DNA from: Candidatus Anaeroferrophillus wilburensis
GTDB taxonomy: Bacteria > Desulfobacterota > Anaeroferrophillalia > Anaeroferrophillales > Anaeroferrophillaceae
Assembly: GCA_016934315.1 (NCBI GenBank)
Contig: JAFGSY010000022.1
Span: 1 to 52,077, forward strand
Reading direction: 5' to 3'
Length of the DNA: 52,077 nt
Part shown: positions 1-52,077 of the stretch, one piece after another
Numbering within the stretch: the stretch's first letter is position 1
Layout: every line of letters starts with the position of its first letter
The notes under the pieces: generated by a model
What the model was told of the DNA's origin: nothing
Database searches by the model: none
Seen by the model: only the letters and a program-made list of their open reading frames with translations
Program-made: the position numbers and the translations under genes

Positions 1-2
1 AC

Positions 3-53
3 TACCCGGCCACCCTTGAGCAACTTTTTTCACCTCCGGCAATGCCGCAATAA
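3..53 (+). CDS. possible 3' end of an upstream gene (partial)
   Basis: An open frame enters from the left edge and ends at a TAA at 51-53, giving a 16-residue tail that ends in PPAMPQ. Another frame is also open to position 66, so the choice rests only on the more protein-like composition. A gene ending just upstream would fit an operon with the lactate-utilization genes. No function can be assigned. Confidence 0.25.
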   Translation, partial: YPATLEQLFSPPAMPQ

Positions 54-76
54 GCCTAGACAATGACGATTTTCCC

Positions 77-829
77 GTGAATGCCATCAGAGAGCCCGAC
101 TCCGTCACCCTCTTCATCACCTGCCTGATCGACGGCATCTATCCCGAGGTCGGGACAGCGGTAGTGTCGATTTTTGAACAGCTCGGCATCATGGTAGACT
201 ACCCCACCGACCAAACCTGCTGCGGCCAGCCGGCCTTCAACGCCGGCTACCGCCGGGAGGCCAGGGCGGCTGCCAGGCGCTTCATTGAAATTTTCGAACA
301 CGCCCCGGTCATTGTCGCCCCGTCGGGATCCTGCGTCCACATGGTCCGCCACCATTATCCGCAGCTTTTCCAGGACGACAGCCGCTGGCTGGCCCGGGCC
401 CGGCAGGTGGCAGCAAAAACCTTTGAGCTGACGGAATACCTGGTGGACATCCTCGGAATCACCGATCTGGGAGCCTCGTATAACGGCCGGATCACCTACC
501 ATGACTCCTGCCATCTGCGCCGGGGATTGGGCATCGCCGGCCAGCCGCGGGCTCTGCTGGCGGCGATCAAGGGGGCAACGTTTATCGAAATGACTGAAGC
601 GGAGAGCTGCTGCGGATTCGGCGGCGTCTTTTCAGTGAAATATCCGGAGATATCAACGGCCATGGTGGAGAAGAAAGTGAACCATATCATCGATTCTGGC
701 GCCCATGTGGTTACCGGCTGCGACATCAGCTGCCTGATGAATATCGCCGGCAGACTCAGCCGCTTGGGATCGCCAGTCCGCTGTCTCCACATCGCCCAAC
801 TGCTGGCCGGCAGGGAAGAACGGACATGA
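77..829 (+). CDS. lutA: LutA/LldE-type (Fe-S) oxidoreductase subunit of L-lactate dehydrogenase
   Basis: Cytoplasmic iron-sulfur subunit of the LutABC (LldEFG) system that oxidises L-lactate to pyruvate. The 250-residue protein has the usual LutA length and two CCG-type cysteine-rich repeats: TCCGQPAFNAGY near residue 48 and SCCGFGG near residue 176. These bind an iron-sulfur or heterodisulfide-reductase-like centre in the family. The start is a GTG; the frame is open back to a stop at 17-19 with no better start and no clear ribosome-binding site, so the exact N-terminus is uncertain. It overlaps lutB by 4 nt (ATGA), which indicates translational coupling. The gene set and order lutA-lutB-lutC are the textbook arrangement, so the family call is firm; the substrate (lactate) is inferred from family. 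Confidence 0.9.
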   Translation: MNAIREPDSVTLFITCLIDGIYPEVGTAVVSIFEQLGIMVDYPTDQTCCGQPAFNAGYRREARAAARRFIEIFEHAPVIVAPSGSCVHMVRHHYPQLFQDDSRWLARARQVAAKTFELTEYLVDILGITDLGASYNGRITYHDSCHLRRGLGIAGQPRALLAAIKGATFIEMTEAESCCGFGGVFSVKYPEISTAMVEKKVNHIIDSGAHVVTGCDISCLMNIAGRLSRLGSPVRCLHIAQLLAGREERT

Positions 830-2277
830 CTGATGAATCCGGCCAATCCTATCGTCAGCGGGCCGCCAGGGCGATCGGCGACCCGCAACTCCAGAAAATG
901 CTGCGGCTTCTTCAGGAGCTGCTCGGCAAGGGTGCCGAACGATCCTTTGCCGGCCTGCCGGGCAGCGAAGACCTCCGCCGGGAGGGCCGCACACTCCGCC
1001 AGGAAGCGGTGGAAAACCTCGACACCCTCCTGGAAGCCCTGGCAGCCGGTATCCGCCACCGTGGCGGCCGGGTTTTCTTTGCCGAAGACGCCGCGGCAGC
1101 CAACGCTTACTGCGTCTCGCTGGCTCGCAAACACCAGGTTAAAAACGTAGTCAAAGGGAAATCGATGGTTGCCGAGGAGGTCGGCCTCAACCATGCCCTG
1201 GCGCAGAACGGCATTGAAGTCACGGAAACCGACCTGGGGGAATTCATTGTCCAACTGGCCGGCGAACATCCCTCCCACATCATTGCGCCGGCAATCCATA
1301 AATCACGCCAGGAGGTTGGCAGGATTTTTGCGGAAAAGCTCGGCATAGACTACACTGACGATCCTCCCGCCCTCACCCGGGCGGCCCGTCAGGCTTTGCG
1401 GGAAAAACTGCTCCACGCCGACATGGGGATTACCGGCTGCAATCTTGCCTGTGCCGAAACCGGCCAGATCACCCTCCTCTCCAACGAGGGCAACATCAGC
1501 ATGGCGACCATCCTCCCCCGGATTCATGTGGCGATCATGGGAATGGAACGAGTTACCGCCAGGCTGGCGGATCTCCGGACACTTCTTGGCCTTTTGACCC
1601 GAGGCGCCTCGGCCCAGAAAATGTCTGCCTATGTCAGCACCATCGGCGGGCCGGCCGGCAATGGCCAAATCGACGGACCTGATGAATTCCATCTGGTGAT
1701 TCTTGACAATGGCCGCTCACGAATTCTTGCCGATCAACGGTTCAGGGAAATCCTCTGCTGCCTGCGCTGCGGCGCCTGCCTCAACGCCTGCCCAGTCTAC
1801 GGCATCATCGGCGGCCATGCCTATGCCTCCCCCTACCCCGGACCCATGGGAGCAGTGGTCTCCCCCCTGCTGTTCGGCATCAATCGACATCAGGATCTCT
1901 GCCGCGGGGAGACCCTGTGCGGCGCCTGCAAAGAGGCCTGCCCCATCCACATTGACATTCCCCGCATGCTCTTGGAACTGCGGGCGCAGCTGGCTGTTGG
2001 CGACCGACAATGGGATGTCAGGCAGACATCAGCCGGCGAAAAGATTTTCTACCAACTCTGGAGCCTGATGATCGGCAAGCGACCGGTGTATGATCTCTTC
2101 CTCAGGTGCGGCTCGTTCATCGGCAGGCTGCTGGCCGGCCGGAAGGAAGTGATCTCCAGATTGCCACAGCCCCTCAGCGGCTGGACCATGAGCCGCGACC
2201 TGAAACCTCTGGCCAAGGAAAGCTTTACCACCCGTTGGAAACGCTTGCACAAAGGCAGCAATAGAGACCAGCGGTAA
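826..2277 (+). CDS. lutB: LutB/LldF-type iron-sulfur electron-transfer subunit
   Basis: Predicted 483-residue subunit carrying an N-terminal LUD domain (about residues 60-300) followed by a two-cluster ferredoxin region. The clusters are visible as C312-x2-C315-x2-C318-x3-C322 and C365-x2-C368-x3-C372 with C359 nearby, each cluster closed by CP. It is expected to pass electrons from lactate oxidation toward the membrane or to other Fe-S carriers. The start ATG overlaps the lutA stop, and lutC follows after 55 nt. Length and domain order match LutB; no interruption is seen. Confidence 0.92.
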   Translation: MTDESGQSYRQRAARAIGDPQLQKMLRLLQELLGKGAERSFAGLPGSEDLRREGRTLRQEAVENLDTLLEALAAGIRHRGGRVFFAEDAAAANAYCVSLARKHQVKNVVKGKSMVAEEVGLNHALAQNGIEVTETDLGEFIVQLAGEHPSHIIAPAIHKSRQEVGRIFAEKLGIDYTDDPPALTRAARQALREKLLHADMGITGCNLACAETGQITLLSNEGNISMATILPRIHVAIMGMERVTARLADLRTLLGLLTRGASAQKMSAYVSTIGGPAGNGQIDGPDEFHLVILDNGRSRILADQRFREILCCLRCGACLNACPVYGIIGGHAYASPYPGPMGAVVSPLLFGINRHQDLCRGETLCGACKEACPIHIDIPRMLLELRAQLAVGDRQWDVRQTSAGEKIFYQLWSLMIGKRPVYDLFLRCGSFIGRLLAGRKEVISRLPQPLSGWTMSRDLKPLAKESFTTRWKRLHKGSNRDQR

Positions 2278-2332
2278 ATCTGCAGCACCGGCACACGATG
2301 CAGGATTTGGCAATTCATCTGAGAAAAACAGC

Positions 2333-3103
2333 ATGATGGACGACAACAATCAGCAGCAGTTTCTTGCCAACCTTCGTGCGGCCCTCGGCCATCCGGCCGC
2401 CGTCCGCCGTCGACAAAAACAGGTCTGTGAACGCCCCGATGATGCCGATCGGCAGGCCTTGGTGAAAGCTATTTCCCGGCGATCCCCGGAACAAACACAG
2501 GATCTTCTCGACCGCCTGATGGCAGAAGGCCACCTTCTCAACCTCCAGGTTATCTCCTGTCCAAACTGCACGGCCGCCGGCCAAGCCATCGCCGCCCTGC
2601 TCAGTGACGACATATCTGCAGGGGGCAGCAAACGAACCATTGCCTGTTGGCAACATCCCCTGGTAACGGAACTGGATCTTGTCAGCCATTTAGGCATACG
2701 CAACATCTCAATCTACTGTGTGGAACAGACCATGCACCCTTTGAGGTCCGCCGAGCGGGAGACCATCCGGCGCCGGGTAGCAGCGTCCTTCGCCGGCATA
2801 ACCTCGGCTGATTACTGCCTGGCTGACACCGCCAGCCTGGTGCTGCGAGGCCGGCCGGGACAGGACCTGTGTGTTGCCCTGTTGCCCGCCATTCACATAG
2901 CCGTCATCAGACGGAAACAGCTGCTGGCTGACATGCAGGAGCTGCACGCGCTGCTGCAGACCAATTCCCCGGACTGCAGGGATGAACTGCCAAACCGCAT
3001 GACCATGATCTCCGGGCCAAGTAAAACCGGCGATATTGAAGCCACCATGGTCTACGGCGTCCATGGCCCCCGGAATGTTTATCTGCTGGTCATCGACACA
3101 TAA
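2333..3103 (+). CDS. lutC: LutC-type LUD-domain protein
   Basis: Third component of the L-lactate oxidation system, 256 residues, a single LUD domain. Family signatures are GITSADYCLADTASLVL in the middle and SGPSKTGDIEATMVYGVHGP near the C-terminus. The start is one of two consecutive ATGs (2333 or 2336); no strong ribosome-binding site separates them. It is the last gene of the lut cluster; the next 370 nt are non-coding. All three subunits are intact, so the complex should be functional. Homologues in other bacteria are needed for growth on lactate; the precise chemistry of this subunit is not settled in the family. Confidence 0.9.
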   Translation: MMDDNNQQQFLANLRAALGHPAAVRRRQKQVCERPDDADRQALVKAISRRSPEQTQDLLDRLMAEGHLLNLQVISCPNCTAAGQAIAALLSDDISAGGSKRTIACWQHPLVTELDLVSHLGIRNISIYCVEQTMHPLRSAERETIRRRVAASFAGITSADYCLADTASLVLRGRPGQDLCVALLPAIHIAVIRRKQLLADMQELHALLQTNSPDCRDELPNRMTMISGPSKTGDIEATMVYGVHGPRNVYLLVIDT

Positions 3104-3472
3104 CACCATCCTGCACAACTCCCCCGGCTTACAGCTGAAGCAGGCTGGTTCACTGCGCTACACGGCAACCGATTTCCACCCGACATCGTACGGCCAACTG
3201 TGGTATGCCGCCATCACTCTTGAACCTGACGATCAATAGTGGTACACTCGTAACAACCAACGGTAAAACGCCTCGAAACCCAGGACGCACAATGAAACTC
3301 GCCGGAGCAAACCCCTGGCATTCTGCAAAGGTTTTGGTAACGGTTCCAACTTTGGGACAAACAAAACCTGAGGGATAAAGCGGACAAGAGAGTACACCCG
3401 GCGGCAAAGGTTGCAGCTCAATGAAGAAGAGAGAGTTGTTACGAAGCGAGACTATCAACATTGGAGCAGATC
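3104..3472 (+). other. non-coding gap between lutC and the glycerate kinase gene
   Basis: About 370 nt with no credible gene. Short frames are present on both strands but have no ribosome-binding site or recognisable domain. The second half (about 3240-3440) has small complementary stretches such as CCAGG/CCTGG, but it does not match a riboswitch class I know. The only clear signal is GGAG at 3463-3466, the ribosome-binding site of the next gene. A promoter for the kinase gene may lie here but I cannot point to it. Confidence 0.4.
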
Positions 3473-4825
3473 ATGGACCCTATTGCCCGTTTACGACAGG
3501 ATGCCAAAACCATCATCAGGAAGGCGATTGAGGCGGTCAATCCTAAAACGGCAATCTGTTCCCATGTCCAGCGGCAGCATGATCTCCTGCTGTGCAACGG
3601 CAACAGCTACGATCTTAGCCACTACCGCCACATCTATCTGGTGGGCGCCGGCAAGGCAGGCGCTTCCATGGCCGCAGCCATGGAGAAACTGCTGGATAAC
3701 CGGCTGACGGCAGGAGTAGTGGTGGTAAAATACGGTCATCTGGATCGGGTTGTCCGGACAACCATCGTTGAAGCCGGCCATCCGCTGCCTGATCAGGCCG
3801 GCGTCGACGGCGCCCGGCAGCTGACTGGCCTGCTGGAAAAGGCCGGCCCGGACGATCTGGTCATCTGCGTCATTTCCGGCGGCGGTTCCGCTCTCCTGCC
3901 CCTGCCGGCTGACGGCCTGACCCTGGCGGATAAGCAGGCAGTCACCCAGACGCTGCTCGCCTGCGGCGCCGATATTACTGAGATCAACACCATCAGGAAA
4001 CACCTCTCCGGCCTCAAAGGCGGCCAACTGGCCCGACTCGCCTCGCCGGCCACAGTCCTTTCCCTGATTCTTTCCGACGTCATCGGCGATCCGCTGGCAA
4101 GCATCGCCTCCGGCCCCACCGTCGGCGACCCATCCACTTTTGGCCAGTGTCTCACGATCATCAGCAATTATGGCATCGAAGGGAAGCTGCCGCCAGCAGT
4201 GATCAAGCACCTGCAATCAGGGGCCGCCGGGGCCATTGCGGAAACTCCGAAGCCAGGCGATCCGCTTTTCAGCCGGGTTGCCAATCTGATTGTGGCAAAC
4301 AACCGCCAGGCGGTGACGGCGGCTGCCGCGGCCGCCCGCATCCTTGGGTATCATCCCCTGGTGCTTTCCACCTTCATCGAGGGGGAAACCCGGGAGATCG
4401 CCCGCATGCACGGCGCCATCGCCAAAGAGGTGGCGGCCAGCGGCAATCCCGTCACCGCCCCGGCCTGCATCATCAGCGGCGGCGAGACAACGGTGACCAT
4501 CGCCGGCAGCGGCCTGGGCGGCCGCAACCAGGAATTCGTGCTGGCAGCAGCACTGGAGATTGAAAACCAGGCCCATACGGTTATTGTCAGCGTCGGCACC
4601 GACGGCACCGACGGCCCCACCGACGCCGCCGGAGCAGTGGCTGACGGCCTGACCGTGGCCCGCGCCAAAGGTCTGCAGCTTACCCCCAAAGACTATCTCA
4701 CCAACAACGATGCCTACCATTTTTTTGACCGTCTCGGTGACCTGGTAAAAACCGGCCCCACCAACACCAACGTTATGGACCTCCGCCTGATGCTCATCGC
4801 CAACAAAAAAGGTGACACCCGTTAG
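3473..4825 (+). CDS. glycerate 2-kinase, MOFRL family (GckA/TtuD type)
   Basis: Predicted to phosphorylate D-glycerate to 2-phosphoglycerate, feeding glycolysis/gluconeogenesis. The 450-residue length is normal. Visible signatures are VSGGGSALLPLP near residue 140, SDVIGDPLASIASGPT near residue 205, and a C-terminal MOFRL region with SGGETTVTI, GLGGRNQEF and GTDGTDGPTDAAGA. I chose ATG 3473 because GGAG (3463-3466) sits 6 nt upstream; an in-frame TTG at 3461 would place that site inside the gene. Neighbours handle lactate, and glycolate oxidase lies elsewhere in the window, so a role in two- and three-carbon hydroxy-acid use is plausible. The stop codon lies inside the loop of a strong terminator hairpin. 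Confidence 0.92.
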   Translation: MDPIARLRQDAKTIIRKAIEAVNPKTAICSHVQRQHDLLLCNGNSYDLSHYRHIYLVGAGKAGASMAAAMEKLLDNRLTAGVVVVKYGHLDRVVRTTIVEAGHPLPDQAGVDGARQLTGLLEKAGPDDLVICVISGGGSALLPLPADGLTLADKQAVTQTLLACGADITEINTIRKHLSGLKGGQLARLASPATVLSLILSDVIGDPLASIASGPTVGDPSTFGQCLTIISNYGIEGKLPPAVIKHLQSGAAGAIAETPKPGDPLFSRVANLIVANNRQAVTAAAAAARILGYHPLVLSTFIEGETREIARMHGAIAKEVAASGNPVTAPACIISGGETTVTIAGSGLGGRNQEFVLAAALEIENQAHTVIVSVGTDGTDGPTDAAGAVADGLTVARAKGLQLTPKDYLTNNDAYHFFDRLGDLVKTGPTNTNVMDLRLMLIANKKGDTR

Positions 4826-4843
4826 GCGTCACCTTTTTTGTTG
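4801..4843. terminator. 16-bp perfect hairpin terminator overlapping the glycerate kinase stop codon
   Basis: CAACAAAAAAGGTGAC (4801-4816) pairs perfectly with GTCACCTTTTTTGTTG (4828-4843) around an 11-nt loop that contains the kinase TAG stop. The arms carry A6 and T6 runs, so it can act as an intrinsic terminator in both directions. It sits between convergent genes: the kinase on plus and rubrerythrin, ending at 4913, on minus. Confidence 0.85.
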
Positions 4844-4912
4844 CATTGCTTCCCCCGGAAAACTTTTTAATCACCCCCCGGGGGGGCCGATGAGGCACAA
4901 TGCCTTTTCACT

Positions 4913-5416
4913 TCAGGAAATCTGTTCGAATTTACTTCCCGGCACACCGCAGACGCTGCACTTGTCGGGGCAGGCACCGATCACCGTGTTGCCGCAGACG
5001 CTGCAGACATGGATCTCAGAAGACGGCAGGTCATTACCCGCCTCAATGGCCGCCGCTGCCTGCTCATAGAGGCCATGGTGAATCTCTTCAACCTCATTAG
5101 CCCACTCAAACATCTTCAGGGCGGTTTTTTCTCCTTCCTCTTTAGCAGTAGCGATGAACTCGGGATACATCACCTTGAATTCATGGCTTTCACCCACAAC
5201 TGACTCCTGCAGGTTAGCCTTGGTATCCTTGATGCCACCCATGGCCCGCAGATGGCCGTGGGCATGAACGGTTTCCGCCTCTGCGGCCGCTCGGAACAAC
5301 TTGGCTATCTGGCCAAAGCCTTCCTGGTCGGCCTTTTTGGCAAAGGCAAGGTATTTGCGGTTAGCCTGACTTTCACCGGCAAAAGCAGCCGCCAGATTAT
5401 CCATTGTCTTACCCAT
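4913..5416 (-). CDS. rbr: rubrerythrin
   Basis: Non-haem di-iron peroxidase that reduces hydrogen peroxide using electrons from rubredoxin or NADH-linked donors; a typical cytoplasmic oxidative-stress protein of anaerobes. The 167-residue protein has the four-helix ferritin-like domain with di-iron ligands (E15 region, E48-x2-H51, and an EExxH-type motif at 110-114), followed by a C-terminal rubredoxin domain with C138-x2-C141 and C153-x2-C156. A strong AAGGAGG lies just upstream of the ATG. It is transcribed alone, with a promoter and a palindrome in the 99-nt upstream gap. Length is slightly below the 190 residues of classical rubrerythrin because of a compact linker. Confidence 0.95.
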   Translation of the reverse strand: MGKTMDNLAAAFAGESQANRKYLAFAKKADQEGFGQIAKLFRAAAEAETVHAHGHLRAMGGIKDTKANLQESVVGESHEFKVMYPEFIATAKEEGEKTALKMFEWANEVEEIHHGLYEQAAAAIEAGNDLPSSEIHVCSVCGNTVIGACPDKCSVCGVPGSKFEQIS

Positions 5417-5515
5417 GATTTCCTCCTTGTCACAACATCATTATTTATGTGATTCAATAGTTGACGAGTAATTATCAAAAATAATTATTTTAGTCAAGTT
5501 TAAAATACGGAGGCA
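5417..5515 (-). promoter_or_regulatory. rubrerythrin promoter with a perfect AT-rich palindrome
   Basis: On the minus strand a -35-like TTGACT is followed by GATAAT about 15 nt later (TAATTA at 17 nt is an alternative -10), upstream of rbr. Between them lies AAAATAATTATTTT (5478-5491), a perfect 14-bp palindrome. Its position between -35 and -10 fits a repressor operator. Rubrerythrin genes in related anaerobes are commonly PerR-controlled, so a PerR/Fur-type site is the natural guess, but the sequence does not prove which regulator binds. Confidence 0.5.
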
Positions 5516-6310
5516 TCAAGGCTTTTCATCCATAAACCTATCCCTGGCCAGCAACGCCGCCCCATACGCCCCGACAATCTGGGGCACCTCCGGCACCAGC
5601 AGTGCCACCCCCAAAGCAATTTCAAGCGCCTTGATCATTCCAGCATTGAGGGCCACTCCACCGGTAAATGCCGGACGGCCTTTAAGACCTAGCTGTTTTG
5701 CCATACTGGCCACCCGCCGGGCCATGGCCAGATGTACCCCCCAGGCGATCTCAGCCACCGGCTCGCCGGCGGCAATCAGGGAGATCACCTCGGACTCGGC
5801 AAACACGGTGCACATGCTGCTGATCTCTGTGCCCTTTCGAGCCTGCAAAGAAACCGGCCCCAAATCGGACAGCGACAACTGCAGGGTCTGGGCCATGACG
5901 TTGAGAAACTTGCCGGTGCCAGCGGCGCACTTGTCGTTCATGGCAAAGTCAAGGACCATACCGGTACCGTCAACATGGATCACCTTGCTGTCTTGGCCGC
6001 CGATATCAATGAGCATGTCAACCGCTGGAAAACAGGCCGCCGCTCCCCGGGCATGACAGCTGATCTCAGTCACCTGATGATCGGCAAAGGGAATATTGCG
6101 CCGGCCGTAGCCGGTGCCGACGACGGCGGCAATCCGGCCTTCATCGAGCCCCGTTGCCGTCAGCAGCCGGTCAAGAATCTCTCGGGCGGTCTGCAGATGG
6201 TTGGGCCTGGTAGCCATCTCCTGCCAGCCGCGGATCACCCCGGCGGCATCAACCAGCACGGCTTCGCAGGAAAGGGAACCGATATCAATACCACAAAAAA
6301 ATTCATCCAT
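5516..6310 (-). CDS. CoA-enzyme activase, BcrA/BadF/HgdC type ATPase
   Basis: Member of the ATP-driven activator family that injects a low-potential electron into 2-hydroxyacyl-CoA dehydratases or benzoyl-CoA-reductase-type enzymes. The 264-residue protein has the ASKHA nucleotide-binding motifs (GIDIGS at 7-12, DIGGQDSK at 102-109) and both cysteines that hold the dimer-bridging [4Fe-4S] cluster: C128 in NDKCAAGTG and C167 in SSMCTVFAESEV. No dehydratase or reductase subunit is encoded nearby, so it is an orphan and its partner must lie outside the window. It lies 57 nt downstream of the acyl-CoA synthetase/GNAT gene on the same strand, so the two may be co-transcribed. Confidence 0.88.
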   Translation of the reverse strand: MDEFFCGIDIGSLSCEAVLVDAAGVIRGWQEMATRPNHLQTAREILDRLLTATGLDEGRIAAVVGTGYGRRNIPFADHQVTEISCHARGAAACFPAVDMLIDIGGQDSKVIHVDGTGMVLDFAMNDKCAAGTGKFLNVMAQTLQLSLSDLGPVSLQARKGTEISSMCTVFAESEVISLIAAGEPVAEIAWGVHLAMARRVASMAKQLGLKGRPAFTGGVALNAGMIKALEIALGVALLVPEVPQIVGAYGAALLARDRFMDEKP

Positions 6311-6367
6311 TAGAGATCACTCTTCATAACACTTGATGGCTTCGCTACCGCCCCAAGGCCGGCAGCA

Positions 6368-9019
6368 TCAGTCCAGCACCAGTTGGATGCGGGCCACATC
6401 CTCTTCATATTCAACCACCCGGAAACCAAATTTCTTGATAAATTTCATCATCTGCAGATTGTTCATCAACACCAGGCCGTAAATCCTTTTAATCTGCCGA
6501 TCCCGGGCAATAACCAGCAGTTTATCCATCAACAGGGAGCCTACACCGCTGTTCTGCCAGTCATCGGCGACCACAATGGCAAATTCATACTCGTCATTGT
6601 GGGGGTAGTAGACCAGCCGATTGGTACCGATGCTCAGTTCGCGCTCCCCCTGCCTTATTTTAGCGACAATGGCAATTTCACGGTCGTAGTCAATCTGGGT
6701 AAAACGGACCATCTGCGCATCACCAATATGCTTTTCATGGCTGAAGAACCGGTTGTATCGCGTCTGATGGGAAAATGAATCGATCATGGCATAGTGGGCC
6801 TCGGCATCTTCCGGCTTGATGGGCCGGATGAGAACCTCGGTACCGTCTCTCAGGCTTTCCGTAAACTCGTACTGGTTGGGATAGGGGGTGGTGGCCAGAT
6901 GGTTGGGCGAGATAACACCCCGGTCCTTAAGAACAATTTTGGCGTCAACAATGCGGAACTGATTATTACTGATGACCAGAGGATCAACATGCAGCTCATA
7001 AATCTCGGGAAAATCAACCACCAGCTGGGAAAGCCGGACCAGTATCTCCTCCAGAACTTCCATCGTAAAAGGCCGTAGCTGCCGGCAGCGTGGCAGTGCG
7101 GTCTTTTCAATCAGCTTGCGGGCCAGAAAGCGGTTCAGCGGCGGCAGAATAACCGCCTCATCCCGCACCACTCTGGACATCAGGCCGCCCATCCCAAGAA
7201 ACAGATAGGGACCGAATTCACGGTCCGTTCCGGCCCCCATAGTAAGCTCGTAGTGGACCGGTTCGACCAGTGGCTGAACGGTAAAGCCATCGGCACCGGG
7301 TTCACCGAAAACCGCAAGCATCTTCATCCACGCCCTCTTCAGCGTTCCCCGGTTATGGATGTTGAGTATAACGCCACCGGAATCACTTTTGTGATAATAA
7401 ACCGGGTCATTATTTTTCAGCACCACCGGATAACCAAAATGATCGCCGGCCGCCAGAGCCGCCGGCAGGGTTTTAACGATATCGGTGGGATTGACCGGCA
7501 ATTCGTAGAGCTGGAGGATTTGCTTGCTTTCCGTCTCGCTGAGCAGTTGCCGCGCTTCCCCGAGCCGTGCGGCAATCAGCTCCCGGACCTCGTCATGATG
7601 GTAGGTCAACTCCCGGTTGAAACGGGGCGGCACCACCACCACCTTGTTCAGTTTGGCATAGTAGCGCATCCCGTAATAGTAGGAATTGGTTGCCTCTTCA
7701 ACGCTGAAATGGATGCTGGTGCCGCGATTCTCCAGTTCCGCCACCCGCCGGGCATAGACCTCCCGGTTACCTAACAGGATGTAGAGCATCTTAACCCGGC
7801 ATTCCTCAGCCAGGCAGCGAACGGCAGCAATAATCTTTTCCGGCTGCAGAAAACCGCTGAGCACCATGATCACCATCAGGGTGTCAAACTCCCGCGATTC
7901 AAGGCACAGTCGGATGACCTTGATAAAGCGCTGGTTGTCGGCATCGCTGGCGATGCAGACGGGATTCAAGGTACCCGAATAGGGGGCGATATATTCCCGC
8001 ATACGGTCACCCAGGGCGGCGGACAGGGAATGTATCTGCACCTGCCGGCTGGCCAAGTTGTCCACCGCCATCACCCCGACACCACCGGAATTGGTAATAA
8101 TGCCCAGTTGTTCACCGGCAAGCACCGCCTGCGGCACCAGGGCAACCCCGGCCGCCAGCAAGTCGGAAATACTCTCCACCCTGATGATGCCGGCCCGCCG
8201 CAGGGCCGTGTCATAGACCCGGTCCTCGCCGGCGAAACGCCCGGTATGCTTCTTGATGATTGCCTGGCTCAGGGCGGTTTTCCCGCCTTTAACGGCAACA
8301 ATCGGTTTCACCCGGGCCACCGAACGGCAGGCGCTGAGAAATTTCTTAACGTTCTTCAGATTTTCGATGTAGAGCAGAATGCAGCGGACATTGTATTCCC
8401 ATCCCAGGTAGTCAATCATATCCCCAAAATCAACGTCCACCAGTGATCCCAGACTGACCACATGGCTGAAACCGACCTTTTTTTCCCTGGCCATATCGAG
8501 GATGGAGGAAATGACCGCGCCACTCTGGGAAATGAGGGCAATCTTGCCGTCGTCAGGGGCAGTTTCAAAAAACGAAGTATTGAACTGCCGGCCGGGAACG
8601 ATCAAACCGAAGGAATTGAAGCCGAGAAGACGAATATTCTGGCGCTGGGCAGCGTTGGTAATCAGCTGTTCATACTGTTCATCCTCAACCGCCAAGCCGC
8701 CCCGGGCAATGACGATGTTCTTTACCCTGGCATGCCGGCAATCATCGAGCAGTGCGGGAATCTCGGACAGCGGCAGGGAGGCGATCAGCAGATCGATGGC
8801 ATCCGGCACCGCCGCAATGGCCGGGTAGCACTGCCCGCCGGCCGTGAACGGGCAGTCAGGATTATCACAGCCACTCATGTTGATGAGCAGGGTCCGGCCC
8901 ACCCGGGAATCACGCAGGTTCCGGTAAACAACCTGTTCCTTGCACGAGCGGCAGTCGAAGTGACCGATCAAACCGATGGTCCGGGGGGCAAACAAATGGT
9001 CAAGATTATAGATTCCCAT
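6368..9019 (-). CDS. ADP-forming acyl-CoA synthetase / GNAT acetyltransferase fusion (Pat-like)
   Basis: An 883-residue fusion of an acetyl-CoA-synthetase (ADP-forming) core and a C-terminal GNAT domain, the architecture of protein lysine acetyltransferase Pat/YfiQ. Order: CoA-binding Rossmann domain (about 1-130), succinyl-CoA-ligase-like domains (to about 450), ATP-grasp-like domain (about 480-700, YPVVLKN), GNAT (about 720-883, acetyl-CoA loop QNSGVGSLL). H259 in the KKHTGRFAG motif sits where true ADP-forming synthetases carry their phospho-histidine. The N-terminal domain contains an unusual group of cysteines (C23, C26, C51, C56, C64). Likely role: acetyl-CoA-responsive protein acylation, with residual synthetase activity possible. 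GAGGGGG upstream supports the ATG. Confidence 0.85.
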   Translation of the reverse strand: MGIYNLDHLFAPRTIGLIGHFDCRSCKEQVVYRNLRDSRVGRTLLINMSGCDNPDCPFTAGGQCYPAIAAVPDAIDLLIASLPLSEIPALLDDCRHARVKNIVIARGGLAVEDEQYEQLITNAAQRQNIRLLGFNSFGLIVPGRQFNTSFFETAPDDGKIALISQSGAVISSILDMAREKKVGFSHVVSLGSLVDVDFGDMIDYLGWEYNVRCILLYIENLKNVKKFLSACRSVARVKPIVAVKGGKTALSQAIIKKHTGRFAGEDRVYDTALRRAGIIRVESISDLLAAGVALVPQAVLAGEQLGIITNSGGVGVMAVDNLASRQVQIHSLSAALGDRMREYIAPYSGTLNPVCIASDADNQRFIKVIRLCLESREFDTLMVIMVLSGFLQPEKIIAAVRCLAEECRVKMLYILLGNREVYARRVAELENRGTSIHFSVEEATNSYYYGMRYYAKLNKVVVVPPRFNRELTYHHDEVRELIAARLGEARQLLSETESKQILQLYELPVNPTDIVKTLPAALAAGDHFGYPVVLKNNDPVYYHKSDSGGVILNIHNRGTLKRAWMKMLAVFGEPGADGFTVQPLVEPVHYELTMGAGTDREFGPYLFLGMGGLMSRVVRDEAVILPPLNRFLARKLIEKTALPRCRQLRPFTMEVLEEILVRLSQLVVDFPEIYELHVDPLVISNNQFRIVDAKIVLKDRGVISPNHLATTPYPNQYEFTESLRDGTEVLIRPIKPEDAEAHYAMIDSFSHQTRYNRFFSHEKHIGDAQMVRFTQIDYDREIAIVAKIRQGERELSIGTNRLVYYPHNDEYEFAIVVADDWQNSGVGSLLMDKLLVIARDRQIKRIYGLVLMNNLQMMKFIKKFGFRVVEYEEDVARIQLVLD

Positions 9020-9093
9020 CCGCGCCCCCTCTCTTCAGCTGACCGGCCAACCGGTTTTCCTCTCCATCCTGTATGAACATCGTTGCCATACAG

Positions 9094-10359
9094 TTACCTG
9101 ACTGTCGGAATATCAGACCAGCGACTGGTATAGGCCGGCGACCGGTGGTCGGCCGTCAGCCGCCATGGTGAATCCAGACCTTCGGCGGCAAAGGTGACCG
9201 TGCCGCTGCCCAGTCGGGCATTGATGCCATCCACAGCCTGCATCAGCAACCCCTCCCGCTGCCGGTCATACCGGTCAACCATCGACGGCTGCACCTGGCC
9301 GGCAGGAACCAGGCCGGCCAGGATAACGCCGGCTTTTTTATAACGGCAGCCGGGGCGGAAAATCGCCTCAATGCCGGTCATGGCATACCCTAACAGCTCA
9401 CGGGTTGAGCTGCTGGCCACCGGCAGTTCCACCACCCGGGAATCATCATACCGGTTTTCCGGCACAAAGCGACTGGTCTGCAGAAACACCATCAGCACCG
9501 AAGCGGCCAGCTCCCGGGATCTGATTTTTTCCACCGCCCGGGCAAGATAGGCAGCCACCGCTTCCTGCATGGCGGCCAGGGTTTCCACCGGCTCCCGGAA
9601 CGACCGGGAGCAGCGGACGCTTTTCGGCGACAACGGGCACTGTTCCACCCCCAGGCAGGCAATGCCCCGCAGTTCCAGCACCAGCCGCTGGCCGATCACC
9701 CCGAGCTTCTGCCGCAGCCACTGGTCATCACAGTCATGCAGCTGGAGAGCGGTTTCAATCCCCCAGCTGCGCAGTTTGACCGCCGTCCGCCGGCCAACCC
9801 CCCAGACATCGGCCACCCCGGTCATAGCCAACGCCTGCGGCCGGTGCATCGATGCGGTAAGGTCAACCACGCCGCCGGCTTTTACCGACTTTTTTGCCAG
9901 TCGGCTGGCAATTTTGGCCAGGGTTTTGGTCTCGGCAACCCCCACCGAAACAGGAATGCCAAGCCCCCGGCGAACCGCGGCGATCAAGCCTTCCGCCTGT
10001 TGCCGGCGGCGCTCGGGAGAAAGGCCGGTAAAGCTTAAAAAGGCTTCATCAATGGAATAAATTTCCAGCTCCGGGGTAAAACCGGCCAGGATGGCCATCA
10101 CTCGACGGGACATATCGCCATATAGGGTATAATTGGAGGAAAAAACGGCAACCTGATGCCGCTCAAGGAGGGACCGAGCCTGGAAACAAGGCTGGCCCAT
10201 TGTTATGCCCAGCTGTTTGGCCTCATTGGAGCGGGCAATGATACAGCCGTCGTTGTTGGAAAGGACCACCACCGGACGGTTTTTCAGGGCCGGGTTGAAC
10301 ACCCGCTCGCAGGAAACGTAGAAGTTGTTGCAATCAACGAGAGCAAAAACCCTGGGCAT
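9094..10359 (-). CDS. umuC: UmuC, catalytic subunit of translesion DNA polymerase V
   Basis: Y-family polymerase that copies past DNA lesions when partnered with processed UmuD. Key motifs are the N-terminal DCNNFYVSCE with the first catalytic Asp, SIDEAFL with the second acidic pair, and helix-hairpin-helix motifs near MTGVADVWGVG and GIETALQL. Translation from ATG 10359 gives 421 residues starting MPRVFALVDCNNFY, the usual UmuC N-terminus; the longer frame back to 10398 adds 13 residues with no family support. umuD lies upstream on the same strand, but the 198-nt gap is filled by a structured repeat, unlike the tight umuDC operon of enterics. Confidence 0.92.
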   Translation of the reverse strand: MPRVFALVDCNNFYVSCERVFNPALKNRPVVVLSNNDGCIIARSNEAKQLGITMGQPCFQARSLLERHQVAVFSSNYTLYGDMSRRVMAILAGFTPELEIYSIDEAFLSFTGLSPERRRQQAEGLIAAVRRGLGIPVSVGVAETKTLAKIASRLAKKSVKAGGVVDLTASMHRPQALAMTGVADVWGVGRRTAVKLRSWGIETALQLHDCDDQWLRQKLGVIGQRLVLELRGIACLGVEQCPLSPKSVRCSRSFREPVETLAAMQEAVAAYLARAVEKIRSRELAASVLMVFLQTSRFVPENRYDDSRVVELPVASSSTRELLGYAMTGIEAIFRPGCRYKKAGVILAGLVPAGQVQPSMVDRYDRQREGLLMQAVDGINARLGSGTVTFAAEGLDSPWRLTADHRSPAYTSRWSDIPTVR

Positions 10360-10401
10360 GAGAGATACACCTACATGTATTCTTCCCGCGGTTACCAAGC
10401 T

Positions 10402-10518
10402 GCCAGGACAAGGTTTCCGCTTATTCTCCCCGGCAGTCCATGGCTGGCTCCGAGCTGTCCGCCGCCAATCACCATCCGGGTGATTCGTCCGGTGCCCAAA
10501 ACCACTTGCAACCCTGGC
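10402..10518. repeat. structured repeat, copy A, between umuD and umuC
   Basis: Divergent copy of the element also found at 11096-11233. Outer arms GCCAGG (10402-10407) and CCTGGC (10513-10518) pair. Inside is the hairpin AATCACC-ATCCG-GGTGATT (10467-10485), extended in copy B. Shared blocks include ATCACCATCCGGGTGATTCG, GTCCGG and CTTGCAACCC. On the minus strand the element lies in the umuD-umuC transcript. No coding function is credible. Confidence 0.75.
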
Positions 10519-10557
10519 CTGACAGTTTCAGACAGTTGCCATCGTTTTCAGGGTGGA

Positions 10558-11034
10558 TTAGAGCGAATGGATGACGTAGGTAACCACGCCCCACAGTTCA
10601 AAGTCCATCTCTTCCCGCACTTCGATGGGTTCATACGCCGGGTTTTCCGGCAGCAGAAAGAGCCGTTCCCCCATGGTCCGGGCCCGTTTCACCAGCAGTT
10701 CTCCATTGATGACGGCAATCACCACCCGACCGTCAGCAGCTTCCAGGGAACGGTCAACCAGCAAGAGGTCGCCATCATGGATACCCGCCTCAATCATCGA
10801 ATCACCGGCCACCCGGACAAAAAAGGTCGCCGCCGGATGCTTGATCAGGTACTGATTGAGATCAAGAGCCCCCTCAAGGTAGTCATCGGCCGGCGAAGGA
10901 AAGCCGGCGGACACCGAGGCCACCGCCAGCGGCAGACGGCAGACCGGCGCCTGTAGGTCTGTGGCAAACAGCTCAACCACCCGCACAGGTGCCACATGAT
11001 TATGGCCAGGAATACTCCGGGTTTGCATGCTCAT
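10558..11034 (-). CDS. umuD: UmuD, self-cleaving S24 peptidase partner of UmuC
   Basis: LexA-like serine protease that, on RecA stimulation, cleaves itself and then activates UmuC. The catalytic Ser is S79 in GDSM and the general-base Lys is K116 in ELLVKR; the cleavage site is most likely A43-G44 in SVSAGF. From ATG 11034 the protein is 158 residues; other possible starts are TTG 11043 and ATG 11028, and none has a strong ribosome-binding site. There is no DNA-binding domain, which separates it from LexA. Upstream lie three tandem 9-nt units and a structured repeat. I could not identify an SOS box with confidence. Confidence 0.9.
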   Translation of the reverse strand: MSMQTRSIPGHNHVAPVRVVELFATDLQAPVCRLPLAVASVSAGFPSPADDYLEGALDLNQYLIKHPAATFFVRVAGDSMIEAGIHDGDLLLVDRSLEAADGRVVIAVINGELLVKRARTMGERLFLLPENPAYEPIEVREEMDFELWGVVTYVIHSL

Positions 11035-11066
11035 GATTCGCAACCAATGAAAAAATGATTTCCCCT

Positions 11067-11093
11067 CTTGAACGACTTGAACGACGTTAACGA
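11067..11093. repeat. three tandem 9-nt units upstream of umuD
   Basis: CTTGAACGA (11067-11075), CTTGAACGA (11076-11084) and CGTTAACGA (11085-11093) lie head to tail immediately before the structured repeat. They sit in the umuD upstream region, so they could be regulator half-sites, but no known LexA box of this lineage is matched exactly. Confidence 0.6.
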
Positions 11094-11095
11094 CA

Positions 11096-11233
11096 GAAAG
11101 CTATCAGCCTCCGGTTTGCCGCTCATTCTCGCCGCCCATCCGTGGGCGGCTCCGAGGCGCCCACCGCGAATCACCATCCGGGTGATTCGTCCGGCGGCCA
11201 AAACCGCTTGCAACCCGGAAACCGACAGCTTTC
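11096..11233. repeat. structured repeat, copy B, upstream of umuD
   Basis: A 138-bp element closed by GAAAGCTATC (11096-11105) and GACAGCTTTC (11224-11233). It holds two perfect inner hairpins: GCCGCCCA-TCCG-TGGGCGGC (11131-11150) and CGAATCACC-ATCCG-GGTGATTCG (11167-11189). A further stem pairs the GGTTTGCC region (11113-11120) with the sequence around 11210-11219. Copy A at 10402-10518 shares the core. The compensated stems suggest selection for folding as RNA or single-stranded DNA. Confidence 0.8.
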
Positions 11234-11273
11234 TGGACATCCTGCTCACCATGGCCGAAAAACCCCGGGGACC

Positions 11274-12116
11274 TTACGTCTGCGTAATTCGGTGGCCGAA
11301 TGGCATAATCCGCACCGCGTTATGATAGCAGATCTGCGCCAGCGCCGGCCGGCTCAGGCCAAGCTGCTCCATCTTTTCGACGTTGCGGCGCAGACCGGGC
11401 ACCCCGGGAAAGTCGGAGCCGAAGAGAAACTTGTCCGCCAGCCGCTCCATCTTTGGATAGTAGGTCAGCAGGTTCTGGGGCGGCAGGCCGGAGATATCAA
11501 TATGGACGTTTGCATGGCGGATGAGCATAAACTCCGCCAACTGGTACCAGAACCCCCGGCCGCCGTGGCAGAGAATCATGGTCAGATCGGAAAAATCGGC
11601 CGCCACCTCATCATAAAGATAGGGATCGGCATGCTTCAGCTTGGTCTTGGGAAACACCGAGGTCCCGGCATGGAACATCACCGGCAGACTTCTTGCCACG
11701 CACAGCTCATAGAGGGGATAGAGCCGCCGATCATTGACCGGAAAGAGGCCGTGAACCCCATGGATTTTCAGGCCCTGTACCCCCAAGGCCAGCTGCCGTT
11801 CAAACTCAGCCACCACATCGTCATGGACCAGCGGATTGACCGCCCCAAAAGGCAGATACTGGGGAAACCGGCTGCTAATCGCAAAGGTGCCCTCCACCGG
11901 CAGCACACCGGCAGTCTCGGGGGAATACTCAGGAAGCAGGACGCCGCCGACAATACCCTCGGCCGCCAGCACCCGGTGATACTGCTCCGGCACCAGCACC
12001 CCGTCGTCATTGTAGATCTGCTGCCGGTAGGGCCCGGTATTCATCCACAGATGCACCGCTGCCGGACTCCACTCAAACACATGTCCCACATGAAGGTGAA
12101 TATCGATAATATCCAT
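11274..12116 (-). CDS. amidohydrolase-2 family metal-dependent hydrolase
   Basis: A 280-residue TIM-barrel hydrolase related to ACMSD and other amidohydrolase-2 enzymes. Metal-binding signatures are visible: HLH near residue 7 (MDIIDIHLHVG), MFHAG near residue 150, LCHGG near residue 180 and GSDFPG near residue 235. The substrate cannot be read from sequence; members decarboxylate or hydrolyse small cyclic or carboxylated compounds. It stands alone on the minus strand; the following structured repeat separates it from umuD. GC content and codon use look like those of the left flank, not of the catabolic block to the right. Confidence 0.82.
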   Translation of the reverse strand: MDIIDIHLHVGHVFEWSPAAVHLWMNTGPYRQQIYNDDGVLVPEQYHRVLAAEGIVGGVLLPEYSPETAGVLPVEGTFAISSRFPQYLPFGAVNPLVHDDVVAEFERQLALGVQGLKIHGVHGLFPVNDRRLYPLYELCVARSLPVMFHAGTSVFPKTKLKHADPYLYDEVAADFSDLTMILCHGGRGFWYQLAEFMLIRHANVHIDISGLPPQNLLTYYPKMERLADKFLFGSDFPGVPGLRRNVEKMEQLGLSRPALAQICYHNAVRIMPFGHRITQT

Positions 12117-12429
12117 ACCCCAAACCTACCCCATTGCCCCTGGGAGCGCAACTTTTTTCTCCATCGCCAGCTTCCGACAATACTCTTTTGAGTTATTTGG
12201 TTATTGCGTGTTAATCCCTCAACTGAGGCCTGACATATCAACAGTTCCCTAGAAATCATGAACTTTCGAATATCACGGATTCTCAGATCGACAGAGCAAT
12301 GATGTTTTTAAGGCATCGGCTAAGAAAACCTCTGGACTAAAAAACACCATATGAAGTATCCTTTGACATCAAACATAGTTAACCGCTGCATTTACCTATT
12401 GAAAGCCACTATCTATCAAGGAGAAACCG
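12117..12429 (+). promoter_or_regulatory. divergent intergenic region before the catabolic block
   Basis: 313 nt separating the amidohydrolase (minus) from the CoA-transferase (plus), so it should hold two promoters. It is clearly AT-rich from about 12130 onward. A TTGACA occurs at 12362-12367 on plus but has no good -10 at the usual spacing. The ribosome-binding site of the CoA-transferase, AAGGAG, lies just before 12430. No gene or strong hairpin is seen. Confidence 0.4.
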
Positions 12430-13578
12430 ATGTCAAAAGCTGGTGCCCTTCATGGCATAACCGTCATTGATCTGTCTCGTCTTCTACCCGGCCCTTATTG
12501 CTCGATGGTTCTGGCTGATCATGGAGCCCGGGTTATTGCCATCGAAGATAAGCGTTTTTTAGCGGACGACCTTTTTTTCAACCTCATCAACAGAAATAAA
12601 GAGCATATGGCGTTGAATCTGAAGACTGACGAGGGCAAAGAGATATTCTTTCGTTTGGTCAAAAGCGCCGACGTCGTCATGGAAGGTTTCCGCCCAGGGG
12701 TCGTTGACCGGCTGGGGGTCGGCTACCAGGAGGTTCGCGACATCAACCCGGGCATCATCTACTGTTCCATCACCGGTTATGGTCAAGACGGTCCATTTCG
12801 CGACCGGGTCGGCCACGATGCAAACTATTTAAGTTATGCCGGCGTTCTGGATCTCATCGGTGAGTCTGGTCATCCCCCATCTATTCCCGGTGTGCCCATT
12901 GCCGACATTGCCGGCGGCGGCATGAACGCGGCCATAGGAATTCTTCTGGCCCTGTTCGCACGGGAAAAAACCGGCAAAGGACAATACATCGACATTTCCA
13001 TGACCGACGGCATGGCAGGTTTTCTTCCCACTTCATTGTTTTTCCAGCAGCGCACCGGCCAGGAACCCAGGCGTGCCGATGAGCTGCTGTCCCACCGCTA
13101 CGCCTGCTACAACACCTATGAAACGGCCGACGGCAGATACCTGAGCATTGGCGCGGTTGAAAACCGCTTCTGGGCGCAGCTCTGCGATCTTCTCGACGTG
13201 CCGGAATATGCTCTGCTGCAATATGACGACTCGCGGCGCAAGGAAATAATTGCGGCAATGCGCACAACATTTAAACAAAAAACCCTGGATGAATGGGATG
13301 CGGTTCTGGCCGATCATGATATCTGCTGGGGGCGTGTCCAGTCATTGTCAGAAGTGATGGCAGACCCCCTGTTTCGCCAGCGGGAAATGGTTGTTGACGT
13401 TAAAGGGAAGGATGGAAGCATGTCAAAGACGTTGGGAGTTCCGGTGAAACTGAGTGAAACGCCCGGCTCAGTCCGCACCCCGCCGGTTGACTTTGGTGAA
13501 AGCACCACGGCCATCCTTGAAGAATTCGGCTATACTCAGGAAGAGATAAAGACTTTGGCAGAAAAAAAGGTACTATGA
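12430..13578 (+). CDS. CaiB/BaiF family (class III) CoA-transferase
   Basis: Transfers CoA between carboxylic acids; 382 residues, slightly shorter than the 400 typical for the family. The N-terminus LHGITVIDLSRLLPGPYCSMVLADHGA is characteristic, as is the catalytic-Asp region VPIADIAGGGMNAA. It starts with ATG after AAGGAGAAACCG. It opens the plus-strand side of the catabolic block, with an M20 amidohydrolase 135 nt downstream. Likely role: activating a carboxylic acid by CoA transfer from succinyl-CoA, acetyl-CoA or a pathway intermediate, perhaps the acid imported by the TRAP system on the other strand. Substrate unknown. Confidence 0.88.
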   Translation: MSKAGALHGITVIDLSRLLPGPYCSMVLADHGARVIAIEDKRFLADDLFFNLINRNKEHMALNLKTDEGKEIFFRLVKSADVVMEGFRPGVVDRLGVGYQEVRDINPGIIYCSITGYGQDGPFRDRVGHDANYLSYAGVLDLIGESGHPPSIPGVPIADIAGGGMNAAIGILLALFAREKTGKGQYIDISMTDGMAGFLPTSLFFQQRTGQEPRRADELLSHRYACYNTYETADGRYLSIGAVENRFWAQLCDLLDVPEYALLQYDDSRRKEIIAAMRTTFKQKTLDEWDAVLADHDICWGRVQSLSEVMADPLFRQREMVVDVKGKDGSMSKTLGVPVKLSETPGSVRTPPVDFGESTTAILEEFGYTQEEIKTLAEKKVL

Positions 13579-13713
13579 CCGCAATGTAAAGTCACTCGTT
13601 ATCGGTTTTAGGCAAATGTCCCTCTGTCATCATGGACTCAACGTTGTCAACCCATTGCGCGATTAAATGCATCAGCCGCCTGACTTCTGCCTGACGACGC
13701 AAGGAGAATTATA

Positions 13714-14940
13714 ATGAATAGTGTTGATACGAGCGTAATAGACCAAGACATAATGGATCTTTTTACAGATTTAATCAAAATGCGGAGGCACATCCATGCC
13801 CATCCTGAAGTCGGGCCAGTGCAACCAGAAACTGTTGCCTACGTCAAAGAACAATTTGACGGTATGGAACATGTCAATATTATTGAAGGTGAACCAACCG
13901 CGGGCGTGGTTGTTGATATCTCGGGCAACAGTTCCGGCCCCACAATAGCATTTCGAGCTGACATGGATGCACTTGACATCTCAGAAACTACAACCGAAAC
14001 TCATTTTCCAAATCAAATGAATTTCCGTTCCAAGTATGACAACAAGATGCATGCCTGTGGTCATGATTTGCATACGGCGATCTTAATAGGATTCGGAAAA
14101 ATCATCCACCAGCACAGGGACCGTCTTAAAGGAAAAATCAGGTTATTGTTTCAACCCGGCGAAGAAGGATATGCCGGCGGCAAGCAGATGGTAAAGGCGG
14201 GGTATCTGGATGATGTTCTTACGGTGTTTGCTCTCCACTGTTGGCCGGATCTTGCCGTTGGCCAAGTAGGTTTTCGAGATGGACCTTTTTTTGCGTCTAT
14301 AGACTACTTTACCGTTACAATCAGCGGGATAGGCGGACACGGTGCCGCACCTGAAAAAGCAAGCGATCAACTGCTGGCAATGAGTCGAATAATAAATGAT
14401 TTACAAACAATAGTTTCAAGGAGAATAAGTGGGTTAGATCATGCAGTCTTATCTGTCTGCTATGCCAATGCCGGGTCATATGACGCCCCTGCGGTTATTC
14501 CGGCCACTGCACAATTTAGAGGGAGCATCAGGGCTTTCAGCAGCGCAATTCAAGATACGGTTGAAGCCGAATTCAAGAACATTTGTCGGCATAGTGCGTC
14601 TTCGGTACACCCTGACTGCAACGTTGCTATCGAATATAAGCGGGTCTATCCACAAACAGTAAATGATAGTCGCTTAACGCGAAAAGTTGCGGAAGTTTTC
14701 TCAAGATTTATCAAAAAAGATAATTTGTTCACCGATTACAAACCAACCATGGGAGGCGAAGATTTCTCATTCATGACGGAGAAAGTGCCCGGGGTTCTTT
14801 TCTTGGTGGGCGGGAGTTTACCCGAAAATCTTTCTGATAAAACAGTTTTTTTGCACAATCCATCATTCGACGTTGATGAACGTTTAATACTTTTTGGAGT
14901 GCAAGCATTTAAAAGTTTGGCGTTTGAACTCCTTTCATAG
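13714..14940 (+). CDS. M20 family amidohydrolase/carboxypeptidase
   Basis: A 408-residue zinc-dependent hydrolase of the M20D (aminoacylase/IAA-amino-acid hydrolase) group that cleaves N-acyl amino acids or similar amides. Motifs seen: MRRHIHAHPEVG at the N-terminus, RADMDALDI, MHACGHDLHTA with metal ligands, FQPGEEGYAGGKQMV with the catalytic Glu, and MGGEDFSFM near the C-terminus. AAGGAG precedes the ATG by about 7 nt. The gene is noticeably AT-rich, more so than the CoA-transferase before it, and ends 24 nt from the convergent hydrolase gene. In this setting it could release an acid from an amide before CoA activation; that is inference. Confidence 0.88.
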   Translation: MNSVDTSVIDQDIMDLFTDLIKMRRHIHAHPEVGPVQPETVAYVKEQFDGMEHVNIIEGEPTAGVVVDISGNSSGPTIAFRADMDALDISETTTETHFPNQMNFRSKYDNKMHACGHDLHTAILIGFGKIIHQHRDRLKGKIRLLFQPGEEGYAGGKQMVKAGYLDDVLTVFALHCWPDLAVGQVGFRDGPFFASIDYFTVTISGIGGHGAAPEKASDQLLAMSRIINDLQTIVSRRISGLDHAVLSVCYANAGSYDAPAVIPATAQFRGSIRAFSSAIQDTVEAEFKNICRHSASSVHPDCNVAIEYKRVYPQTVNDSRLTRKVAEVFSRFIKKDNLFTDYKPTMGGEDFSFMTEKVPGVLFLVGGSLPENLSDKTVFLHNPSFDVDERLILFGVQAFKSLAFELLS

Positions 14941-14964
14941 ATTAATAATGTTACCAAACGCCCG

Positions 14965-15672
14965 CTACCGTTCTCCCGTTAGCCATTTATGCATTATGCT
15001 GGAAATTTTATCAGGCTTTTCCAAAGTGCTCATATGACCACAGTTGCTGACTGTAAACAATTCAGCTTCACTCATGTTCGCAACCATCTCTTCTGAACAT
15101 TCGAGCGGTGTAATTTGATCCTGTTCACCACAAACAACCACTGTAGGACAGGAGATTTTCGAAAGATGTGGCACTTGATTGATCCTGGATATGATTGCAC
15201 GCTGCTGGCGAATAAAAACTTCCGGCCCCATCCCATAAGCCATGGAAACCACCTGATGTCGCAGTTGAGAATCATTGAGCCTGGCTGGATGAATTAACAA
15301 TGGGTAGATGGTTTCGATCACTTCATTAAACCTATTTCCCTGGCATCGGGCTATCAGAGCTTCTCGACGAGCCGTTTGCACAGCAGTATCAGCTCGCGCC
15401 GTTGTATCAATGAGTGCCAAGCGATCTACCTTCTCACCAAACTTACGGCAGATCTCCAATGCAATATATCCCCCCATGGACAACCCTGCCAACGCAAAAC
15501 TTGGCGGGGCCTCTGAAACAATTGCCTCTGCAATCTTGCCAATAGTATCATAGTGCATATGTTTATCAGTTATCGTACAAGAGGCAACATGGCTAAGAGA
15601 GAGGACTTGGTGCTTCCATAGTGAAGCGTCACACAGCAACCCAGGAATGAGTATAAGGGGAATTTTTTTCAT
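14965..15672 (-). CDS. alpha/beta hydrolase
   Basis: A 235-residue cytoplasmic alpha/beta-fold hydrolase with a complete triad: nucleophile Ser in GLSMGGYIALEI, Asp in CGEQDQITP and His in NCGHMSTLEKPD. It lacks a signal peptide. It is the last gene of the minus-strand run that begins at the TetR-SDR fusion, 42 nt after a second, different alpha/beta hydrolase. Family members hydrolyse esters, thioesters or carbon-carbon bonds of ring-cleavage products; the sequence does not decide which. Two hydrolases in a row suggest sequential or alternative hydrolysis steps late in the pathway. Confidence 0.82.
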   Translation of the reverse strand: MKKIPLILIPGLLCDASLWKHQVLSLSHVASCTITDKHMHYDTIGKIAEAIVSEAPPSFALAGLSMGGYIALEICRKFGEKVDRLALIDTTARADTAVQTARREALIARCQGNRFNEVIETIYPLLIHPARLNDSQLRHQVVSMAYGMGPEVFIRQQRAIISRINQVPHLSKISCPTVVVCGEQDQITPLECSEEMVANMSEAELFTVSNCGHMSTLEKPDKISSIMHKWLTGER

Positions 15673-15714
15673 GAGGCCTTACAACGGTACACAGTGACTA
15701 TGATGGGGAAATGT

Positions 15715-16497
15715 CTACTCAAAAAAGCTTAAAAGTACTTCATTGAAGACGTTTGCCTTTTCCACATTAACCAAGTGAGCTGCTTCGGCAATAACCATCA
15801 ACTCAGAGGGAGTTATCTGTTGGTGGATAAATTCCGCAGATGAAACAGGAGTACTTGGATCACACGCGCCCACCACCACCAATGTTTTAGTTGAGACAGC
15901 GCGGATGGAATCACGCTGATCCATGTCTCTAATTGCAGCACAGCAAGCACAAAATCCATTCGCCGGAGTGTTGAGAATCAGTTGTCGTATTCGATCCACT
16001 TCCAAAGGGAGAAGAGCTTGACCAGCTTTGGTAAACCATCGGTCGATAGTGGCGTCAACGACCGCTTTCATACCATCCTTTTGAACCGTTTCGATACGCT
16101 TGTCCCAGATTTCTCGTGGAGACATGAAGGCTGAAGTTGAACTAAGCACCAAAGAATGTAATCGGTCACCATACTGTGTGGCCAACATCTGACCGACCAT
16201 TCCACCTTTGGAAAGGCCGCAAAAGCGGACCTTCTCCAGACCAAACGCATCCATCAATCCCACAGCGTCTTCGGCCAATAATTCAATTGAATATGGCCCT
16301 TCTGAAACTGATGACTGTCCATGACCACGGCTATCATATCGTAACACTCGATACCCTGCCTCAACCAGCGCCGGAATCTGCATGTCCCACATACTAAGCG
16401 CAGCGGCCAGCGAGTTCGAAAACATCACCACTGGCCCCTCATCCGGTCCATCGAAGCGATAGTTGATAATCGTTCCATTTACCTCGGCTAAAGGCAT
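15715..16497 (-). CDS. alpha/beta hydrolase, 3-oxoadipate enol-lactonase-like
   Basis: A 260-residue hydrolase resembling PcaD-type enol-lactonases. Triad residues are the Ser in GLSKGGMVGQM, the Asp in VGACDPSTPV and the His in EAAHLVNVEKANVF. The N-terminal VNGTIINYRFDGPDEGPVV is typical of the group. It follows the thiolase with 8 nt between them, so the two are almost certainly co-transcribed and probably act in neighbouring steps. The lactonase label is by similarity only; ester or thioester cleavage is equally possible. Confidence 0.82.
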   Translation of the reverse strand: MPLAEVNGTIINYRFDGPDEGPVVMFSNSLAAALSMWDMQIPALVEAGYRVLRYDSRGHGQSSVSEGPYSIELLAEDAVGLMDAFGLEKVRFCGLSKGGMVGQMLATQYGDRLHSLVLSSTSAFMSPREIWDKRIETVQKDGMKAVVDATIDRWFTKAGQALLPLEVDRIRQLILNTPANGFCACCAAIRDMDQRDSIRAVSTKTLVVVGACDPSTPVSSAEFIHQQITPSELMVIAEAAHLVNVEKANVFNEVLLSFFE

Positions 16498-16505
16498 GCG
16501 CCCTC

Positions 16506-17756
16506 CTACAACATTTCAATGGCACAGGCCATTGATACACCGCCACCGCCACAGAGCGTGGCCATGCCCAAGGATTTCCCCCGGTTTTTCATCGCGTAGA
16601 TGAGCGACACTATAATCCTTGCACCAGTTGCCCCAATGGGATGACCCAGTCCAATCCCTGATCCATTCACATTGGTTATCTCACGGTTAAGCCCCAGCTC
16701 ACGTTCACAACCTATATACTGGGCCGCAAAAGCTTCATTAATCTCAATCAGTTCAAAATCAGCGACTTTGAGTTTACTGGAGAAAAGCATACTTTGAACT
16801 GCCGGCACTGGTGACAGCCCCATAATGGAAGGATGGCATCCTCCGCTTCCCACAGCCCGAATAACAGCTATCGGTCTGAGCCCCAAATCACGTGCTCGCG
16901 ACGCAGACATGATGAGCAAACCGGCCGCCCCATCATTCAGACCACTTGAATTTCCGGCTGTTACCTTCCCGCTGCCCGGCACAAAAGCGGGCGGCAGACT
17001 TTGAAGATCGGCCATAGTCATGGCAGGTCTGAAGTGTTCATCTTGCTCAAATACTACCGCCTGTTTTTTCCGTTGAGGAACTTCCACCGGGACAATTTCT
17101 TCCTTAAAACGTCCTTTTTTGGTGGCATCTTCAACGTTATTATGACTTCTCAAAGCCACCTCATCCATTTCTTCACGAGAAATACCCAGATACTGAGCCA
17201 CAAATTCTGCTGTCAACCCCATAATATAAGGTTTCCCTTTAAATATCGATAGAGGGGACTGACTGCTGTCCACCGGTCCATCTTCAGGATGCGGAATCAC
17301 GTGAGACCCACAGTAGAGAGAACGGATCAAAGCATCGACCATCACTTGATCCTGAAGACGGCAGCCCCAGCGAGCACCGGTAATATGATACGCTACCCCT
17401 GACATGTGTTCAACACCACCCGCCAGAATCACATTCGCCATACCAGCTTTGATCATGGCCATACTGGATATGACCGCTTCCATTCCTGATATACAGACCC
17501 GATTAATGGTAACCGCGGGAACAGGATCGGGAATCCCAGCCAAGAGTGCCGCAACCCGAGCCACATTAAGGGTTTCAGCCGGTTCAATGCAGCAGCCGTA
17601 TCGAACATCATCAATAATGCCCGGATCAATGCCTGCCCGTTCCACCGCTTCTTTCATGGTGACACTGGCCAAAGCGGCTGCATTCAGATTTTTCAGAGTA
17701 CCGCCGAAGGAACCGATGGCTGTCCGGCAGGCTGAAACAATAACAACATCTTCCAT
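16506..17756 (-). CDS. thiolase (acetyl-CoA acyltransferase family)
   Basis: A 416-residue thiolase expected to split a 3-oxoacyl-CoA with CoA, or condense acyl-CoAs in reverse. Active-site residues present: the nucleophile Cys in NRVCISGMEAV near residue 88, the His in GSGIGLGHPIGATGAR and the second Cys in LCGGGGVSMA at the C-terminus. The length is slightly above the usual 390-400. It is placed between the TRAP solute-binding protein gene and the hydrolases, and likely carries out the last carbon-carbon cleavage of the pathway, releasing acetyl-CoA. Confidence 0.9.
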   Translation of the reverse strand: MEDVVIVSACRTAIGSFGGTLKNLNAAALASVTMKEAVERAGIDPGIIDDVRYGCCIEPAETLNVARVAALLAGIPDPVPAVTINRVCISGMEAVISSMAMIKAGMANVILAGGVEHMSGVAYHITGARWGCRLQDQVMVDALIRSLYCGSHVIPHPEDGPVDSSQSPLSIFKGKPYIMGLTAEFVAQYLGISREEMDEVALRSHNNVEDATKKGRFKEEIVPVEVPQRKKQAVVFEQDEHFRPAMTMADLQSLPPAFVPGSGKVTAGNSSGLNDGAAGLLIMSASRARDLGLRPIAVIRAVGSGGCHPSIMGLSPVPAVQSMLFSSKLKVADFELIEINEAFAAQYIGCERELGLNREITNVNGSGIGLGHPIGATGARIIVSLIYAMKNRGKSLGMATLCGGGGVSMACAIEML

Positions 17757-18030
17757 GGAAAACTCTCCTTAAGCTGGTCACCAGTCCCCCTAAACGGGGG
17801 AAATACCCATCAATAGCGCCATAAACGATCCAAGCAAGCTTTAGGTCGCCTTGTAGCTGACCACCGATCTACCGACCAAAGCCGATAGATCGGATCCAGC
17901 GGAATAGTTGAACAGGAACCCTATGATTCGGCAGGACATTGTAGACTAAAGGGACGAAAACCTCTTTGAAAAAATAGTGGACACATATACTGATCGGCGG
18001 TCCGCCTTAAACGGACCGCCGATCAGTCGG
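17757..18030 (-). terminator. thiolase leader region with a 14-bp hairpin after dctP
   Basis: The gap between dctP and the thiolase contains TGATCGGCGGTCCG (17991-18004) pairing perfectly with CGGACCGCCGATCA (18012-18025) around a 7-nt loop, five bases after the dctP stop on the minus strand. A T-rich stretch follows but not immediately, so it may be a terminator or a protector of the abundant dctP message. The rest, about 220 nt, should hold the thiolase leader or promoter; I see no other structure. Confidence 0.7.
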
Positions 18031-19089
18031 TTATATCCGGCCGGTCATTTTCATAAGGTTTTTAAGTATATCACCAGCCTTGGCACAATACTTCGGATCC
18101 TTCTTGGAGTACTCATCCAAAACTTCAATGGCAAACTTGCGGAGCTGGGCTACCGTATCACCGTCTAAGGTGGAAATCTCACCCATTTTTTCGTCATTCC
18201 AGACTTTGATATCCAAAATATCGTTGTAGCCGGACCATGTAAGAAAATCAACGCCCGCGGATCTGGCACATTCCTCAACAACAGCTTGCAGATGGGGTGG
18301 CAAGGCAGCCCATTTCTTTTGGTTCATAATAATTTCGCCATTATTGATTTCAGCCAAATTAGGTTTGATAATATATTTACATACTTCCTGCAGCTTCATG
18401 TCCCAACCAGTGGAAATAGTTCCCCAATGCGCCCCTTCACAAACACCGGTCTGGAGAGCCTGATACAACTCGGCGCCAGGGAAAAATACCGGTGTCGCTC
18501 CGGCTTTCTGGAAAACCTGGGCGGCAATACCGGTACTTCTCACTTTATATCCTTTGAAATCGGCAAGTGTCTTGAGTGGTTTCTTGGAATAAAGTCCAAC
18601 ACCAGCCATGGGCAACGGAGCTACAAGGCGGACACCATGGTCAACATAGGCCTGTCTGAAAACTTCGATGGCCCCCATATCATAAAAATAGGCATACATC
18701 TCGTCAACGGTTTGCCAAGTAAACAGCTGGCCGTTGACATATGCAGCGACCGGAACTTTTCCCATCCAGTACGTGGGCCAAATAAGAGAAATTTCAAATA
18801 AACCACGCCCCAGAGCTTCGAAAACATCCTTCGTAGGCACGATAGAGCCCGGCGGCAGCGGCGTAATATCAAGCTCACCGTCGCTGGCAGCCCTGACCCG
18901 ATCACAGAATCTAACGTAGACATCCTTGTAGTACCCCACCCCAGTCGGCCAGTGGGTTTGCATGCGCCACTTTATTGTCGCCTTCTTTGTTGCGGCACGG
19001 GCCACTTTAGGAATAACGCCTGCCGCCCCTACTGCCGCCGCAGTTGCACCTGCCTTAAGTACATTTCGCCTAGAAATCTTCTCTTTCAT
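18031..19089 (-). CDS. dctP: TRAP transporter solute-binding protein, DctP family
   Basis: Periplasmic receptor that captures an organic acid for the DctQM permease encoded a few genes away. From ATG 19089 the protein is 352 residues, with an N-terminal Tat-like signal (SRRNVLKAGATAAAVG, ending near KVARA) and the DctP fold; the conserved region RSTGIAAQVFQKAGATPVFFPGAELYQALQTG is typical, its Arg usually contacting the substrate carboxylate. AGGAGG 7 nt before ATG 19089 decides this start; the frame extends to 19233 but those residues are implausible. A small hairpin (TTCGGTTG-AGC-CAACCGAA, 19125-19143) lies in the leader. Receptor and permease genes are separated by three other genes, unlike the usual dctPQM order. 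Confidence 0.92.
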   Translation of the reverse strand: MKEKISRRNVLKAGATAAAVGAAGVIPKVARAATKKATIKWRMQTHWPTGVGYYKDVYVRFCDRVRAASDGELDITPLPPGSIVPTKDVFEALGRGLFEISLIWPTYWMGKVPVAAYVNGQLFTWQTVDEMYAYFYDMGAIEVFRQAYVDHGVRLVAPLPMAGVGLYSKKPLKTLADFKGYKVRSTGIAAQVFQKAGATPVFFPGAELYQALQTGVCEGAHWGTISTGWDMKLQEVCKYIIKPNLAEINNGEIIMNQKKWAALPPHLQAVVEECARSAGVDFLTWSGYNDILDIKVWNDEKMGEISTLDGDTVAQLRKFAIEVLDEYSKKDPKYCAKAGDILKNLMKMTGRI

Positions 19090-19247
19090 ACACTCCTCCT
19101 CCGCAGTTGTTAAGGTTTCCTCCCTTCGGTTGAGCCAACCGAATCCGTTTGGCAAAACATCTTGGGAACAGCAAACCATCCCTTTTCTGATGGAAAATAA
19201 TGAGAAAAGTACAGCAGTAACGTTGCCCTGCAACCATTGATCTGCAG

Positions 19248-20912
19248 TTAATTATTTCTGAGCTCGCGCCGCAGTATTTTGCCGGTATTGGTTTTCGGCA
19301 GCTCGTCGAGAATTTCAATAATGCGCGGATACTTATAGGCTGCCAACCTTTCCTTGCAAAAACTGATCAGTTCTGCAGAAGTGATTTTCCCCGAATAATC
19401 TTCACTCAAAGAAACAAAAGCTTTGACGGTCTCGCCACGATAGCTGTCAGGAATCCCCACAACCGCAGCCTCCCTGACCCCGGGATGGAGATAAAGAACA
19501 TCCTCCACGTCCCTTGGCCAGACTTTGAATCCGGAAACATTTATCAGATCTTTTTTCCGGTCAACGATGTAGCACCATCCCTGCTCATCAATCTTTGCGA
19601 TATCGCCGGTAAATAAGCGTCCCCCTCGAATCGCTCTTGAAGTTTCAGCCTGATTTTCCCAATATCCCTTGATAATATTTGGTCCCCGCAAAACCAGTTC
19701 ACCTTCCTGCCCCGGCGCCATGATGATATCCTGATTCTCTACATCAACGATCCATGCCTCAATGCCAGGAATAATAAGGCCCACGGAGAGTGCTCCGGAA
19801 TTCTCGTCGACAGGTCCGTTGTGACCAAGAGGAGCTATGGTAGCCGGCGAAGAGCTTTCTGTCAGTCCATACACGTTATAGATGGACAGCCCCATGACTT
19901 CCTGAAATTTTTCTACGGTACCTGGGGAAACTGGTGCCCCGCCACTATAGGCTTTTTTAAAGCGAGAAATATCAAATGATTTGATCGCGGGATGGTTGAG
20001 AAGAGCAATATATACCGTTATGGAGGCGACCGTAAATGTCACCCGATGCTTCTCGATAAGCCGTAAAACATCATGAGCATCAAAACGGTTGAAAAGGACT
20101 ACGGGAATACCCAAGTGAAAAGCGATTGCCTGATGAGCCACAATGCCAGTGATATGGAACAACGGTGCAATACCGAGCACGACGTCCGAACGGTCCAGAC
20201 GTGCAGTTGCTTCGTAAACCTAACAATTATAATCAATATTTGCATGGGAAACCATAGCTCCCTTGGGGGGGCCGGTAGTCCCCGACGTATAAACGAGATA
20301 GGCCAAATCGTCAGGGTTAATGCTAATCTCGTCAAACGTCTGATCAGTGAATGCTCCAATCAGTGCCAGAAGATCAAAGGTTTCGGCCGGTGTTTCTTTA
20401 GACGTATTTTTAAGCTGTTCCGGCACCTGGTCACCGGCAACCAGAAAATCGAGCGGCGAGGTAGTAATCACGGTTCGCCCGCCGGCAGCTGCACGAATGG
20501 TTTTTTCGAACAGCATGTCCTCACAGATAATCAATTGCGCGCCACTATCCGTCAGCAGATGCTTCAGATCCTTCGATGTACACATGGGATTGACCGGCAC
20601 CACAATCCCTCCCCGCATCCAGACCGCCAGCGAGGCAATGATAGTCTGTGGAATATTTTGTAGGACAAACAGAACTCGATCACCCTTGCATATGCCCTTG
20701 TCCGCAAGGGCAGCAGCCAAGGAAAGTGCCATTTTCTCCACTTGAGCAAAGCTATACTCCGCGTCAAAATAATAGATGCAGGAACTTTCCGGATACATTG
20801 AAGCGGAACGTCTAAATTTATCAAGAACACTTTCACTTTTTTCCGGGAAAATCGGGGCAAACCATTCTGGGTAAATATCGACCCAAGGTTTATCGTCATA
20901 ATAACGAGGCAT
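19248..20912 (-). pseudogene. AMP-forming acyl-CoA ligase interrupted by one in-frame TAG
   Basis: Reading from ATG 20912, a full-length ligase of 555 codons is open except for a single TAG at 20220-20222 (codon 231). The frame is the same before and after, so this is a nonsense codon and not a frameshift. Upstream of it is the AMP-binding P-loop YTSGTTGPPKGAM; downstream are LGIAPLFHITG, YGLTESSSP, YIVDRKKDLINVSGFKVWP and the C-terminal catalytic Lys in PKTNTGKILRREL. Both halves look well conserved. The residue before the stop region (H-A-N-I-D-Y-N-C-x) is often Gln in the family, and CAG to TAG is one transition. The intact enzyme would make acyl-CoA plus AMP from an imported acid. Confidence 0.85.
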
Positions 20913-20933
20913 GAAATTACTCCATTCTAGCTA

Positions 20934-21698
20934 TCAGCAAATCGTCCATCCACCATCAATTGCAATGCTTTGACCAGTAATAAAATCCGATGCCTTGCTG
21001 GCCAAAAAAATAACGATTCCCTCGATTTCTTCCAGTTGCCCCCAGCGTCCCATGGGAGTCCGCGCCTGAATGAAATCAAATCTCTCTTTGTCATCCCTGA
21101 TCTGTTTGACCATTTCCGTTTCAAAATATGTCGGGGCAATGGCATTAACCCGCACCCCCAGTTTGGCCCATTCCAAAGCCATAATCTTCGTCATTTGCTC
21201 GACGCCTCCCTTGGCTGATGCATAGGCAAGCTGGTTGGGGATGCCAATCCTACCCAAAATCGAACTTATATTGATAACCTTGCCGTACCCGCGTTCAATC
21301 ATCTGTGGAACCACGGCCTGAGCTACCAGATAATACCCTTTTAGATTGATATTGATAATTCGATCCCACTCTTCTTCAGGATAATCGATGATTGAAGTTC
21401 TAAAATTAGTTCCAGCATTGTTGACCAGGATGTCAATCTTGCCGAAATGATCCATGATGGCGCCAACAGCTTTGTTGACCGCATCCTTTTGCGTGACTTC
21501 GAGAACAAATCCAGCAGCATGGCTACCCATTGCCCGCAAGCGGCCAACCACACGATCAATATCAGCCGCGTTTCGGCCGCAGACAGCCACATCTGCCCCA
21601 GCTTTGGCCAGCGCTACAGCACCTGCTTCACCAAGGCCTTTGGAACTGCCGGTAACCATAGCTACCTGGCCCTTAAGATCAAATATCTCTATGGTCAT
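20934..21698 (-). CDS. short-chain dehydrogenase/reductase (FabG-like)
   Basis: A 254-residue classical SDR that should oxidise a hydroxyacyl-CoA or reduce a ketone with NAD(P). All landmarks are intact: cofactor loop TGSSKGLGEAG, NNAGTNF, catalytic Ser in INISSILG and YASAK with Tyr and Lys. It lies 21 nt upstream of the acyl-CoA ligase on the same strand. In the proposed pathway it would generate the 3-oxoacyl-CoA substrate for the thiolase. Substrate specificity cannot be read. Contrast with the degenerate SDR domain of the regulator at 25846-27219. Confidence 0.88.
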   Translation of the reverse strand: MTIEIFDLKGQVAMVTGSSKGLGEAGAVALAKAGADVAVCGRNAADIDRVVGRLRAMGSHAAGFVLEVTQKDAVNKAVGAIMDHFGKIDILVNNAGTNFRTSIIDYPEEEWDRIININLKGYYLVAQAVVPQMIERGYGKVINISSILGRIGIPNQLAYASAKGGVEQMTKIMALEWAKLGVRVNAIAPTYFETEMVKQIRDDKERFDFIQARTPMGRWGQLEEIEGIVIFLASKASDFITGQSIAIDGGWTIC

Positions 21699-21824
21699 TG
21701 GTTTCTCCCTCTCAAAACAGCATGTTAAAGGAATATATCACGCCGATCAGGATATGGGTCCTATCGGTGGAAAAGAGTCGAAAGTCACCCACAGGAAACA
21801 GCTTCACTTCCGAAGTGTCGTATG

Positions 21825-22382
21825 CTACGCTTCCTCATCTAAAAAATGAGGCTTCCTGCCCTGGGCTGTTTCTTCCGCCACAATAATTTCCGCTGCCCAT
21901 CTGGCAGCCTTACCCACCACAGCCGGACATTTATCTTCATGCCCACCTGCCTGTATAAAAGCATCCCAATCCGCTGGATCATTAAGTTGATACGTCCGCC
22001 CCATAACCTGTTTATGGATTTCTCCGCAGGTTGAGGTGCCGTATTCCTCAACAAAACATTCATGAAGAGCATTAGCCAGACGATAGCCGATAAACCGAAT
22101 CCCCTCAGGATCATCTATATTATCCAAATCACGACCATAGAGATAGCTCAAGAGCATCACCCCGCCAGTAAGCCCCCCGCAGGAACCGGCAACTGACAAG
22201 CCTACTCCCCCACCAAGCCCCGTAGCAGCTTTGAACACATCAAGACTTCGCAAATCAGGAAAGGCTTCCATCAACGCACCCAGAACACACTGAGCACAGC
22301 CATGGTATTTTTTTTCAAAGTTGGCAGCGCTGGCTTCCACTGAATCCAACAAATCTTTTTCTGATTTATAAGCTAGGTTCAT
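21825..22382 (-). CDS. C_GCAxxG_C_C family redox-associated protein
   Basis: A 185-residue protein of the C-GCAxxG-C-C family, named for its spaced cysteines: GCAQCVLGALMEAF near residue 28, SCGGLTGG near residue 67 and further cysteines near 115 and 145. Members are widespread in anaerobes, often beside oxidoreductases or transporters, and are thought to bind a metal or cluster, but no biochemical function is established. The ATG is preceded by AAAGGAGGGGG. It lies between the TRAP permease and the SDR gene. Membership of the family is clear; role unknown. Confidence 0.82.
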   Translation of the reverse strand: MNLAYKSEKDLLDSVEASAANFEKKYHGCAQCVLGALMEAFPDLRSLDVFKAATGLGGGVGLSVAGSCGGLTGGVMLLSYLYGRDLDNIDDPEGIRFIGYRLANALHECFVEEYGTSTCGEIHKQVMGRTYQLNDPADWDAFIQAGGHEDKCPAVVGKAARWAAEIIVAEETAQGRKPHFLDEEA

Positions 22383-22460
22383 CTCCCCCTCCTTTTGTTG
22401 TCCAGACCATGCAAAGGTCCAGAAAACAACTTGTTATATAAAATTACCGTACGCTATCAG

Positions 22461-23762
22461 CTACATGGTGCCTGGCAACCACATGATAATTGATGGAAAA
22501 ACCATCATCATAATCATTGCCACAATCATAATCGCAATAAATGGTATCACCCCCCTGAAAATCACCATCATGTCTGTTCCCGGACTGAGAGATTTGAGAT
22601 AAAAAAGATTGTACCCGAATGGCGGAGTAACATACCCAATACACAGAGCAATATTAAAAACGACCCCATACCAAACAGGATCATAGCCCAAACTCTTAAC
22701 CACCGGATAAAAAATGGGTAGACAGAGGAGAATAATTCCCATCGGGTCAAGGAACATCCCAAGGATAAGGACTGCGGCCTGGAGCAAAAAAATCATCACC
22801 CAGGGACTGACATTAACACCCATGAGCATACTATTAACAAAGTAGATGCCACCACCGCCACTGTAAATTGCCACAAAACCGGAAGCACCAAACATAATCC
22901 AGAGTACCATGCCGGTAATACTCGCTGTTTGCCAGGCAGCCTCCTTAATAAATCTCCAGTTCAATTCACCGCGAACAAAGATACAGATCAACACGGCCAA
23001 AGATCCCACCGATGATGCCTCTGTCGGCGTTGCAACACCTAAAAAGAGTGAACCCAAGATGGAGATGATGATCAATAGGGGCAAGAAGACCGACTTCAGC
23101 GCCCGAAGTTTTTCTTTGAGAGTAACCGGCTCTTCCAATGCTGGGCATAAGTCGGGCTGGAGCCAAGCTCTGATTGCAATATAAAGCATGAATGCCGCGA
23201 CAATGAGCGTCCCGGCAACCAAACCACCGGCAAACAGCTTGCCGATTGACTGGCCGGTCATCATCCCGATAACAATCAGAGTAATACTTGGCGGAATAAG
23301 AATACCCATGGTCCCAGCCGAACCGATCGAGCCAAAGATGATCGATTCACTATAGTTTCTCCGACGCATGGACGGAATGGCGACCAGGCCGGTGGTGACT
23401 GTGGAAGCGGAACAGTTTCCTGTCATGGCAGACAGGACAGCTGCAAAGCCGCAGCTGCCAATTGCCAGCCCGCCTCTCAACTTTCCGAACCAAATATAAA
23501 AAGCATCAAACATATCTTCCGCTATCTTCGACTTGGATAATGCCACCCCAATGAACACAAACATCGGAACTGCTGCCAGCAGCAACATCCACATGTAATT
23601 AAACACGCCGGTAACAATCGGCATGAGTCCGTCGGGACCCCACATAACCAAGGCTGAGATTACCCCGATCGCCCCCATGGCAAAGGCCAGGGACACACCA
23701 AACATTATACAGAGAATCAAGGATCCGAACATCCCAATGGTGAGCAGCAGTTCTTGACTCAT
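22461..23762 (-). CDS. dctM: TRAP transporter large permease, DctM family
   Basis: The 433-residue large membrane subunit of a TRAP uptake system, with about 12 hydrophobic segments and the ion-coupled transport path. Characteristic stretches are GNCSASTVTTGLVAIPSM, GSAGTMGILIPPSITLIVIG and the C-terminal GYVTPPFGYNLF. Its start overlaps the dctQ stop by 4 nt (ATGA). With dctP and dctQ in the same gene run it completes a Na+-driven importer of an organic acid. Confidence 0.95.
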   Translation of the reverse strand: MSQELLLTIGMFGSLILCIMFGVSLAFAMGAIGVISALVMWGPDGLMPIVTGVFNYMWMLLLAAVPMFVFIGVALSKSKIAEDMFDAFYIWFGKLRGGLAIGSCGFAAVLSAMTGNCSASTVTTGLVAIPSMRRRNYSESIIFGSIGSAGTMGILIPPSITLIVIGMMTGQSIGKLFAGGLVAGTLIVAAFMLYIAIRAWLQPDLCPALEEPVTLKEKLRALKSVFLPLLIIISILGSLFLGVATPTEASSVGSLAVLICIFVRGELNWRFIKEAAWQTASITGMVLWIMFGASGFVAIYSGGGGIYFVNSMLMGVNVSPWVMIFLLQAAVLILGMFLDPMGIILLCLPIFYPVVKSLGYDPVWYGVVFNIALCIGYVTPPFGYNLFYLKSLSPGTDMMVIFRGVIPFIAIMIVAMIMMMVFPSIIMWLPGTM

Positions 23763-24265
23763 GCTTTAAACTTAACCCCCTTGACAAAAACATAAACTGA
23801 CAAAAGCAACTGGTTGAGCCCCTGCAGAGTGATCAAGACTGCACCAACCACCAGCAAAAACTTCACCGGATAGACCGGGTGAGCCAGCACCATCTCGTCA
23901 GCTTCACGAATAGCCCAAGAACTTGCAAAAAAGGCAATCCCCTCTTTGATCAACACCGAGGACCAGAGCAGTAGCAGCAAATAATTGATTATGTCCAGAA
24001 ACGCCCGTCCGCGCACTGAAAAACGCCTGTAGAGAACATCGACTCTCACATGACCATTCTGGAGCAACGTATAGGCTCCAATCATAATAAAATAACTGCC
24101 AAACAGGCGCTGAGAATAACCATGGGCCCATACCGTTGGCGAATTAAAAAAATACCGGGCAACAACTTCGAACACCAAAATGAACATCCCAAAATAAACC
24201 AGGAACGAAATTATTTTCCCCGACCATTCACTAAAGCTGTCGGTAACCATTAAAAATTTTCTCAA
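23759..24265 (-). CDS. dctQ: TRAP transporter small permease, DctQ family
   Basis: Predicted 168-residue inner-membrane protein with four transmembrane segments, the small permease subunit that forms the DctQM complex. The conserved WAHGYSQRLFGSYFIMIGAYTLLQNGHVRVDVLY region is present around residues 43-78 (typical for the family in pattern: aromatic-rich helix, then GHVRVD). It overlaps dctM and follows the AbfD-like gene after 54 nt. Confidence 0.93.
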   Translation of the reverse strand: MRKFLMVTDSFSEWSGKIISFLVYFGMFILVFEVVARYFFNSPTVWAHGYSQRLFGSYFIMIGAYTLLQNGHVRVDVLYRRFSVRGRAFLDIINYLLLLLWSSVLIKEGIAFFASSWAIREADEMVLAHPVYPVKFLLVVGAVLITLQGLNQLLLSVYVFVKGVKFKA

Positions 24266-24319
24266 TGCTTCTCACCCTTGGTTCAAATTATCAGTTGTCA
24301 CAAGGCACCACTATCACGC

Positions 24320-25810
24320 TCACTCTTCACTGCCTTCCAAATGCGGTTTAACGTTACGCATTTTCGAATCATCCAATTCTTCGTCAATGCCAGCCAGATA
24401 GCGAGCCAATTTTTTTCTATCATCAAAATCATATCCAAGGTTGAGCGCTATGGTCTCCATAATGGGGGAACCTCCTCCATGGACACCCGCAATTTTGTAC
24501 CAGGACGCCATGCCGGAAGCACCGATATTCTCAACAAGCTGCCAAATCTTCAGAGAGTCTTCTGAAGACAAGTTCGGATTCCTGACAATGAACCGCTTGA
24601 GTGCGGCCGCGCAATCTCCTTGCTCGAAATCTTCATCGAATGGCATGGTCACCGCAATGCCTCCGGCAATTTCAGTCAAGATATTGAATTCATGATAAAT
24701 CATTTCGCCAGTCAGCCGCCGGCCTACGTTCGCATAGATCTCATTGGGGAAAAATACGCCGCTAGAGGTTTTTTCTCCATAAACCGCCGCGGCAACTCCC
24801 GCGGCATAGGCCAATTCAGCCGCGCCGGCAAATTCAGAAAGCTTTTCCTTGACGTGGCTGGCCTTTAAAATATTATTAGCCTCAGCCGCTAAAGCCGTAA
24901 CTCCACAGAGGATATCGGATACTCCTGGTTTACAGCCACTATAACTATGCCGGTGCGAATCAGCAAAGAGCAATGCCATTCTCCGGCCAAATTGCCATTC
25001 TCCACACATGAAAACCCGTTCTTTCGGCACAAAAACCTTATCAAAAAAAACGATACTGTCAGAAACTCCATATTGACAAAAAGGAGCCGCATCAGGTTTA
25101 TCATTATTTCTCAGCCAGACCGGACGGGTGATCAGACTCAAACCTTCCGTGTCACCCGGGACCGCGAAAGCTACCGCATAATCCTGATCTGATTCCGTAA
25201 GCGCCCGGGTCGGCAGTGCAATTATCTCATCGGCATAGGGGGCCTGGGTAATGGACATTTTAAAACCACTTACCACAATGCCATCATCGCGCCGCTCGAC
25301 AATGTGTAGATATGCATCAGGGTCTTCCTGTTCGCTTGGACGCTTCATCCGATCGCCCTTGCTGTCTGTCTGAGCGCAACAACCAACCAAATCTTTCTCG
25401 TGATACATTTTCAGATAATCCAGAAATCGTTGATGGTAGTTACTGCCATTAGCGGCATCCATCTCTTTTGTACAAACCGCCAAGGCGTTAATGGCATCAT
25501 GGCCCATACAGCGCTGGATACACCCCCCTACCCTGCGAGCGGCAAGACGGATAAGTTTCTGCTTCTTTATCAAGTCACTAGGACTCTGGGGCAAATGGGC
25601 CCACCGGTTGATCTCTCCCCCGGTTACCGGCGAAACAGCGGTAGCAAGGCCTTTCCATTGCGGATCCTGAGCCAAATCGAAGGTTACATCAAGGACATTG
25701 ATCCCCGGCTTGAGCCGCGGATCATCACGGCCAACAGGCTCACCGCCGATGAAGACATTATGCCTCATTGCAAAAAGATCTTTATGATACTGCTCCTTTG
25801 TTCTCAACAT
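24320..25810 (-). CDS. 4-hydroxybutyryl-CoA dehydratase-like enzyme (AbfD / 4-HPA hydroxylase family)
   Basis: A 496-residue flavoprotein of the 4-hydroxyphenylacetate 3-hydroxylase superfamily. In clostridial 4-hydroxybutyryl-CoA dehydratase/vinylacetyl-CoA isomerase a [4Fe-4S] cluster is held by C99, C103, H292 and C299. All four are found here with the same spacing: C97 and C101 in GCIQRC, H286 and C293 in HRHSYSGC. This argues for the radical dehydratase or isomerase branch and against the oxygen-dependent hydroxylase branch, which lacks them, and fits an anaerobe. It follows the TetR-SDR regulator by 35 nt and precedes dctQ. It could remove water from an unactivated hydroxyacyl-CoA or shift a double bond; the natural substrate is unknown. 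Confidence 0.85.
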   Translation of the reverse strand: MLRTKEQYHKDLFAMRHNVFIGGEPVGRDDPRLKPGINVLDVTFDLAQDPQWKGLATAVSPVTGGEINRWAHLPQSPSDLIKKQKLIRLAARRVGGCIQRCMGHDAINALAVCTKEMDAANGSNYHQRFLDYLKMYHEKDLVGCCAQTDSKGDRMKRPSEQEDPDAYLHIVERRDDGIVVSGFKMSITQAPYADEIIALPTRALTESDQDYAVAFAVPGDTEGLSLITRPVWLRNNDKPDAAPFCQYGVSDSIVFFDKVFVPKERVFMCGEWQFGRRMALLFADSHRHSYSGCKPGVSDILCGVTALAAEANNILKASHVKEKLSEFAGAAELAYAAGVAAAVYGEKTSSGVFFPNEIYANVGRRLTGEMIYHEFNILTEIAGGIAVTMPFDEDFEQGDCAAALKRFIVRNPNLSSEDSLKIWQLVENIGASGMASWYKIAGVHGGGSPIMETIALNLGYDFDDRKKLARYLAGIDEELDDSKMRNVKPHLEGSEE

Positions 25811-25845
25811 CTTTCCATGCCTCCTTATATGATATTATGTATCTG

Positions 25846-27219
25846 CTACGTTAGACCACCGGTCACGTTAAAAACCTGTCCGGTAAGATATTTTGACCCA
25901 TCACCAATTAAAAAAAAGACCGCGGCAATGACATCGAACAACTCGCCTAAGCGACCTGAAGGAATCTCTTCTGCAACCTCGCTTTTAAAAGCTTTTTCGA
26001 TCTTCAGCGGCCTGGACGCCCGAATATAACCAGGCACAATGCAATTGACATTTACCCCGGCGGCGGCCATATCCTTCGACATAACCTGACTCAAGGCTAT
26101 CGCACCTGCTTTGGCCGTCTCAAAACGGACGGCATCAGCGTAACGGTCCCAAGCCCATGGCGCCAGATAGACAATCCTCCCTGCTCGACGAGCGCTCATT
26201 CTCTCCCTCAAATAGTTTGCTAAGTCATGGGCATGACGCATATTATCATCAAGAGCGCTCATCGCCTGCCCTCCAACTCCGGCTGCAGACTCACTCTCCA
26301 TACCCATACCGAGATCATGGATATAAATATCGATCGGACCATATTGGTCCTCGATATCCTGCATCTTGGCCGGCGTAAGCTGGACTTGCCCATCCATAAC
26401 ATACACAGGCGCACAACATGATTGCCCGCTACCATTTCCAGGCTTACCATCTCCCCCGTTCCAGTTATGTCCATGAACAATTAAACGCCCGCCATTTGCC
26501 AGAAAAGCACTGCATATGGCCTGCCCCAAAACAGTGCCGCCGTTAAGAACAAGGACTGTTTTACCCTGAAGATCATCAAAAGTTTGAGGCAATGCGGCTA
26601 AAGCTTGCTTATCACGACTCAACCCATTGAAGATGATTTCAAGAATCATGCGTTCAGCATCAAGCTGATTCACATGATTTCTCAGGTCCCATCGTTTGAT
26701 TACCCAGCTGTCAATCATCGATTTAATCAAGTTGGCCGTCAAACGCAAATCACAATCATTAAGTCTTCCAGCGGCAACACATTCCGCGATAACCTTCTCG
26801 AACTTTCCCAAATGCTGCCGCTCCTTCTGAAGCAACTTCCTGAGAAAATCACCTTTAAGAATATGGCTCTCCTGATAAATCAGCAACAGGGCATCTGCCC
26901 ATTGATCCATCAAGTTGAACTCAGCGCGCACCATTCTACGAAGCTTATCAATCGGATCCTGGATATTTTCGATGCTCCGATTGATAATATCCATTGCCGA
27001 CCCGGCCAAGAAATCATGGATCAGGAAAAAAATATCCTCCTTGCTTCCCACATAGTCATAGATGTTCCCATAACTAAGATTGGCTTCCGCAGCCAACTCT
27101 TTGAGAGTTGTCTTATGAAAACCGTTTTTGGCAAACAATTTAATCGCCGCCAGCACAATCTGGCGTCGACGCTTCTCAACCAAACCCTTGTTCTTAACTG
27201 TCGTTGGAATATCAACCAC
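25846..27219 (-). CDS. TetR-family regulator fused to a degenerate SDR domain
   Basis: A 457-residue fusion. Residues about 20-66 are a TetR HTH (AAIKLFAKNGFHKTTLKELA, then SYGNIYDYVGSKEDIFF) followed by a helical ligand domain to about 205. Residues about 217-457 align with SDR enzymes but have lost active-site residues: the cofactor loop reads NGGTVLGQA, NNAG is HDLG, the catalytic Ser region is VYLAPWAW, and YxxxK is FETAK (F366, K370). The SDR half therefore probably senses a dinucleotide or acyl-CoA and does no chemistry. GTG 27219 is chosen because GGAG lies 7 nt upstream; a TTG at 27246 has none. It is first in the minus-strand run and probably controls it and itself. Confidence 0.8.
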   Translation of the reverse strand: MVDIPTTVKNKGLVEKRRRQIVLAAIKLFAKNGFHKTTLKELAAEANLSYGNIYDYVGSKEDIFFLIHDFLAGSAMDIINRSIENIQDPIDKLRRMVRAEFNLMDQWADALLLIYQESHILKGDFLRKLLQKERQHLGKFEKVIAECVAAGRLNDCDLRLTANLIKSMIDSWVIKRWDLRNHVNQLDAERMILEIIFNGLSRDKQALAALPQTFDDLQGKTVLVLNGGTVLGQAICSAFLANGGRLIVHGHNWNGGDGKPGNGSGQSCCAPVYVMDGQVQLTPAKMQDIEDQYGPIDIYIHDLGMGMESESAAGVGGQAMSALDDNMRHAHDLANYLRERMSARRAGRIVYLAPWAWDRYADAVRFETAKAGAIALSQVMSKDMAAAGVNVNCIVPGYIRASRPLKIEKAFKSEVAEEIPSGRLGELFDVIAAVFFLIGDGSKYLTGQVFNVTGGLT

Positions 27220-27599
27220 CGCGATTCTCCACAACGCTGCATTCAATAATTATGACTGACTAATCAGATTGTGACTGACTTGCCGAAAAAATCGATATCA
27301 CAAACACACAGAGCTGTCAAACGAATAATTACAGTGTTTTATTTTTTTACAAGGGATAAGTTAATTACATCATGCTTGATGTGTTCCCTGTCGCAACATA
27401 AAACTACTACTGTACCGCTCTGATAATGAGCTATCTGAATCAGTTGCAGTTTCGTTTTTCGTCCGCGTGATAGGGAAACGGGCAGGAACATAATCCGGAA
27501 GAAACCTGGGGCGGGATCGTCTTTTATTTGATTCTCAGGGGTGCGAAGTGGTTAGAATTTCACGGCGTTTCGTGCAATTCTCGACCGACATCACCCACC
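27220..27599 (-). promoter_or_regulatory. promoter region of the catabolic run, with candidate TetR operator
   Basis: 380 nt with no gene. Just upstream of the regulator start, TGACTGACT occurs twice (27253-27261 and 27272-27280), exactly 19 nt apart, and the first is part of the dyad CTGA-CTAA-TCAG (27257-27268). These are natural candidates for autoregulatory binding sites. The distal part is AT-rich near 27340-27380. It also separates the AT-rich block from the HAD gene, which ends at 27600. Confidence 0.45.
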
Positions 27600-28256
27600 T
27601 TACCGATCAGCCAGCAGTTCCACCAGCTCGACCAACCGGGAAACCATCACCCCCCCCTGGGGAGGCTGAAAGCTAAACCCCACAAAAGGAATGCCGGCCC
27701 CCTTACTGGCTTCCCAGTCAAGGGAGGAATCGCCGACATAGATTGCTTCCTCAGGGCATATCTGAAGCAGATCCAGGGCATGGCAAAGCATGTCAGGATA
27801 GGGTTTTGGCCGGGGGACATCCGTAGCGGTCACCACATGCCGGAAATAGGAGCCAAGCTGAAAATCATCACTGATCAGCTCCATGGTATTGGTACGGTTG
27901 GTGGCGATGGCCAGCTGAAAACGACCAGCCAACTCAGCCAGCACCTCATGCAGCCCCGCCTGCGGGACCATGAACGGAACAAAGCGACGGTAGTCCAAAG
28001 TCTGGGCATAACGATAGGCGTCCTCATACAGGCCACCCCGGCCGAAAAAATACTCCAGCACCTGGGGAGTTGAAAACGTATGAAGAACAGTGAGTCGCCG
28101 GTGATCGTCGGCCGCCACCTCCGGGAGGCCAAAAACTGCGAAAACACAGTTATAGTAGGCCAGGTTGGCTGCTTCGCTGGCAAACAGCACCCCATCACAG
28201 TCGAAAATAACTGCTTTGAGCTTTTGACCTTTTGGAACACACTCAGTTGCGGTCAT
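27600..28256 (-). CDS. HAD-superfamily phosphatase (PGP/GmhB-like hydrolase)
   Basis: A 218-residue HAD hydrolase. Motif I is VIFDCDGVLF near residue 17 with the nucleophile Asp; motif II is the Thr in AIATNRTNT; motifs III and IV are KPYPDM and YVGDSSLDWEASKGAG. The cap insertion after motif I suggests a C1-cap enzyme such as a phosphoglycolate phosphatase-like protein; the exact substrate is not shown. The ATG follows GAGGAGGGG and overlaps the end of the small membrane gene upstream, so the two are probably co-translated. Confidence 0.85.
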   Translation of the reverse strand: MTATECVPKGQKLKAVIFDCDGVLFASEAANLAYYNCVFAVFGLPEVAADDHRRLTVLHTFSTPQVLEYFFGRGGLYEDAYRYAQTLDYRRFVPFMVPQAGLHEVLAELAGRFQLAIATNRTNTMELISDDFQLGSYFRHVVTATDVPRPKPYPDMLCHALDLLQICPEEAIYVGDSSLDWEASKGAGIPFVGFSFQPPQGGVMVSRLVELVELLADR

Positions 28257-28515
28257 CACCCCTCCTCAGTCGGCCCCCCACCAGCTGGCCGCCAATCGCC
28301 ATGGCAATAAAGATCGGCACCGCCTGGTAGCGAATACCCAGGGATAGCCGCAGCCAGACAACCAGCGGGATAGAAAGATGAACATAGACAAACCAGTGCA
28401 GGGAAAATTTCCGCACCCCGGCCCGCAGGTACCCTAAGGGGATATTGACCACCAGGGCAACCAGGGCAATAACAACAATGGCTCTCATGAGGGGAGAAAA
28501 AAAAGAACTTTCCAC
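28243..28515 (-). CDS. small membrane protein, unknown function
   Basis: A 90-residue protein with two to three hydrophobic segments (about 10-28, 40-58 and 66-80) and a basic C-terminal tail GRLRRGDDRN. No known domain recognised. Its stop overlaps the HAD gene start by 14 nt, which supports expression and operon membership. Its start lies 43 nt after the cysteine-rich small protein gene. Confidence 0.6.
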   Translation of the reverse strand: MESSFFSPLMRAIVVIALVALVVNIPLGYLRAGVRKFSLHWFVYVHLSIPLVVWLRLSLGIRYQAVPIFIAMAIGGQLVGGRLRRGDDRN

Positions 28516-28558
28516 CGTTGTCCTTGAAAATTGAAAGGTTGTAATGACAACATAGCTG

Positions 28559-28759
28559 TTATTTTAGCAGGTCTTTATTCAAACGGTTATAGCGCTCAAT
28601 CTGCTCGACCAGGCTCAATTTCCGGTCGCCATGACGGCCGCACGACGGGCATTCGCCCCGACAGAGCCGACAGCGGTCATCACTGCACCACTGGCAGAAG
28701 CGACAGTCGGGGCAAGGATGTTTTTTGGCTGGCTGGCCATTATCCTGATGCTGTTTCAT
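28559..28759 (-). CDS. cysteine-rich small protein (zinc-ribbon-like)
   Basis: From ATG 28759 the product is 66 residues with nine cysteines arranged in CPDC-x1-FCQWC-x4-CRLC-x3-CPSC, likely two metal-binding knuckles, followed by a short helix (LVEQIERYNRLNKDLLK). It overlaps the helicase stop by 20 nt on the same strand, so it is translationally coupled. No family name can be given; a zinc-binding accessory of the helicase is a guess from position only. Confidence 0.6.
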   Translation of the reverse strand: MKQHQDNGQPAKKHPCPDCRFCQWCSDDRCRLCRGECPSCGRHGDRKLSLVEQIERYNRLNKDLLK

Positions 28760-31316
28760 TAAAAAAATCCCGCGCCAGGGACAGTACATAGGCGGAGTTT
28801 CCCTGTAACGCCCGCTGCATGGGCAGCGAATTCTGCAGTTGAAGGCCGTAGCTTTTGCTCACCAGCCGGTTATCGGTTACCACCACGATGCCCCGATCAC
28901 TTTGGCCGCGAATCAGGCGGCCAACACCCTGTTTCAGTTTAATGGCCGCCTGGGGCAGGGCATAGTCACGAAAAGGGTCACCGCCCTGGCGGACAATATG
29001 TTCAGTACGGGCCTGAACCACCGGGTCCGTCGGCACCTTAAAGGGCAGCCGGACAATGACCAGGGTTTCCAGTGCCCGGCCCTTGACATCAACCCCTTCC
29101 CAGAAACTGTCAGTGGCCAGCAACACCGCAGCGGGATTGTTTTTGAATTCATGGAGGAGCTGGTGCCGCTGCCCCTCTCCCTGTTTGAGGATGAGAAACC
29201 CCTGCCCCCCCAGCCTCTGTCGACACTGATCGGTGATCCGGTTCATAAGAAGGTAAGAGGTAAAAAGAATCATCGCCCGCCCGCCGACCGTGCTGATCAG
29301 ATCGGCCAGAAAATCAGCCAACCGTTCTGGGTACGCCGCTGCAGCCGGTGGCGGCAGATCATCCGGCACCACCAGCAGGCACTGACGCTGATAATCAAAA
29401 GGACTGTTCAACAGCAAGGTTTCGAGCTTTTTGCCGGGCACTATCCTGTCCAGACCAACCCGGCTGAGAAAATAATCAAATCTACGGTCAACAGCCAGGG
29501 TGGCGGAAGTCATTATCGTTGTCTCAAACTGGGGATAAAACTGCTCCGCCAGTACCGAACCAACATCCAGGGGTGACAACACTACTTTAAGATTCAGACG
29601 CCGGCCGCCGCTGATTTCAACCCAGTAAATAAGCTCAGGATCACCATTGTCAGCCAGAAAAAACCGGGCAAAGATCCCCAGCTGCTGCTGCAGGCGGCTG
29701 CGAATTCCCCGCAGTTCGGACAGCAGAAAGTCAAACTGCTCAACACCCAGTAGTTGATCCCTGATGCCTGTCTCAACCCCATGGTCTAGCTGGTCCAGAC
29801 CATGGAGCAGGGGAGCGCAGAGATCACCCAGCTCCTTTGCCAGGGGCAGGATATCATCTTTCCAGAGAGGCTGCCGGCGAATTGTATCGGTCAGCCGCAA
29901 TTTGAACGCTCTTTGTCCTTCACTGCCAGGTTCTGCTTCGAGAAAGGAAAAAGCCACCCGCCAACGGCTGAACAAATCACCCAGCTCACGGGGAAGGAAG
30001 GCAACGGCAGGCAGCAGGTCCGCTTCAAGGAGGGCAAGCAGCGGTTCAATGGCCTGCTGGTTCCCTTTGCGGCATACACTTTCCAGACGCTGATAGAGGC
30101 GGGCAAGAACCCCGGCCTGGGGTCGCCGCTGGGAAGCCAGACGGGCCATGGTCCGTCCCAAACCCAGCCGTGAGGCGCTCTCTCCCAGATGAGAGGTGGC
30201 AGCTTCTTCCACATGGTGGCCCTCGTCGAAGATAACCGCCTCGTATTTAGGCAGTATCCGGGCACCGGCAGGCAATGCCTGGTCGGCAAGCAACAGGTGG
30301 TGGTTGACGATCAGCAGGTGGGCGGCCGCTGCCCGACGGCGGGCTTGGTAAAAAAAACAACGCTCAAAATGGAAGCACTTCGCCCCCAGGCAGATGTCCG
30401 CTTCACTGTTGCACTGCTCCCAGATGTCCGTTCCCGGAATCACCGGCAAATCTGCCAGGCTGCCGTCACTGGTGGTCGCCGCCCAGGCACAGATATCGGC
30501 CATCAGCTGCCGATCCTCTGCCTCCAGACCGGGCAACATGGTCGCATCAGCCTGCCATTCCTCCATCTTTTTCCGGCACAGATAGTTATGCCGGCCTTTC
30601 ACCAGCACCACCTGTACCGGAATCTGCAGATGATCGGTCAGGAGGGGGATGTCTTTTTTAATCAGCTGTTCCTGGAGATTGATGGTATTGGTGGAGATAA
30701 CCGCCCGCTTCCGGTTGGCAAGTACCCAGAGCGCGGCAGGAATAAGATAGCCAAGACTTTTGCCAACGCCGGTCCCGGCTTCAATCACCATGATACCCGG
30801 GTCATTGAAGACGCCGGTTACCGCAGCCGCCATGTCCACCTGTGGCTGCCGGTATTCATAGCTGGGCAACCGCTTGGCAAGCAGGCCATCCGGTTTAAAA
30901 TAGGAAACCACCTCGTCTTGGTCAATGGCATGTTTCGCCGGCATTTTCAGCGGTTCGACCACCGCATACACCGCAGATACCTGATTGTTGACGATCAGGC
31001 TGCCGACCCCTTGAGCTCCCAGCTCCGAGGCCACCATAACATCAGCATCAGACGGGGTCAGCTCCCCTGATGGATGATTATGGATAACCACCTCGCCGGC
31101 CGCCACCACATTGAGCAACGCCGGAGTCATCATCCGGTTGCCGCGGGTCAGTACCTTGACCTCCACCACCCGGTACCGGGCATCAACCCTGCCCTGAAAC
31201 AGCATTTCATTGCCGTTGTTCGCCTGAATCTGGCGACGCAAGGATTTCATGACCTGAGGGGTAAAATAGGATTCGGGCGTAAAGGGGCATTCAATCGCGG
31301 GACAAGAGTTAGTCAT
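28740..31316 (-). CDS. JAB-domain / DinG-type XPD-like helicase fusion
   Basis: An 858-residue protein. The N-terminus (about 1-130) is a RadC/JAB-like domain with the metalloprotease motif HNHPSG (79-84) and Asp D90. The rest is a DinG/XPD superfamily-2 helicase: Walker A AGTGVGKS (180-187), DEGH box (364-367), and four cysteines C247, C309, C314 and C320 in the positions that ligate the [4Fe-4S] cluster of DinG/XPD. Likely role: DNA unwinding of flaps, R-loops or G-quadruplexes in repair. ATG 31316 overlaps the acylphosphatase stop; the longer frame to 31478 lies wholly within that gene and is rejected. E. coli DinG lacks the JAB part. Confidence 0.88.
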   Translation of the reverse strand: MTNSCPAIECPFTPESYFTPQVMKSLRRQIQANNGNEMLFQGRVDARYRVVEVKVLTRGNRMMTPALLNVVAAGEVVIHNHPSGELTPSDADVMVASELGAQGVGSLIVNNQVSAVYAVVEPLKMPAKHAIDQDEVVSYFKPDGLLAKRLPSYEYRQPQVDMAAAVTGVFNDPGIMVIEAGTGVGKSLGYLIPAALWVLANRKRAVISTNTINLQEQLIKKDIPLLTDHLQIPVQVVLVKGRHNYLCRKKMEEWQADATMLPGLEAEDRQLMADICAWAATTSDGSLADLPVIPGTDIWEQCNSEADICLGAKCFHFERCFFYQARRRAAAAHLLIVNHHLLLADQALPAGARILPKYEAVIFDEGHHVEEAATSHLGESASRLGLGRTMARLASQRRPQAGVLARLYQRLESVCRKGNQQAIEPLLALLEADLLPAVAFLPRELGDLFSRWRVAFSFLEAEPGSEGQRAFKLRLTDTIRRQPLWKDDILPLAKELGDLCAPLLHGLDQLDHGVETGIRDQLLGVEQFDFLLSELRGIRSRLQQQLGIFARFFLADNGDPELIYWVEISGGRRLNLKVVLSPLDVGSVLAEQFYPQFETTIMTSATLAVDRRFDYFLSRVGLDRIVPGKKLETLLLNSPFDYQRQCLLVVPDDLPPPAAAAYPERLADFLADLISTVGGRAMILFTSYLLMNRITDQCRQRLGGQGFLILKQGEGQRHQLLHEFKNNPAAVLLATDSFWEGVDVKGRALETLVIVRLPFKVPTDPVVQARTEHIVRQGGDPFRDYALPQAAIKLKQGVGRLIRGQSDRGIVVVTDNRLVSKSYGLQLQNSLPMQRALQGNSAYVLSLARDFFNETASG

Positions 31317-31590
31317 AGGCAATGGCAAACCGGTCAAATTCACCGGCAAAATCATGCCAGGAAAAGACAACATCGGTAACCAGAGCCAGAGTCGGCCCCC
31401 GGCGACACCAAGAAAGCAACCGTTCCAGCTGAGTCTGCTCCCCTTCGGCGATGATGCTGACGCTGCCGTCGGCGGCATTCCAGACCTTGCCGGTCAGTCC
31501 CAGGCGTTCAGCCTCCTCCCGGGCATGGGCCCGAAACCAAACCCCCTGAACCCGGCCGACAACCTCTATTTGCAGACGTTTTTTCATCAT
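31309..31590 (-). CDS. acyP: acylphosphatase
   Basis: A 93-residue enzyme hydrolysing the carboxyl-phosphate bond of acyl phosphates. The catalytic Arg is in VQGVWFRAHAREEA and the catalytic Asn in GKVWNAADGSV, in their usual places. Two adjacent ATGs (31590, 31587) are possible; I take the first. The stop lies just after the start of the helicase gene (8-nt overlap). Confidence 0.88.
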   Translation of the reverse strand: MMKKRLQIEVVGRVQGVWFRAHAREEAERLGLTGKVWNAADGSVSIIAEGEQTQLERLLSWCRRGPTLALVTDVVFSWHDFAGEFDRFAIAYD

Positions 31591-31612
31591 AACGGCAACG
31601 CAGAGTACCACA

Positions 31613-32221
31613 TCAGTCAGCTAAGATTCTTTTGTCACCAACCTGAAGTTGGTCGTTAAAATAGTAGACCAGTGGCACCGCGGTTTTCACTTCTATGGTG
31701 GAAATATCAGCCGGAGCCAACCCATCCAACTGCATGATCAGGGATCTGATAACATTACCGTGGGAAACCAGCAGAACATTTTTCCCCATGGTCAAGTCAA
31801 CAGCAATCGTCTGCCGGTAAGCTTTTCCTACCCTGGAGACCGTGGCCGCCAGGCTCTCCCCGCCGGGCGGCGGAATTTCGTAGCTGCGGTGCCAGAGCTG
31901 GTAGATATCCTGGCCGTAGCGCTGCCTGACAACCTCCTTGGGAATCCCTTCCAGATCACCATAAAAACGCTCATTGAGTTCGGTCAGGCGGACAACCGGT
32001 ATCTTAACATCCAGGGTCTGCAGAATGACGCCCAGGGTCTCTTCGGCTCGACTCAACCGTGAAGTATAGGCCACATCGAAAGTACAGCCACTCAGCCGGG
32101 CAGCAGCCTGCTCTGCATCTGCAACCCCTTTGGCGGTCAAGGGCACATCGGCGGAGCCGGTAAAGCGGTTTTCAAAATTCCACAGCGACTGGCCGTGGCG
32201 AATCATCACCAGCATCGGCAT
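31613..32221 (-). CDS. gpmA: 2,3-bisphosphoglycerate-dependent phosphoglycerate mutase
   Basis: A 202-residue histidine-phosphatase enzyme interconverting 3- and 2-phosphoglycerate. The phospho-His motif is MIRHGQSLWN (R8, H9), and the second catalytic His is in LLVSHGNVIRS. The stretch NERFYGDLEG is diagnostic of dPGM rather than of general phosphatases. It is shorter than E. coli GpmA (250), as in several related bacteria. Part of a minus-strand run with acylphosphatase downstream and the PsiE-like gene 13 nt upstream. Confidence 0.88.
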   Translation of the reverse strand: MPMLVMIRHGQSLWNFENRFTGSADVPLTAKGVADAEQAAARLSGCTFDVAYTSRLSRAEETLGVILQTLDVKIPVVRLTELNERFYGDLEGIPKEVVRQRYGQDIYQLWHRSYEIPPPGGESLAATVSRVGKAYRQTIAVDLTMGKNVLLVSHGNVIRSLIMQLDGLAPADISTIEVKTAVPLVYYFNDQLQVGDKRILAD

Positions 32222-32234
32222 GAGCGGTCATCTC

Positions 32235-32729
32235 CTACTGTTTCTCGTCCGTCTCGGGCAGAGCGCAGCGCTGCTCCAGCACGTACCCTTTATTATAGAT
32301 ATAATGAACAATCGTCATGACGAAAATGGTGCCAACGCTGATCCCGATCTCCAGGGCATAGGCCTTGTGGTCATAGTGGCCGATGGACATCTCGGCCTCC
32401 ACCAGCAGAATCCGTCGAATACTGGAAATGATACAGACATAGATAAAAGGATTCAGGGTGAAGGGATCCTTTTTCAGGAAGGTCAGGACGGGCCACAAAA
32501 TCTCCATGACGATCAGCACCAGCAGGACCATATTGACCGCTTTCAGCAGCGAATGGATATCCAGTGACTTGAAATGCACCACCGTATGCCCCAAAATACA
32601 TAATGCAATGATCACCAGGGTCAGGGCCACCAGGACATGGACCAATTCATCCAGGTGAAAAAGCTGCCGGACAATGCGGCAAAGCAGATGAACCGATGAT
32701 TGCGGATCATCAGAGCAGGGTTTTTCCAT
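32235..32729 (-). CDS. PsiE-like membrane protein (phosphate-starvation-inducible family)
   Basis: A 164-residue inner-membrane protein with four transmembrane segments and the charged loop LVEAEMSIGHYDHKA between helices 3 and 4, typical of the PsiE family. Function in the family is unknown. ATG 32729 is preceded 7 nt by AAGGAGGA, so I prefer it over the ATG at 32753. The NFACT gene starts divergently about 130 nt away. Confidence 0.75.
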   Translation of the reverse strand: MEKPCSDDPQSSVHLLCRIVRQLFHLDELVHVLVALTLVIIALCILGHTVVHFKSLDIHSLLKAVNMVLLVLIVMEILWPVLTFLKKDPFTLNPFIYVCIISSIRRILLVEAEMSIGHYDHKAYALEIGISVGTIFVMTIVHYIYNKGYVLEQRCALPETDEKQ

Positions 32730-32862
32730 TGCAGGTTCCTCCTTGTCACACATTGATGAGCAAATTATAGCACGTTGCCATATTTTTCAAAGTTTTTTCT
32801 CAGCCCATCGCCACGCTGAAGGGGAATGCTTTGACAACCGGGATATTTTCTTTTATGACCAG

Positions 32863-34344
32863 ATGATGGACATGAAAACCCTCGACCTTTTACTCCCGGC
32901 CCTGGAAGACTGCCTGCCAGGATCTTTCATCCGCAAAGTTCACCAGATGACCGCCTATCATCTGCTGTTTAAACTGGGCGGCAGTCATGGATCACACAAC
33001 CTGCTCTGCTCACTGGCACCCGAGGATAGCGGTCTTCATCTGACCCAGGGCCGTTTTGCCAATCCTCCCCGGCCATTGCGGTTCTGCGCCTACCTGCGTC
33101 ACCATCTCCAGGGTGCCAGGATTGTAAGCATTGAACAACTTCCCGGTGACCGGATCATGGTGATTCGCGCCACAAGAGCTGACTCACCGGTGCTGTCGCT
33201 GATTATTGAACTAACCGGCAAGCAGGGCAACCTGATCATCGCCCGGGGAGAATCCCAGGTGATCGAAGAACTGCTTTTCCCCCGTCATCCGGCGGCCAAT
33301 GATCGTCTGCGTCAGCAGATGCCCTATCAACCGCCGGAGCGTCCGCCGACAGCAAGCGGCAACAGAAGCGCTGCCATACCGGTATTCCTGCAGGCACTCG
33401 AGGCTCCCGACGGGCTTGATTCGTTCGCCCTGCACGAAGCCTATGACCACTGGTTCCTGCCCCGCTATCAAGAACGCTACGGGGTTGTCAACCGCCGGCA
33501 AATCCTTTCCCGACTGAGAAAGGTTATCAAGCGGGAGAAGCGGAAGATCGACAACATCACCCGTGAACAGCAGGAAAAACAGCTGCATCTGCAGCAGGAG
33601 CCATGGGGTGAGCTTCTGAAAAGCTCCCTGGCAAAAATCAAGCGGGGGGATACTAATATTAGCGTGGTCAATTACTGGTCGCCGACCATGGAGGAGGTGG
33701 CTATCCCCCTGAATCCGGCGCTCAGCCCCCAGGAAAACCTGGAGCATCATTTTCGCAAGGTAAAAAAGGCCAAACGGGGACTGAAAATGATTGCCGACCG
33801 CCTAGCAAACGCCCACCTGGAACTGGCCTACTATCAGGATCTGCTTTTTCAGGCGGAGGAAAATGACCGAATGGAGGAATTAGCCGGTTATGCAGAGCTT
33901 TTGGGACAGAGCAGCCCCACTGGCGGAAAACAGTGCAAAGCTGCAGATAAACCTAAAAAAACCGTAGCTGGGGCGGTGGAAACCCATCCGTTACCTGACG
34001 GAGCTATGATTCTGGTGGGCAGAAGTGCAGCCGGCAATGAGAATATCTATCGCCACCTGGGTTCCGACAGTGATCTCTGGTTCCACGCCCACAGCATCCC
34101 GGGCGCCCATGTGCTCCTCAAACCCGCTCCGGGACAACGAGCAACCGCAGAACAGATTTCCCTGGCCGCCGGCCTCGCGGCCGTCCATTCCCGAGGTAAA
34201 AACGACACCCGGGTGACGGTGGACTATCTGCCATTGAAGTATCTGAAAAAACCGAAGGGGGGCAAACCAGGACAGGTGCTGATTGCCGGCAGTCGCCAGA
34301 CGATAACCATCACTCCGGCAACCGTCCGGGATAACCTGCCCTAA
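32863..34344 (+). CDS. NFACT family protein (RqcH / fibronectin-binding-like)
   Basis: An approximately 493-residue protein of the NFACT family, whose bacterial member RqcH binds stalled 50S ribosomal subunits and adds alanine tails for quality control. The N-terminal NFACT-N domain begins MKTLDLLLPALEDCLPGSFIRKV; a long coiled coil follows (about residues 230-330, REKRKIDNITREQQEKQ); the C-terminal NFACT-R (DUF814) part has HLGSDSDLWFHAHSIPGAHVLLK. Three ATGs (32863, 32866, 32872) could start it; none has a good ribosome-binding site, and an upstream ATG at 32743 adds 40 residues absent from the family. Confidence 0.82.
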   Translation: MMDMKTLDLLLPALEDCLPGSFIRKVHQMTAYHLLFKLGGSHGSHNLLCSLAPEDSGLHLTQGRFANPPRPLRFCAYLRHHLQGARIVSIEQLPGDRIMVIRATRADSPVLSLIIELTGKQGNLIIARGESQVIEELLFPRHPAANDRLRQQMPYQPPERPPTASGNRSAAIPVFLQALEAPDGLDSFALHEAYDHWFLPRYQERYGVVNRRQILSRLRKVIKREKRKIDNITREQQEKQLHLQQEPWGELLKSSLAKIKRGDTNISVVNYWSPTMEEVAIPLNPALSPQENLEHHFRKVKKAKRGLKMIADRLANAHLELAYYQDLLFQAEENDRMEELAGYAELLGQSSPTGGKQCKAADKPKKTVAGAVETHPLPDGAMILVGRSAAGNENIYRHLGSDSDLWFHAHSIPGAHVLLKPAPGQRATAEQISLAAGLAAVHSRGKNDTRVTVDYLPLKYLKKPKGGKPGQVLIAGSRQTITITPATVRDNLP

Positions 34345-34677
34345 ACCTTATGAGATAACCAGTGATTTGCTTGTTTTGTCTATCTTTTCTGAAACTGTTT
34401 TTTTAACTCTGGAATGACGAACCCCGGATGCGCCGGTATGGCCAGTTCGACATAAACCGGATCGTTCACCACAATATCTATAAAAACTGATAATGCTTGA
34501 GAATCAATTCCTGACCTTCCTGACTGGTAGAGGGCTGTTCGCTGGGTACCTGGATGGAAGACTCGAGGACATCATCAATCATCGTAATCAGGTAGCAAAA
34601 AGATCGTATGACCACCAGCTGTTATATCGGTACACTGCAGGTCCAGACAGGAGTCAGTTCATGAAGAGGAAAAAATC
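34345..34677 (+). promoter_or_regulatory. gap before the racemase gene
   Basis: 333 nt without a supported gene. A short frame at 34493-34687 lacks a ribosome-binding site and overlaps the next start. A run of T near 34400 follows no strong stem. GAGGAAAA before 34678 is the likely ribosome-binding site of the racemase gene. A promoter is expected here but not identifiable by eye. Confidence 0.35.
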
Positions 34678-35886
34678 ATGGAAATAACCCTTCGCTATGG
34701 CCATGATGGTCTGCAGGTCCGCCTGCCGGAAACCCCGGGCTACCAGGGCGTGCTTCGCCCCCGGGAAGCACCGGTTATTCCGCAGCCGGACACCTCCCTC
34801 GCAAAAGCCCTGCAGCACCCCATAGAGTGTCAACCTCTGGCAACGTTGGCGGCCGGCAAAAAAAATGCCTGCATCGTCATCAGTGATGTTACCCGGCCGG
34901 TACCTAATACTACCATCCTGCCACCCCTGCTGTCCGCCCTGGAACATGCCGGCCTCCAGCCGGACAATATCCTTATTTTGATCGCCACCGGCATTCACCG
35001 CCCCAATGAAGGTCAGGAGCTGGTCAACCTGGTGGGCAATATCAGCGATGGTGTGCCGGCCTATGTTAACCGTCATTATGTGGAGGCCGATCTGAAAATT
35101 CTCACCGGCTTCATCGAACCCCATATGTGGGCCGGTTATTCCGGCGGCCGCAAATCCATTCTGCCGGGTATTTCCTCCATCGACACCCTGGAATACATGC
35201 ACGGCCCGGAGATGATTGCCCATCCCAACACCGTCTATGGCGCTCTGGAGGGCAACCCTTTTCATGAAGCCGGCCTGACGATCATGGAAAAAGCCGGGGC
35301 TGATTTCATCGTCAACGTGACGTTGAATACCAGTAAGAACATTACCGGCATTTTTGCCGGCCATCCAGTAAAAGCCCATCTGGCCGGCTGCCGCTTCCTG
35401 GCCCCATTCTGTGTCCACACCCTTGATGAACCACTGGATTTCATTGTCACCACCAATTCCGGCGCCCCGTTGGACTGCAATCTGTACCAGACGGTTAAAG
35501 GCATAACCGGTGCCGCCCCGGTGCTGAAAGACCAGGGTACCATCCTGATAGCCAGTGCCTGCTTCGAGGGGGCCGGCAGTCCTGAGTATTGCAATATTCT
35601 CACCTTGGTTGACACGCCGCAACACTTCATCGAGCGGCTGATGGCCAAGGAATTTTTCATCCCCGACCAGTGGTGTGCCCAGGAAACCTATCAGGTAATG
35701 CTCAAACACCCGGTATGGCTCTACACCGAAGGACTCAGCAAAACCGCGGTCGAAGGCTATCACTTTACACCGGTCAACACCATGGAACAGGCCATCGACA
35801 AACTGCTGGCCATCTACGGACACGAGGCCCGTTGGGCTGTCGTTCCCGACGGCCCGCTGCTGATCCTCAAGCTCAGTCAGCAGTAA
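34678..35886 (+). CDS. LarA-like nickel-pincer racemase (lactate racemase family, DUF2088)
   Basis: A 402-residue LarA-family protein. The catalytic His pair (H108 and H174 in LarA) corresponds to H107 in GIHRPNEG and H149 in EPHMWAGYSGG, and the lysine that binds the nickel-pincer nucleotide corresponds to K159 in GYSGGRKSILPG. LarA interconverts D- and L-lactate; relatives racemise or epimerise other 2-hydroxy acids. The cofactor makers LarB, LarC and LarE are not in the window. The gene is 50 nt upstream of an FAD-linked dehydrogenase of D-2-hydroxy-acid type, and LutABC can use the L isomer, so a lactate role is reasonable but not proven. Confidence 0.8.
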   Translation: MEITLRYGHDGLQVRLPETPGYQGVLRPREAPVIPQPDTSLAKALQHPIECQPLATLAAGKKNACIVISDVTRPVPNTTILPPLLSALEHAGLQPDNILILIATGIHRPNEGQELVNLVGNISDGVPAYVNRHYVEADLKILTGFIEPHMWAGYSGGRKSILPGISSIDTLEYMHGPEMIAHPNTVYGALEGNPFHEAGLTIMEKAGADFIVNVTLNTSKNITGIFAGHPVKAHLAGCRFLAPFCVHTLDEPLDFIVTTNSGAPLDCNLYQTVKGITGAAPVLKDQGTILIASACFEGAGSPEYCNILTLVDTPQHFIERLMAKEFFIPDQWCAQETYQVMLKHPVWLYTEGLSKTAVEGYHFTPVNTMEQAIDKLLAIYGHEARWAVVPDGPLLILKLSQQ

Positions 35887-35936
35887 ATGACAGACAACCC
35901 CTACTGATACCCTACAATCCCCAGGGAGGTACCACC

Positions 35937-37541
35937 ATGGCATCATCAACTATCACCTTGCTTGACGTGCTGACGGCAGATGAGTACGACGTTCTTGATC
36001 ACTGCTGCCGGGAGTGCCACGGCAGTAGTGATCTGCCAAAACTGGCAGATTTTCTTAACCGGCATTTTGCTGTCCAACTGAGCCTTGACCCTGACGTGGT
36101 AGCCGGCTATGCCACCGACTCCTCCAATCTGCCCGGTCATGCCGAGGCCCTGTGCCGGCCGGCCAGTGAACGGGAATGCGCCATCATCCTGAGAGCCTGC
36201 CACCAAAGCAATATTCCCCTGACCATCTCGGCCGGCCAGTCCAATCTTACCGGCAGTGCCACCGCCGAGGGCGGAGTTGTCCTTTCTCTGGTCAAAATGA
36301 CCAGTCCTTCGGTTGCCGTTGATGCCACCAATAAACTGGTCACCACCCCGGTGGGAATAGTCCTGGAGGAGATGCGCAATCAGGTACTGGAACAAAGCAG
36401 CAAAAAGCTTTATTATCCGGTTGATCCCACCAGCCGGGCCGATGCCTGGATCGGTGGCACTCTCTCCTGCAATGCCTCCGGGTTCACCCCCGGCGAGATC
36501 GGGGCAACACGCGAATGGGTTGAAGCAATTGACTTTCTTCTCCCCAACGGCTTGAAAATCCATGCCAAGCGGGGTGACTATAGTTCCCGGGCCGGAGAGT
36601 TCAAACTCAAACATGGCAATCAGTCTCTGCTTCTGCCTGTACCTACCTATCCCCGTCCGGCAATTAAAAACGCCAGCGGACCCTTCTCCTCCGCTGACGG
36701 TACCATGGATTTTATTGATCTGGTTGTTGGCAGTGAAGGGCTGTTTGGGCTGATCACCGCCTGCACCCTCAAGCTGGCAGAACGGCCGGCAAGCTACCTT
36801 GAACTCTTTTTTTCCCTGCCCGCCGAAAGCAATGCCCTCGCCTTCCTTGACTACTTGGGCAACAGACTGGCGGGAGATTTCGGCCGCCTGGCAGCCTTGG
36901 AATATTTCGGCGTTAACTGTCGGCAGTACATGGACCATGAAACCAAACTGTTTCATGGCAACAATCAGGTGGGCATTTATCTCCAGGTTCCCGTTCTCCA
37001 GACGCCAATCGAGGAAATGACCGAATCCTGGTTCAACCTGCTCCTGGCAGCTGGATGCGGCATCGATCCTGAAGCGGTATTATTGCTCGATAACGAACCC
37101 ATGCAAAGAACGTTCATGGAAGCCCGTCATTCAATGCCGGCTAACGCCCTGGAGGTGGTCCAGCAACGTGGCACTTATACCATCATGACCGATACCGTGG
37201 TTCCCCCGGCAGCATTTGCTGAGTTTCTCGCATACGTTCACGACCTTATCATCTCTGAAGGTATTGACTACCTTTCTTTCGGCCATTTCGGAGATTGCCA
37301 CCTCCATTTCACCCTGCTGCCGGAGAAGGAAAATCTTAATCGAGCGTCGGCAATTTACGATCAGATCATTGCCAAGTCTGCGGCACTGGGAGGAGTTTAT
37401 TCCGGTGAACATGGCACCGGCAAAAGGAAGCGGAAAGATTTTCTCAGATGTTTCGATGAACAGGCGATTGTCCAATTGAAGCGGTGCAAAGGGGCCGTTG
37501 ATCCCGGTTTTTTGCTCAACCGGGGAAATGTTTTTGTCTAG
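35937..37541 (+). CDS. FAD-linked D-2-hydroxy-acid (D-lactate) dehydrogenase
   Basis: A 534-residue flavoprotein of the FAD_binding_4 (PCMH-type) family with a C-terminal FAD-oxidase domain. The FAD-binding stretch is around residues 85-130 (ISAGQSNLTGSATAEGG) and a second one is VDPTSRADAWIGGTLSCNASG; the C-terminus has FGHFGDCHLHF and SGEHGTGKRKRK, which carry catalytic histidines in the family. AGGGAGG before ATG 35937 fixes the start; upstream codons belong to the racemase gene. It has no Fe-S domain, so electrons must go to a separate acceptor. Paired with the racemase it could consume D-lactate or another D-2-hydroxy acid. Confidence 0.85.
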   Translation: MASSTITLLDVLTADEYDVLDHCCRECHGSSDLPKLADFLNRHFAVQLSLDPDVVAGYATDSSNLPGHAEALCRPASERECAIILRACHQSNIPLTISAGQSNLTGSATAEGGVVLSLVKMTSPSVAVDATNKLVTTPVGIVLEEMRNQVLEQSSKKLYYPVDPTSRADAWIGGTLSCNASGFTPGEIGATREWVEAIDFLLPNGLKIHAKRGDYSSRAGEFKLKHGNQSLLLPVPTYPRPAIKNASGPFSSADGTMDFIDLVVGSEGLFGLITACTLKLAERPASYLELFFSLPAESNALAFLDYLGNRLAGDFGRLAALEYFGVNCRQYMDHETKLFHGNNQVGIYLQVPVLQTPIEEMTESWFNLLLAAGCGIDPEAVLLLDNEPMQRTFMEARHSMPANALEVVQQRGTYTIMTDTVVPPAAFAEFLAYVHDLIISEGIDYLSFGHFGDCHLHFTLLPEKENLNRASAIYDQIIAKSAALGGVYSGEHGTGKRKRKDFLRCFDEQAIVQLKRCKGAVDPGFLLNRGNVFV

Positions 37542-37597
37542 GAGAAGAGGAGTAACCGCCCGGTTATAAGTTGTTTTTTTGTTAATAGTTATCAACG

Positions 37598-37624
37598 AAT
37601 GAGCCCGGTGAAGCCGGGCTCATT
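37598..37624 (+). terminator. intrinsic terminator after the D-hydroxy-acid dehydrogenase
   Basis: AATGAGCCCGG (37598-37608) and CCGGGCTCATT (37614-37624) form a perfect 11-bp stem with loop TGAAG, followed by TTTCTC. It lies 56 nt after the stop codon. Confidence 0.85.
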
Positions 37625-38058
37625 TTTCTCTACGTCTTTCTGTCGTTCCCACCATGACATCGGCCTTGGATGGCCGGACTCACTTCATTTCGTTACCCCC
37701 TGCCATATATTCAGATGATCTTGCAACTTCCTTTTTATTGAACAAAAATGCTCATTTCTCAAGACATCCCCTACGTTTACTTTCTAATGAACATCGCCTG
37801 GGATATCAGAAAGACCTTTGCTGCACATACAGGAAGATGAGCGTACGTTTCTTATGTACTCCCCACCAATATCCAAGAAGCTCTTATTTTTCAATTAGTT
37901 ATGAGATATAGCGTCTTACGGCAGGCCTTATGAGCGAATAAAATGTATAAAAAACATATACATCCGGAGGCTGGCCAGCTACTTAGCTTTCCTTTAGCAA
38001 TCCACTAATATTAATTAAATTCAAATAGTTACACATCAAATGTGGCTTTTTTCCCCAG
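37625..38058 (+). promoter_or_regulatory. AT-rich upstream region of the redox operon with a dyad
   Basis: About 430 AT-rich nt with no credible gene; the frame at 37654-37911 has neither a ribosome-binding site nor a recognisable domain. ATGTAT (37943-37948) and ATACAT (37958-37963) form a dyad with a 9-nt spacer about 100 nt upstream of the sigma-54-type promoter, the usual distance for an enhancer-binding-protein site. A related ATGTATAAAA occurs upstream of the regulator genes near 47937. Candidate site only. Confidence 0.45.
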
Positions 38059-38074
38059 TGGAACGCTTTATGCA
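38059..38074 (+). promoter_or_regulatory. sigma-54-type promoter (-24/-12)
   Basis: TGGAACGCTTTATGCA matches the TGGCACG-N4-TTGCA consensus with two mismatches and has the obligatory GG and GC exactly 10 nt apart (GG 38060-38061, GC 38072-38073). Transcription would start near 38085, about 60 nt before the first gene of the redox operon, whose ribosome-binding site is AAGGAGGTG. The window encodes an NtrC-type activator next to the same operon, which makes the match meaningful. Confidence 0.65.
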
Positions 38075-38079
38075 ATTCT

Positions 38080-38092
38080 TTATACTGTATAC
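38080..38092 (+). promoter_or_regulatory. TATACTGTATA palindrome at the predicted transcription start
   Basis: TTATACTGTATAC includes the perfect 5-1-5 palindrome TATAC-T-GTATA. A 12-of-13 match, TTATACTGTGTAC, lies on the minus strand at 47925-47937 upstream of the regulator genes. It could be an operator shared by operon and regulators, or part of a sigma-70 -10 region. Confidence 0.45.
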
Positions 38093-38145
38093 AAGAATAC
38101 CACAAAAGACATTGAAGTCTTTTGGAGCTGCAAGGAGGTGGGATC

Positions 38146-38394
38146 ATGAAAAACACATTTCGCATCATCACACTGTTTGCCATCCTGCATGCAAATTCGG
38201 TTTTTGCCGCAAGCGGAGCCGGGGGTGGGGGGATCGGCCTCATCGGGTGGATTTTTATCGGATTTCTGGCGGTTATCATCACCTTTCAGTTTGTCCCGGC
38301 CGCATTTATGTTTGTATCCATGATGGCGGCTATTTTTGGGAAGGCGAGGAATCGTGAGAGAGTTACGGACAATGCCAAAGTCAATAACTCCTGA
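38146..38394 (+). CDS. small exported membrane protein 1 (paralogue of the one at 38900)
   Basis: An 82-residue protein with a signal peptide (residues 1-21, ending SVFA) and one strong transmembrane helix (about 28-55, with FQFVPAAF), then a short basic tail. The pattern G-x-LA-x-I-x3-Q-x-VPA-x4-V-x8-GK is shared with the small protein at 38900-39142, so the two are paralogues. The start is set by AAGGAGGTG ending 5 nt upstream of the ATG. It is the first gene behind the sigma-54-type promoter. No named family recognised; likely an accessory subunit of the redox complex, by position. Confidence 0.72.
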   Translation: MKNTFRIITLFAILHANSVFAASGAGGGGIGLIGWIFIGFLAVIITFQFVPAAFMFVSMMAAIFGKARNRERVTDNAKVNNS

Positions 38395-38437
38395 TTTGAT
38401 GGGCTACCGCGGTATTCCCTGGAAAGGGGGATCAATC

Positions 38438-38851
38438 ATGCATCTTCTTCTTATAGCCGACAGGGATGAAGAAACTCGCAGTCGGATCGTCGGATTTTTC
38501 AACGGCAGCGAGTATAAGGTCATCGAGGCGGATTCCGTGGATGTTGTTCTTCGTAATATCCTCAAAAAAGAAGCCAGTGTCATTCTGTTGGGAAGCGAGT
38601 TTGACGGGTTAAAGGCAATGGAAATAATCCCCCTCTTAAAGAGGTGCAACCAGAAATTAACCATTATCCTCATATCAAATGAGGAGTCCCTCTCCCTTAT
38701 CCGCAGATTTCGTAAAGAGGGGATATTCTATCACGCTTTAAAGCCGGTAAACGGCGATGACCGGGATGAACTCAGACAGGTGGTTCAATGTGCCTTTCAT
38801 AACACAACGGACAGAAGGCTGTCCCAAAAAAGTCCCACCGGGGAACTCTAA
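38438..38851 (+). CDS. stand-alone pseudo-receiver (response-regulator fold lacking the phospho-Asp)
   Basis: A 137-residue single receiver domain. The acidic pocket (D8, D10/E11 in ADRDEE), the switch Ser (S80 in ILISNEES) and the conserved Lys with Pro (K102 in HALKPVN) are present, but the phospho-acceptor position at the end of strand 3 reads LLGSEFDG, with Gly at 52 instead of Asp. It therefore probably cannot be phosphorylated in the standard way, and it has no output domain. GAAAGGGGG precedes ATG 38438. It lies between two paralogous small membrane proteins within the redox operon, which suggests a regulatory or scaffolding role at the complex. Confidence 0.78.
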   Translation: MHLLLIADRDEETRSRIVGFFNGSEYKVIEADSVDVVLRNILKKEASVILLGSEFDGLKAMEIIPLLKRCNQKLTIILISNEESLSLIRRFRKEGIFYHALKPVNGDDRDELRQVVQCAFHNTTDRRLSQKSPTGEL

Positions 38852-38899
38852 CGGGGAGACACCCCGGTAATGGGATGGAAAGGAAAAGGAGGATTGATC

Positions 38900-39142
38900 A
38901 TGAAAACGGCCATTTCAACAATCTTTTTGGTTCTGGCAGCGATGGGTCCGGCATATGCCGGAGATACTACGGTGGTTTACAAGAGCGGGATTCTCGTCAG
39001 CGTCTTTGTCGGTGTTCTGGCGCTGATTGTTGTGGCCCAGCTGGTCCCGGCCCTTATCCTCATTGTTGGATTTGTCAAATCGTTGATAGCCGGAAAAGAG
39101 GCGGCCCCTGCGGCGGCCGAATCCACAACGAGTACGGATTAA
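38900..39142 (+). CDS. small exported membrane protein 2 (paralogue of the one at 38146)
   Basis: An 80-residue protein with a signal peptide (1-20, ending AYA), one transmembrane helix (about 30-58, with VAQLVPALILIVGF) and an Ala/Ser/Thr-rich tail. It resembles the protein at 38146-38394 in helix pattern and position of the VPA motif. AAAAGGAGG precedes the ATG. The next gene begins 21 nt later. Function unknown; presumed small subunit of the membrane redox complex. Confidence 0.72.
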   Translation: MKTAISTIFLVLAAMGPAYAGDTTVVYKSGILVSVFVGVLALIVVAQLVPALILIVGFVKSLIAGKEAAPAAAESTTSTD

Positions 39143-39163
39143 CTACAAAAAAGGAGAGCTTTC

Positions 39164-39340
39164 ATGACTGGATTTTTTGCGACCATCGGCGAAGCCGTAC
39201 AGATTGGCACCTTGGTGGAGTACTACGATTATATCAAGGCTGTTGAATACCTTATCTGCATCGGGTTTCTGGTGGCATTCCCCATATTTTACAAGAACGT
39301 AATCATGCACGATAATGATGCCGGGAAACGGGACAGATAG
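39164..39340 (+). CDS. 58-residue membrane protein (HmcD-like position)
   Basis: Short gene with ATG 39164, preceded by AAAGGAGAG, ending at TAG 39338-39340. The product MTGFFATIGEAVQ... has one transmembrane helix (YLICIGFLVAFPIFY) and a charged tail HDNDAGKRDR. Small proteins of about 50 residues with one helix occur in Hmc-type complexes (HmcD), and the position just before the cytochrome and Fe-S genes fits. Similarity is by size and context only. Confidence 0.7.
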   Translation: MTGFFATIGEAVQIGTLVEYYDYIKAVEYLICIGFLVAFPIFYKNVIMHDNDAGKRDR

Positions 39341-39371
39341 AATGTCTGGACATGTGAGGAGGGATGAACGA

Positions 39372-39899
39372 ATGAAAAGTAGAAAAAGATGGATACTGGG
39401 AGGGATGATCGTCGCACTGGTTTTTCTTGCCGCTCCGGCTTTCGGTACTGCTGATGAGCCACCGGCATCCGTGCTGTTAGACTCCCTCTCCCACCTTTAC
39501 TATGGGGCTGACTTCAACCATGATCAGCATGTGGAGATCGCCGACGATTGTTCGGTCTGCCACCATCATCGGTTCGGAAAAGGTGTCGAGGATGAACAAT
39601 GTGCCAGATGCCATGCCGATAGTGAAGGAACATCTGCCGTGGTCTGCAGGGATTGCCATGTCCAAGAGCCGTTTACCGGCCAGCATATCGGGAAGATGGA
39701 GGCTGATCCGAATCGCTACCATATCGACATGACGGGTCTGAAAGGCGCCTATCATCTGAGGTGCTTCACCTGCCATGCTACGATGGGAGCACCAACAGCG
39801 TGCGAGGATTGCCACGAAATGACTGACGAAGGCGAACAATTCTACCATTCCGGCAAGTATGCGCCGGTGGGAGGTGGAGTTGGCGGTCGACATGAGTAG
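39372..39899 (+). CDS. periplasmic pentaheme cytochrome c
   Basis: A 175-residue exported protein with a signal peptide (about 1-25, ending PAFG) and five CxxCH haem-binding motifs: C60-H64, C77-H81, C92-H96, C131-H135 and C144-H148. Further histidines (HDQH near 50-53 and the HHH run at 64-66) can be distal ligands, as in class III cytochromes c3. It is larger than a tetraheme c3 by one haem. ATG 39372 follows AGGAGG with 9 nt spacing. It should exchange electrons with the periplasmic ferredoxin encoded next and with soluble periplasmic cytochromes. Confidence 0.88.
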   Translation: MKSRKRWILGGMIVALVFLAAPAFGTADEPPASVLLDSLSHLYYGADFNHDQHVEIADDCSVCHHHRFGKGVEDEQCARCHADSEGTSAVVCRDCHVQEPFTGQHIGKMEADPNRYHIDMTGLKGAYHLRCFTCHATMGAPTACEDCHEMTDEGEQFYHSGKYAPVGGGVGGRHE

Positions 39900-39950
39900 A
39901 TTGTCCTGGAAAGAGACCATTTTTCAATATCGAAAGGAGGATGGAACATC

Positions 39951-40895
39951 ATGAATGGTATAAGCCGGAGAGGATTCTTCAAGGTGGTCGCTGGTGGCAG
40001 CGCCTTGGCGTTGGCCCCCAAGAAAAGCGCCTTTGGTATGGCGGAGTTTGATGGTTATCCGGAGAGCATGGGAGTATTGGTAGACCTTACACGCTGCATC
40101 GGTTGCCGGACCTGCGAGGCAGCGTGCAACAGGGAGCATGGCCTTCCTGAGCCCGACCTTCCCTTTAACGACCTCTCGGTTTTCGACCAGACCTTCCATG
40201 GAGGAACCCAGAAACGCAGAACGGATGATGGTGCATTCACCGTCGTCAACCGGTATGACACTAAAACTGCTGGAGGACCGGTCTATCGGAAAATCCAGTG
40301 CAACCATTGCAAGGAACCGGCCTGCCTGACCTCATGTTTTGTCAGCGCTTACAAGAAAACAAAAGAGGGGGCGGTTATTTATAACCCCGATGTCTGTGTC
40401 GGTTGCAGAATGTGCATGGTCGCCTGTCCCTTCGGGATCCCGGCATACTCCTATGACAGCGCTTTGCATCCAGAAGTAATAAAATGTAACTTCTGCTACG
40501 ACAACCGGCTGAAACATGGAAAACCGCCCGCGTGTGTGGAGGCTTGCCCCCAGGAGGCCCTGACGTTCGGCCACCGGAACACCCTTGTCAAGACCGCCCA
40601 TGAACGCATTCGGGCAAACCCCGAAAAGTATGTCGACCATGTGTATGGGGAAACAGAGGTTGGCGGCACATCCTGGATGTACCTGTCAGGCGTTCCCTTT
40701 GATCAGCTTGGCTTCAACACCAGCCTGCAGCACCATCCGATCCTGGATAACACCAAGAGTTTCCTTGGCATCGTACCGATGGTTCTGGGTATCTGGCCTG
40801 CCATGTTCATGGGATTTCATCTCCTGGCAACCGGGGGAAAGAAAGAGGAAGAGAACAAAAAGTCTCAACATAGAGGGGAGGTGCACGAAGAATGA
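39951..40895 (+). CDS. Tat-exported four-cluster ferredoxin, HybA/HmcB-like
   Basis: A 314-residue iron-sulfur protein with a Tat signal (SRRGFFKVVAGGSALAL) and four cysteine groups that can each hold a [4Fe-4S] cluster: CIGCRTCEAAC, CNHCKEPACLTSC, CVGCRMCMVAC and CNFC with CVEAC. A C-terminal hydrophobic helix (FLGIVPMVLGIWPAMFMGF) anchors it, as in HybA. It should relay electrons between the cytochrome and the membrane partner. AAAGGAGG precedes the ATG. The stop overlaps the next gene start by 4 nt. No molybdenum or hydrogenase catalytic subunit accompanies it. Confidence 0.9.
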   Translation: MNGISRRGFFKVVAGGSALALAPKKSAFGMAEFDGYPESMGVLVDLTRCIGCRTCEAACNREHGLPEPDLPFNDLSVFDQTFHGGTQKRRTDDGAFTVVNRYDTKTAGGPVYRKIQCNHCKEPACLTSCFVSAYKKTKEGAVIYNPDVCVGCRMCMVACPFGIPAYSYDSALHPEVIKCNFCYDNRLKHGKPPACVEACPQEALTFGHRNTLVKTAHERIRANPEKYVDHVYGETEVGGTSWMYLSGVPFDQLGFNTSLQHHPILDNTKSFLGIVPMVLGIWPAMFMGFHLLATGGKKEEENKKSQHRGEVHEE

Positions 40896-42241
40896 ACCGA
40901 CTTATGGAAAAAGGCTTTAGGCCGATTGACTCTCTGAACGATCCGGATAATGGTCACCGGTGGAGTTTATCGCAGAAACTGCTGCTGGGATTATCTCCTA
41001 GAGATTACTTCCGGCAGGTTCTGCGCAACCCCTTCAACTGGGTATTATTTCTGATCTTTGCCATCGGCCTGCCTCTTATTGTCTACCGGTACGCCAACGG
41101 CCTGGGCAGCGTTATGCACGGCAGCTGCGATTATCCATGGGGACTTTTCCTGGGCTTCGGGCTTTTCTGCATGGTCCCCCTTTCCGCCTCGGGGTTTCTC
41201 CTCGGCACTGCGGTGGAGCTGTTCGGCCAGAAAAAATTCAAACCAATCCTGAATCTGGCGTTGCTCAACGGCTTGTTGGGATATTTCTTTGCGGTTGTCA
41301 ACCTTCTGGTGGACCTTGGTTGTCCATGGCGGCTCTATTACCCCATGTTTGTCTCCTGGGGTACAGCAGCCGTTCTCTTTCTGGTTGGCTGGCATGTTGC
41401 GACCTACCTTTCTGTGCAGATAATGGAAGTTTCCGAGGCATTTTTTGAATGGATCGGCTGGCCCACCGCGAAGAAATTTATCCATGCAGGAACCATCGGC
41501 CTGACGGTGGCGGGGATCATTCTTTCCACCCTCCACCAAGGAGCCCTGGGAACCCTCCTGACCTATGCGCCGGCAAAGGTGCACCCCCTTTGGTACTCAC
41601 AGGAATTTCTCTGGATATTCTACCTCTGTTCCTCGGTCTTCGCGGGTCTTTGCATGGTCATCGCAGTAAGTACCATCGTGGAAAAGACCATGGCCTGGCG
41701 CTGCAGCAGGGATTTTTTGGACCATCTCGGATCCATTACCATCGGCCTAGCCAAAGGCGCCACCATGGCCTTGGTAACCTACTTTGTTATCAAGCTTATC
41801 GGCATCGCCCATGACAACGAGTGGTCCTACCTGACCACCGGATGGGGCAGTTGGTTTATGCTGGAAATCTTTCTGGGAGTTGTACTGCCCATCATCCTGT
41901 TCTCCGTCGCTATCAGGAAAAACAGCGTCGGCCTGGTCCGGTTTACCGCTTTTCTTACCATCGTGGGTTTAATCATGAACCGGTTGAATACCGCTCTTAT
42001 CAGTTTCAACTGGAACCTCTACCCGGAGATTCCCCATCCGTACGAATTGATGATCACCATAACCATCTTTACCATGTTCATAGCAGTCTATCGCTTTATC
42101 CTCTATCGGCTGCCCATTCTGTATTCATGGAAAGCAGCACCGGAAAAGGTGCTGGTAGCCAGCCCAGTCAAAAATCGGGCACCGGTATTCATCGAAGACA
42201 GCGCGGAAGGAGCCTGGGCCCGGCCTAGTGGCCGACCCTAG
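40892..42241 (+). CDS. NrfD/HybB-like quinone-site membrane protein (HmcC/TmcC type)
   Basis: A 449-residue polytopic membrane protein of the NrfD/PsrC family with about ten helices. The STLHQGALGTLL stretch near residue 210 corresponds to the STMHQSSLGT region of HybB, near the quinone site. It probably oxidises or reduces menaquinone and exchanges electrons with the Fe-S protein. It overlaps the preceding gene (ATGA) and ends in TAG. Length exceeds HybB (392), mainly at the cytoplasmic N-terminus and at the C-terminus. Followed by a long hairpin without a T-tract. Confidence 0.9.
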   Translation: MNRLMEKGFRPIDSLNDPDNGHRWSLSQKLLLGLSPRDYFRQVLRNPFNWVLFLIFAIGLPLIVYRYANGLGSVMHGSCDYPWGLFLGFGLFCMVPLSASGFLLGTAVELFGQKKFKPILNLALLNGLLGYFFAVVNLLVDLGCPWRLYYPMFVSWGTAAVLFLVGWHVATYLSVQIMEVSEAFFEWIGWPTAKKFIHAGTIGLTVAGIILSTLHQGALGTLLTYAPAKVHPLWYSQEFLWIFYLCSSVFAGLCMVIAVSTIVEKTMAWRCSRDFLDHLGSITIGLAKGATMALVTYFVIKLIGIAHDNEWSYLTTGWGSWFMLEIFLGVVLPIILFSVAIRKNSVGLVRFTAFLTIVGLIMNRLNTALISFNWNLYPEIPHPYELMITITIFTMFIAVYRFILYRLPILYSWKAAPEKVLVASPVKNRAPVFIEDSAEGAWARPSGRP

Positions 42242-42257
42242 CCGAACCAAAACCTAC

Positions 42258-42304
42258 GTCTTCCGGTTCCCAGGGGGGTTATAATACCTCGGGAACCGGA
42301 AGAC
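42258..42304 (+). other. 14-bp perfect hairpin in the operon, without a T-tract
   Basis: GTCTTCCGGTTCCC (42258-42271) pairs with GGGAACCGGAAGAC (42291-42304); the 19-nt loop can add an AGG/CCT pairing. The next bases are TGGATAAGGAGG, the ribosome-binding site of the following gene, so there is no poly-T. It may attenuate or protect the upstream redox message instead of ending it fully. Confidence 0.75.
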
Positions 42305-42309
42305 TGGAT

Positions 42310-42341
42310 AAGGAGGGCCGCAGATGTTCAACAGCTTTGCT
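42310..42341 (+). repeat. duplicated ribosome-binding site and start codons, copy 1
   Basis: 32 bp from AAGGAGGGCCG through the ATG and five more codons (FNSFA) recur at 43163-43194 with 30 of 32 bases identical. The two copies start two unrelated proteins. Confidence 0.9.
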
Positions 42342-42938
42342 ACCCATACAAACATTCCTCATGGTGGTTTCATGCCCGGGTTGACCCCGTTTTTCCCGAC
42401 ACCCCTCGGGGCGGAATGGGTATATAATAATGGAAATCGCGTTGTCGTAAGCGATGTAAAAGAACACAATGGGGTTTGGTTTGCATGTGGCGTTGATAAC
42501 AAGCGAAATGACGGCTATACATGGTTTGAAATTGGAACAGACTATGTAAAAACAGGAACATACTGCCGCCCGGATCACATAGTGCTGTCGGATACATTTT
42601 CAGAACCCTATATCCTGAGTGGAGATCTGTCCCTCGGGTCAACCTGGGCTGGAGAGCTGAATTCGAATTGGTATCCCATAAACACGTTATCGACGGTTAC
42701 CGGTGTGGATGTGACGGTCTTCGCCAATGGAATCGCCTATGCGAGTTGCCTTCAGGTAACAGTTGAGTACGAATATCCGGAAGGGTACATGTACATGCCA
42801 TGCATGACAAGTCGTGTACTCCACTTTGCCCCTGACGTCGGCTGTGTGAAACGTACTGACAGGAAATCCGACGGAAGCACATTTATTCTCGAGCTCACGG
42901 AACACAATCTCGGCAACGGAAACCCGCTGCAACTATGA
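42324..42938 (+). CDS. unknown beta-rich protein with a borrowed N-terminus
   Basis: A 204-residue protein of unknown function. Its first codons (MFNSFA) and ribosome-binding site are a near-exact copy of those of the sensor gene at 43177, after which the sequences diverge. The body starts near FFPTPLGAEWVYNNGNR, a pattern often seen at the start of secreted beta-sandwich proteins, with several aromatic beta-strands and a C-terminal HFAPDVGCVKR. Four cysteines are present. There is no signal peptide, which suggests that the original export signal was replaced when the start region was copied. It lies between the quinone-site gene and the sensor gene, so it could be an insertion into the operon. 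Confidence 0.6.
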   Translation: MFNSFATHTNIPHGGFMPGLTPFFPTPLGAEWVYNNGNRVVVSDVKEHNGVWFACGVDNKRNDGYTWFEIGTDYVKTGTYCRPDHIVLSDTFSEPYILSGDLSLGSTWAGELNSNWYPINTLSTVTGVDVTVFANGIAYASCLQVTVEYEYPEGYMYMPCMTSRVLHFAPDVGCVKRTDRKSDGSTFILELTEHNLGNGNPLQL

Positions 42939-42954
42939 CAGAATAGAAGGTAAA

Positions 42955-43111
42955 GGATTCGTAAAAATCCCAGAACCCGATGACCCAAAAGGCTCCCGAT
43001 TCGAGGCACACGTCTGCACCCATTGGTGTAAAAACCATGAACATAAGATATCCATTCAGCACCCCGGAATGACATAAGGTACAGCATAGAAGATGGAGTT
43101 TTTACAAAGCC
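42955..43111. repeat. possible MITE-like element with imperfect terminal inverted repeats
   Basis: GGATTCGTAAAAATCCC (42955-42971) and the reverse complement of 43095-43111 (GGCTTTGTAAAAACTCC) match at 13 of 17 positions. The 157-bp span has no gene and includes CATTCCGGGG-type sequence on the minus strand, which resembles non-autonomous intergenic repeats common in this lineage. It lies between the chimeric gene and the sensor gene. Confidence 0.5.
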
Positions 43112-43162
43112 ATCAGAGGAGAGGCTTTTAACAGCACCTCGGATTGGAATTGGAAGGCCGGA

Positions 43163-43194
43163 AAGGAGGGCCGGAAATGTTCAACAGCTTTGCT
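43163..43194 (+). repeat. duplicated ribosome-binding site and start codons, copy 2
   Basis: The probable source copy of the duplication at 42310-42341. Here it begins the diheme sensor gene, whose hydrophobic N-terminal helix continues naturally from MFNSFASKAIIPVAL. Confidence 0.9.
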
Positions 43195-44025
43195 TCCAAA
43201 GCAATCATCCCAGTGGCGCTTTCCCTGACTGGTTTTGTTATCGTCTGCAGCCTCATCCTTTATTCCTCTATTAGAGAGGGTTTTCTGAGGGACGCGGTAC
43301 GGCAGGAAACCAGCCTTGCCGATACGGTCGTCAGCTCAACCCGCTACACTATGATGACTGATGACCGGGAAAGCCTCTACCATATCATTGACAGTGTCGG
43401 AGCCCAAAAGGGAATCGAGCATCTCCGCATTTTTAATAAAGAGGGGGTTATCATGTTTTCCTCGGACCCCGGAGAGCTGAACAAGGTCGTAGACAAAACG
43501 ACAGCCGGATGCATCGAATGCCACAGCGGTCCCGAGCCTGCGGAACGTTTGGGCTCCATGCAGCTGGCAAGGCGCTTCGTCAATGGCAAGAATAACAACG
43601 TGCTGGCCATCACCGCCCCGATCTATAACGATGCACACTGTTCAGCAGGTGACTGTCACTTTCACCCCGACCACCAGAAAGTTCTTGGCACCCTGGACAT
43701 CGGCCTGTCGACCGCTTCTCTGGATAGCAGCCTGCTGGCCCTGCGCTTGAAAATGGTCGTCTTCTGCGTCATGGTTCTCATCTTATCTGTAGGCGGAATC
43801 AGTGCTCTCCTCAGGCGAAACCTGCTGGCACCAATAAACAATCTGATTGACTATGTAAGAAATGTTTCCGGGGGGAGCATGGATAATGATTTCCCCAAGG
43901 GGATCAGCGAGATCGAGACCCTTGGACAGATATACCATGAGATGGCCAAGGAAAAACATCATGCTGAAACGGAATTGATAAAAATCAGGAAAGCTGATAG
44001 CCTACCTAAAAGAAAGGGTGGCTAA
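43177..44025 (+). CDS. kinase-less diheme membrane sensor with HAMP domain
   Basis: A 282-residue membrane protein. Helix 1 (about 9-30), an extracytoplasmic domain (31-185), helix 2 (about 188-210), a HAMP domain (about 211-265), then a short tail with no kinase or methyl-accepting domain. The extracytoplasmic domain has C112-x2-C115-H116 and C155-x4-C160-H161, two c-type haem attachment motifs. It is clearly homologous to the sensor domain of the kinase at 44658-46208, with the shared stretches QKGI and the APIYN/RPIYN strand before the second haem. It probably senses redox state, and may pair with the kinase as a decoy or heterodimer partner. ATG 43177 is set by AAGGAGGG. Confidence 0.82.
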   Translation: MFNSFASKAIIPVALSLTGFVIVCSLILYSSIREGFLRDAVRQETSLADTVVSSTRYTMMTDDRESLYHIIDSVGAQKGIEHLRIFNKEGVIMFSSDPGELNKVVDKTTAGCIECHSGPEPAERLGSMQLARRFVNGKNNNVLAITAPIYNDAHCSAGDCHFHPDHQKVLGTLDIGLSTASLDSSLLALRLKMVVFCVMVLILSVGGISALLRRNLLAPINNLIDYVRNVSGGSMDNDFPKGISEIETLGQIYHEMAKEKHHAETELIKIRKADSLPKRKGG

Positions 44026-44092
44026 TTGTAGTTAAGACATGGCTCAAAAACCTTGACCTCATGGAATTTCTTGGACTAAATGGGGGTTTCGC

Positions 44093-44617
44093 GTGTTTTT
44101 ACGACGGAAACAGAGACAAAGTCATCCCCTGACTCCGGACGAAGGTATACCAAGCCCAGAGTCACGGCGCCAGGAAATTCAGGGTCGCATCCACTACCTG
44201 ACAAAACAGATACGCTACAGTAAATGGTGGATGGCCCTCTTTTTCCTCTTCAGCCTCTGTGCGGCGGTTGATTTCCGTTTTTTTCCCCCCATCTCCGAAA
44301 AAACAAGGCAGTTTCTGGGGGCATCCCCTTCTCCCACTCTCATCAGCATTGCGCTGATCGTCTATGCTTTTTCCGCCCTTATCCTCATACTGGGTCATAT
44401 GAACACCGGCTCGGTTCGCTTTCGTGGATGGTCGCACATCGGCTATCTTTCGGCATTTTATCTATTCTACTACTATACCGGCGTCCTGCGGGAGAATTTC
44501 TGGCCGGTGTTCATCGCCGGCCTGACGATTCTCGGCCTGGAGAGCTATCGGGTCTGGTCCGCCTGTAGTGAGGCCATCAGGATGGAAAAAGAGATCCTTG
44601 CGTCAGTGAAAAAGTAA
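44093..44617 (+). CDS. membrane protein of unknown function at the end of the redox operon
   Basis: A 174-residue protein with GTG start, a basic coiled N-terminus (about 25-42) and four hydrophobic segments (about 46-63, 84-101, 111-127 and 133-148), then an amphipathic C-terminal helix. No family recognised. It follows the sensor gene by 67 nt. TmcD of Desulfovibrio also occupies the end of its operon, but I see no sequence reason to equate them. Confidence 0.6.
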   Translation: MFLRRKQRQSHPLTPDEGIPSPESRRQEIQGRIHYLTKQIRYSKWWMALFFLFSLCAAVDFRFFPPISEKTRQFLGASPSPTLISIALIVYAFSALILILGHMNTGSVRFRGWSHIGYLSAFYLFYYYTGVLRENFWPVFIAGLTILGLESYRVWSACSEAIRMEKEILASVKK

Positions 44618-44657
44618 TGGGGTTTGCTGCAGGTCCATCAAACAAGAGATTTGATGC
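44618..44657. terminator. weak hairpin between convergent genes
   Basis: CATCAAA (44636-44642) and TTTGATG (44650-44656) form a 7-bp stem with loop CAAGAGA between the plus-strand membrane protein gene and the minus-strand kinase gene. No T-run follows. A bidirectional stop is possible. Confidence 0.35.
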
Positions 44658-46208
44658 TCAGATGGGTAGAATAATCGTAAAAGCAGTGCCTTTTTCCAGC
44701 TTGCTGTCAACCTTGATCTCCCCGCCATGGGACTGGATAATGCCGTAGGAAACCGAAAGTCCCAGACCGGTGCCTTTGTGTCCCTTGGTGCTGAAAAAAG
44801 GATCGAAAAGTTTTTCAATATTTTCCGCTGGGATGCCGCAGCCGGTATCCTCGATTTGCACGTAGATGTGCTCCCCTGACGCATGCATCCCTGTCCTTAT
44901 GAACAGCTCCCCTCCCTGCGGCATAGCTTGACTGGCATTGATCATCATATTGATGAGGACCTGTTCAATCTGGGAAGCGTCAATCAAGGTTTCCGGAAGG
45001 TCGGGATCATACTCCTTGACAATCTCGATGTCTCTGAAATCAGCATTGTGTTCAATCAGGGCGGTAGTTCGGTCAATGGCTTTGCTGATTGGCTGTAGTG
45101 CCTTCTGCGAATCAGAGACCCTGGCGAAATCCAGCAACTCCTTGACGATCTTCGAACAGCGCCTTGCTTCGTGAATTACCGTCCGGCAATCCTCCACCAG
45201 ACCATCTTCCAATCGCGGATCCTCGGCAATAAAAGAGGCATGGATCATAATCCCGGTCAGGGGATTATTGAGCTCATGGGCGATCCCTGCGACCAGTTCT
45301 CCGAGAGACGCGAGTTTTTCCGAGCGGACCAGAACGGACTGCATCGCTTTTATCTCGCGCGTTCGCTCCTCCACCTTGGTTTCCAGCGTAGCCGCCCATT
45401 CATCCCGTTCCTCCCGGTTTTTTTTCAACTTACCGGTCATATCGTTGAACGCCTCAGCAAGTTCCCCCAATTCGTCACCGGGTACTGATTTGATCAGGCA
45501 CCAATTTCCCTTGCCAACCGCCCGGGTGTGCTCCAGCAGCGTATGAACCGGCTGGATGATCAGCCTCTTGGTAAGCAGGGTCAGGCAGAGAGAGATGGAA
45601 AGAATCAAAAAAATGATCTGGATAATGGTATTGTTGCGATAGCTGCGGATGATCGTCAGCATAGGATCGGCGGAAATAGTAATGTCCAAAAGGCCCAGAA
45701 AACGGGTATTTTCAGAGTGGGCGTGGCATGCACCCGTCCAGCAGGTTTTTTCGTTATAGATCGGCCTGATCATGCCGAGAACCGTTTTCCCCCGACTGTC
45801 AATAAACATCCTGCTGCGGGCCAAGGGGGAGGGGTCATCCAGGGACATTTCATCATTATGGCAGACCATACATGCCGGAGCCCGCTTTTTGTCGAGAGTA
45901 GTGCCGATTTCGGCACTTCGGGTGGAAAAGGCCAACATTCCCTCGCGGTTGAGGATTCTGATACGCCCGATCCCCTTCTGTTTGCCCATCTCGCCGATGG
46001 TAACCTGGATCTGATTCCGGTCATTTTCCAGCATTTGATGAAAGACAGCTCTGAACATCGTTTCACTCAGATGCTCAAGATCTGACACCGCACTCTGCAG
46101 AAAGGCATATTTGAGGGTGGTTATATTGAAATAACCGAAGAGAGCCGAGGTGAACAAGAGGACGATTCCCGTAATCAGCGAAATCTGAACGATCAGTTTC
46201 AGACGCAT
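44658..46208 (-). CDS. diheme-sensing histidine kinase
   Basis: A 516-residue sensor kinase. Helix 1 (about 7-27), an extracytoplasmic domain with C113-x2-C116-H117 and C156-x4-C161-H162, helix 2 (about 194-213), HAMP (about 214-266), a coiled coil to about 300, HisKA with H311 in VAGIAHELNNP, and a HATPase domain with DTGCGIP and GHKGTGLGLS. The two haem motifs make a direct redox or gas sensor likely. It follows the sigma-54 activator gene by 48 nt on the same strand. I infer that it controls that activator in response to the state of the periplasmic cytochrome pool. No Cache or PAS family can be named with certainty. Confidence 0.88.
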   Translation of the reverse strand: MRLKLIVQISLITGIVLLFTSALFGYFNITTLKYAFLQSAVSDLEHLSETMFRAVFHQMLENDRNQIQVTIGEMGKQKGIGRIRILNREGMLAFSTRSAEIGTTLDKKRAPACMVCHNDEMSLDDPSPLARSRMFIDSRGKTVLGMIRPIYNEKTCWTGACHAHSENTRFLGLLDITISADPMLTIIRSYRNNTIIQIIFLILSISLCLTLLTKRLIIQPVHTLLEHTRAVGKGNWCLIKSVPGDELGELAEAFNDMTGKLKKNREERDEWAATLETKVEERTREIKAMQSVLVRSEKLASLGELVAGIAHELNNPLTGIMIHASFIAEDPRLEDGLVEDCRTVIHEARRCSKIVKELLDFARVSDSQKALQPISKAIDRTTALIEHNADFRDIEIVKEYDPDLPETLIDASQIEQVLINMMINASQAMPQGGELFIRTGMHASGEHIYVQIEDTGCGIPAENIEKLFDPFFSTKGHKGTGLGLSVSYGIIQSHGGEIKVDSKLEKGTAFTIILPI

Positions 46209-46256
46209 GCCTGTTTTCTCCTCTCCCCTGGTTCGAACTCCAGGGGAAAACCCCTG

Positions 46257-47666
46257 CTACTCGGAATGATCTCTCACAGAAATCCCCTGTTTTTTCAACA
46301 TTGCCTGAAAATTGGGCCGCAACATCCCCACATCCCGGGCGGCCCGGGTGACGTTCCAGTTGCTGCGTTCAAGGGCCTGGATAAGGAATGCCCGTTCCAC
46401 AGGTCCAACCGCCTTTTCCCTGACTTTTCTCTTGGCCTCCTTCAGGCTCTCTGCACTCTGGGGAATGGACTCGGTCATAGTTTCAGGAAGACCGTCGGTG
46501 GTGGCCTCAATCTCGAGGTCCTCAGGTTGGATGAGTTTGCTATGGGTAAGCACAACCGCTCTTTCAATAATATTTTCCAACTCCCTGACGTTTCCGGTGA
46601 ACGGATGCTGCGCCAGGATGGACATGGCGGCCGGCGACACTCCATGGATCTCCTTGTCGATCTCTCCGGAGAATTTTTTCAGGAAATGACCAATAAGCAG
46701 GGGAAGATCTCCTTCTCGCTCAATCAGGGGAGGTAGATGAACAGGGATGATGTTCAGTCTGAAAAAGAGATCCTTGCGAAAAAGCCCCTCATCAACCAGA
46801 TCACTCAGGTCTCTGTTGGTAGCGGTTATGAGACGGATGTCAATGGAAATGGGCTTGGTCCCCCCGATGGGGGTTATGGTAAATTCCTGAAGAACCCGCA
46901 ACAGTTTTCCCTGGGTGGCCAGACTGATGTTGGAAATCTCATCCAAAAAGAGAGTTCCGCCGTCAGCTACTTTGAACAGGCCCATCTTCGTCTGTACCGC
47001 CCCGGTAAAAGAGCCCTTGACATGGCCGAACAGTTCACTTTCCAGCAGGTTCTCCACCAATGATGTGCAGTCAACGGCAACAAAAGGCTTATCACAACGC
47101 ATGCTGTTTTCATGAATGGCCCTGGCAACCAGTTCCTTACCCGTACCGCTCTGACCGGTGATCAGGACCGTACTATCAGTGGGAGCGACCTGCTTGATTC
47201 TGTTATAAACCCTTTGCATCGCTTCGCTCTCGCCGACAAAAATATCAAAACCGGCTTGGCTTGGTCCAACTGCTGGATGACCACGCTGCAGCTGAACGGT
47301 TCGCTGTTCCAGCGCTTTTTCGACCATTTCGATCATCTGCTCGGGGGTAAAAGGCTTGGAAATATAATCGAAAGCGCCATTTTTCATCGCATCAACGGCG
47401 GTATCAACGGTGGAATACCCGGTGATAATGATGACCGGCACATCAGGCTGCAGGATTTTAATGGCCTTAAGGACCTCTATGCCATCCATTCCCGGCATTT
47501 TAAGATCCGTAATGACGATGTTGAACGGCGTTTTCTGGAGCTTTTCGATCGCCCCAAAACCGCTTTCAGACGCCTCCGCCTGGTAGCCCCTGCCCTCCAT
47601 GACCCGACAGAGCCCTCTCCTGATTACCGCTTCATCGTCAACTATAAGAACTCTTACCCCTGTCAT
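46257..47666 (-). CDS. NtrC-type sigma-54-dependent response regulator
   Basis: A 469-residue activator. Receiver domain with D54 (VITDLKMPGMDG) and the switch Lys in SKPFTP; AAA+ domain with Walker A GQSGTGKE (171-178), the sigma-54 contact loop GSFTGA (218-223, a Ser variant of GAFTGA) and Walker B GGTLFLDE (237-243); a C-terminal Fis-type HTH (NWNVTRAARDVGMLRPNFQAMLKK). AAGGAGTAGGAT precedes the ATG. Its partner kinase is next in the operon, and a sigma-54-type promoter at 38059 fronts the adjacent redox operon, the obvious target. Confidence 0.92.
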   Translation of the reverse strand: MTGVRVLIVDDEAVIRRGLCRVMEGRGYQAEASESGFGAIEKLQKTPFNIVITDLKMPGMDGIEVLKAIKILQPDVPVIIITGYSTVDTAVDAMKNGAFDYISKPFTPEQMIEMVEKALEQRTVQLQRGHPAVGPSQAGFDIFVGESEAMQRVYNRIKQVAPTDSTVLITGQSGTGKELVARAIHENSMRCDKPFVAVDCTSLVENLLESELFGHVKGSFTGAVQTKMGLFKVADGGTLFLDEISNISLATQGKLLRVLQEFTITPIGGTKPISIDIRLITATNRDLSDLVDEGLFRKDLFFRLNIIPVHLPPLIEREGDLPLLIGHFLKKFSGEIDKEIHGVSPAAMSILAQHPFTGNVRELENIIERAVVLTHSKLIQPEDLEIEATTDGLPETMTESIPQSAESLKEAKRKVREKAVGPVERAFLIQALERSNWNVTRAARDVGMLRPNFQAMLKKQGISVRDHSE

Positions 47667-47700
47667 ATCCTACTCCTTGAAGATCACAGCTCCATTCACG

Positions 47701-47838
47701 TCATGGCAATGGCCATCTACAGCTCTCGAACGCATGGCCGGCTTCCCACTCAAGGACATGCTGGTTTGCGCGTGCCTCATTAATGACCTCCAGAGCAGAC
47801 ACTGTAAAGTCATCGTGAAACCGGACTTTCACCTTCAT
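47701..47838 (-). CDS. possible 45-residue small protein upstream of the regulator gene
   Basis: ATG 47838 to TGA 47701-47703 encodes MKVKVRFHDDFTVSALEVI... (45 residues) with mixed charge and no membrane segment. It ends 34 nt before the response-regulator start and has a modest AGGTGAAG upstream. The composition looks protein-like, and the region would otherwise be an unusually long leader. It may also be a chance frame or the remnant of a larger gene. Confidence 0.4.
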   Translation of the reverse strand: MKVKVRFHDDFTVSALEVINEARANQHVLEWEAGHAFESCRWPLP

Positions 47839-47924
47839 TGTGATGTTGGACTTCACCTGCACGACACACTATTACGAGGAAACTCTTCCGATAGCTACTC
47901 CTTTATTCCGGCCCTTGTGAATCA

Positions 47925-47937
47925 GTACACAGTATAA
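47925..47937 (-). promoter_or_regulatory. second copy of the TTATACTGT(A/G)TAC motif
   Basis: On the minus strand TTATACTGTGTAC lies about 90 nt upstream of the small gene and 260 nt upstream of the response regulator. It differs at one base from the motif at 38080-38092. Adjacent ATGTATAAAA (47937 onward on plus) also resembles the dyad at 37943. Possibly a shared operator or simply the -10 region of the regulator promoter. Confidence 0.4.
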
Positions 47938-48090
47938 TGTATAAAATGATTTTGTCAACTGTTGCCTGCACCCCGGCAGCACCGCGCCAAAGAAAACTGT
48001 GAAAAAGCAGGGTTTACAAACCATAATTAATTCGTTAGACTGGCTCCATAGAGAAAGGCAACAACCAGCAACCAGTAAGGAGGCACGAAC

Positions 48091-48561
48091 ATGCTGATCA
48101 AAAAAGTATTGACCTTGACGGATGGTTCCGAACTGAGCCGTAGTGCCCTACGCTATGCGGTGGAAATCTGCCGCCAGTTCGACGCAACGCTGTACCTGCT
48201 CACTGTGGTGGATAAAGTGCCGTCGTATATTGACGCAGAAATCAGCCACGAGATTTATGAAAAAATGGAGGATGTTCTTAGAAGTGAAGTGGCCAACTGT
48301 TCCGGCTACTGTGAGACTTCCGGTCTGGGATGCAAGGCGGAAGTCCGCCACGGGATACCCTACGAGGAGATCATCTCATATGCAGAAGAGATTGATGCAG
48401 ATCTGATTGTCCTGGCCACCCATGGGCACAGCGGCATTGCCCATGTACTGCTTGGCAGCGTCGCTGAAAAAGTTGTCCGCCATGCTCCTTGTCCGGTGCT
48501 GACCGTCCGGCCGAAAGGCAAGGATTGGGAAATTAGCAAACCTGGCTCTTGCGAGGTCTAA
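48091..48561 (+). CDS. universal stress protein (UspA family)
   Basis: A 156-residue cytoplasmic Usp-fold protein. The N-terminal strand KVLTLTDGSELSRSALRYA and the ATP-binding signature GHSGIAHVLLGSVAEKVVRHAPCPVLTVRP are both intact, so it should bind ATP. AAGGAGGCACGAAC precedes the ATG. It is monocistronic, ending before a strong terminator, and is divergent from the regulator genes. Universal stress proteins help cells survive starvation or redox stress; no specific partner is evident. Confidence 0.92.
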   Translation: MLIKKVLTLTDGSELSRSALRYAVEICRQFDATLYLLTVVDKVPSYIDAEISHEIYEKMEDVLRSEVANCSGYCETSGLGCKAEVRHGIPYEEIISYAEEIDADLIVLATHGHSGIAHVLLGSVAEKVVRHAPCPVLTVRPKGKDWEISKPGSCEV

Positions 48562-48593
48562 CCGGCTTACGATCATCTCTATCTCATACTGCT

Positions 48594-48618
48594 AAAACCC
48601 CTGGGTTCCAGGGGTTTT
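48594..48618 (+). terminator. intrinsic terminator after the universal stress protein gene
   Basis: AAAACCCCTGG (48594-48604) pairs with CCAGGGGTTTT (48608-48618) around GTT, followed by one more T. It ends transcription of the stress-protein gene. Confidence 0.85.
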
Positions 48619-48626
48619 TCATTGCC

Positions 48627-48657
48627 ATTTGATGCCCTTTGCTAAAAGGCATCAAAT
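48627..48657. other. second hairpin downstream of the terminator
   Basis: ATTTGATGCC (48627-48636) pairs with GGCATCAAAT (48648-48657) around CTTTGCTAAAA. No T-run follows on plus. It lies 9 nt after the terminator and may back it up. Confidence 0.6.
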
Positions 48658-48814
48658 TGCCAGAAGCGTCAAAACAAAGGGGTCAGGAGGACATTTCCTG
48701 TTTTGTAGCAAAGCAGAATATGCTATGCTGACAAAAGATAAGGCATTCTGTACTACGTCTGGAAACCTTCGGGAAAAAATTTGCTGACATCAGCCAAAAA
48801 ACAATAAGAACATC

Positions 48815-50194
48815 ATGACACTCAAACAACAGCTTATCACCAGCGGTTTAACCGACGGGCAGATCCTCGACAGCCCTGAAGCTCTGCTCTGCTATGGCTA
48901 TGACGCCACCCGTCAGTGTGGCCAGCCCCAGCTGGCCGTCTTTCCGGAAACCACCGCCCAGGTAGCGGCAGTGATGAAGATCGCTGATCGTGAAAGCATT
49001 CCTGTTTTCCCCCGGGGGGCCGGCAGCGGCATGTCAGGGGGATCCGTACCGGTCAGCAAAGGCATGGTTCTTTCCCTGACCAGCATGAAAAACATTATCG
49101 AAATTGACCTTGACAACCTGATGGCGGTGGTGGAACCCGGAGTCATCACCCTTGAGCTGCAGGAAGCGGTGATGCGACACGGACTCATGTATCCGCCCGA
49201 CCCGGCCAGTCTGGCGTTTTCCACCATCGGCGGCAATGTGGCAGAAAACGCCGGGGGTCCCCGGGCAGTAAAATACGGCGTTACCGGCAATTATGTCCGC
49301 GGCCTCGAAGTAGTCCTGCCCAACGGCGACATCATCAATACCGGCAACAAATGTGTCAAATCGGTATCAGGCTATGATCTGACCCACCTTTTTGTCGGCT
49401 CTGAAGGAACTCTGGGGGTTATTACCCGGATTCTCCTTCAGCTGGTGCCAGCACCGGCCGCAACCGAGACCCTGCTGCTGGCCTTTGCCGAGATGGAAAC
49501 CGCCGCCCAGACAATTACCGAGATGGTTCGCAACCGGATTATTCCCTCAACCACAGAATTCCTTGACCACCACTCCATTGCCGCCATCCGTGACGCACTC
49601 CCTTTCTCCCTGCCGACTGAAGCCCGCACTCTGCTGCTGGTGGAGGTTGATGGTGATCCGGATACCGTCAGCCGGGAAGCGGCGGCAATCCGACAACTGG
49701 TTGCCTCCCGCTGTGTTCTGGTGCTGACCGCCACAGACAAAGCTGACCGTGAACTGCTCTGGCAGGCCCGACGATCCCTGTCGCCGGCAATCGCCAAAAT
49801 TGCCCCTCACAAAATCAACGAGGATATTGCCGTTCCCCGGTCGGCAATACCGGCAGTCCTTAACCGGATTGAAGCCATCTCCCGGGCCACCGCCCTGCCC
49901 ATTGTCTGTTTTGGTCATGCCGGTGACGGTAATATTCATGTCAATGTCATGCTCGATAAAAACAACCCCCACCAGACCGCCCACGGGGAACAGGCGGTCA
50001 GAGAGATTTTCGCCGCCACCATTGAGCTGGGGGGGACTCTGTCCGGTGAGCACGGCATCGGCAACACCAAATCAGCATTTTTTCCCCTGGAATGGAGTCC
50101 TGAAACGATCGCGGTAATGCAAAGGGTAAAAAAAGCATTTGACCCCCATAACATTCTGAATCCCGGGAAAATCTTTCCCCCCGCAAACTCATGA
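48815..50194 (+). CDS. glcD: glycolate/D-lactate oxidase FAD subunit, GlcD
   Basis: A 459-residue FAD-binding oxidase that dehydrogenates glycolate or D-lactate. The FAD stretch FPRGAGSGMSGGSVPVSKGMVLSL is near residue 68, GGNVAENAGGPRAVKYGV near residue 140, and the C-terminal FGHAGDGNIHVN and SGEHGIGNTK carry the family histidines. The start ATG has no clear ribosome-binding site. It overlaps glcF by 4 nt. GlcE is absent, so this is the two-subunit GlcDF type seen in many anaerobes. Confidence 0.9.
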   Translation: MTLKQQLITSGLTDGQILDSPEALLCYGYDATRQCGQPQLAVFPETTAQVAAVMKIADRESIPVFPRGAGSGMSGGSVPVSKGMVLSLTSMKNIIEIDLDNLMAVVEPGVITLELQEAVMRHGLMYPPDPASLAFSTIGGNVAENAGGPRAVKYGVTGNYVRGLEVVLPNGDIINTGNKCVKSVSGYDLTHLFVGSEGTLGVITRILLQLVPAPAATETLLLAFAEMETAAQTITEMVRNRIIPSTTEFLDHHSIAAIRDALPFSLPTEARTLLLVEVDGDPDTVSREAAAIRQLVASRCVLVLTATDKADRELLWQARRSLSPAIAKIAPHKINEDIAVPRSAIPAVLNRIEAISRATALPIVCFGHAGDGNIHVNVMLDKNNPHQTAHGEQAVREIFAATIELGGTLSGEHGIGNTKSAFFPLEWSPETIAVMQRVKKAFDPHNILNPGKIFPPANS

Positions 50195-51438
50195 CGACTG
50201 CCATAGATCCCCGAGAAGAACTGAAAAAATGCGTCAAATGCGGCGCCTGCATGGCCGTCTGCCCCATTTACCGGCAAACAGGACGGGAGGAGATGGTGGC
50301 CCGGGGCAAACTGGCCCTGATAGAGCGGCATCTTGAACAGGCAGCTGCTATTCCAGCCAGCGACAACCTTTCTCCTTTTTTCTGCCAGGCGGTTGACTAC
50401 TGCCTGCTCTGCCACTCCTGTGAGGACAATTGCTCCAAAGGGGTATTGATAACTGAAATCATTAAAGGAATCCGCGCCGAGATTACCAGCGAAAAAGGGC
50501 TGCACCCGGTGAAAAAATTCTTTTTTTCCCTTTTGCCGGGCAAAACCGGCCGACTGAAAAACCTGCTCAAGATTGGTTGGCTGCTCCAGCTTATCGGCTG
50601 GCGCCGACTGCCCGCGGGCAGTGGTTTACGACGGCGGCTGCCCATGCCGCTCACCGATGAGCATACGGTTATCCCGGTTATCCCCCGGCACAACCTGCAG
50701 GACCGGCTGCGAAAACGGCAACCACCTGCAGGATTGCCAACCCTGCTCTATTTCCCTGGCTGCGCCACCGGCTACCTGACCCCAAACCTGGGATTGGCGA
50801 CCATAACGGTACTGGAAAAACTCGGGTTTGCCGCTATCGTCCCCCATGCCTGGGCCTGCTGCGGGGCGGTCACCCAAGGCAGCGGCGACCGGCAGTCATA
50901 CAACGTGCTGGAGGAGAAAAATCTTGCGATAATCAGGGAACGTCGCACCGATCTCGACCTGGTGGTAACCAGCTGCGCCACCTGCGGCTACACCCTGAAG
51001 CACTACCCGTTGCCGGAATCGGTCAAGGTCATGGATATCACCGAATTCCTGTATGAGCAGCGGGAAAAACTGGAAAAGCTCCTGGGCGGGAAATCCCTGG
51101 AGGAAAAAGTCACCTACCACAGTCCCTGTCATCTCCGCAGCCAGAAGGTTACCAGGGAACCACGCTGGCTGCTGCAGCTGATGGCAGGTGACCGGTTTGT
51201 CGAACTGCAGCATCCTGAACGCTGCTGCGGTTCGGGGGGGTCGTTCGGCATCACCCATAAAGCACTATCCCGTGACATCCTGGGCGAAAAAATGGCTGAC
51301 CTTGAACATTCAGGGGCCGGCATTATAGCCAGCGGCTGTCCCGGCTGTCTGATTCAGTTGCGGGAAGGCATCCATTATGCCGGCCTGCCGGCAACTGCAG
51401 AACACCCCATTACCCTCCTCGCCCGCCTCCTTTCCTGA
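50191..51438 (+). CDS. glcF: glycolate oxidase iron-sulfur subunit, GlcF
   Basis: A 415-residue protein that takes electrons from GlcD. The N-terminus has two [4Fe-4S] motifs (CVKCGACMAVCPIYRQTG and CLLCHSCEDNC), followed by two cysteine-rich CCG domains (ACCGAVTQGSGD and RCCGSGGSFGITH, with further CxxC and CP motifs such as SCATCGYT and GCPGC). The order is typical of GlcF and of heterodisulfide-reductase-D-like electron carriers. Translationally coupled to glcD. Confidence 0.92.
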   Translation: MTTAIDPREELKKCVKCGACMAVCPIYRQTGREEMVARGKLALIERHLEQAAAIPASDNLSPFFCQAVDYCLLCHSCEDNCSKGVLITEIIKGIRAEITSEKGLHPVKKFFFSLLPGKTGRLKNLLKIGWLLQLIGWRRLPAGSGLRRRLPMPLTDEHTVIPVIPRHNLQDRLRKRQPPAGLPTLLYFPGCATGYLTPNLGLATITVLEKLGFAAIVPHAWACCGAVTQGSGDRQSYNVLEEKNLAIIRERRTDLDLVVTSCATCGYTLKHYPLPESVKVMDITEFLYEQREKLEKLLGGKSLEEKVTYHSPCHLRSQKVTREPRWLLQLMAGDRFVELQHPERCCGSGGSFGITHKALSRDILGEKMADLEHSGAGIIASGCPGCLIQLREGIHYAGLPATAEHPITLLARLLS

Positions 51439-51800
51439 AGAACCACCGCTCTCCGGCCCAACCATTGCACCTGCCATGCCGCTTTCATCCGGCTGCCGCG
51501 AGCCCATGTCGGTAATTCTCAACCGGCTCAAGACAAGCGTTTATCCGCATCACTCAGAGCGCCTCTCAGCCGGAAGCTCTTCGTCTCTGCCAGGGCAAAT
51601 CCTCATAGACCAGTGATCGTTCAATAAGGCATTCATCCCTGTGGCCTGCAATGGGAGATCTTACATGAAATCTGATCAATAACTATATAATAATATAGGA
51701 TTTATTGAATAATTATCGGTAAAAAAAAGCTAAACTTTTTATCCAGCCAAACGATAAGATAAAAAAACCATAGCTCAAAAGCGGAATAAAGAAATGATCA
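51439..51800 (+). other. gap after glcF, AT-rich in its second half
   Basis: No gene is supported. The first 200 nt are GC-rich and of unknown role. From about 51660 the sequence turns strongly AT-rich, with TATAATAATATA at 51686-51697, and appears to be the upstream region of a duplicated gene start; a related AT-rich stretch precedes the second copy (TATAATAATATA at 51911-51922). Confidence 0.4.
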
Positions 51801-51905
51801 AACAATCAGGGTCAGATCACCCAACACCATCTTCAGCAAGGATTACTGGTCATGCTGGTCTGGCTGGTTTGCAGCCTGATTCTTCCCGGGACCATTCTGG
51901 CCGAT
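51794..51905 (+). pseudogene. frameshifted fragment of a duplicated gene start, copy 1
   Basis: 51801-51858 is 57 of 58 bases identical to 52020-52077. In copy 2 the ATG is in frame with NNQCQITQHHLQQG...; in copy 1 one extra base between ATG 51794 and the repeat puts it out of frame, and a TGA lies just upstream in the right frame. The correct-frame continuation is a signal-peptide-like LLVMLVWLVCSLILPGTILAD. This reading then runs into the AT-rich upstream region of copy 2 and stops, so copy 1 is a dead 5' remnant. Confidence 0.7.
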
Positions 51906-52013
51906 AAACATATAATAATATACAACTTTTCATATTATTATCAATAAAGGTAGTTTTTCTTCCTGACCAGTCAATAAAATAGAAAAATTATATTTTCAGA
52001 AAGGAATAAAACA

Positions 52014-52077
52014 ATGGAAAACAATCAGTGTCAGATCACCCAACACCATCTTCAGCAAGGATTACTGGTCATGCTGG
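52014..52077 (+). CDS. start of an exported protein, cut by the window end (copy 2)
   Basis: ATG 52014, preceded by AAAGGA, opens MENNQCQITQHHLQQGLLVML and runs off the window. By comparison with copy 1, the next residues should be a hydrophobic signal-peptide core ending near LAD. No function can be given. Confidence 0.55.
   Translation, partial: MENNQCQITQHHLQQGLLVML

Follow-up and report, generated by a model that had tools for sequence, protein, structure and literature searches.

Why should a TetR-type regulator carry a whole SDR-like domain, and what could this domain still do once its active site has been altered? This question is raised by a gene on the minus strand of the window, the whole stretch of 52,077 nucleotides analysed here, for which an earlier note had proposed an enzyme-turned-sensor, with the SDR half reading the level of NAD(P)H or acyl-CoA and passing it to the DNA-binding half. 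The fusion itself, as that note had described it, is real in the sequence: a single ORF on the minus strand (25846-27246, with the GTG at 27219 as its likely start) runs through the junction of the TetR and SDR halves with 0 stops and 0 frameshifts, and Pfam places TetR_N (residues 21-65, 45.9 bits for a cut-off of 24), TetR_C_24 (88-171) and adh_short_C2 (232-457) on the protein, all above their gathering scores. In NCBIfam, FabG and other SDR models came top, the best 25 listed all falling far below their cut-offs. The source genome contains one TetR-SDR fusion, and the remaining matches there span one half only. The gene and its domains are the following:

25846-27219, minus strand: TetR-pseudo-SDR fusion gene, 457 aa, GTG start at 27219, frame open to a TTG at 27246
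27025-27159, minus strand: TetR_N helix-turn-helix, residues 21-65 (Pfam, E 4.9e-12)
26707-26958, minus strand: TetR_C_24 ligand-binding/dimerisation region, residues 88-171, FadR/KstR2-like (Pfam and profile comparison)
25849-26574, minus strand: FabG-like pseudo-SDR domain, residues 216-457 (Pfam, profile, AlphaFold2/Foldseek)

We looked for the same fusion elsewhere, as the earlier note had suggested, and it recurs as 22 distinct full-length proteins in 18 genomes after removal of repeats, all aligning end to end; this set excludes a truncated copy (L065), a TetR-only gene (L063) and repeat fetches of the same loci. Because so many distinct proteins and genomes carry it, the fusion cannot be a sequencing error joining two genes, and that origin is ruled out. 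The named genomes that bear it are of Desulfobacterota type, and a contig scan of genomes gave seven full-length relatives with 45-64% identity (L038-L044, including Desulfosarcina widdelii and Desulfatitalea). Profile searches of genome sets that overlap one another found full fusions in 5 of 395 genomes of a phylum sample (source genome included; a sixth match was TetR alone), in 4 of 18 genomes of the order of G328 (where a contig end truncates a further one), in 6 of 194 of the order of G312 and in 7 of 30 of the family of G531. Among the 99 nearest relatives of the source genome, itself included, the only full-length fusion is the window's own copy. The distribution is patchy, some genomes having two or three copies. 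Two genomes have a tandem pair, Desulfosarcina widdelii (L040, 8208-11368) and a relative (L090, 8068-11334), and the upstream copies of these pairs (L055, L076) are without the operator described below.

Results showed no free-standing pseudo-SDR at E 1e-50 in the genomes of the phylum sample, the orders of G328 and G312 and the family of G531, the sole SDR-only match (L065) being cut by the contig start. A TetR protein of the fusion's family does occur on its own, without the SDR domain (L063; L093 1491-2129, adjoining TRAP-transporter-like genes). Neither the fusion nor SDR relatives were found in the scans of viral contigs. Two records with at least 80% query cover that were candidates for plasmid-borne fusions turned out to be separate, neighbouring TetR and FabG genes on Bacteroides-group plasmids, and in a contig of a viral collection (L355, 451-1937) a TetR gene likewise lies directly upstream of a FabG-like gene. 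Such unfused neighbours are a possible starting arrangement for the fusion. The literature searched (titles and the starts of abstracts, with subscription papers mostly outside) described no TetR-SDR fusion.

Is the SDR half still an enzyme? According to the earlier note the glycine loop, NNAG, Ser and Tyr were all substituted, and in the window protein all four are indeed changed: LNGGTVLG stands for TGxxxGIG, HDLG for NNAG, Pro354 for Ser (a position assigned by HMMER alignment to solved FabG chains) and Phe366 for Tyr.

26524-26544, minus strand: NGGTVLG, residues 226-232, replacing the SDR glycine loop (alignment to SDRs)
26308-26319, minus strand: HDLG, residues 301-304, replacing NNAG (alignment to SDRs)
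26146-26160, minus strand: PWAWD, residues 354-358, with Pro354 at the catalytic Ser position (PWxWD in 22 of 22 fusions)
26122-26124, minus strand: Phe366 at the catalytic Tyr position (alignment of 22 fusions)

These changes are largely common to the family. The catalytic Ser position is Pro in 22 of 22 fusions and Ser in none, the NNAG position reads HDxG in 20 (QDLG and YDIG in one each), and the glycine loop is of the VNGGTVLG type, its first Gly being Asn in 21 of 22 (Gly in one) and the NxGT type being found in 21 of 22. The tetrad Asn (Asn326 in the window) is kept in 20 of 22. The claim that the Lys and the C-terminal motifs remain holds for the window protein, where Lys370 is kept, and fails family-wide for the Lys, which is present in only 16 of 22 fusions. 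Homologues retaining the full SDR active site, named in the earlier note as evidence that would go against it, were sought and none is found among the 22. The Tyr position is Phe in 13 fusions and Tyr in 9, and these nine count against a simple statement that the domain is always dead by its Tyr; residual or changed chemistry could still occur in them.

We then compared the fusions with 20 active SDRs. At fourteen positions, at least 20 of 22 fusions share a residue that is rare in the active SDRs (N226, G228, T229, Y299, H301, D302, G306, P354, W355, W357, C393, R403, P404 and E426), and 13 of these positions fall inside the SDR motif segments, which make up 76 of 242 residues (Fisher p = 1.4e-6); these segments are the glycine loop, NNAG, Asn, Ser-Tyr-Lys, PG and lid, with bounds taken from standard motifs and chosen after the alignment had been seen. 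When only conserved positions are considered, 13 of 21 inside the segments are fusion-specific compared with 1 of 18 outside (p = 2.5e-4). Purifying selection acts on the SDR half, with dN/dS of 0.09, 0.12, 0.15, 0.18 and 0.37 in five of six chosen pairs, the sixth (L059-L060) being saturated in dS. As judged from these alignments, the old active site is replaced by another fixed set of residues, rather than decaying. Within the main group, identity is about 50% in the SDR half and 70-80% in the TetR half; some members, of which L070 and L078 are the most drifted, may be losing function.

A quick tree of 74 SDR rows, supported by SH-aLRT only, groups all 22 pseudo-SDRs in a single clade (SH-aLRT 100) on a long stem (2.09), apart from the active SDRs of the operon, and a derivation of the pseudo-SDR from the operon's own SDR is therefore not supported. 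Separate trees of the TetR and SDR halves have well-supported pairs and small groups in common. A single origin of the fusion with co-inheritance of its halves is likely on these trees, though not proved, because the deep forks are weak in both.

To what extent the fold survives was addressed with AlphaFold2. A first model was poor (pLDDT 63.8); the second, built on an alignment of 9 fusions and 20 SDRs with the TetR-only rows and the SDR L322 left out, reached a mean pLDDT of 80.0 and a pTM of 0.55. In its SDR half most blocks have pLDDT 87-97, with lower values in 251-280, 301-320 and 401-420. Foldseek returned FabG chains first (E 1.4e-11, 23% identity), and FabG chains also lead the profile search. 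The model thus predicts a Rossmann-type SDR fold, a recovery that is partly built in by the active SDRs of the model alignment, and the arrangement of the domains in it is uncertain. As to the cofactor, two of the three loop glycines are replaced in the fusions, and strand 2 ends in a residue that varies (D in 10, C in 5, N in 3, others in 4 of the 22). For these reasons NAD(P)H appears weakened as an input of the SDR half and less likely; an acyl-CoA input is plausible for this FabG-derived half.

The best solved relatives of the TetR half in the profile search are 3dcf, 3vpr, 1vi0/3whb (FadR), 5gp9 and 4w97 (KstR2), and it matches the FadR and KstR2 chains over nearly their full length with profile E values of 1.3e-18 to 3.4e-16. 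With FadR and KstR2 among these nearest relatives, an acyl-CoA input to the TetR half is plausible. Immediately upstream of the fusion gene lies a putative operator, a palindrome of the type YTGAYYRRTCARTCRG:

27252-27267, minus strand: 16-bp palindromic putative operator CTGATTAGTCAGTCAT, matching the family consensus perfectly as no other site of the source genome does
27271-27286, minus strand: weak half-site scoring -0.2 in the window, a second site placed exactly 19 bp upstream of the main one

In the 2.7-Mb source genome, the site at 27252-27267 alone matches the consensus YYGAYYRRTCARTCRK perfectly. At one mismatch 20 further rows appear, and these mean little because a reversed control pattern gave 12 matches. 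Scored with the symmetrised 16-base motif, the same site reaches 16.0 and is the top site of the window; of 2000 Markov-shuffled upstream regions, 3 attain that score. The predicted operator is conserved: it scores at least 14.3 upstream of 19 of the 22 fusions, a count partly built in over the training rows, since the motif was seeded by eye from two fusion sites (near-duplicates, second tandem copies, L063 and the window itself were left out of the training). It was not found upstream of the other three (L055, L062, L076). In 14 of 22 fusions a second site, exactly 19 bp from the main one, has a score of 8 or more. The promoter scan upstream of the fusion gene gave no scored promoter on the minus strand; TTGACA at 27315-27320 and TATCGA at 27292-27297 were read by eye only.

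The gene heads a catabolic run, as the earlier note had stated, the next gene on the same strand starting 35 bases on:

24320-25810, minus strand: 4-hydroxybutyryl-CoA dehydratase/vinylacetyl-CoA isomerase-like gene (HpaB fold), first after the fusion (Pfam and profile)
23759-24265, minus strand: TRAP transporter small subunit, DctQ-like (named by eye)
22461-23762, minus strand: TRAP transporter large subunit, DctM-like (named by eye)
21825-22382, minus strand: C_GCAxxG_C_C family protein (Pfam, NCBIfam)
20934-21698, minus strand: ordinary SDR with TGxxxGxG, NNAG, Ser and YxxxK intact (Pfam and motifs)
19248-20912, minus strand: AMP-forming acyl-CoA ligase with an in-frame TAG at 20220-20222 (named by eye)
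18031-19233, minus strand: TRAP substrate-binding protein, DctP-like (named by eye)
16506-17756, minus strand: thiolase (Pfam, NCBIfam)

The names of the transporter and ligase genes rest on reading and clustering, the family scan covering the others. The best solved relative of the HpaB-like protein is 1u8v, a 4-hydroxybutyryl-CoA dehydratase (E 3.5e-104), with Cys-x3-Cys and His-x6-Cys aligned, which we take to be iron-sulphur cluster ligands. The surroundings are conserved as well: within 10 kb downstream, an HpaB/4-hydroxybutyryl-CoA-dehydratase-like gene is found in 18 of 21 fusions, an AMP ligase in 16 and an ordinary SDR in 13, and TRAP or ABC-type transporter genes lie near many of them (L038, with 69 bp of downstream sequence, and L092, a repeat of L040, were left out of this count). 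The C_GCAxxG_C_C protein, of redox type, has a relative in one other compared locus (L087). At the ligase's TAG codon several relatives have Leu, His or Phe, and it may reflect a real inactivation, suppression or an assembly error.

Taken together, the sequences lead us to favour, with somewhat more than even confidence, a TetR-type, autoregulated repressor controlling a CoA-ester catabolic operon, in which the pseudo-SDR would be a second ligand-binding input. The helix-turn-helix would bind the palindrome upstream of its own gene and so repress its own operon, and the TetR half would let go of the DNA on binding an acyl-CoA of the pathway, like FadR and KstR2. With less certainty, the FabG-derived half, without catalysis, may bind a small molecule in a rebuilt pocket and thereby tune or gate repression; a CoA ester or a keto/hydroxy acid of the pathway is a more likely ligand than NAD(P)H. 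Of the readings, the enzyme-turned-sensor has the best support, as the former active site shows conserved residues of its own and not the marks of decay, while ligand sensing as such is a prediction. A more specific form, which we put forward tentatively and at less than even odds, is that a dead FabG-like domain became, once, a dedicated second sensor whose pocket was rebuilt from Asn226, Thr229, His301, Asp302, Pro-Trp-x-Trp-Asp and Arg403. The repressor would then integrate two signals of the pathway, with the TetR pocket taking an acyl-CoA and the pseudo-SDR pocket a different metabolite.

Could the pseudo-SDR instead be a docking domain, forming mixed oligomers with the operon's SDR or another partner and so reporting enzyme load to the repressor? 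SDRs are commonly dimers and tetramers, and the ordinary SDR gene downstream of 13 of 21 fusions would supply a partner. Solved relatives in the profile search include BbsC and BbsD (7pcs), and a title in the reference list of PMC10818641 speaks of inactive pseudoenzyme subunits in the BbsCD heterotetramer. However, six fusions (L042, L043, L080, L088, L089 and L091) have no ordinary SDR within 10 kb downstream, in at least 8.6 kb of sequence each, and the new conserved residues lie within the pocket segments and are not spread across the oligomer helices, which makes docking unlikely. Quite unlikely, too, is a purely structural extension giving extra dimerisation or stability with no ligand binding: in its favour, the C-terminal motifs that support the fold are retained and sequence change is faster in the SDR half than in the TetR half, but a pure scaffold needs none of the 13 class-specific residues conserved in the old cofactor and substrate segments. 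The strong conservation of the altered site (Pro-Trp-x-Trp-Asp, Arg403), with Lys in 16 and Asn326 in 20 of 22, might also be taken for new or residual catalysis in a bifunctional enzyme-repressor; we regard this as very unlikely, given that Ser is absent from 22 of 22, Tyr from 13 and Lys from 6 (with Arg in 3, Leu in 2 and Gln in 1), and that the cofactor loop is changed. An artefact, or a decaying gene heading for loss, has next to no probability, since the 22 fusions are intact in their 18 genomes and dN/dS stays below 0.4 in the pairs computed, and nothing was found in its favour for the fusion itself, the in-frame TAG belonging to the ligase of the same operon.

The preferred reading, a repressor with a second input, gives the locus a wider meaning. 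Replacement residues shared by 22 copies suggest that a retired enzyme has been kept as a sensor for the pathway under its control; on a TetR regulator of several bacterial families, and with new site residues that are fixed, this would be a clear example from nature of how an enzyme turns into a sensor. The fusion offers specific residues and an operator as test targets, and its study would help to find what substrate feeds the recurrent 4-hydroxybutyryl-CoA-dehydratase-like pathway of sulphate-reducer-type bacteria.

How does this protein compare with known systems? In most TetR regulators a single small, all-helical domain does the sensing. KstR2 represses genes of acyl-CoA catabolism until acyl-CoA releases it. 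According to an excerpt of PMC6449355, Bacillus FadR is likewise a repressor of genes for acyl-CoA catabolism, and acyl-CoA releases it. The TetR half matches these FadR-type regulators by profile (Bacillus FadR 3whb/1vi0, 5gp9; KstR2 4w97; Thermus 3vpr), but they are single-domain proteins of about 190-230 aa in the matched chains, whereas the fusion adds a 240-residue SDR domain. With the classical SDR FabG, a 3-oxoacyl-ACP reductase, the SDR half has the fold and the C-terminal motifs in common; it differs in that Ser, often Tyr, NNAG and the glycine loop are replaced, the full active site being found in 0 of 22. BbsC, an inactive SDR subunit of BbsCD in anaerobic toluene degradation as far as a title in the reference list of PMC10818641 tells, resembles it as a dead SDR kept in an anaerobic CoA-ester pathway (chain 7pcs_A). 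By that title and the two 7pcs chains, however, BbsC is a separate subunit paired with an active SDR, while here the dead SDR is joined to a DNA-binding protein, in 22 of 22 cases. A last parallel is the fungal nitrogen regulator NmrA, an SDR-related protein in gene regulation, which in an excerpt of PMC5122588 has a canonical Rossmann motif, binds NAD(P), may sense the redox state and acts by binding the transcription factor AreA. In the fusion, unlike NmrA as described there, the regulator and the SDR are one polypeptide, and the glycine loop is altered.

Follow-up and report, generated by a model that had tools for sequence, protein, structure and literature searches.

A 52,077-nucleotide stretch of the Candidatus Anaeroferrophillus wilburensis genome (hereafter the window) encodes two membrane proteins that share a two-haem, Cache-type sensor domain. 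One is a histidine kinase, the other carries no kinase, and their phylogeny traces both to a single old duplication. The kinase-less gene belongs to a respiratory operon; the kinase gene and that of an NtrC-type regulator are convergent to this operon, just past its CbcE-like gene. We consider it probable that the kinase is a redox sensor that would switch the operon on, and that the kinase-less copy would be a membrane-bound component of the complex so regulated. The genes and the candidate promoter discussed here are as follows.

38059-38074, + strand: candidate sigma-54 -24/-12 promoter TGGAACGCTTTATGCA, upstream of the respiratory operon
38146-38394, + strand: conserved small membrane protein of 82 aa, first gene past the promoter (GSU0597 position)
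38438-38851, + strand: stand-alone receiver-domain protein (GSU0596 position), apparently without the usual phospho-acceptor Asp
39315-39899, + strand: five-haem c-type cytochrome with a hydrophobic N-terminal segment
39951-40895, + strand: HmcB/CbcV-like iron-sulfur subunit
40892-42241, + strand: HmcC/CbcW-like NrfD-type integral membrane subunit
43177-44025, + strand: kinase-less two-haem Cache protein, CbcD-like (GSU0591 counterpart), 282 aa by direct translation
44093-44617, + strand: CbcE-like membrane protein, after the kinase-less gene in most loci
44658-46208, - strand: two-haem sensor histidine kinase (GSU0599 counterpart), 516 aa by direct translation
46257-47666, - strand: sigma-54-dependent response regulator, NtrC/AtoC-type, with the receiver Asp in VITDLKMPGMDG and a GSFTGA loop

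Hydrophobic helices occupy residues 10-28 and 194-212 of the kinase-less protein and residues 5-23 and 194-212 of the kinase; in each protein both haem motifs lie between the helices, in a region predicted to be periplasmic. The motifs are C112/C115/H116 (CxxCH) and C155/C160/H161 (Cx4CH) in the kinase-less protein, and C113/C116/H117 (CxxCH) and C156/C161/H162 (Cx4CH) in the kinase. QKGI stands at residues 77-80 of both, and PIYN at 148-151 and 149-152, respectively; on translation, the motif residues, their near-identical spacing and both flanking words prove to be as the preliminary description gave them. Identity between the sensor regions is 27-30%, and in a search of the genome each matches the other at E = 1e-31. 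Beyond the second helix the kinase has an intact HAMP (DELGEL), a HisKA domain with H311 and a HATPase_c domain. The other protein was originally said to end after a HAMP domain: an output domain is indeed lacking, but what follows TM2 is a degenerate HAMP, at 21.3 bits against a Pfam cut-off of 25. Cytochrome c assembly genes are present in the genome, and the motifs predict covalent attachment of two haems to each protein.

Conservation of these residues is extensive. A match to the sensor domain (E up to 1e-6) occurs in 186 of 395 genomes of the phylum, and among 87 two-haem homologues taken from fetched loci all 87 keep the CxxCH together with a second Cx(3-5)CH, a count somewhat favoured by the gathering profile, which contains the motifs; the close orthologues (66-84% identity) are independent of that effect. 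The second motif is Cx4CH in 83 homologues, Cx3CH in two and Cx5CH in two, and the spacing between motifs ranges from 40 to 61 residues, mostly 42-43. Loss of the haem residues, which the preliminary description had singled out as evidence against haem binding, was looked for in close homologues and not found; an origin of the motifs by chance or misalignment is ruled out by the same conservation. Only four His or Met positions are near-invariant across the 87, namely H116, H161, H163 and M59, and four is the number of axial ligands that two haems need. Met59 is invariant (100%), and His163, two residues past the second motif, is found in 85 (98%), with Pro in its place in one orthologue (L049). 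Three more distant relatives with a single haem (L076, L041 and L036) retain Met59 as well as the second site but have neither the first motif nor the CHxH His.

The fold suggests which of the two haem sites is the older. AlphaFold2 models of both domains have Cache topology, with a mean pLDDT of 76 and haem loops below 50, and the kinase-less model matched the sensor domains of WalK, CitA and DctB as well as GSU0935 in Foldseek. A search of the PDB with the family profile returned GSU0935 (E 4e-5) and GSU0582 (E 5e-4). In the GSU0935 alignment (chain 3b42, with residue numbering derived by equating His144 with the His of the CxxCH), Met59 falls on Met26, which is Met60 of GSU0935, and motif 2 falls on CQSCH. 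Met60 of GSU0582 and GSU0935 ligates the reduced haem and is released upon oxidation, the midpoint potentials being -156 mV and -251 mV, respectively; both proteins take NO and CO with loss of Met60 (PMC8396549). Given this correspondence of both motif 2 and Met59 to the GSU0935 haem site, motif 2 would be the ancestral sensory haem and motif 1 an addition. His163 may be the ligand of haem 1, an assignment drawn from conservation, since the haem-bearing loops are of low confidence in both models. The two-haem c-type sensor fold put forward earlier is in this way backed by motif conservation, by the modelled Cache fold and by the alignment to the GSU0935 haem site.

Within the Cache superfamily, two known haem-domain families approach this domain without containing it. 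GSU0582 and GSU0935 (PF21563, PDB 3B47/3B42) share the Cache-type fold, the position of haem motif 2 and a Met ligand on the N-terminal helix, but they are single-haem chemotaxis receptors with neither the earlier-loop CxxCH nor the CHxH; the PF21563 profile (Mcp40H-20_sensor) scores the window proteins at 21.0 and 18.5 bits, under its 27-bit cut-off, and is weak in most relatives. The sCache_heme family (DUF3365/Tll0287, PF11845) likewise binds haem c covalently in its periplasmic Cache domain and includes output-less TM-domain-TM-HAMP proteins, but it has one CXXCH only. Membership of PF11845 was considered and rejected, as its profile matches neither window protein, yet matches three others in the genome. 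A 2026 preprint assigns NO sensing to single-haem Cache domains (sCache_heme) where these are fused to signalling modules, an output-less HAMP protein among them; a term search of it did not find the two-haem form. Curated Pfam holds no model for the two-haem domain as such, the sole match above cut-off being a marginal, generic Cache one, that of the kinase-less protein to sCache_3_2 (28.5 bits; cut-off 28.4). The three PF11845 matches elsewhere in the genome are separate single-haem sensor domains of the Tll0287 type, at C14:57910, C21:93697 and C21:7784 (L140-L142).

In a maximum-likelihood tree of 90 domains, the 25 kinase-less proteins form one clade (support 100/100) whose sister is a clade of 27 kinases that includes the partner kinases (100/99); joint support is 93/93, and other two-haem kinases fall outside. 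The kinase is present in 25 of 25 genomes with the kinase-less gene, the kinase of one (G285) not being in the tree, and the only genomes in which a sister-clade kinase has no detected kinase-less partner are two drafts, G375 (81% complete) and G176. The pair is spread over many families of Desulfobacterota. In 20 genomes, that of the window included, the two genes lie within a few kb of each other, mostly surrounded by an oxidoreductase or multihaem cytochromes, a CbcE-like gene and an NtrC-type regulator.

The respiratory genes of the module vary between loci. In relatives the kinase-less gene usually shares its operon with the CbcE-like gene and those of a quinone-cytochrome oxidoreductase; in L049, L052 and L055-L058, however, a membrane protein and a cytochrome with seven haems take the place of the oxidoreductase, in most cases accompanied by a cytochrome with 9 or 12 haems. 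This membrane protein is a cytochrome b561 in the two loci tested (L049 and L052), L055-L058 have the order CbcA(7)/CbcB/CbcC(12)/CbcD, and L061 has both the five-haem/FeS/NrfD set and a 12-haem cytochrome. Among loci of other two-haem kinases, 16 of the 39 fetched adjoin HmcB/HmcC-like genes, most with an NtrC-type regulator. Within the window itself, a 49-nt direct repeat (84%) at 42310-42358 and 43163-43211 places before orf42324 a ribosome-binding site and a set of first codons copied from the kinase-less gene; orf42324 is a frame of 204 aa with no Pfam match and no second copy in the genome. It is absent from the examined relatives of the same order and so has the look of a recent insertion that duplicated the start region.

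The adjacent NtrC/AtoC-type regulator is probably the partner of the kinase, and a conserved promoter points to its target. In 13 of 15 loci (shuffle p < 0.05 in each of the 13) a sigma-54 site lies approximately 340-450 bases 5' of the receiver gene, with the conserved small gene (38146) between the two. A consensus scan of the whole window found 21 sites against 33 expected, and for that reason only the phylogenetically conserved site at 38059 was used; a search directly 5' of the five-haem cytochrome gene found no such site. On the simplest interpretation, the kinase and the regulator would together control the operon that holds the kinase-less gene. The stand-alone receiver (38438-38851), conserved in most module loci, apparently has Gly/Ser at the position expected for the phospho-acceptor Asp (VILLGSEFDG) and may on that account be a pseudo-receiver.

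Sensors of this two-haem kind are already known by sequence. In papers that cite Londer et al. 2006, GSU0591 and GSU0599 are named as the signal transducers of Geobacter sulfurreducens that carry two c-type haem motifs, CX2-4CH, and GSU0591 has been seen in proteomes as 'cytochrome c'. As CbcD, GSU0591 is described as a HAMP protein with 2 haems and a putative subunit of the menaquinol oxidoreductase Cbc5 (CbcABCDE), with the gene order cbcA (7 haems), cbcB, cbcC/omcQ (12), cbcD (HAMP, 2 haems), cbcE, the arrangement seen in the loci with a seven-haem cytochrome above. The corresponding Geobacter cluster encodes CbcBA, which supports respiration near -0.2 V. Matched by gene order, haem counts and published descriptions, the window pair can be taken as the counterparts of GSU0591 and GSU0599: in both organisms CX2-4CH occurs twice between two TM helices, one protein is a HAMP protein (in Geobacter within the cbcEDCBA operon) and the other a histidine kinase, and the pair accompanies a cbc-type operon with a small protein, a receiver and a sigma-54 regulator. 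They differ in the oxidoreductase, which is of the five-haem cytochrome/FeS/NrfD type (Cbc3/Hmc-like) in the window and CbcABC in Geobacter. As in Cbc5, the CbcD-like and CbcE-like genes are adjacent and lie 3' of a membrane oxidoreductase and a multihaem cytochrome, but the catalytic subunits are of another type, and CbcA, CbcB and CbcC are not encoded alongside. The kinase-less protein is, like CbcD, a two-haem protein beside CbcE that contains a HAMP, albeit a degenerate one. With the Hmc complex and Cbc3 (CbcVWX) the window shares the HmcB-like FeS and HmcC-like NrfD subunits, and its cytochrome has five haems, as CbcX does; the two subunits score under the NCBIfam cut-offs, at 401 of 420 for HmcB and 355 of 550 for HmcC, and no 16-haem HmcA adjoins them. 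That a Cbc3/Hmc-type complex stands in the window where Geobacter has Cbc5 shows the module to be portable. BccR, the sigma-54 regulator of the Geobacter gene set, which we take to be GSU0598, is said to have been found by Joshi et al. in 2021 to be required for cbcBA.

In the mechanism that we favour, haem 2 of the kinase (C156/C161/H162) would occupy the ancestral single-haem site with Met59 as its sixth ligand and, by analogy with GSU0935 and GSU0582, would change its ligation as the redox state changes. The added group would be haem 1 (C113/C116/H117, probably with His164), which may feed electrons to haem 2 or tune it. The state of the haems would be transmitted through TM2 and HAMP to the kinase and on by phosphotransfer to the neighbouring sigma-54 regulator, which in turn would act at its presumed target, the promoter at 38059, to switch on the quinone-cytochrome oxidoreductase operon. 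The kinase-less paralogue, itself a product of that operon, would be a CbcD-like protein, anchored in the membrane and bearing two haems, that serves the oxidoreductase as a subunit or a companion.

How the kinase-less protein has evolved bears on what it may do instead. Compared domain by domain with the kinase in 21 matched genomes, it is the better conserved of the two in TM1 (64% vs 50%), in the sensor domain (57% vs 50%) and in TM2 (61% vs 46%), and the less conserved in HAMP (34% vs 52% identity); its tail is 24% identical, and all 21 orthologues have lost AS2 of the HAMP as well as the DExG motif. Such a profile suggests that the protein makes contacts within the membrane and the periplasm but does not signal through HAMP. 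The preliminary description had proposed that the copy modulates the kinase by heterodimerisation, and as a co-receptor it could tune signalling with feedback from the amount of operon product. The sister relationship and near-perfect co-occurrence of the two proteins fit such a role, as does the correlation of their evolutionary distances (rho 0.85), although that is expected from shared ancestry and is no evidence of contact, since both proteins follow the species tree. Decay of the HAMP while the membrane helices stayed well conserved, together with the unconserved tail, argues against a HAMP heterodimer; moreover, the gene sits in the oxidoreductase operon and outside the kinase operon, its Geobacter counterpart is CbcD, and the copies are only 27% identical. 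Modulation through HAMP pairing is in consequence unsupported by these comparisons, the heterodimer proposal as a whole has weak support, and we regard a co-receptor that pairs with the kinase as distinctly unlikely, although the two proteins may yet touch through their periplasmic or transmembrane parts.

For the kinase, we infer redox sensing, which sequence alone does not separate from gas sensing. NO (or CO) might displace Met59 on haem 2 and so alter kinase activity, much as Met60 is lost when these gases bind GSU0582 and GSU0935, and a single-haem sCache_heme protein of Pseudomonas azotoformans, with TM helices and HAMP, binds NO tightly. A gas sensor would have no need, however, of a second haem with its own conserved His, and its neighbours here are quinone-cytochrome oxidoreductases, with no NO reductase or nitrosative stress gene seen among the identified genes; we find this reading quite improbable. 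Doubtful in the extreme is a division of labour in which the kinase-less protein is an electron-transfer cytochrome subunit only and the kinase senses something else, such as a small molecule bound in the Cache pocket, the haems being structural. CbcD is described as a cytochrome subunit of Cbc5, and the Cache fold family usually binds small ligands, but Met59, the redox-switch ligand, is strictly conserved in kinases that otherwise share little.

A further reading can be envisioned, speculative and, we think, unlikely: the respiratory complex would bear a copy of the two-haem sensor domain of its own regulator, and the kinase would gauge the redox state of the complex, or the flux through it, by touching that copy or by exchanging electrons with it directly. 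The copy would then act as a built-in comparator, common to different oxidoreductase types across the phylum. Metal-, electrode- or partner-respiring bacteria switch inner-membrane quinol oxidases by redox potential, and an identified sensor for this switch was not found in the literature searched. A candidate is now provided by the two-haem kinase, encoded beside a sigma-54 regulator and associated with a conserved promoter before an oxidase operon, and the sister of this kinase is a CbcD-like protein, of the kind annotated as a cytochrome subunit. Since oxidases of more than one type come with the module, it should be usable to predict electron-transfer operons under redox control. The shared descent of CbcD-like proteins and the kinase, the ligand assignment, the portability across oxidoreductases and the conserved sigma-54 promoter are reported here from sequence comparison and were not found in the literature searched.

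Several variants of the pair were also encountered. In L075 (6325-7290) the kinase-less gene is split into frames of 193 and 101 aa beside an intact kinase, either because the gene is broken or because the assembly is wrong there. L097, L098 and L099 have a second kinase-less two-haem paralogue (224-290 aa), encoded near the gene for a 1079-aa membrane protein and away from any oxidoreductase. Two-haem kinases of the same kind are also found in Acidobacteriota, Bryobacterales included (L070, L071 and L072).
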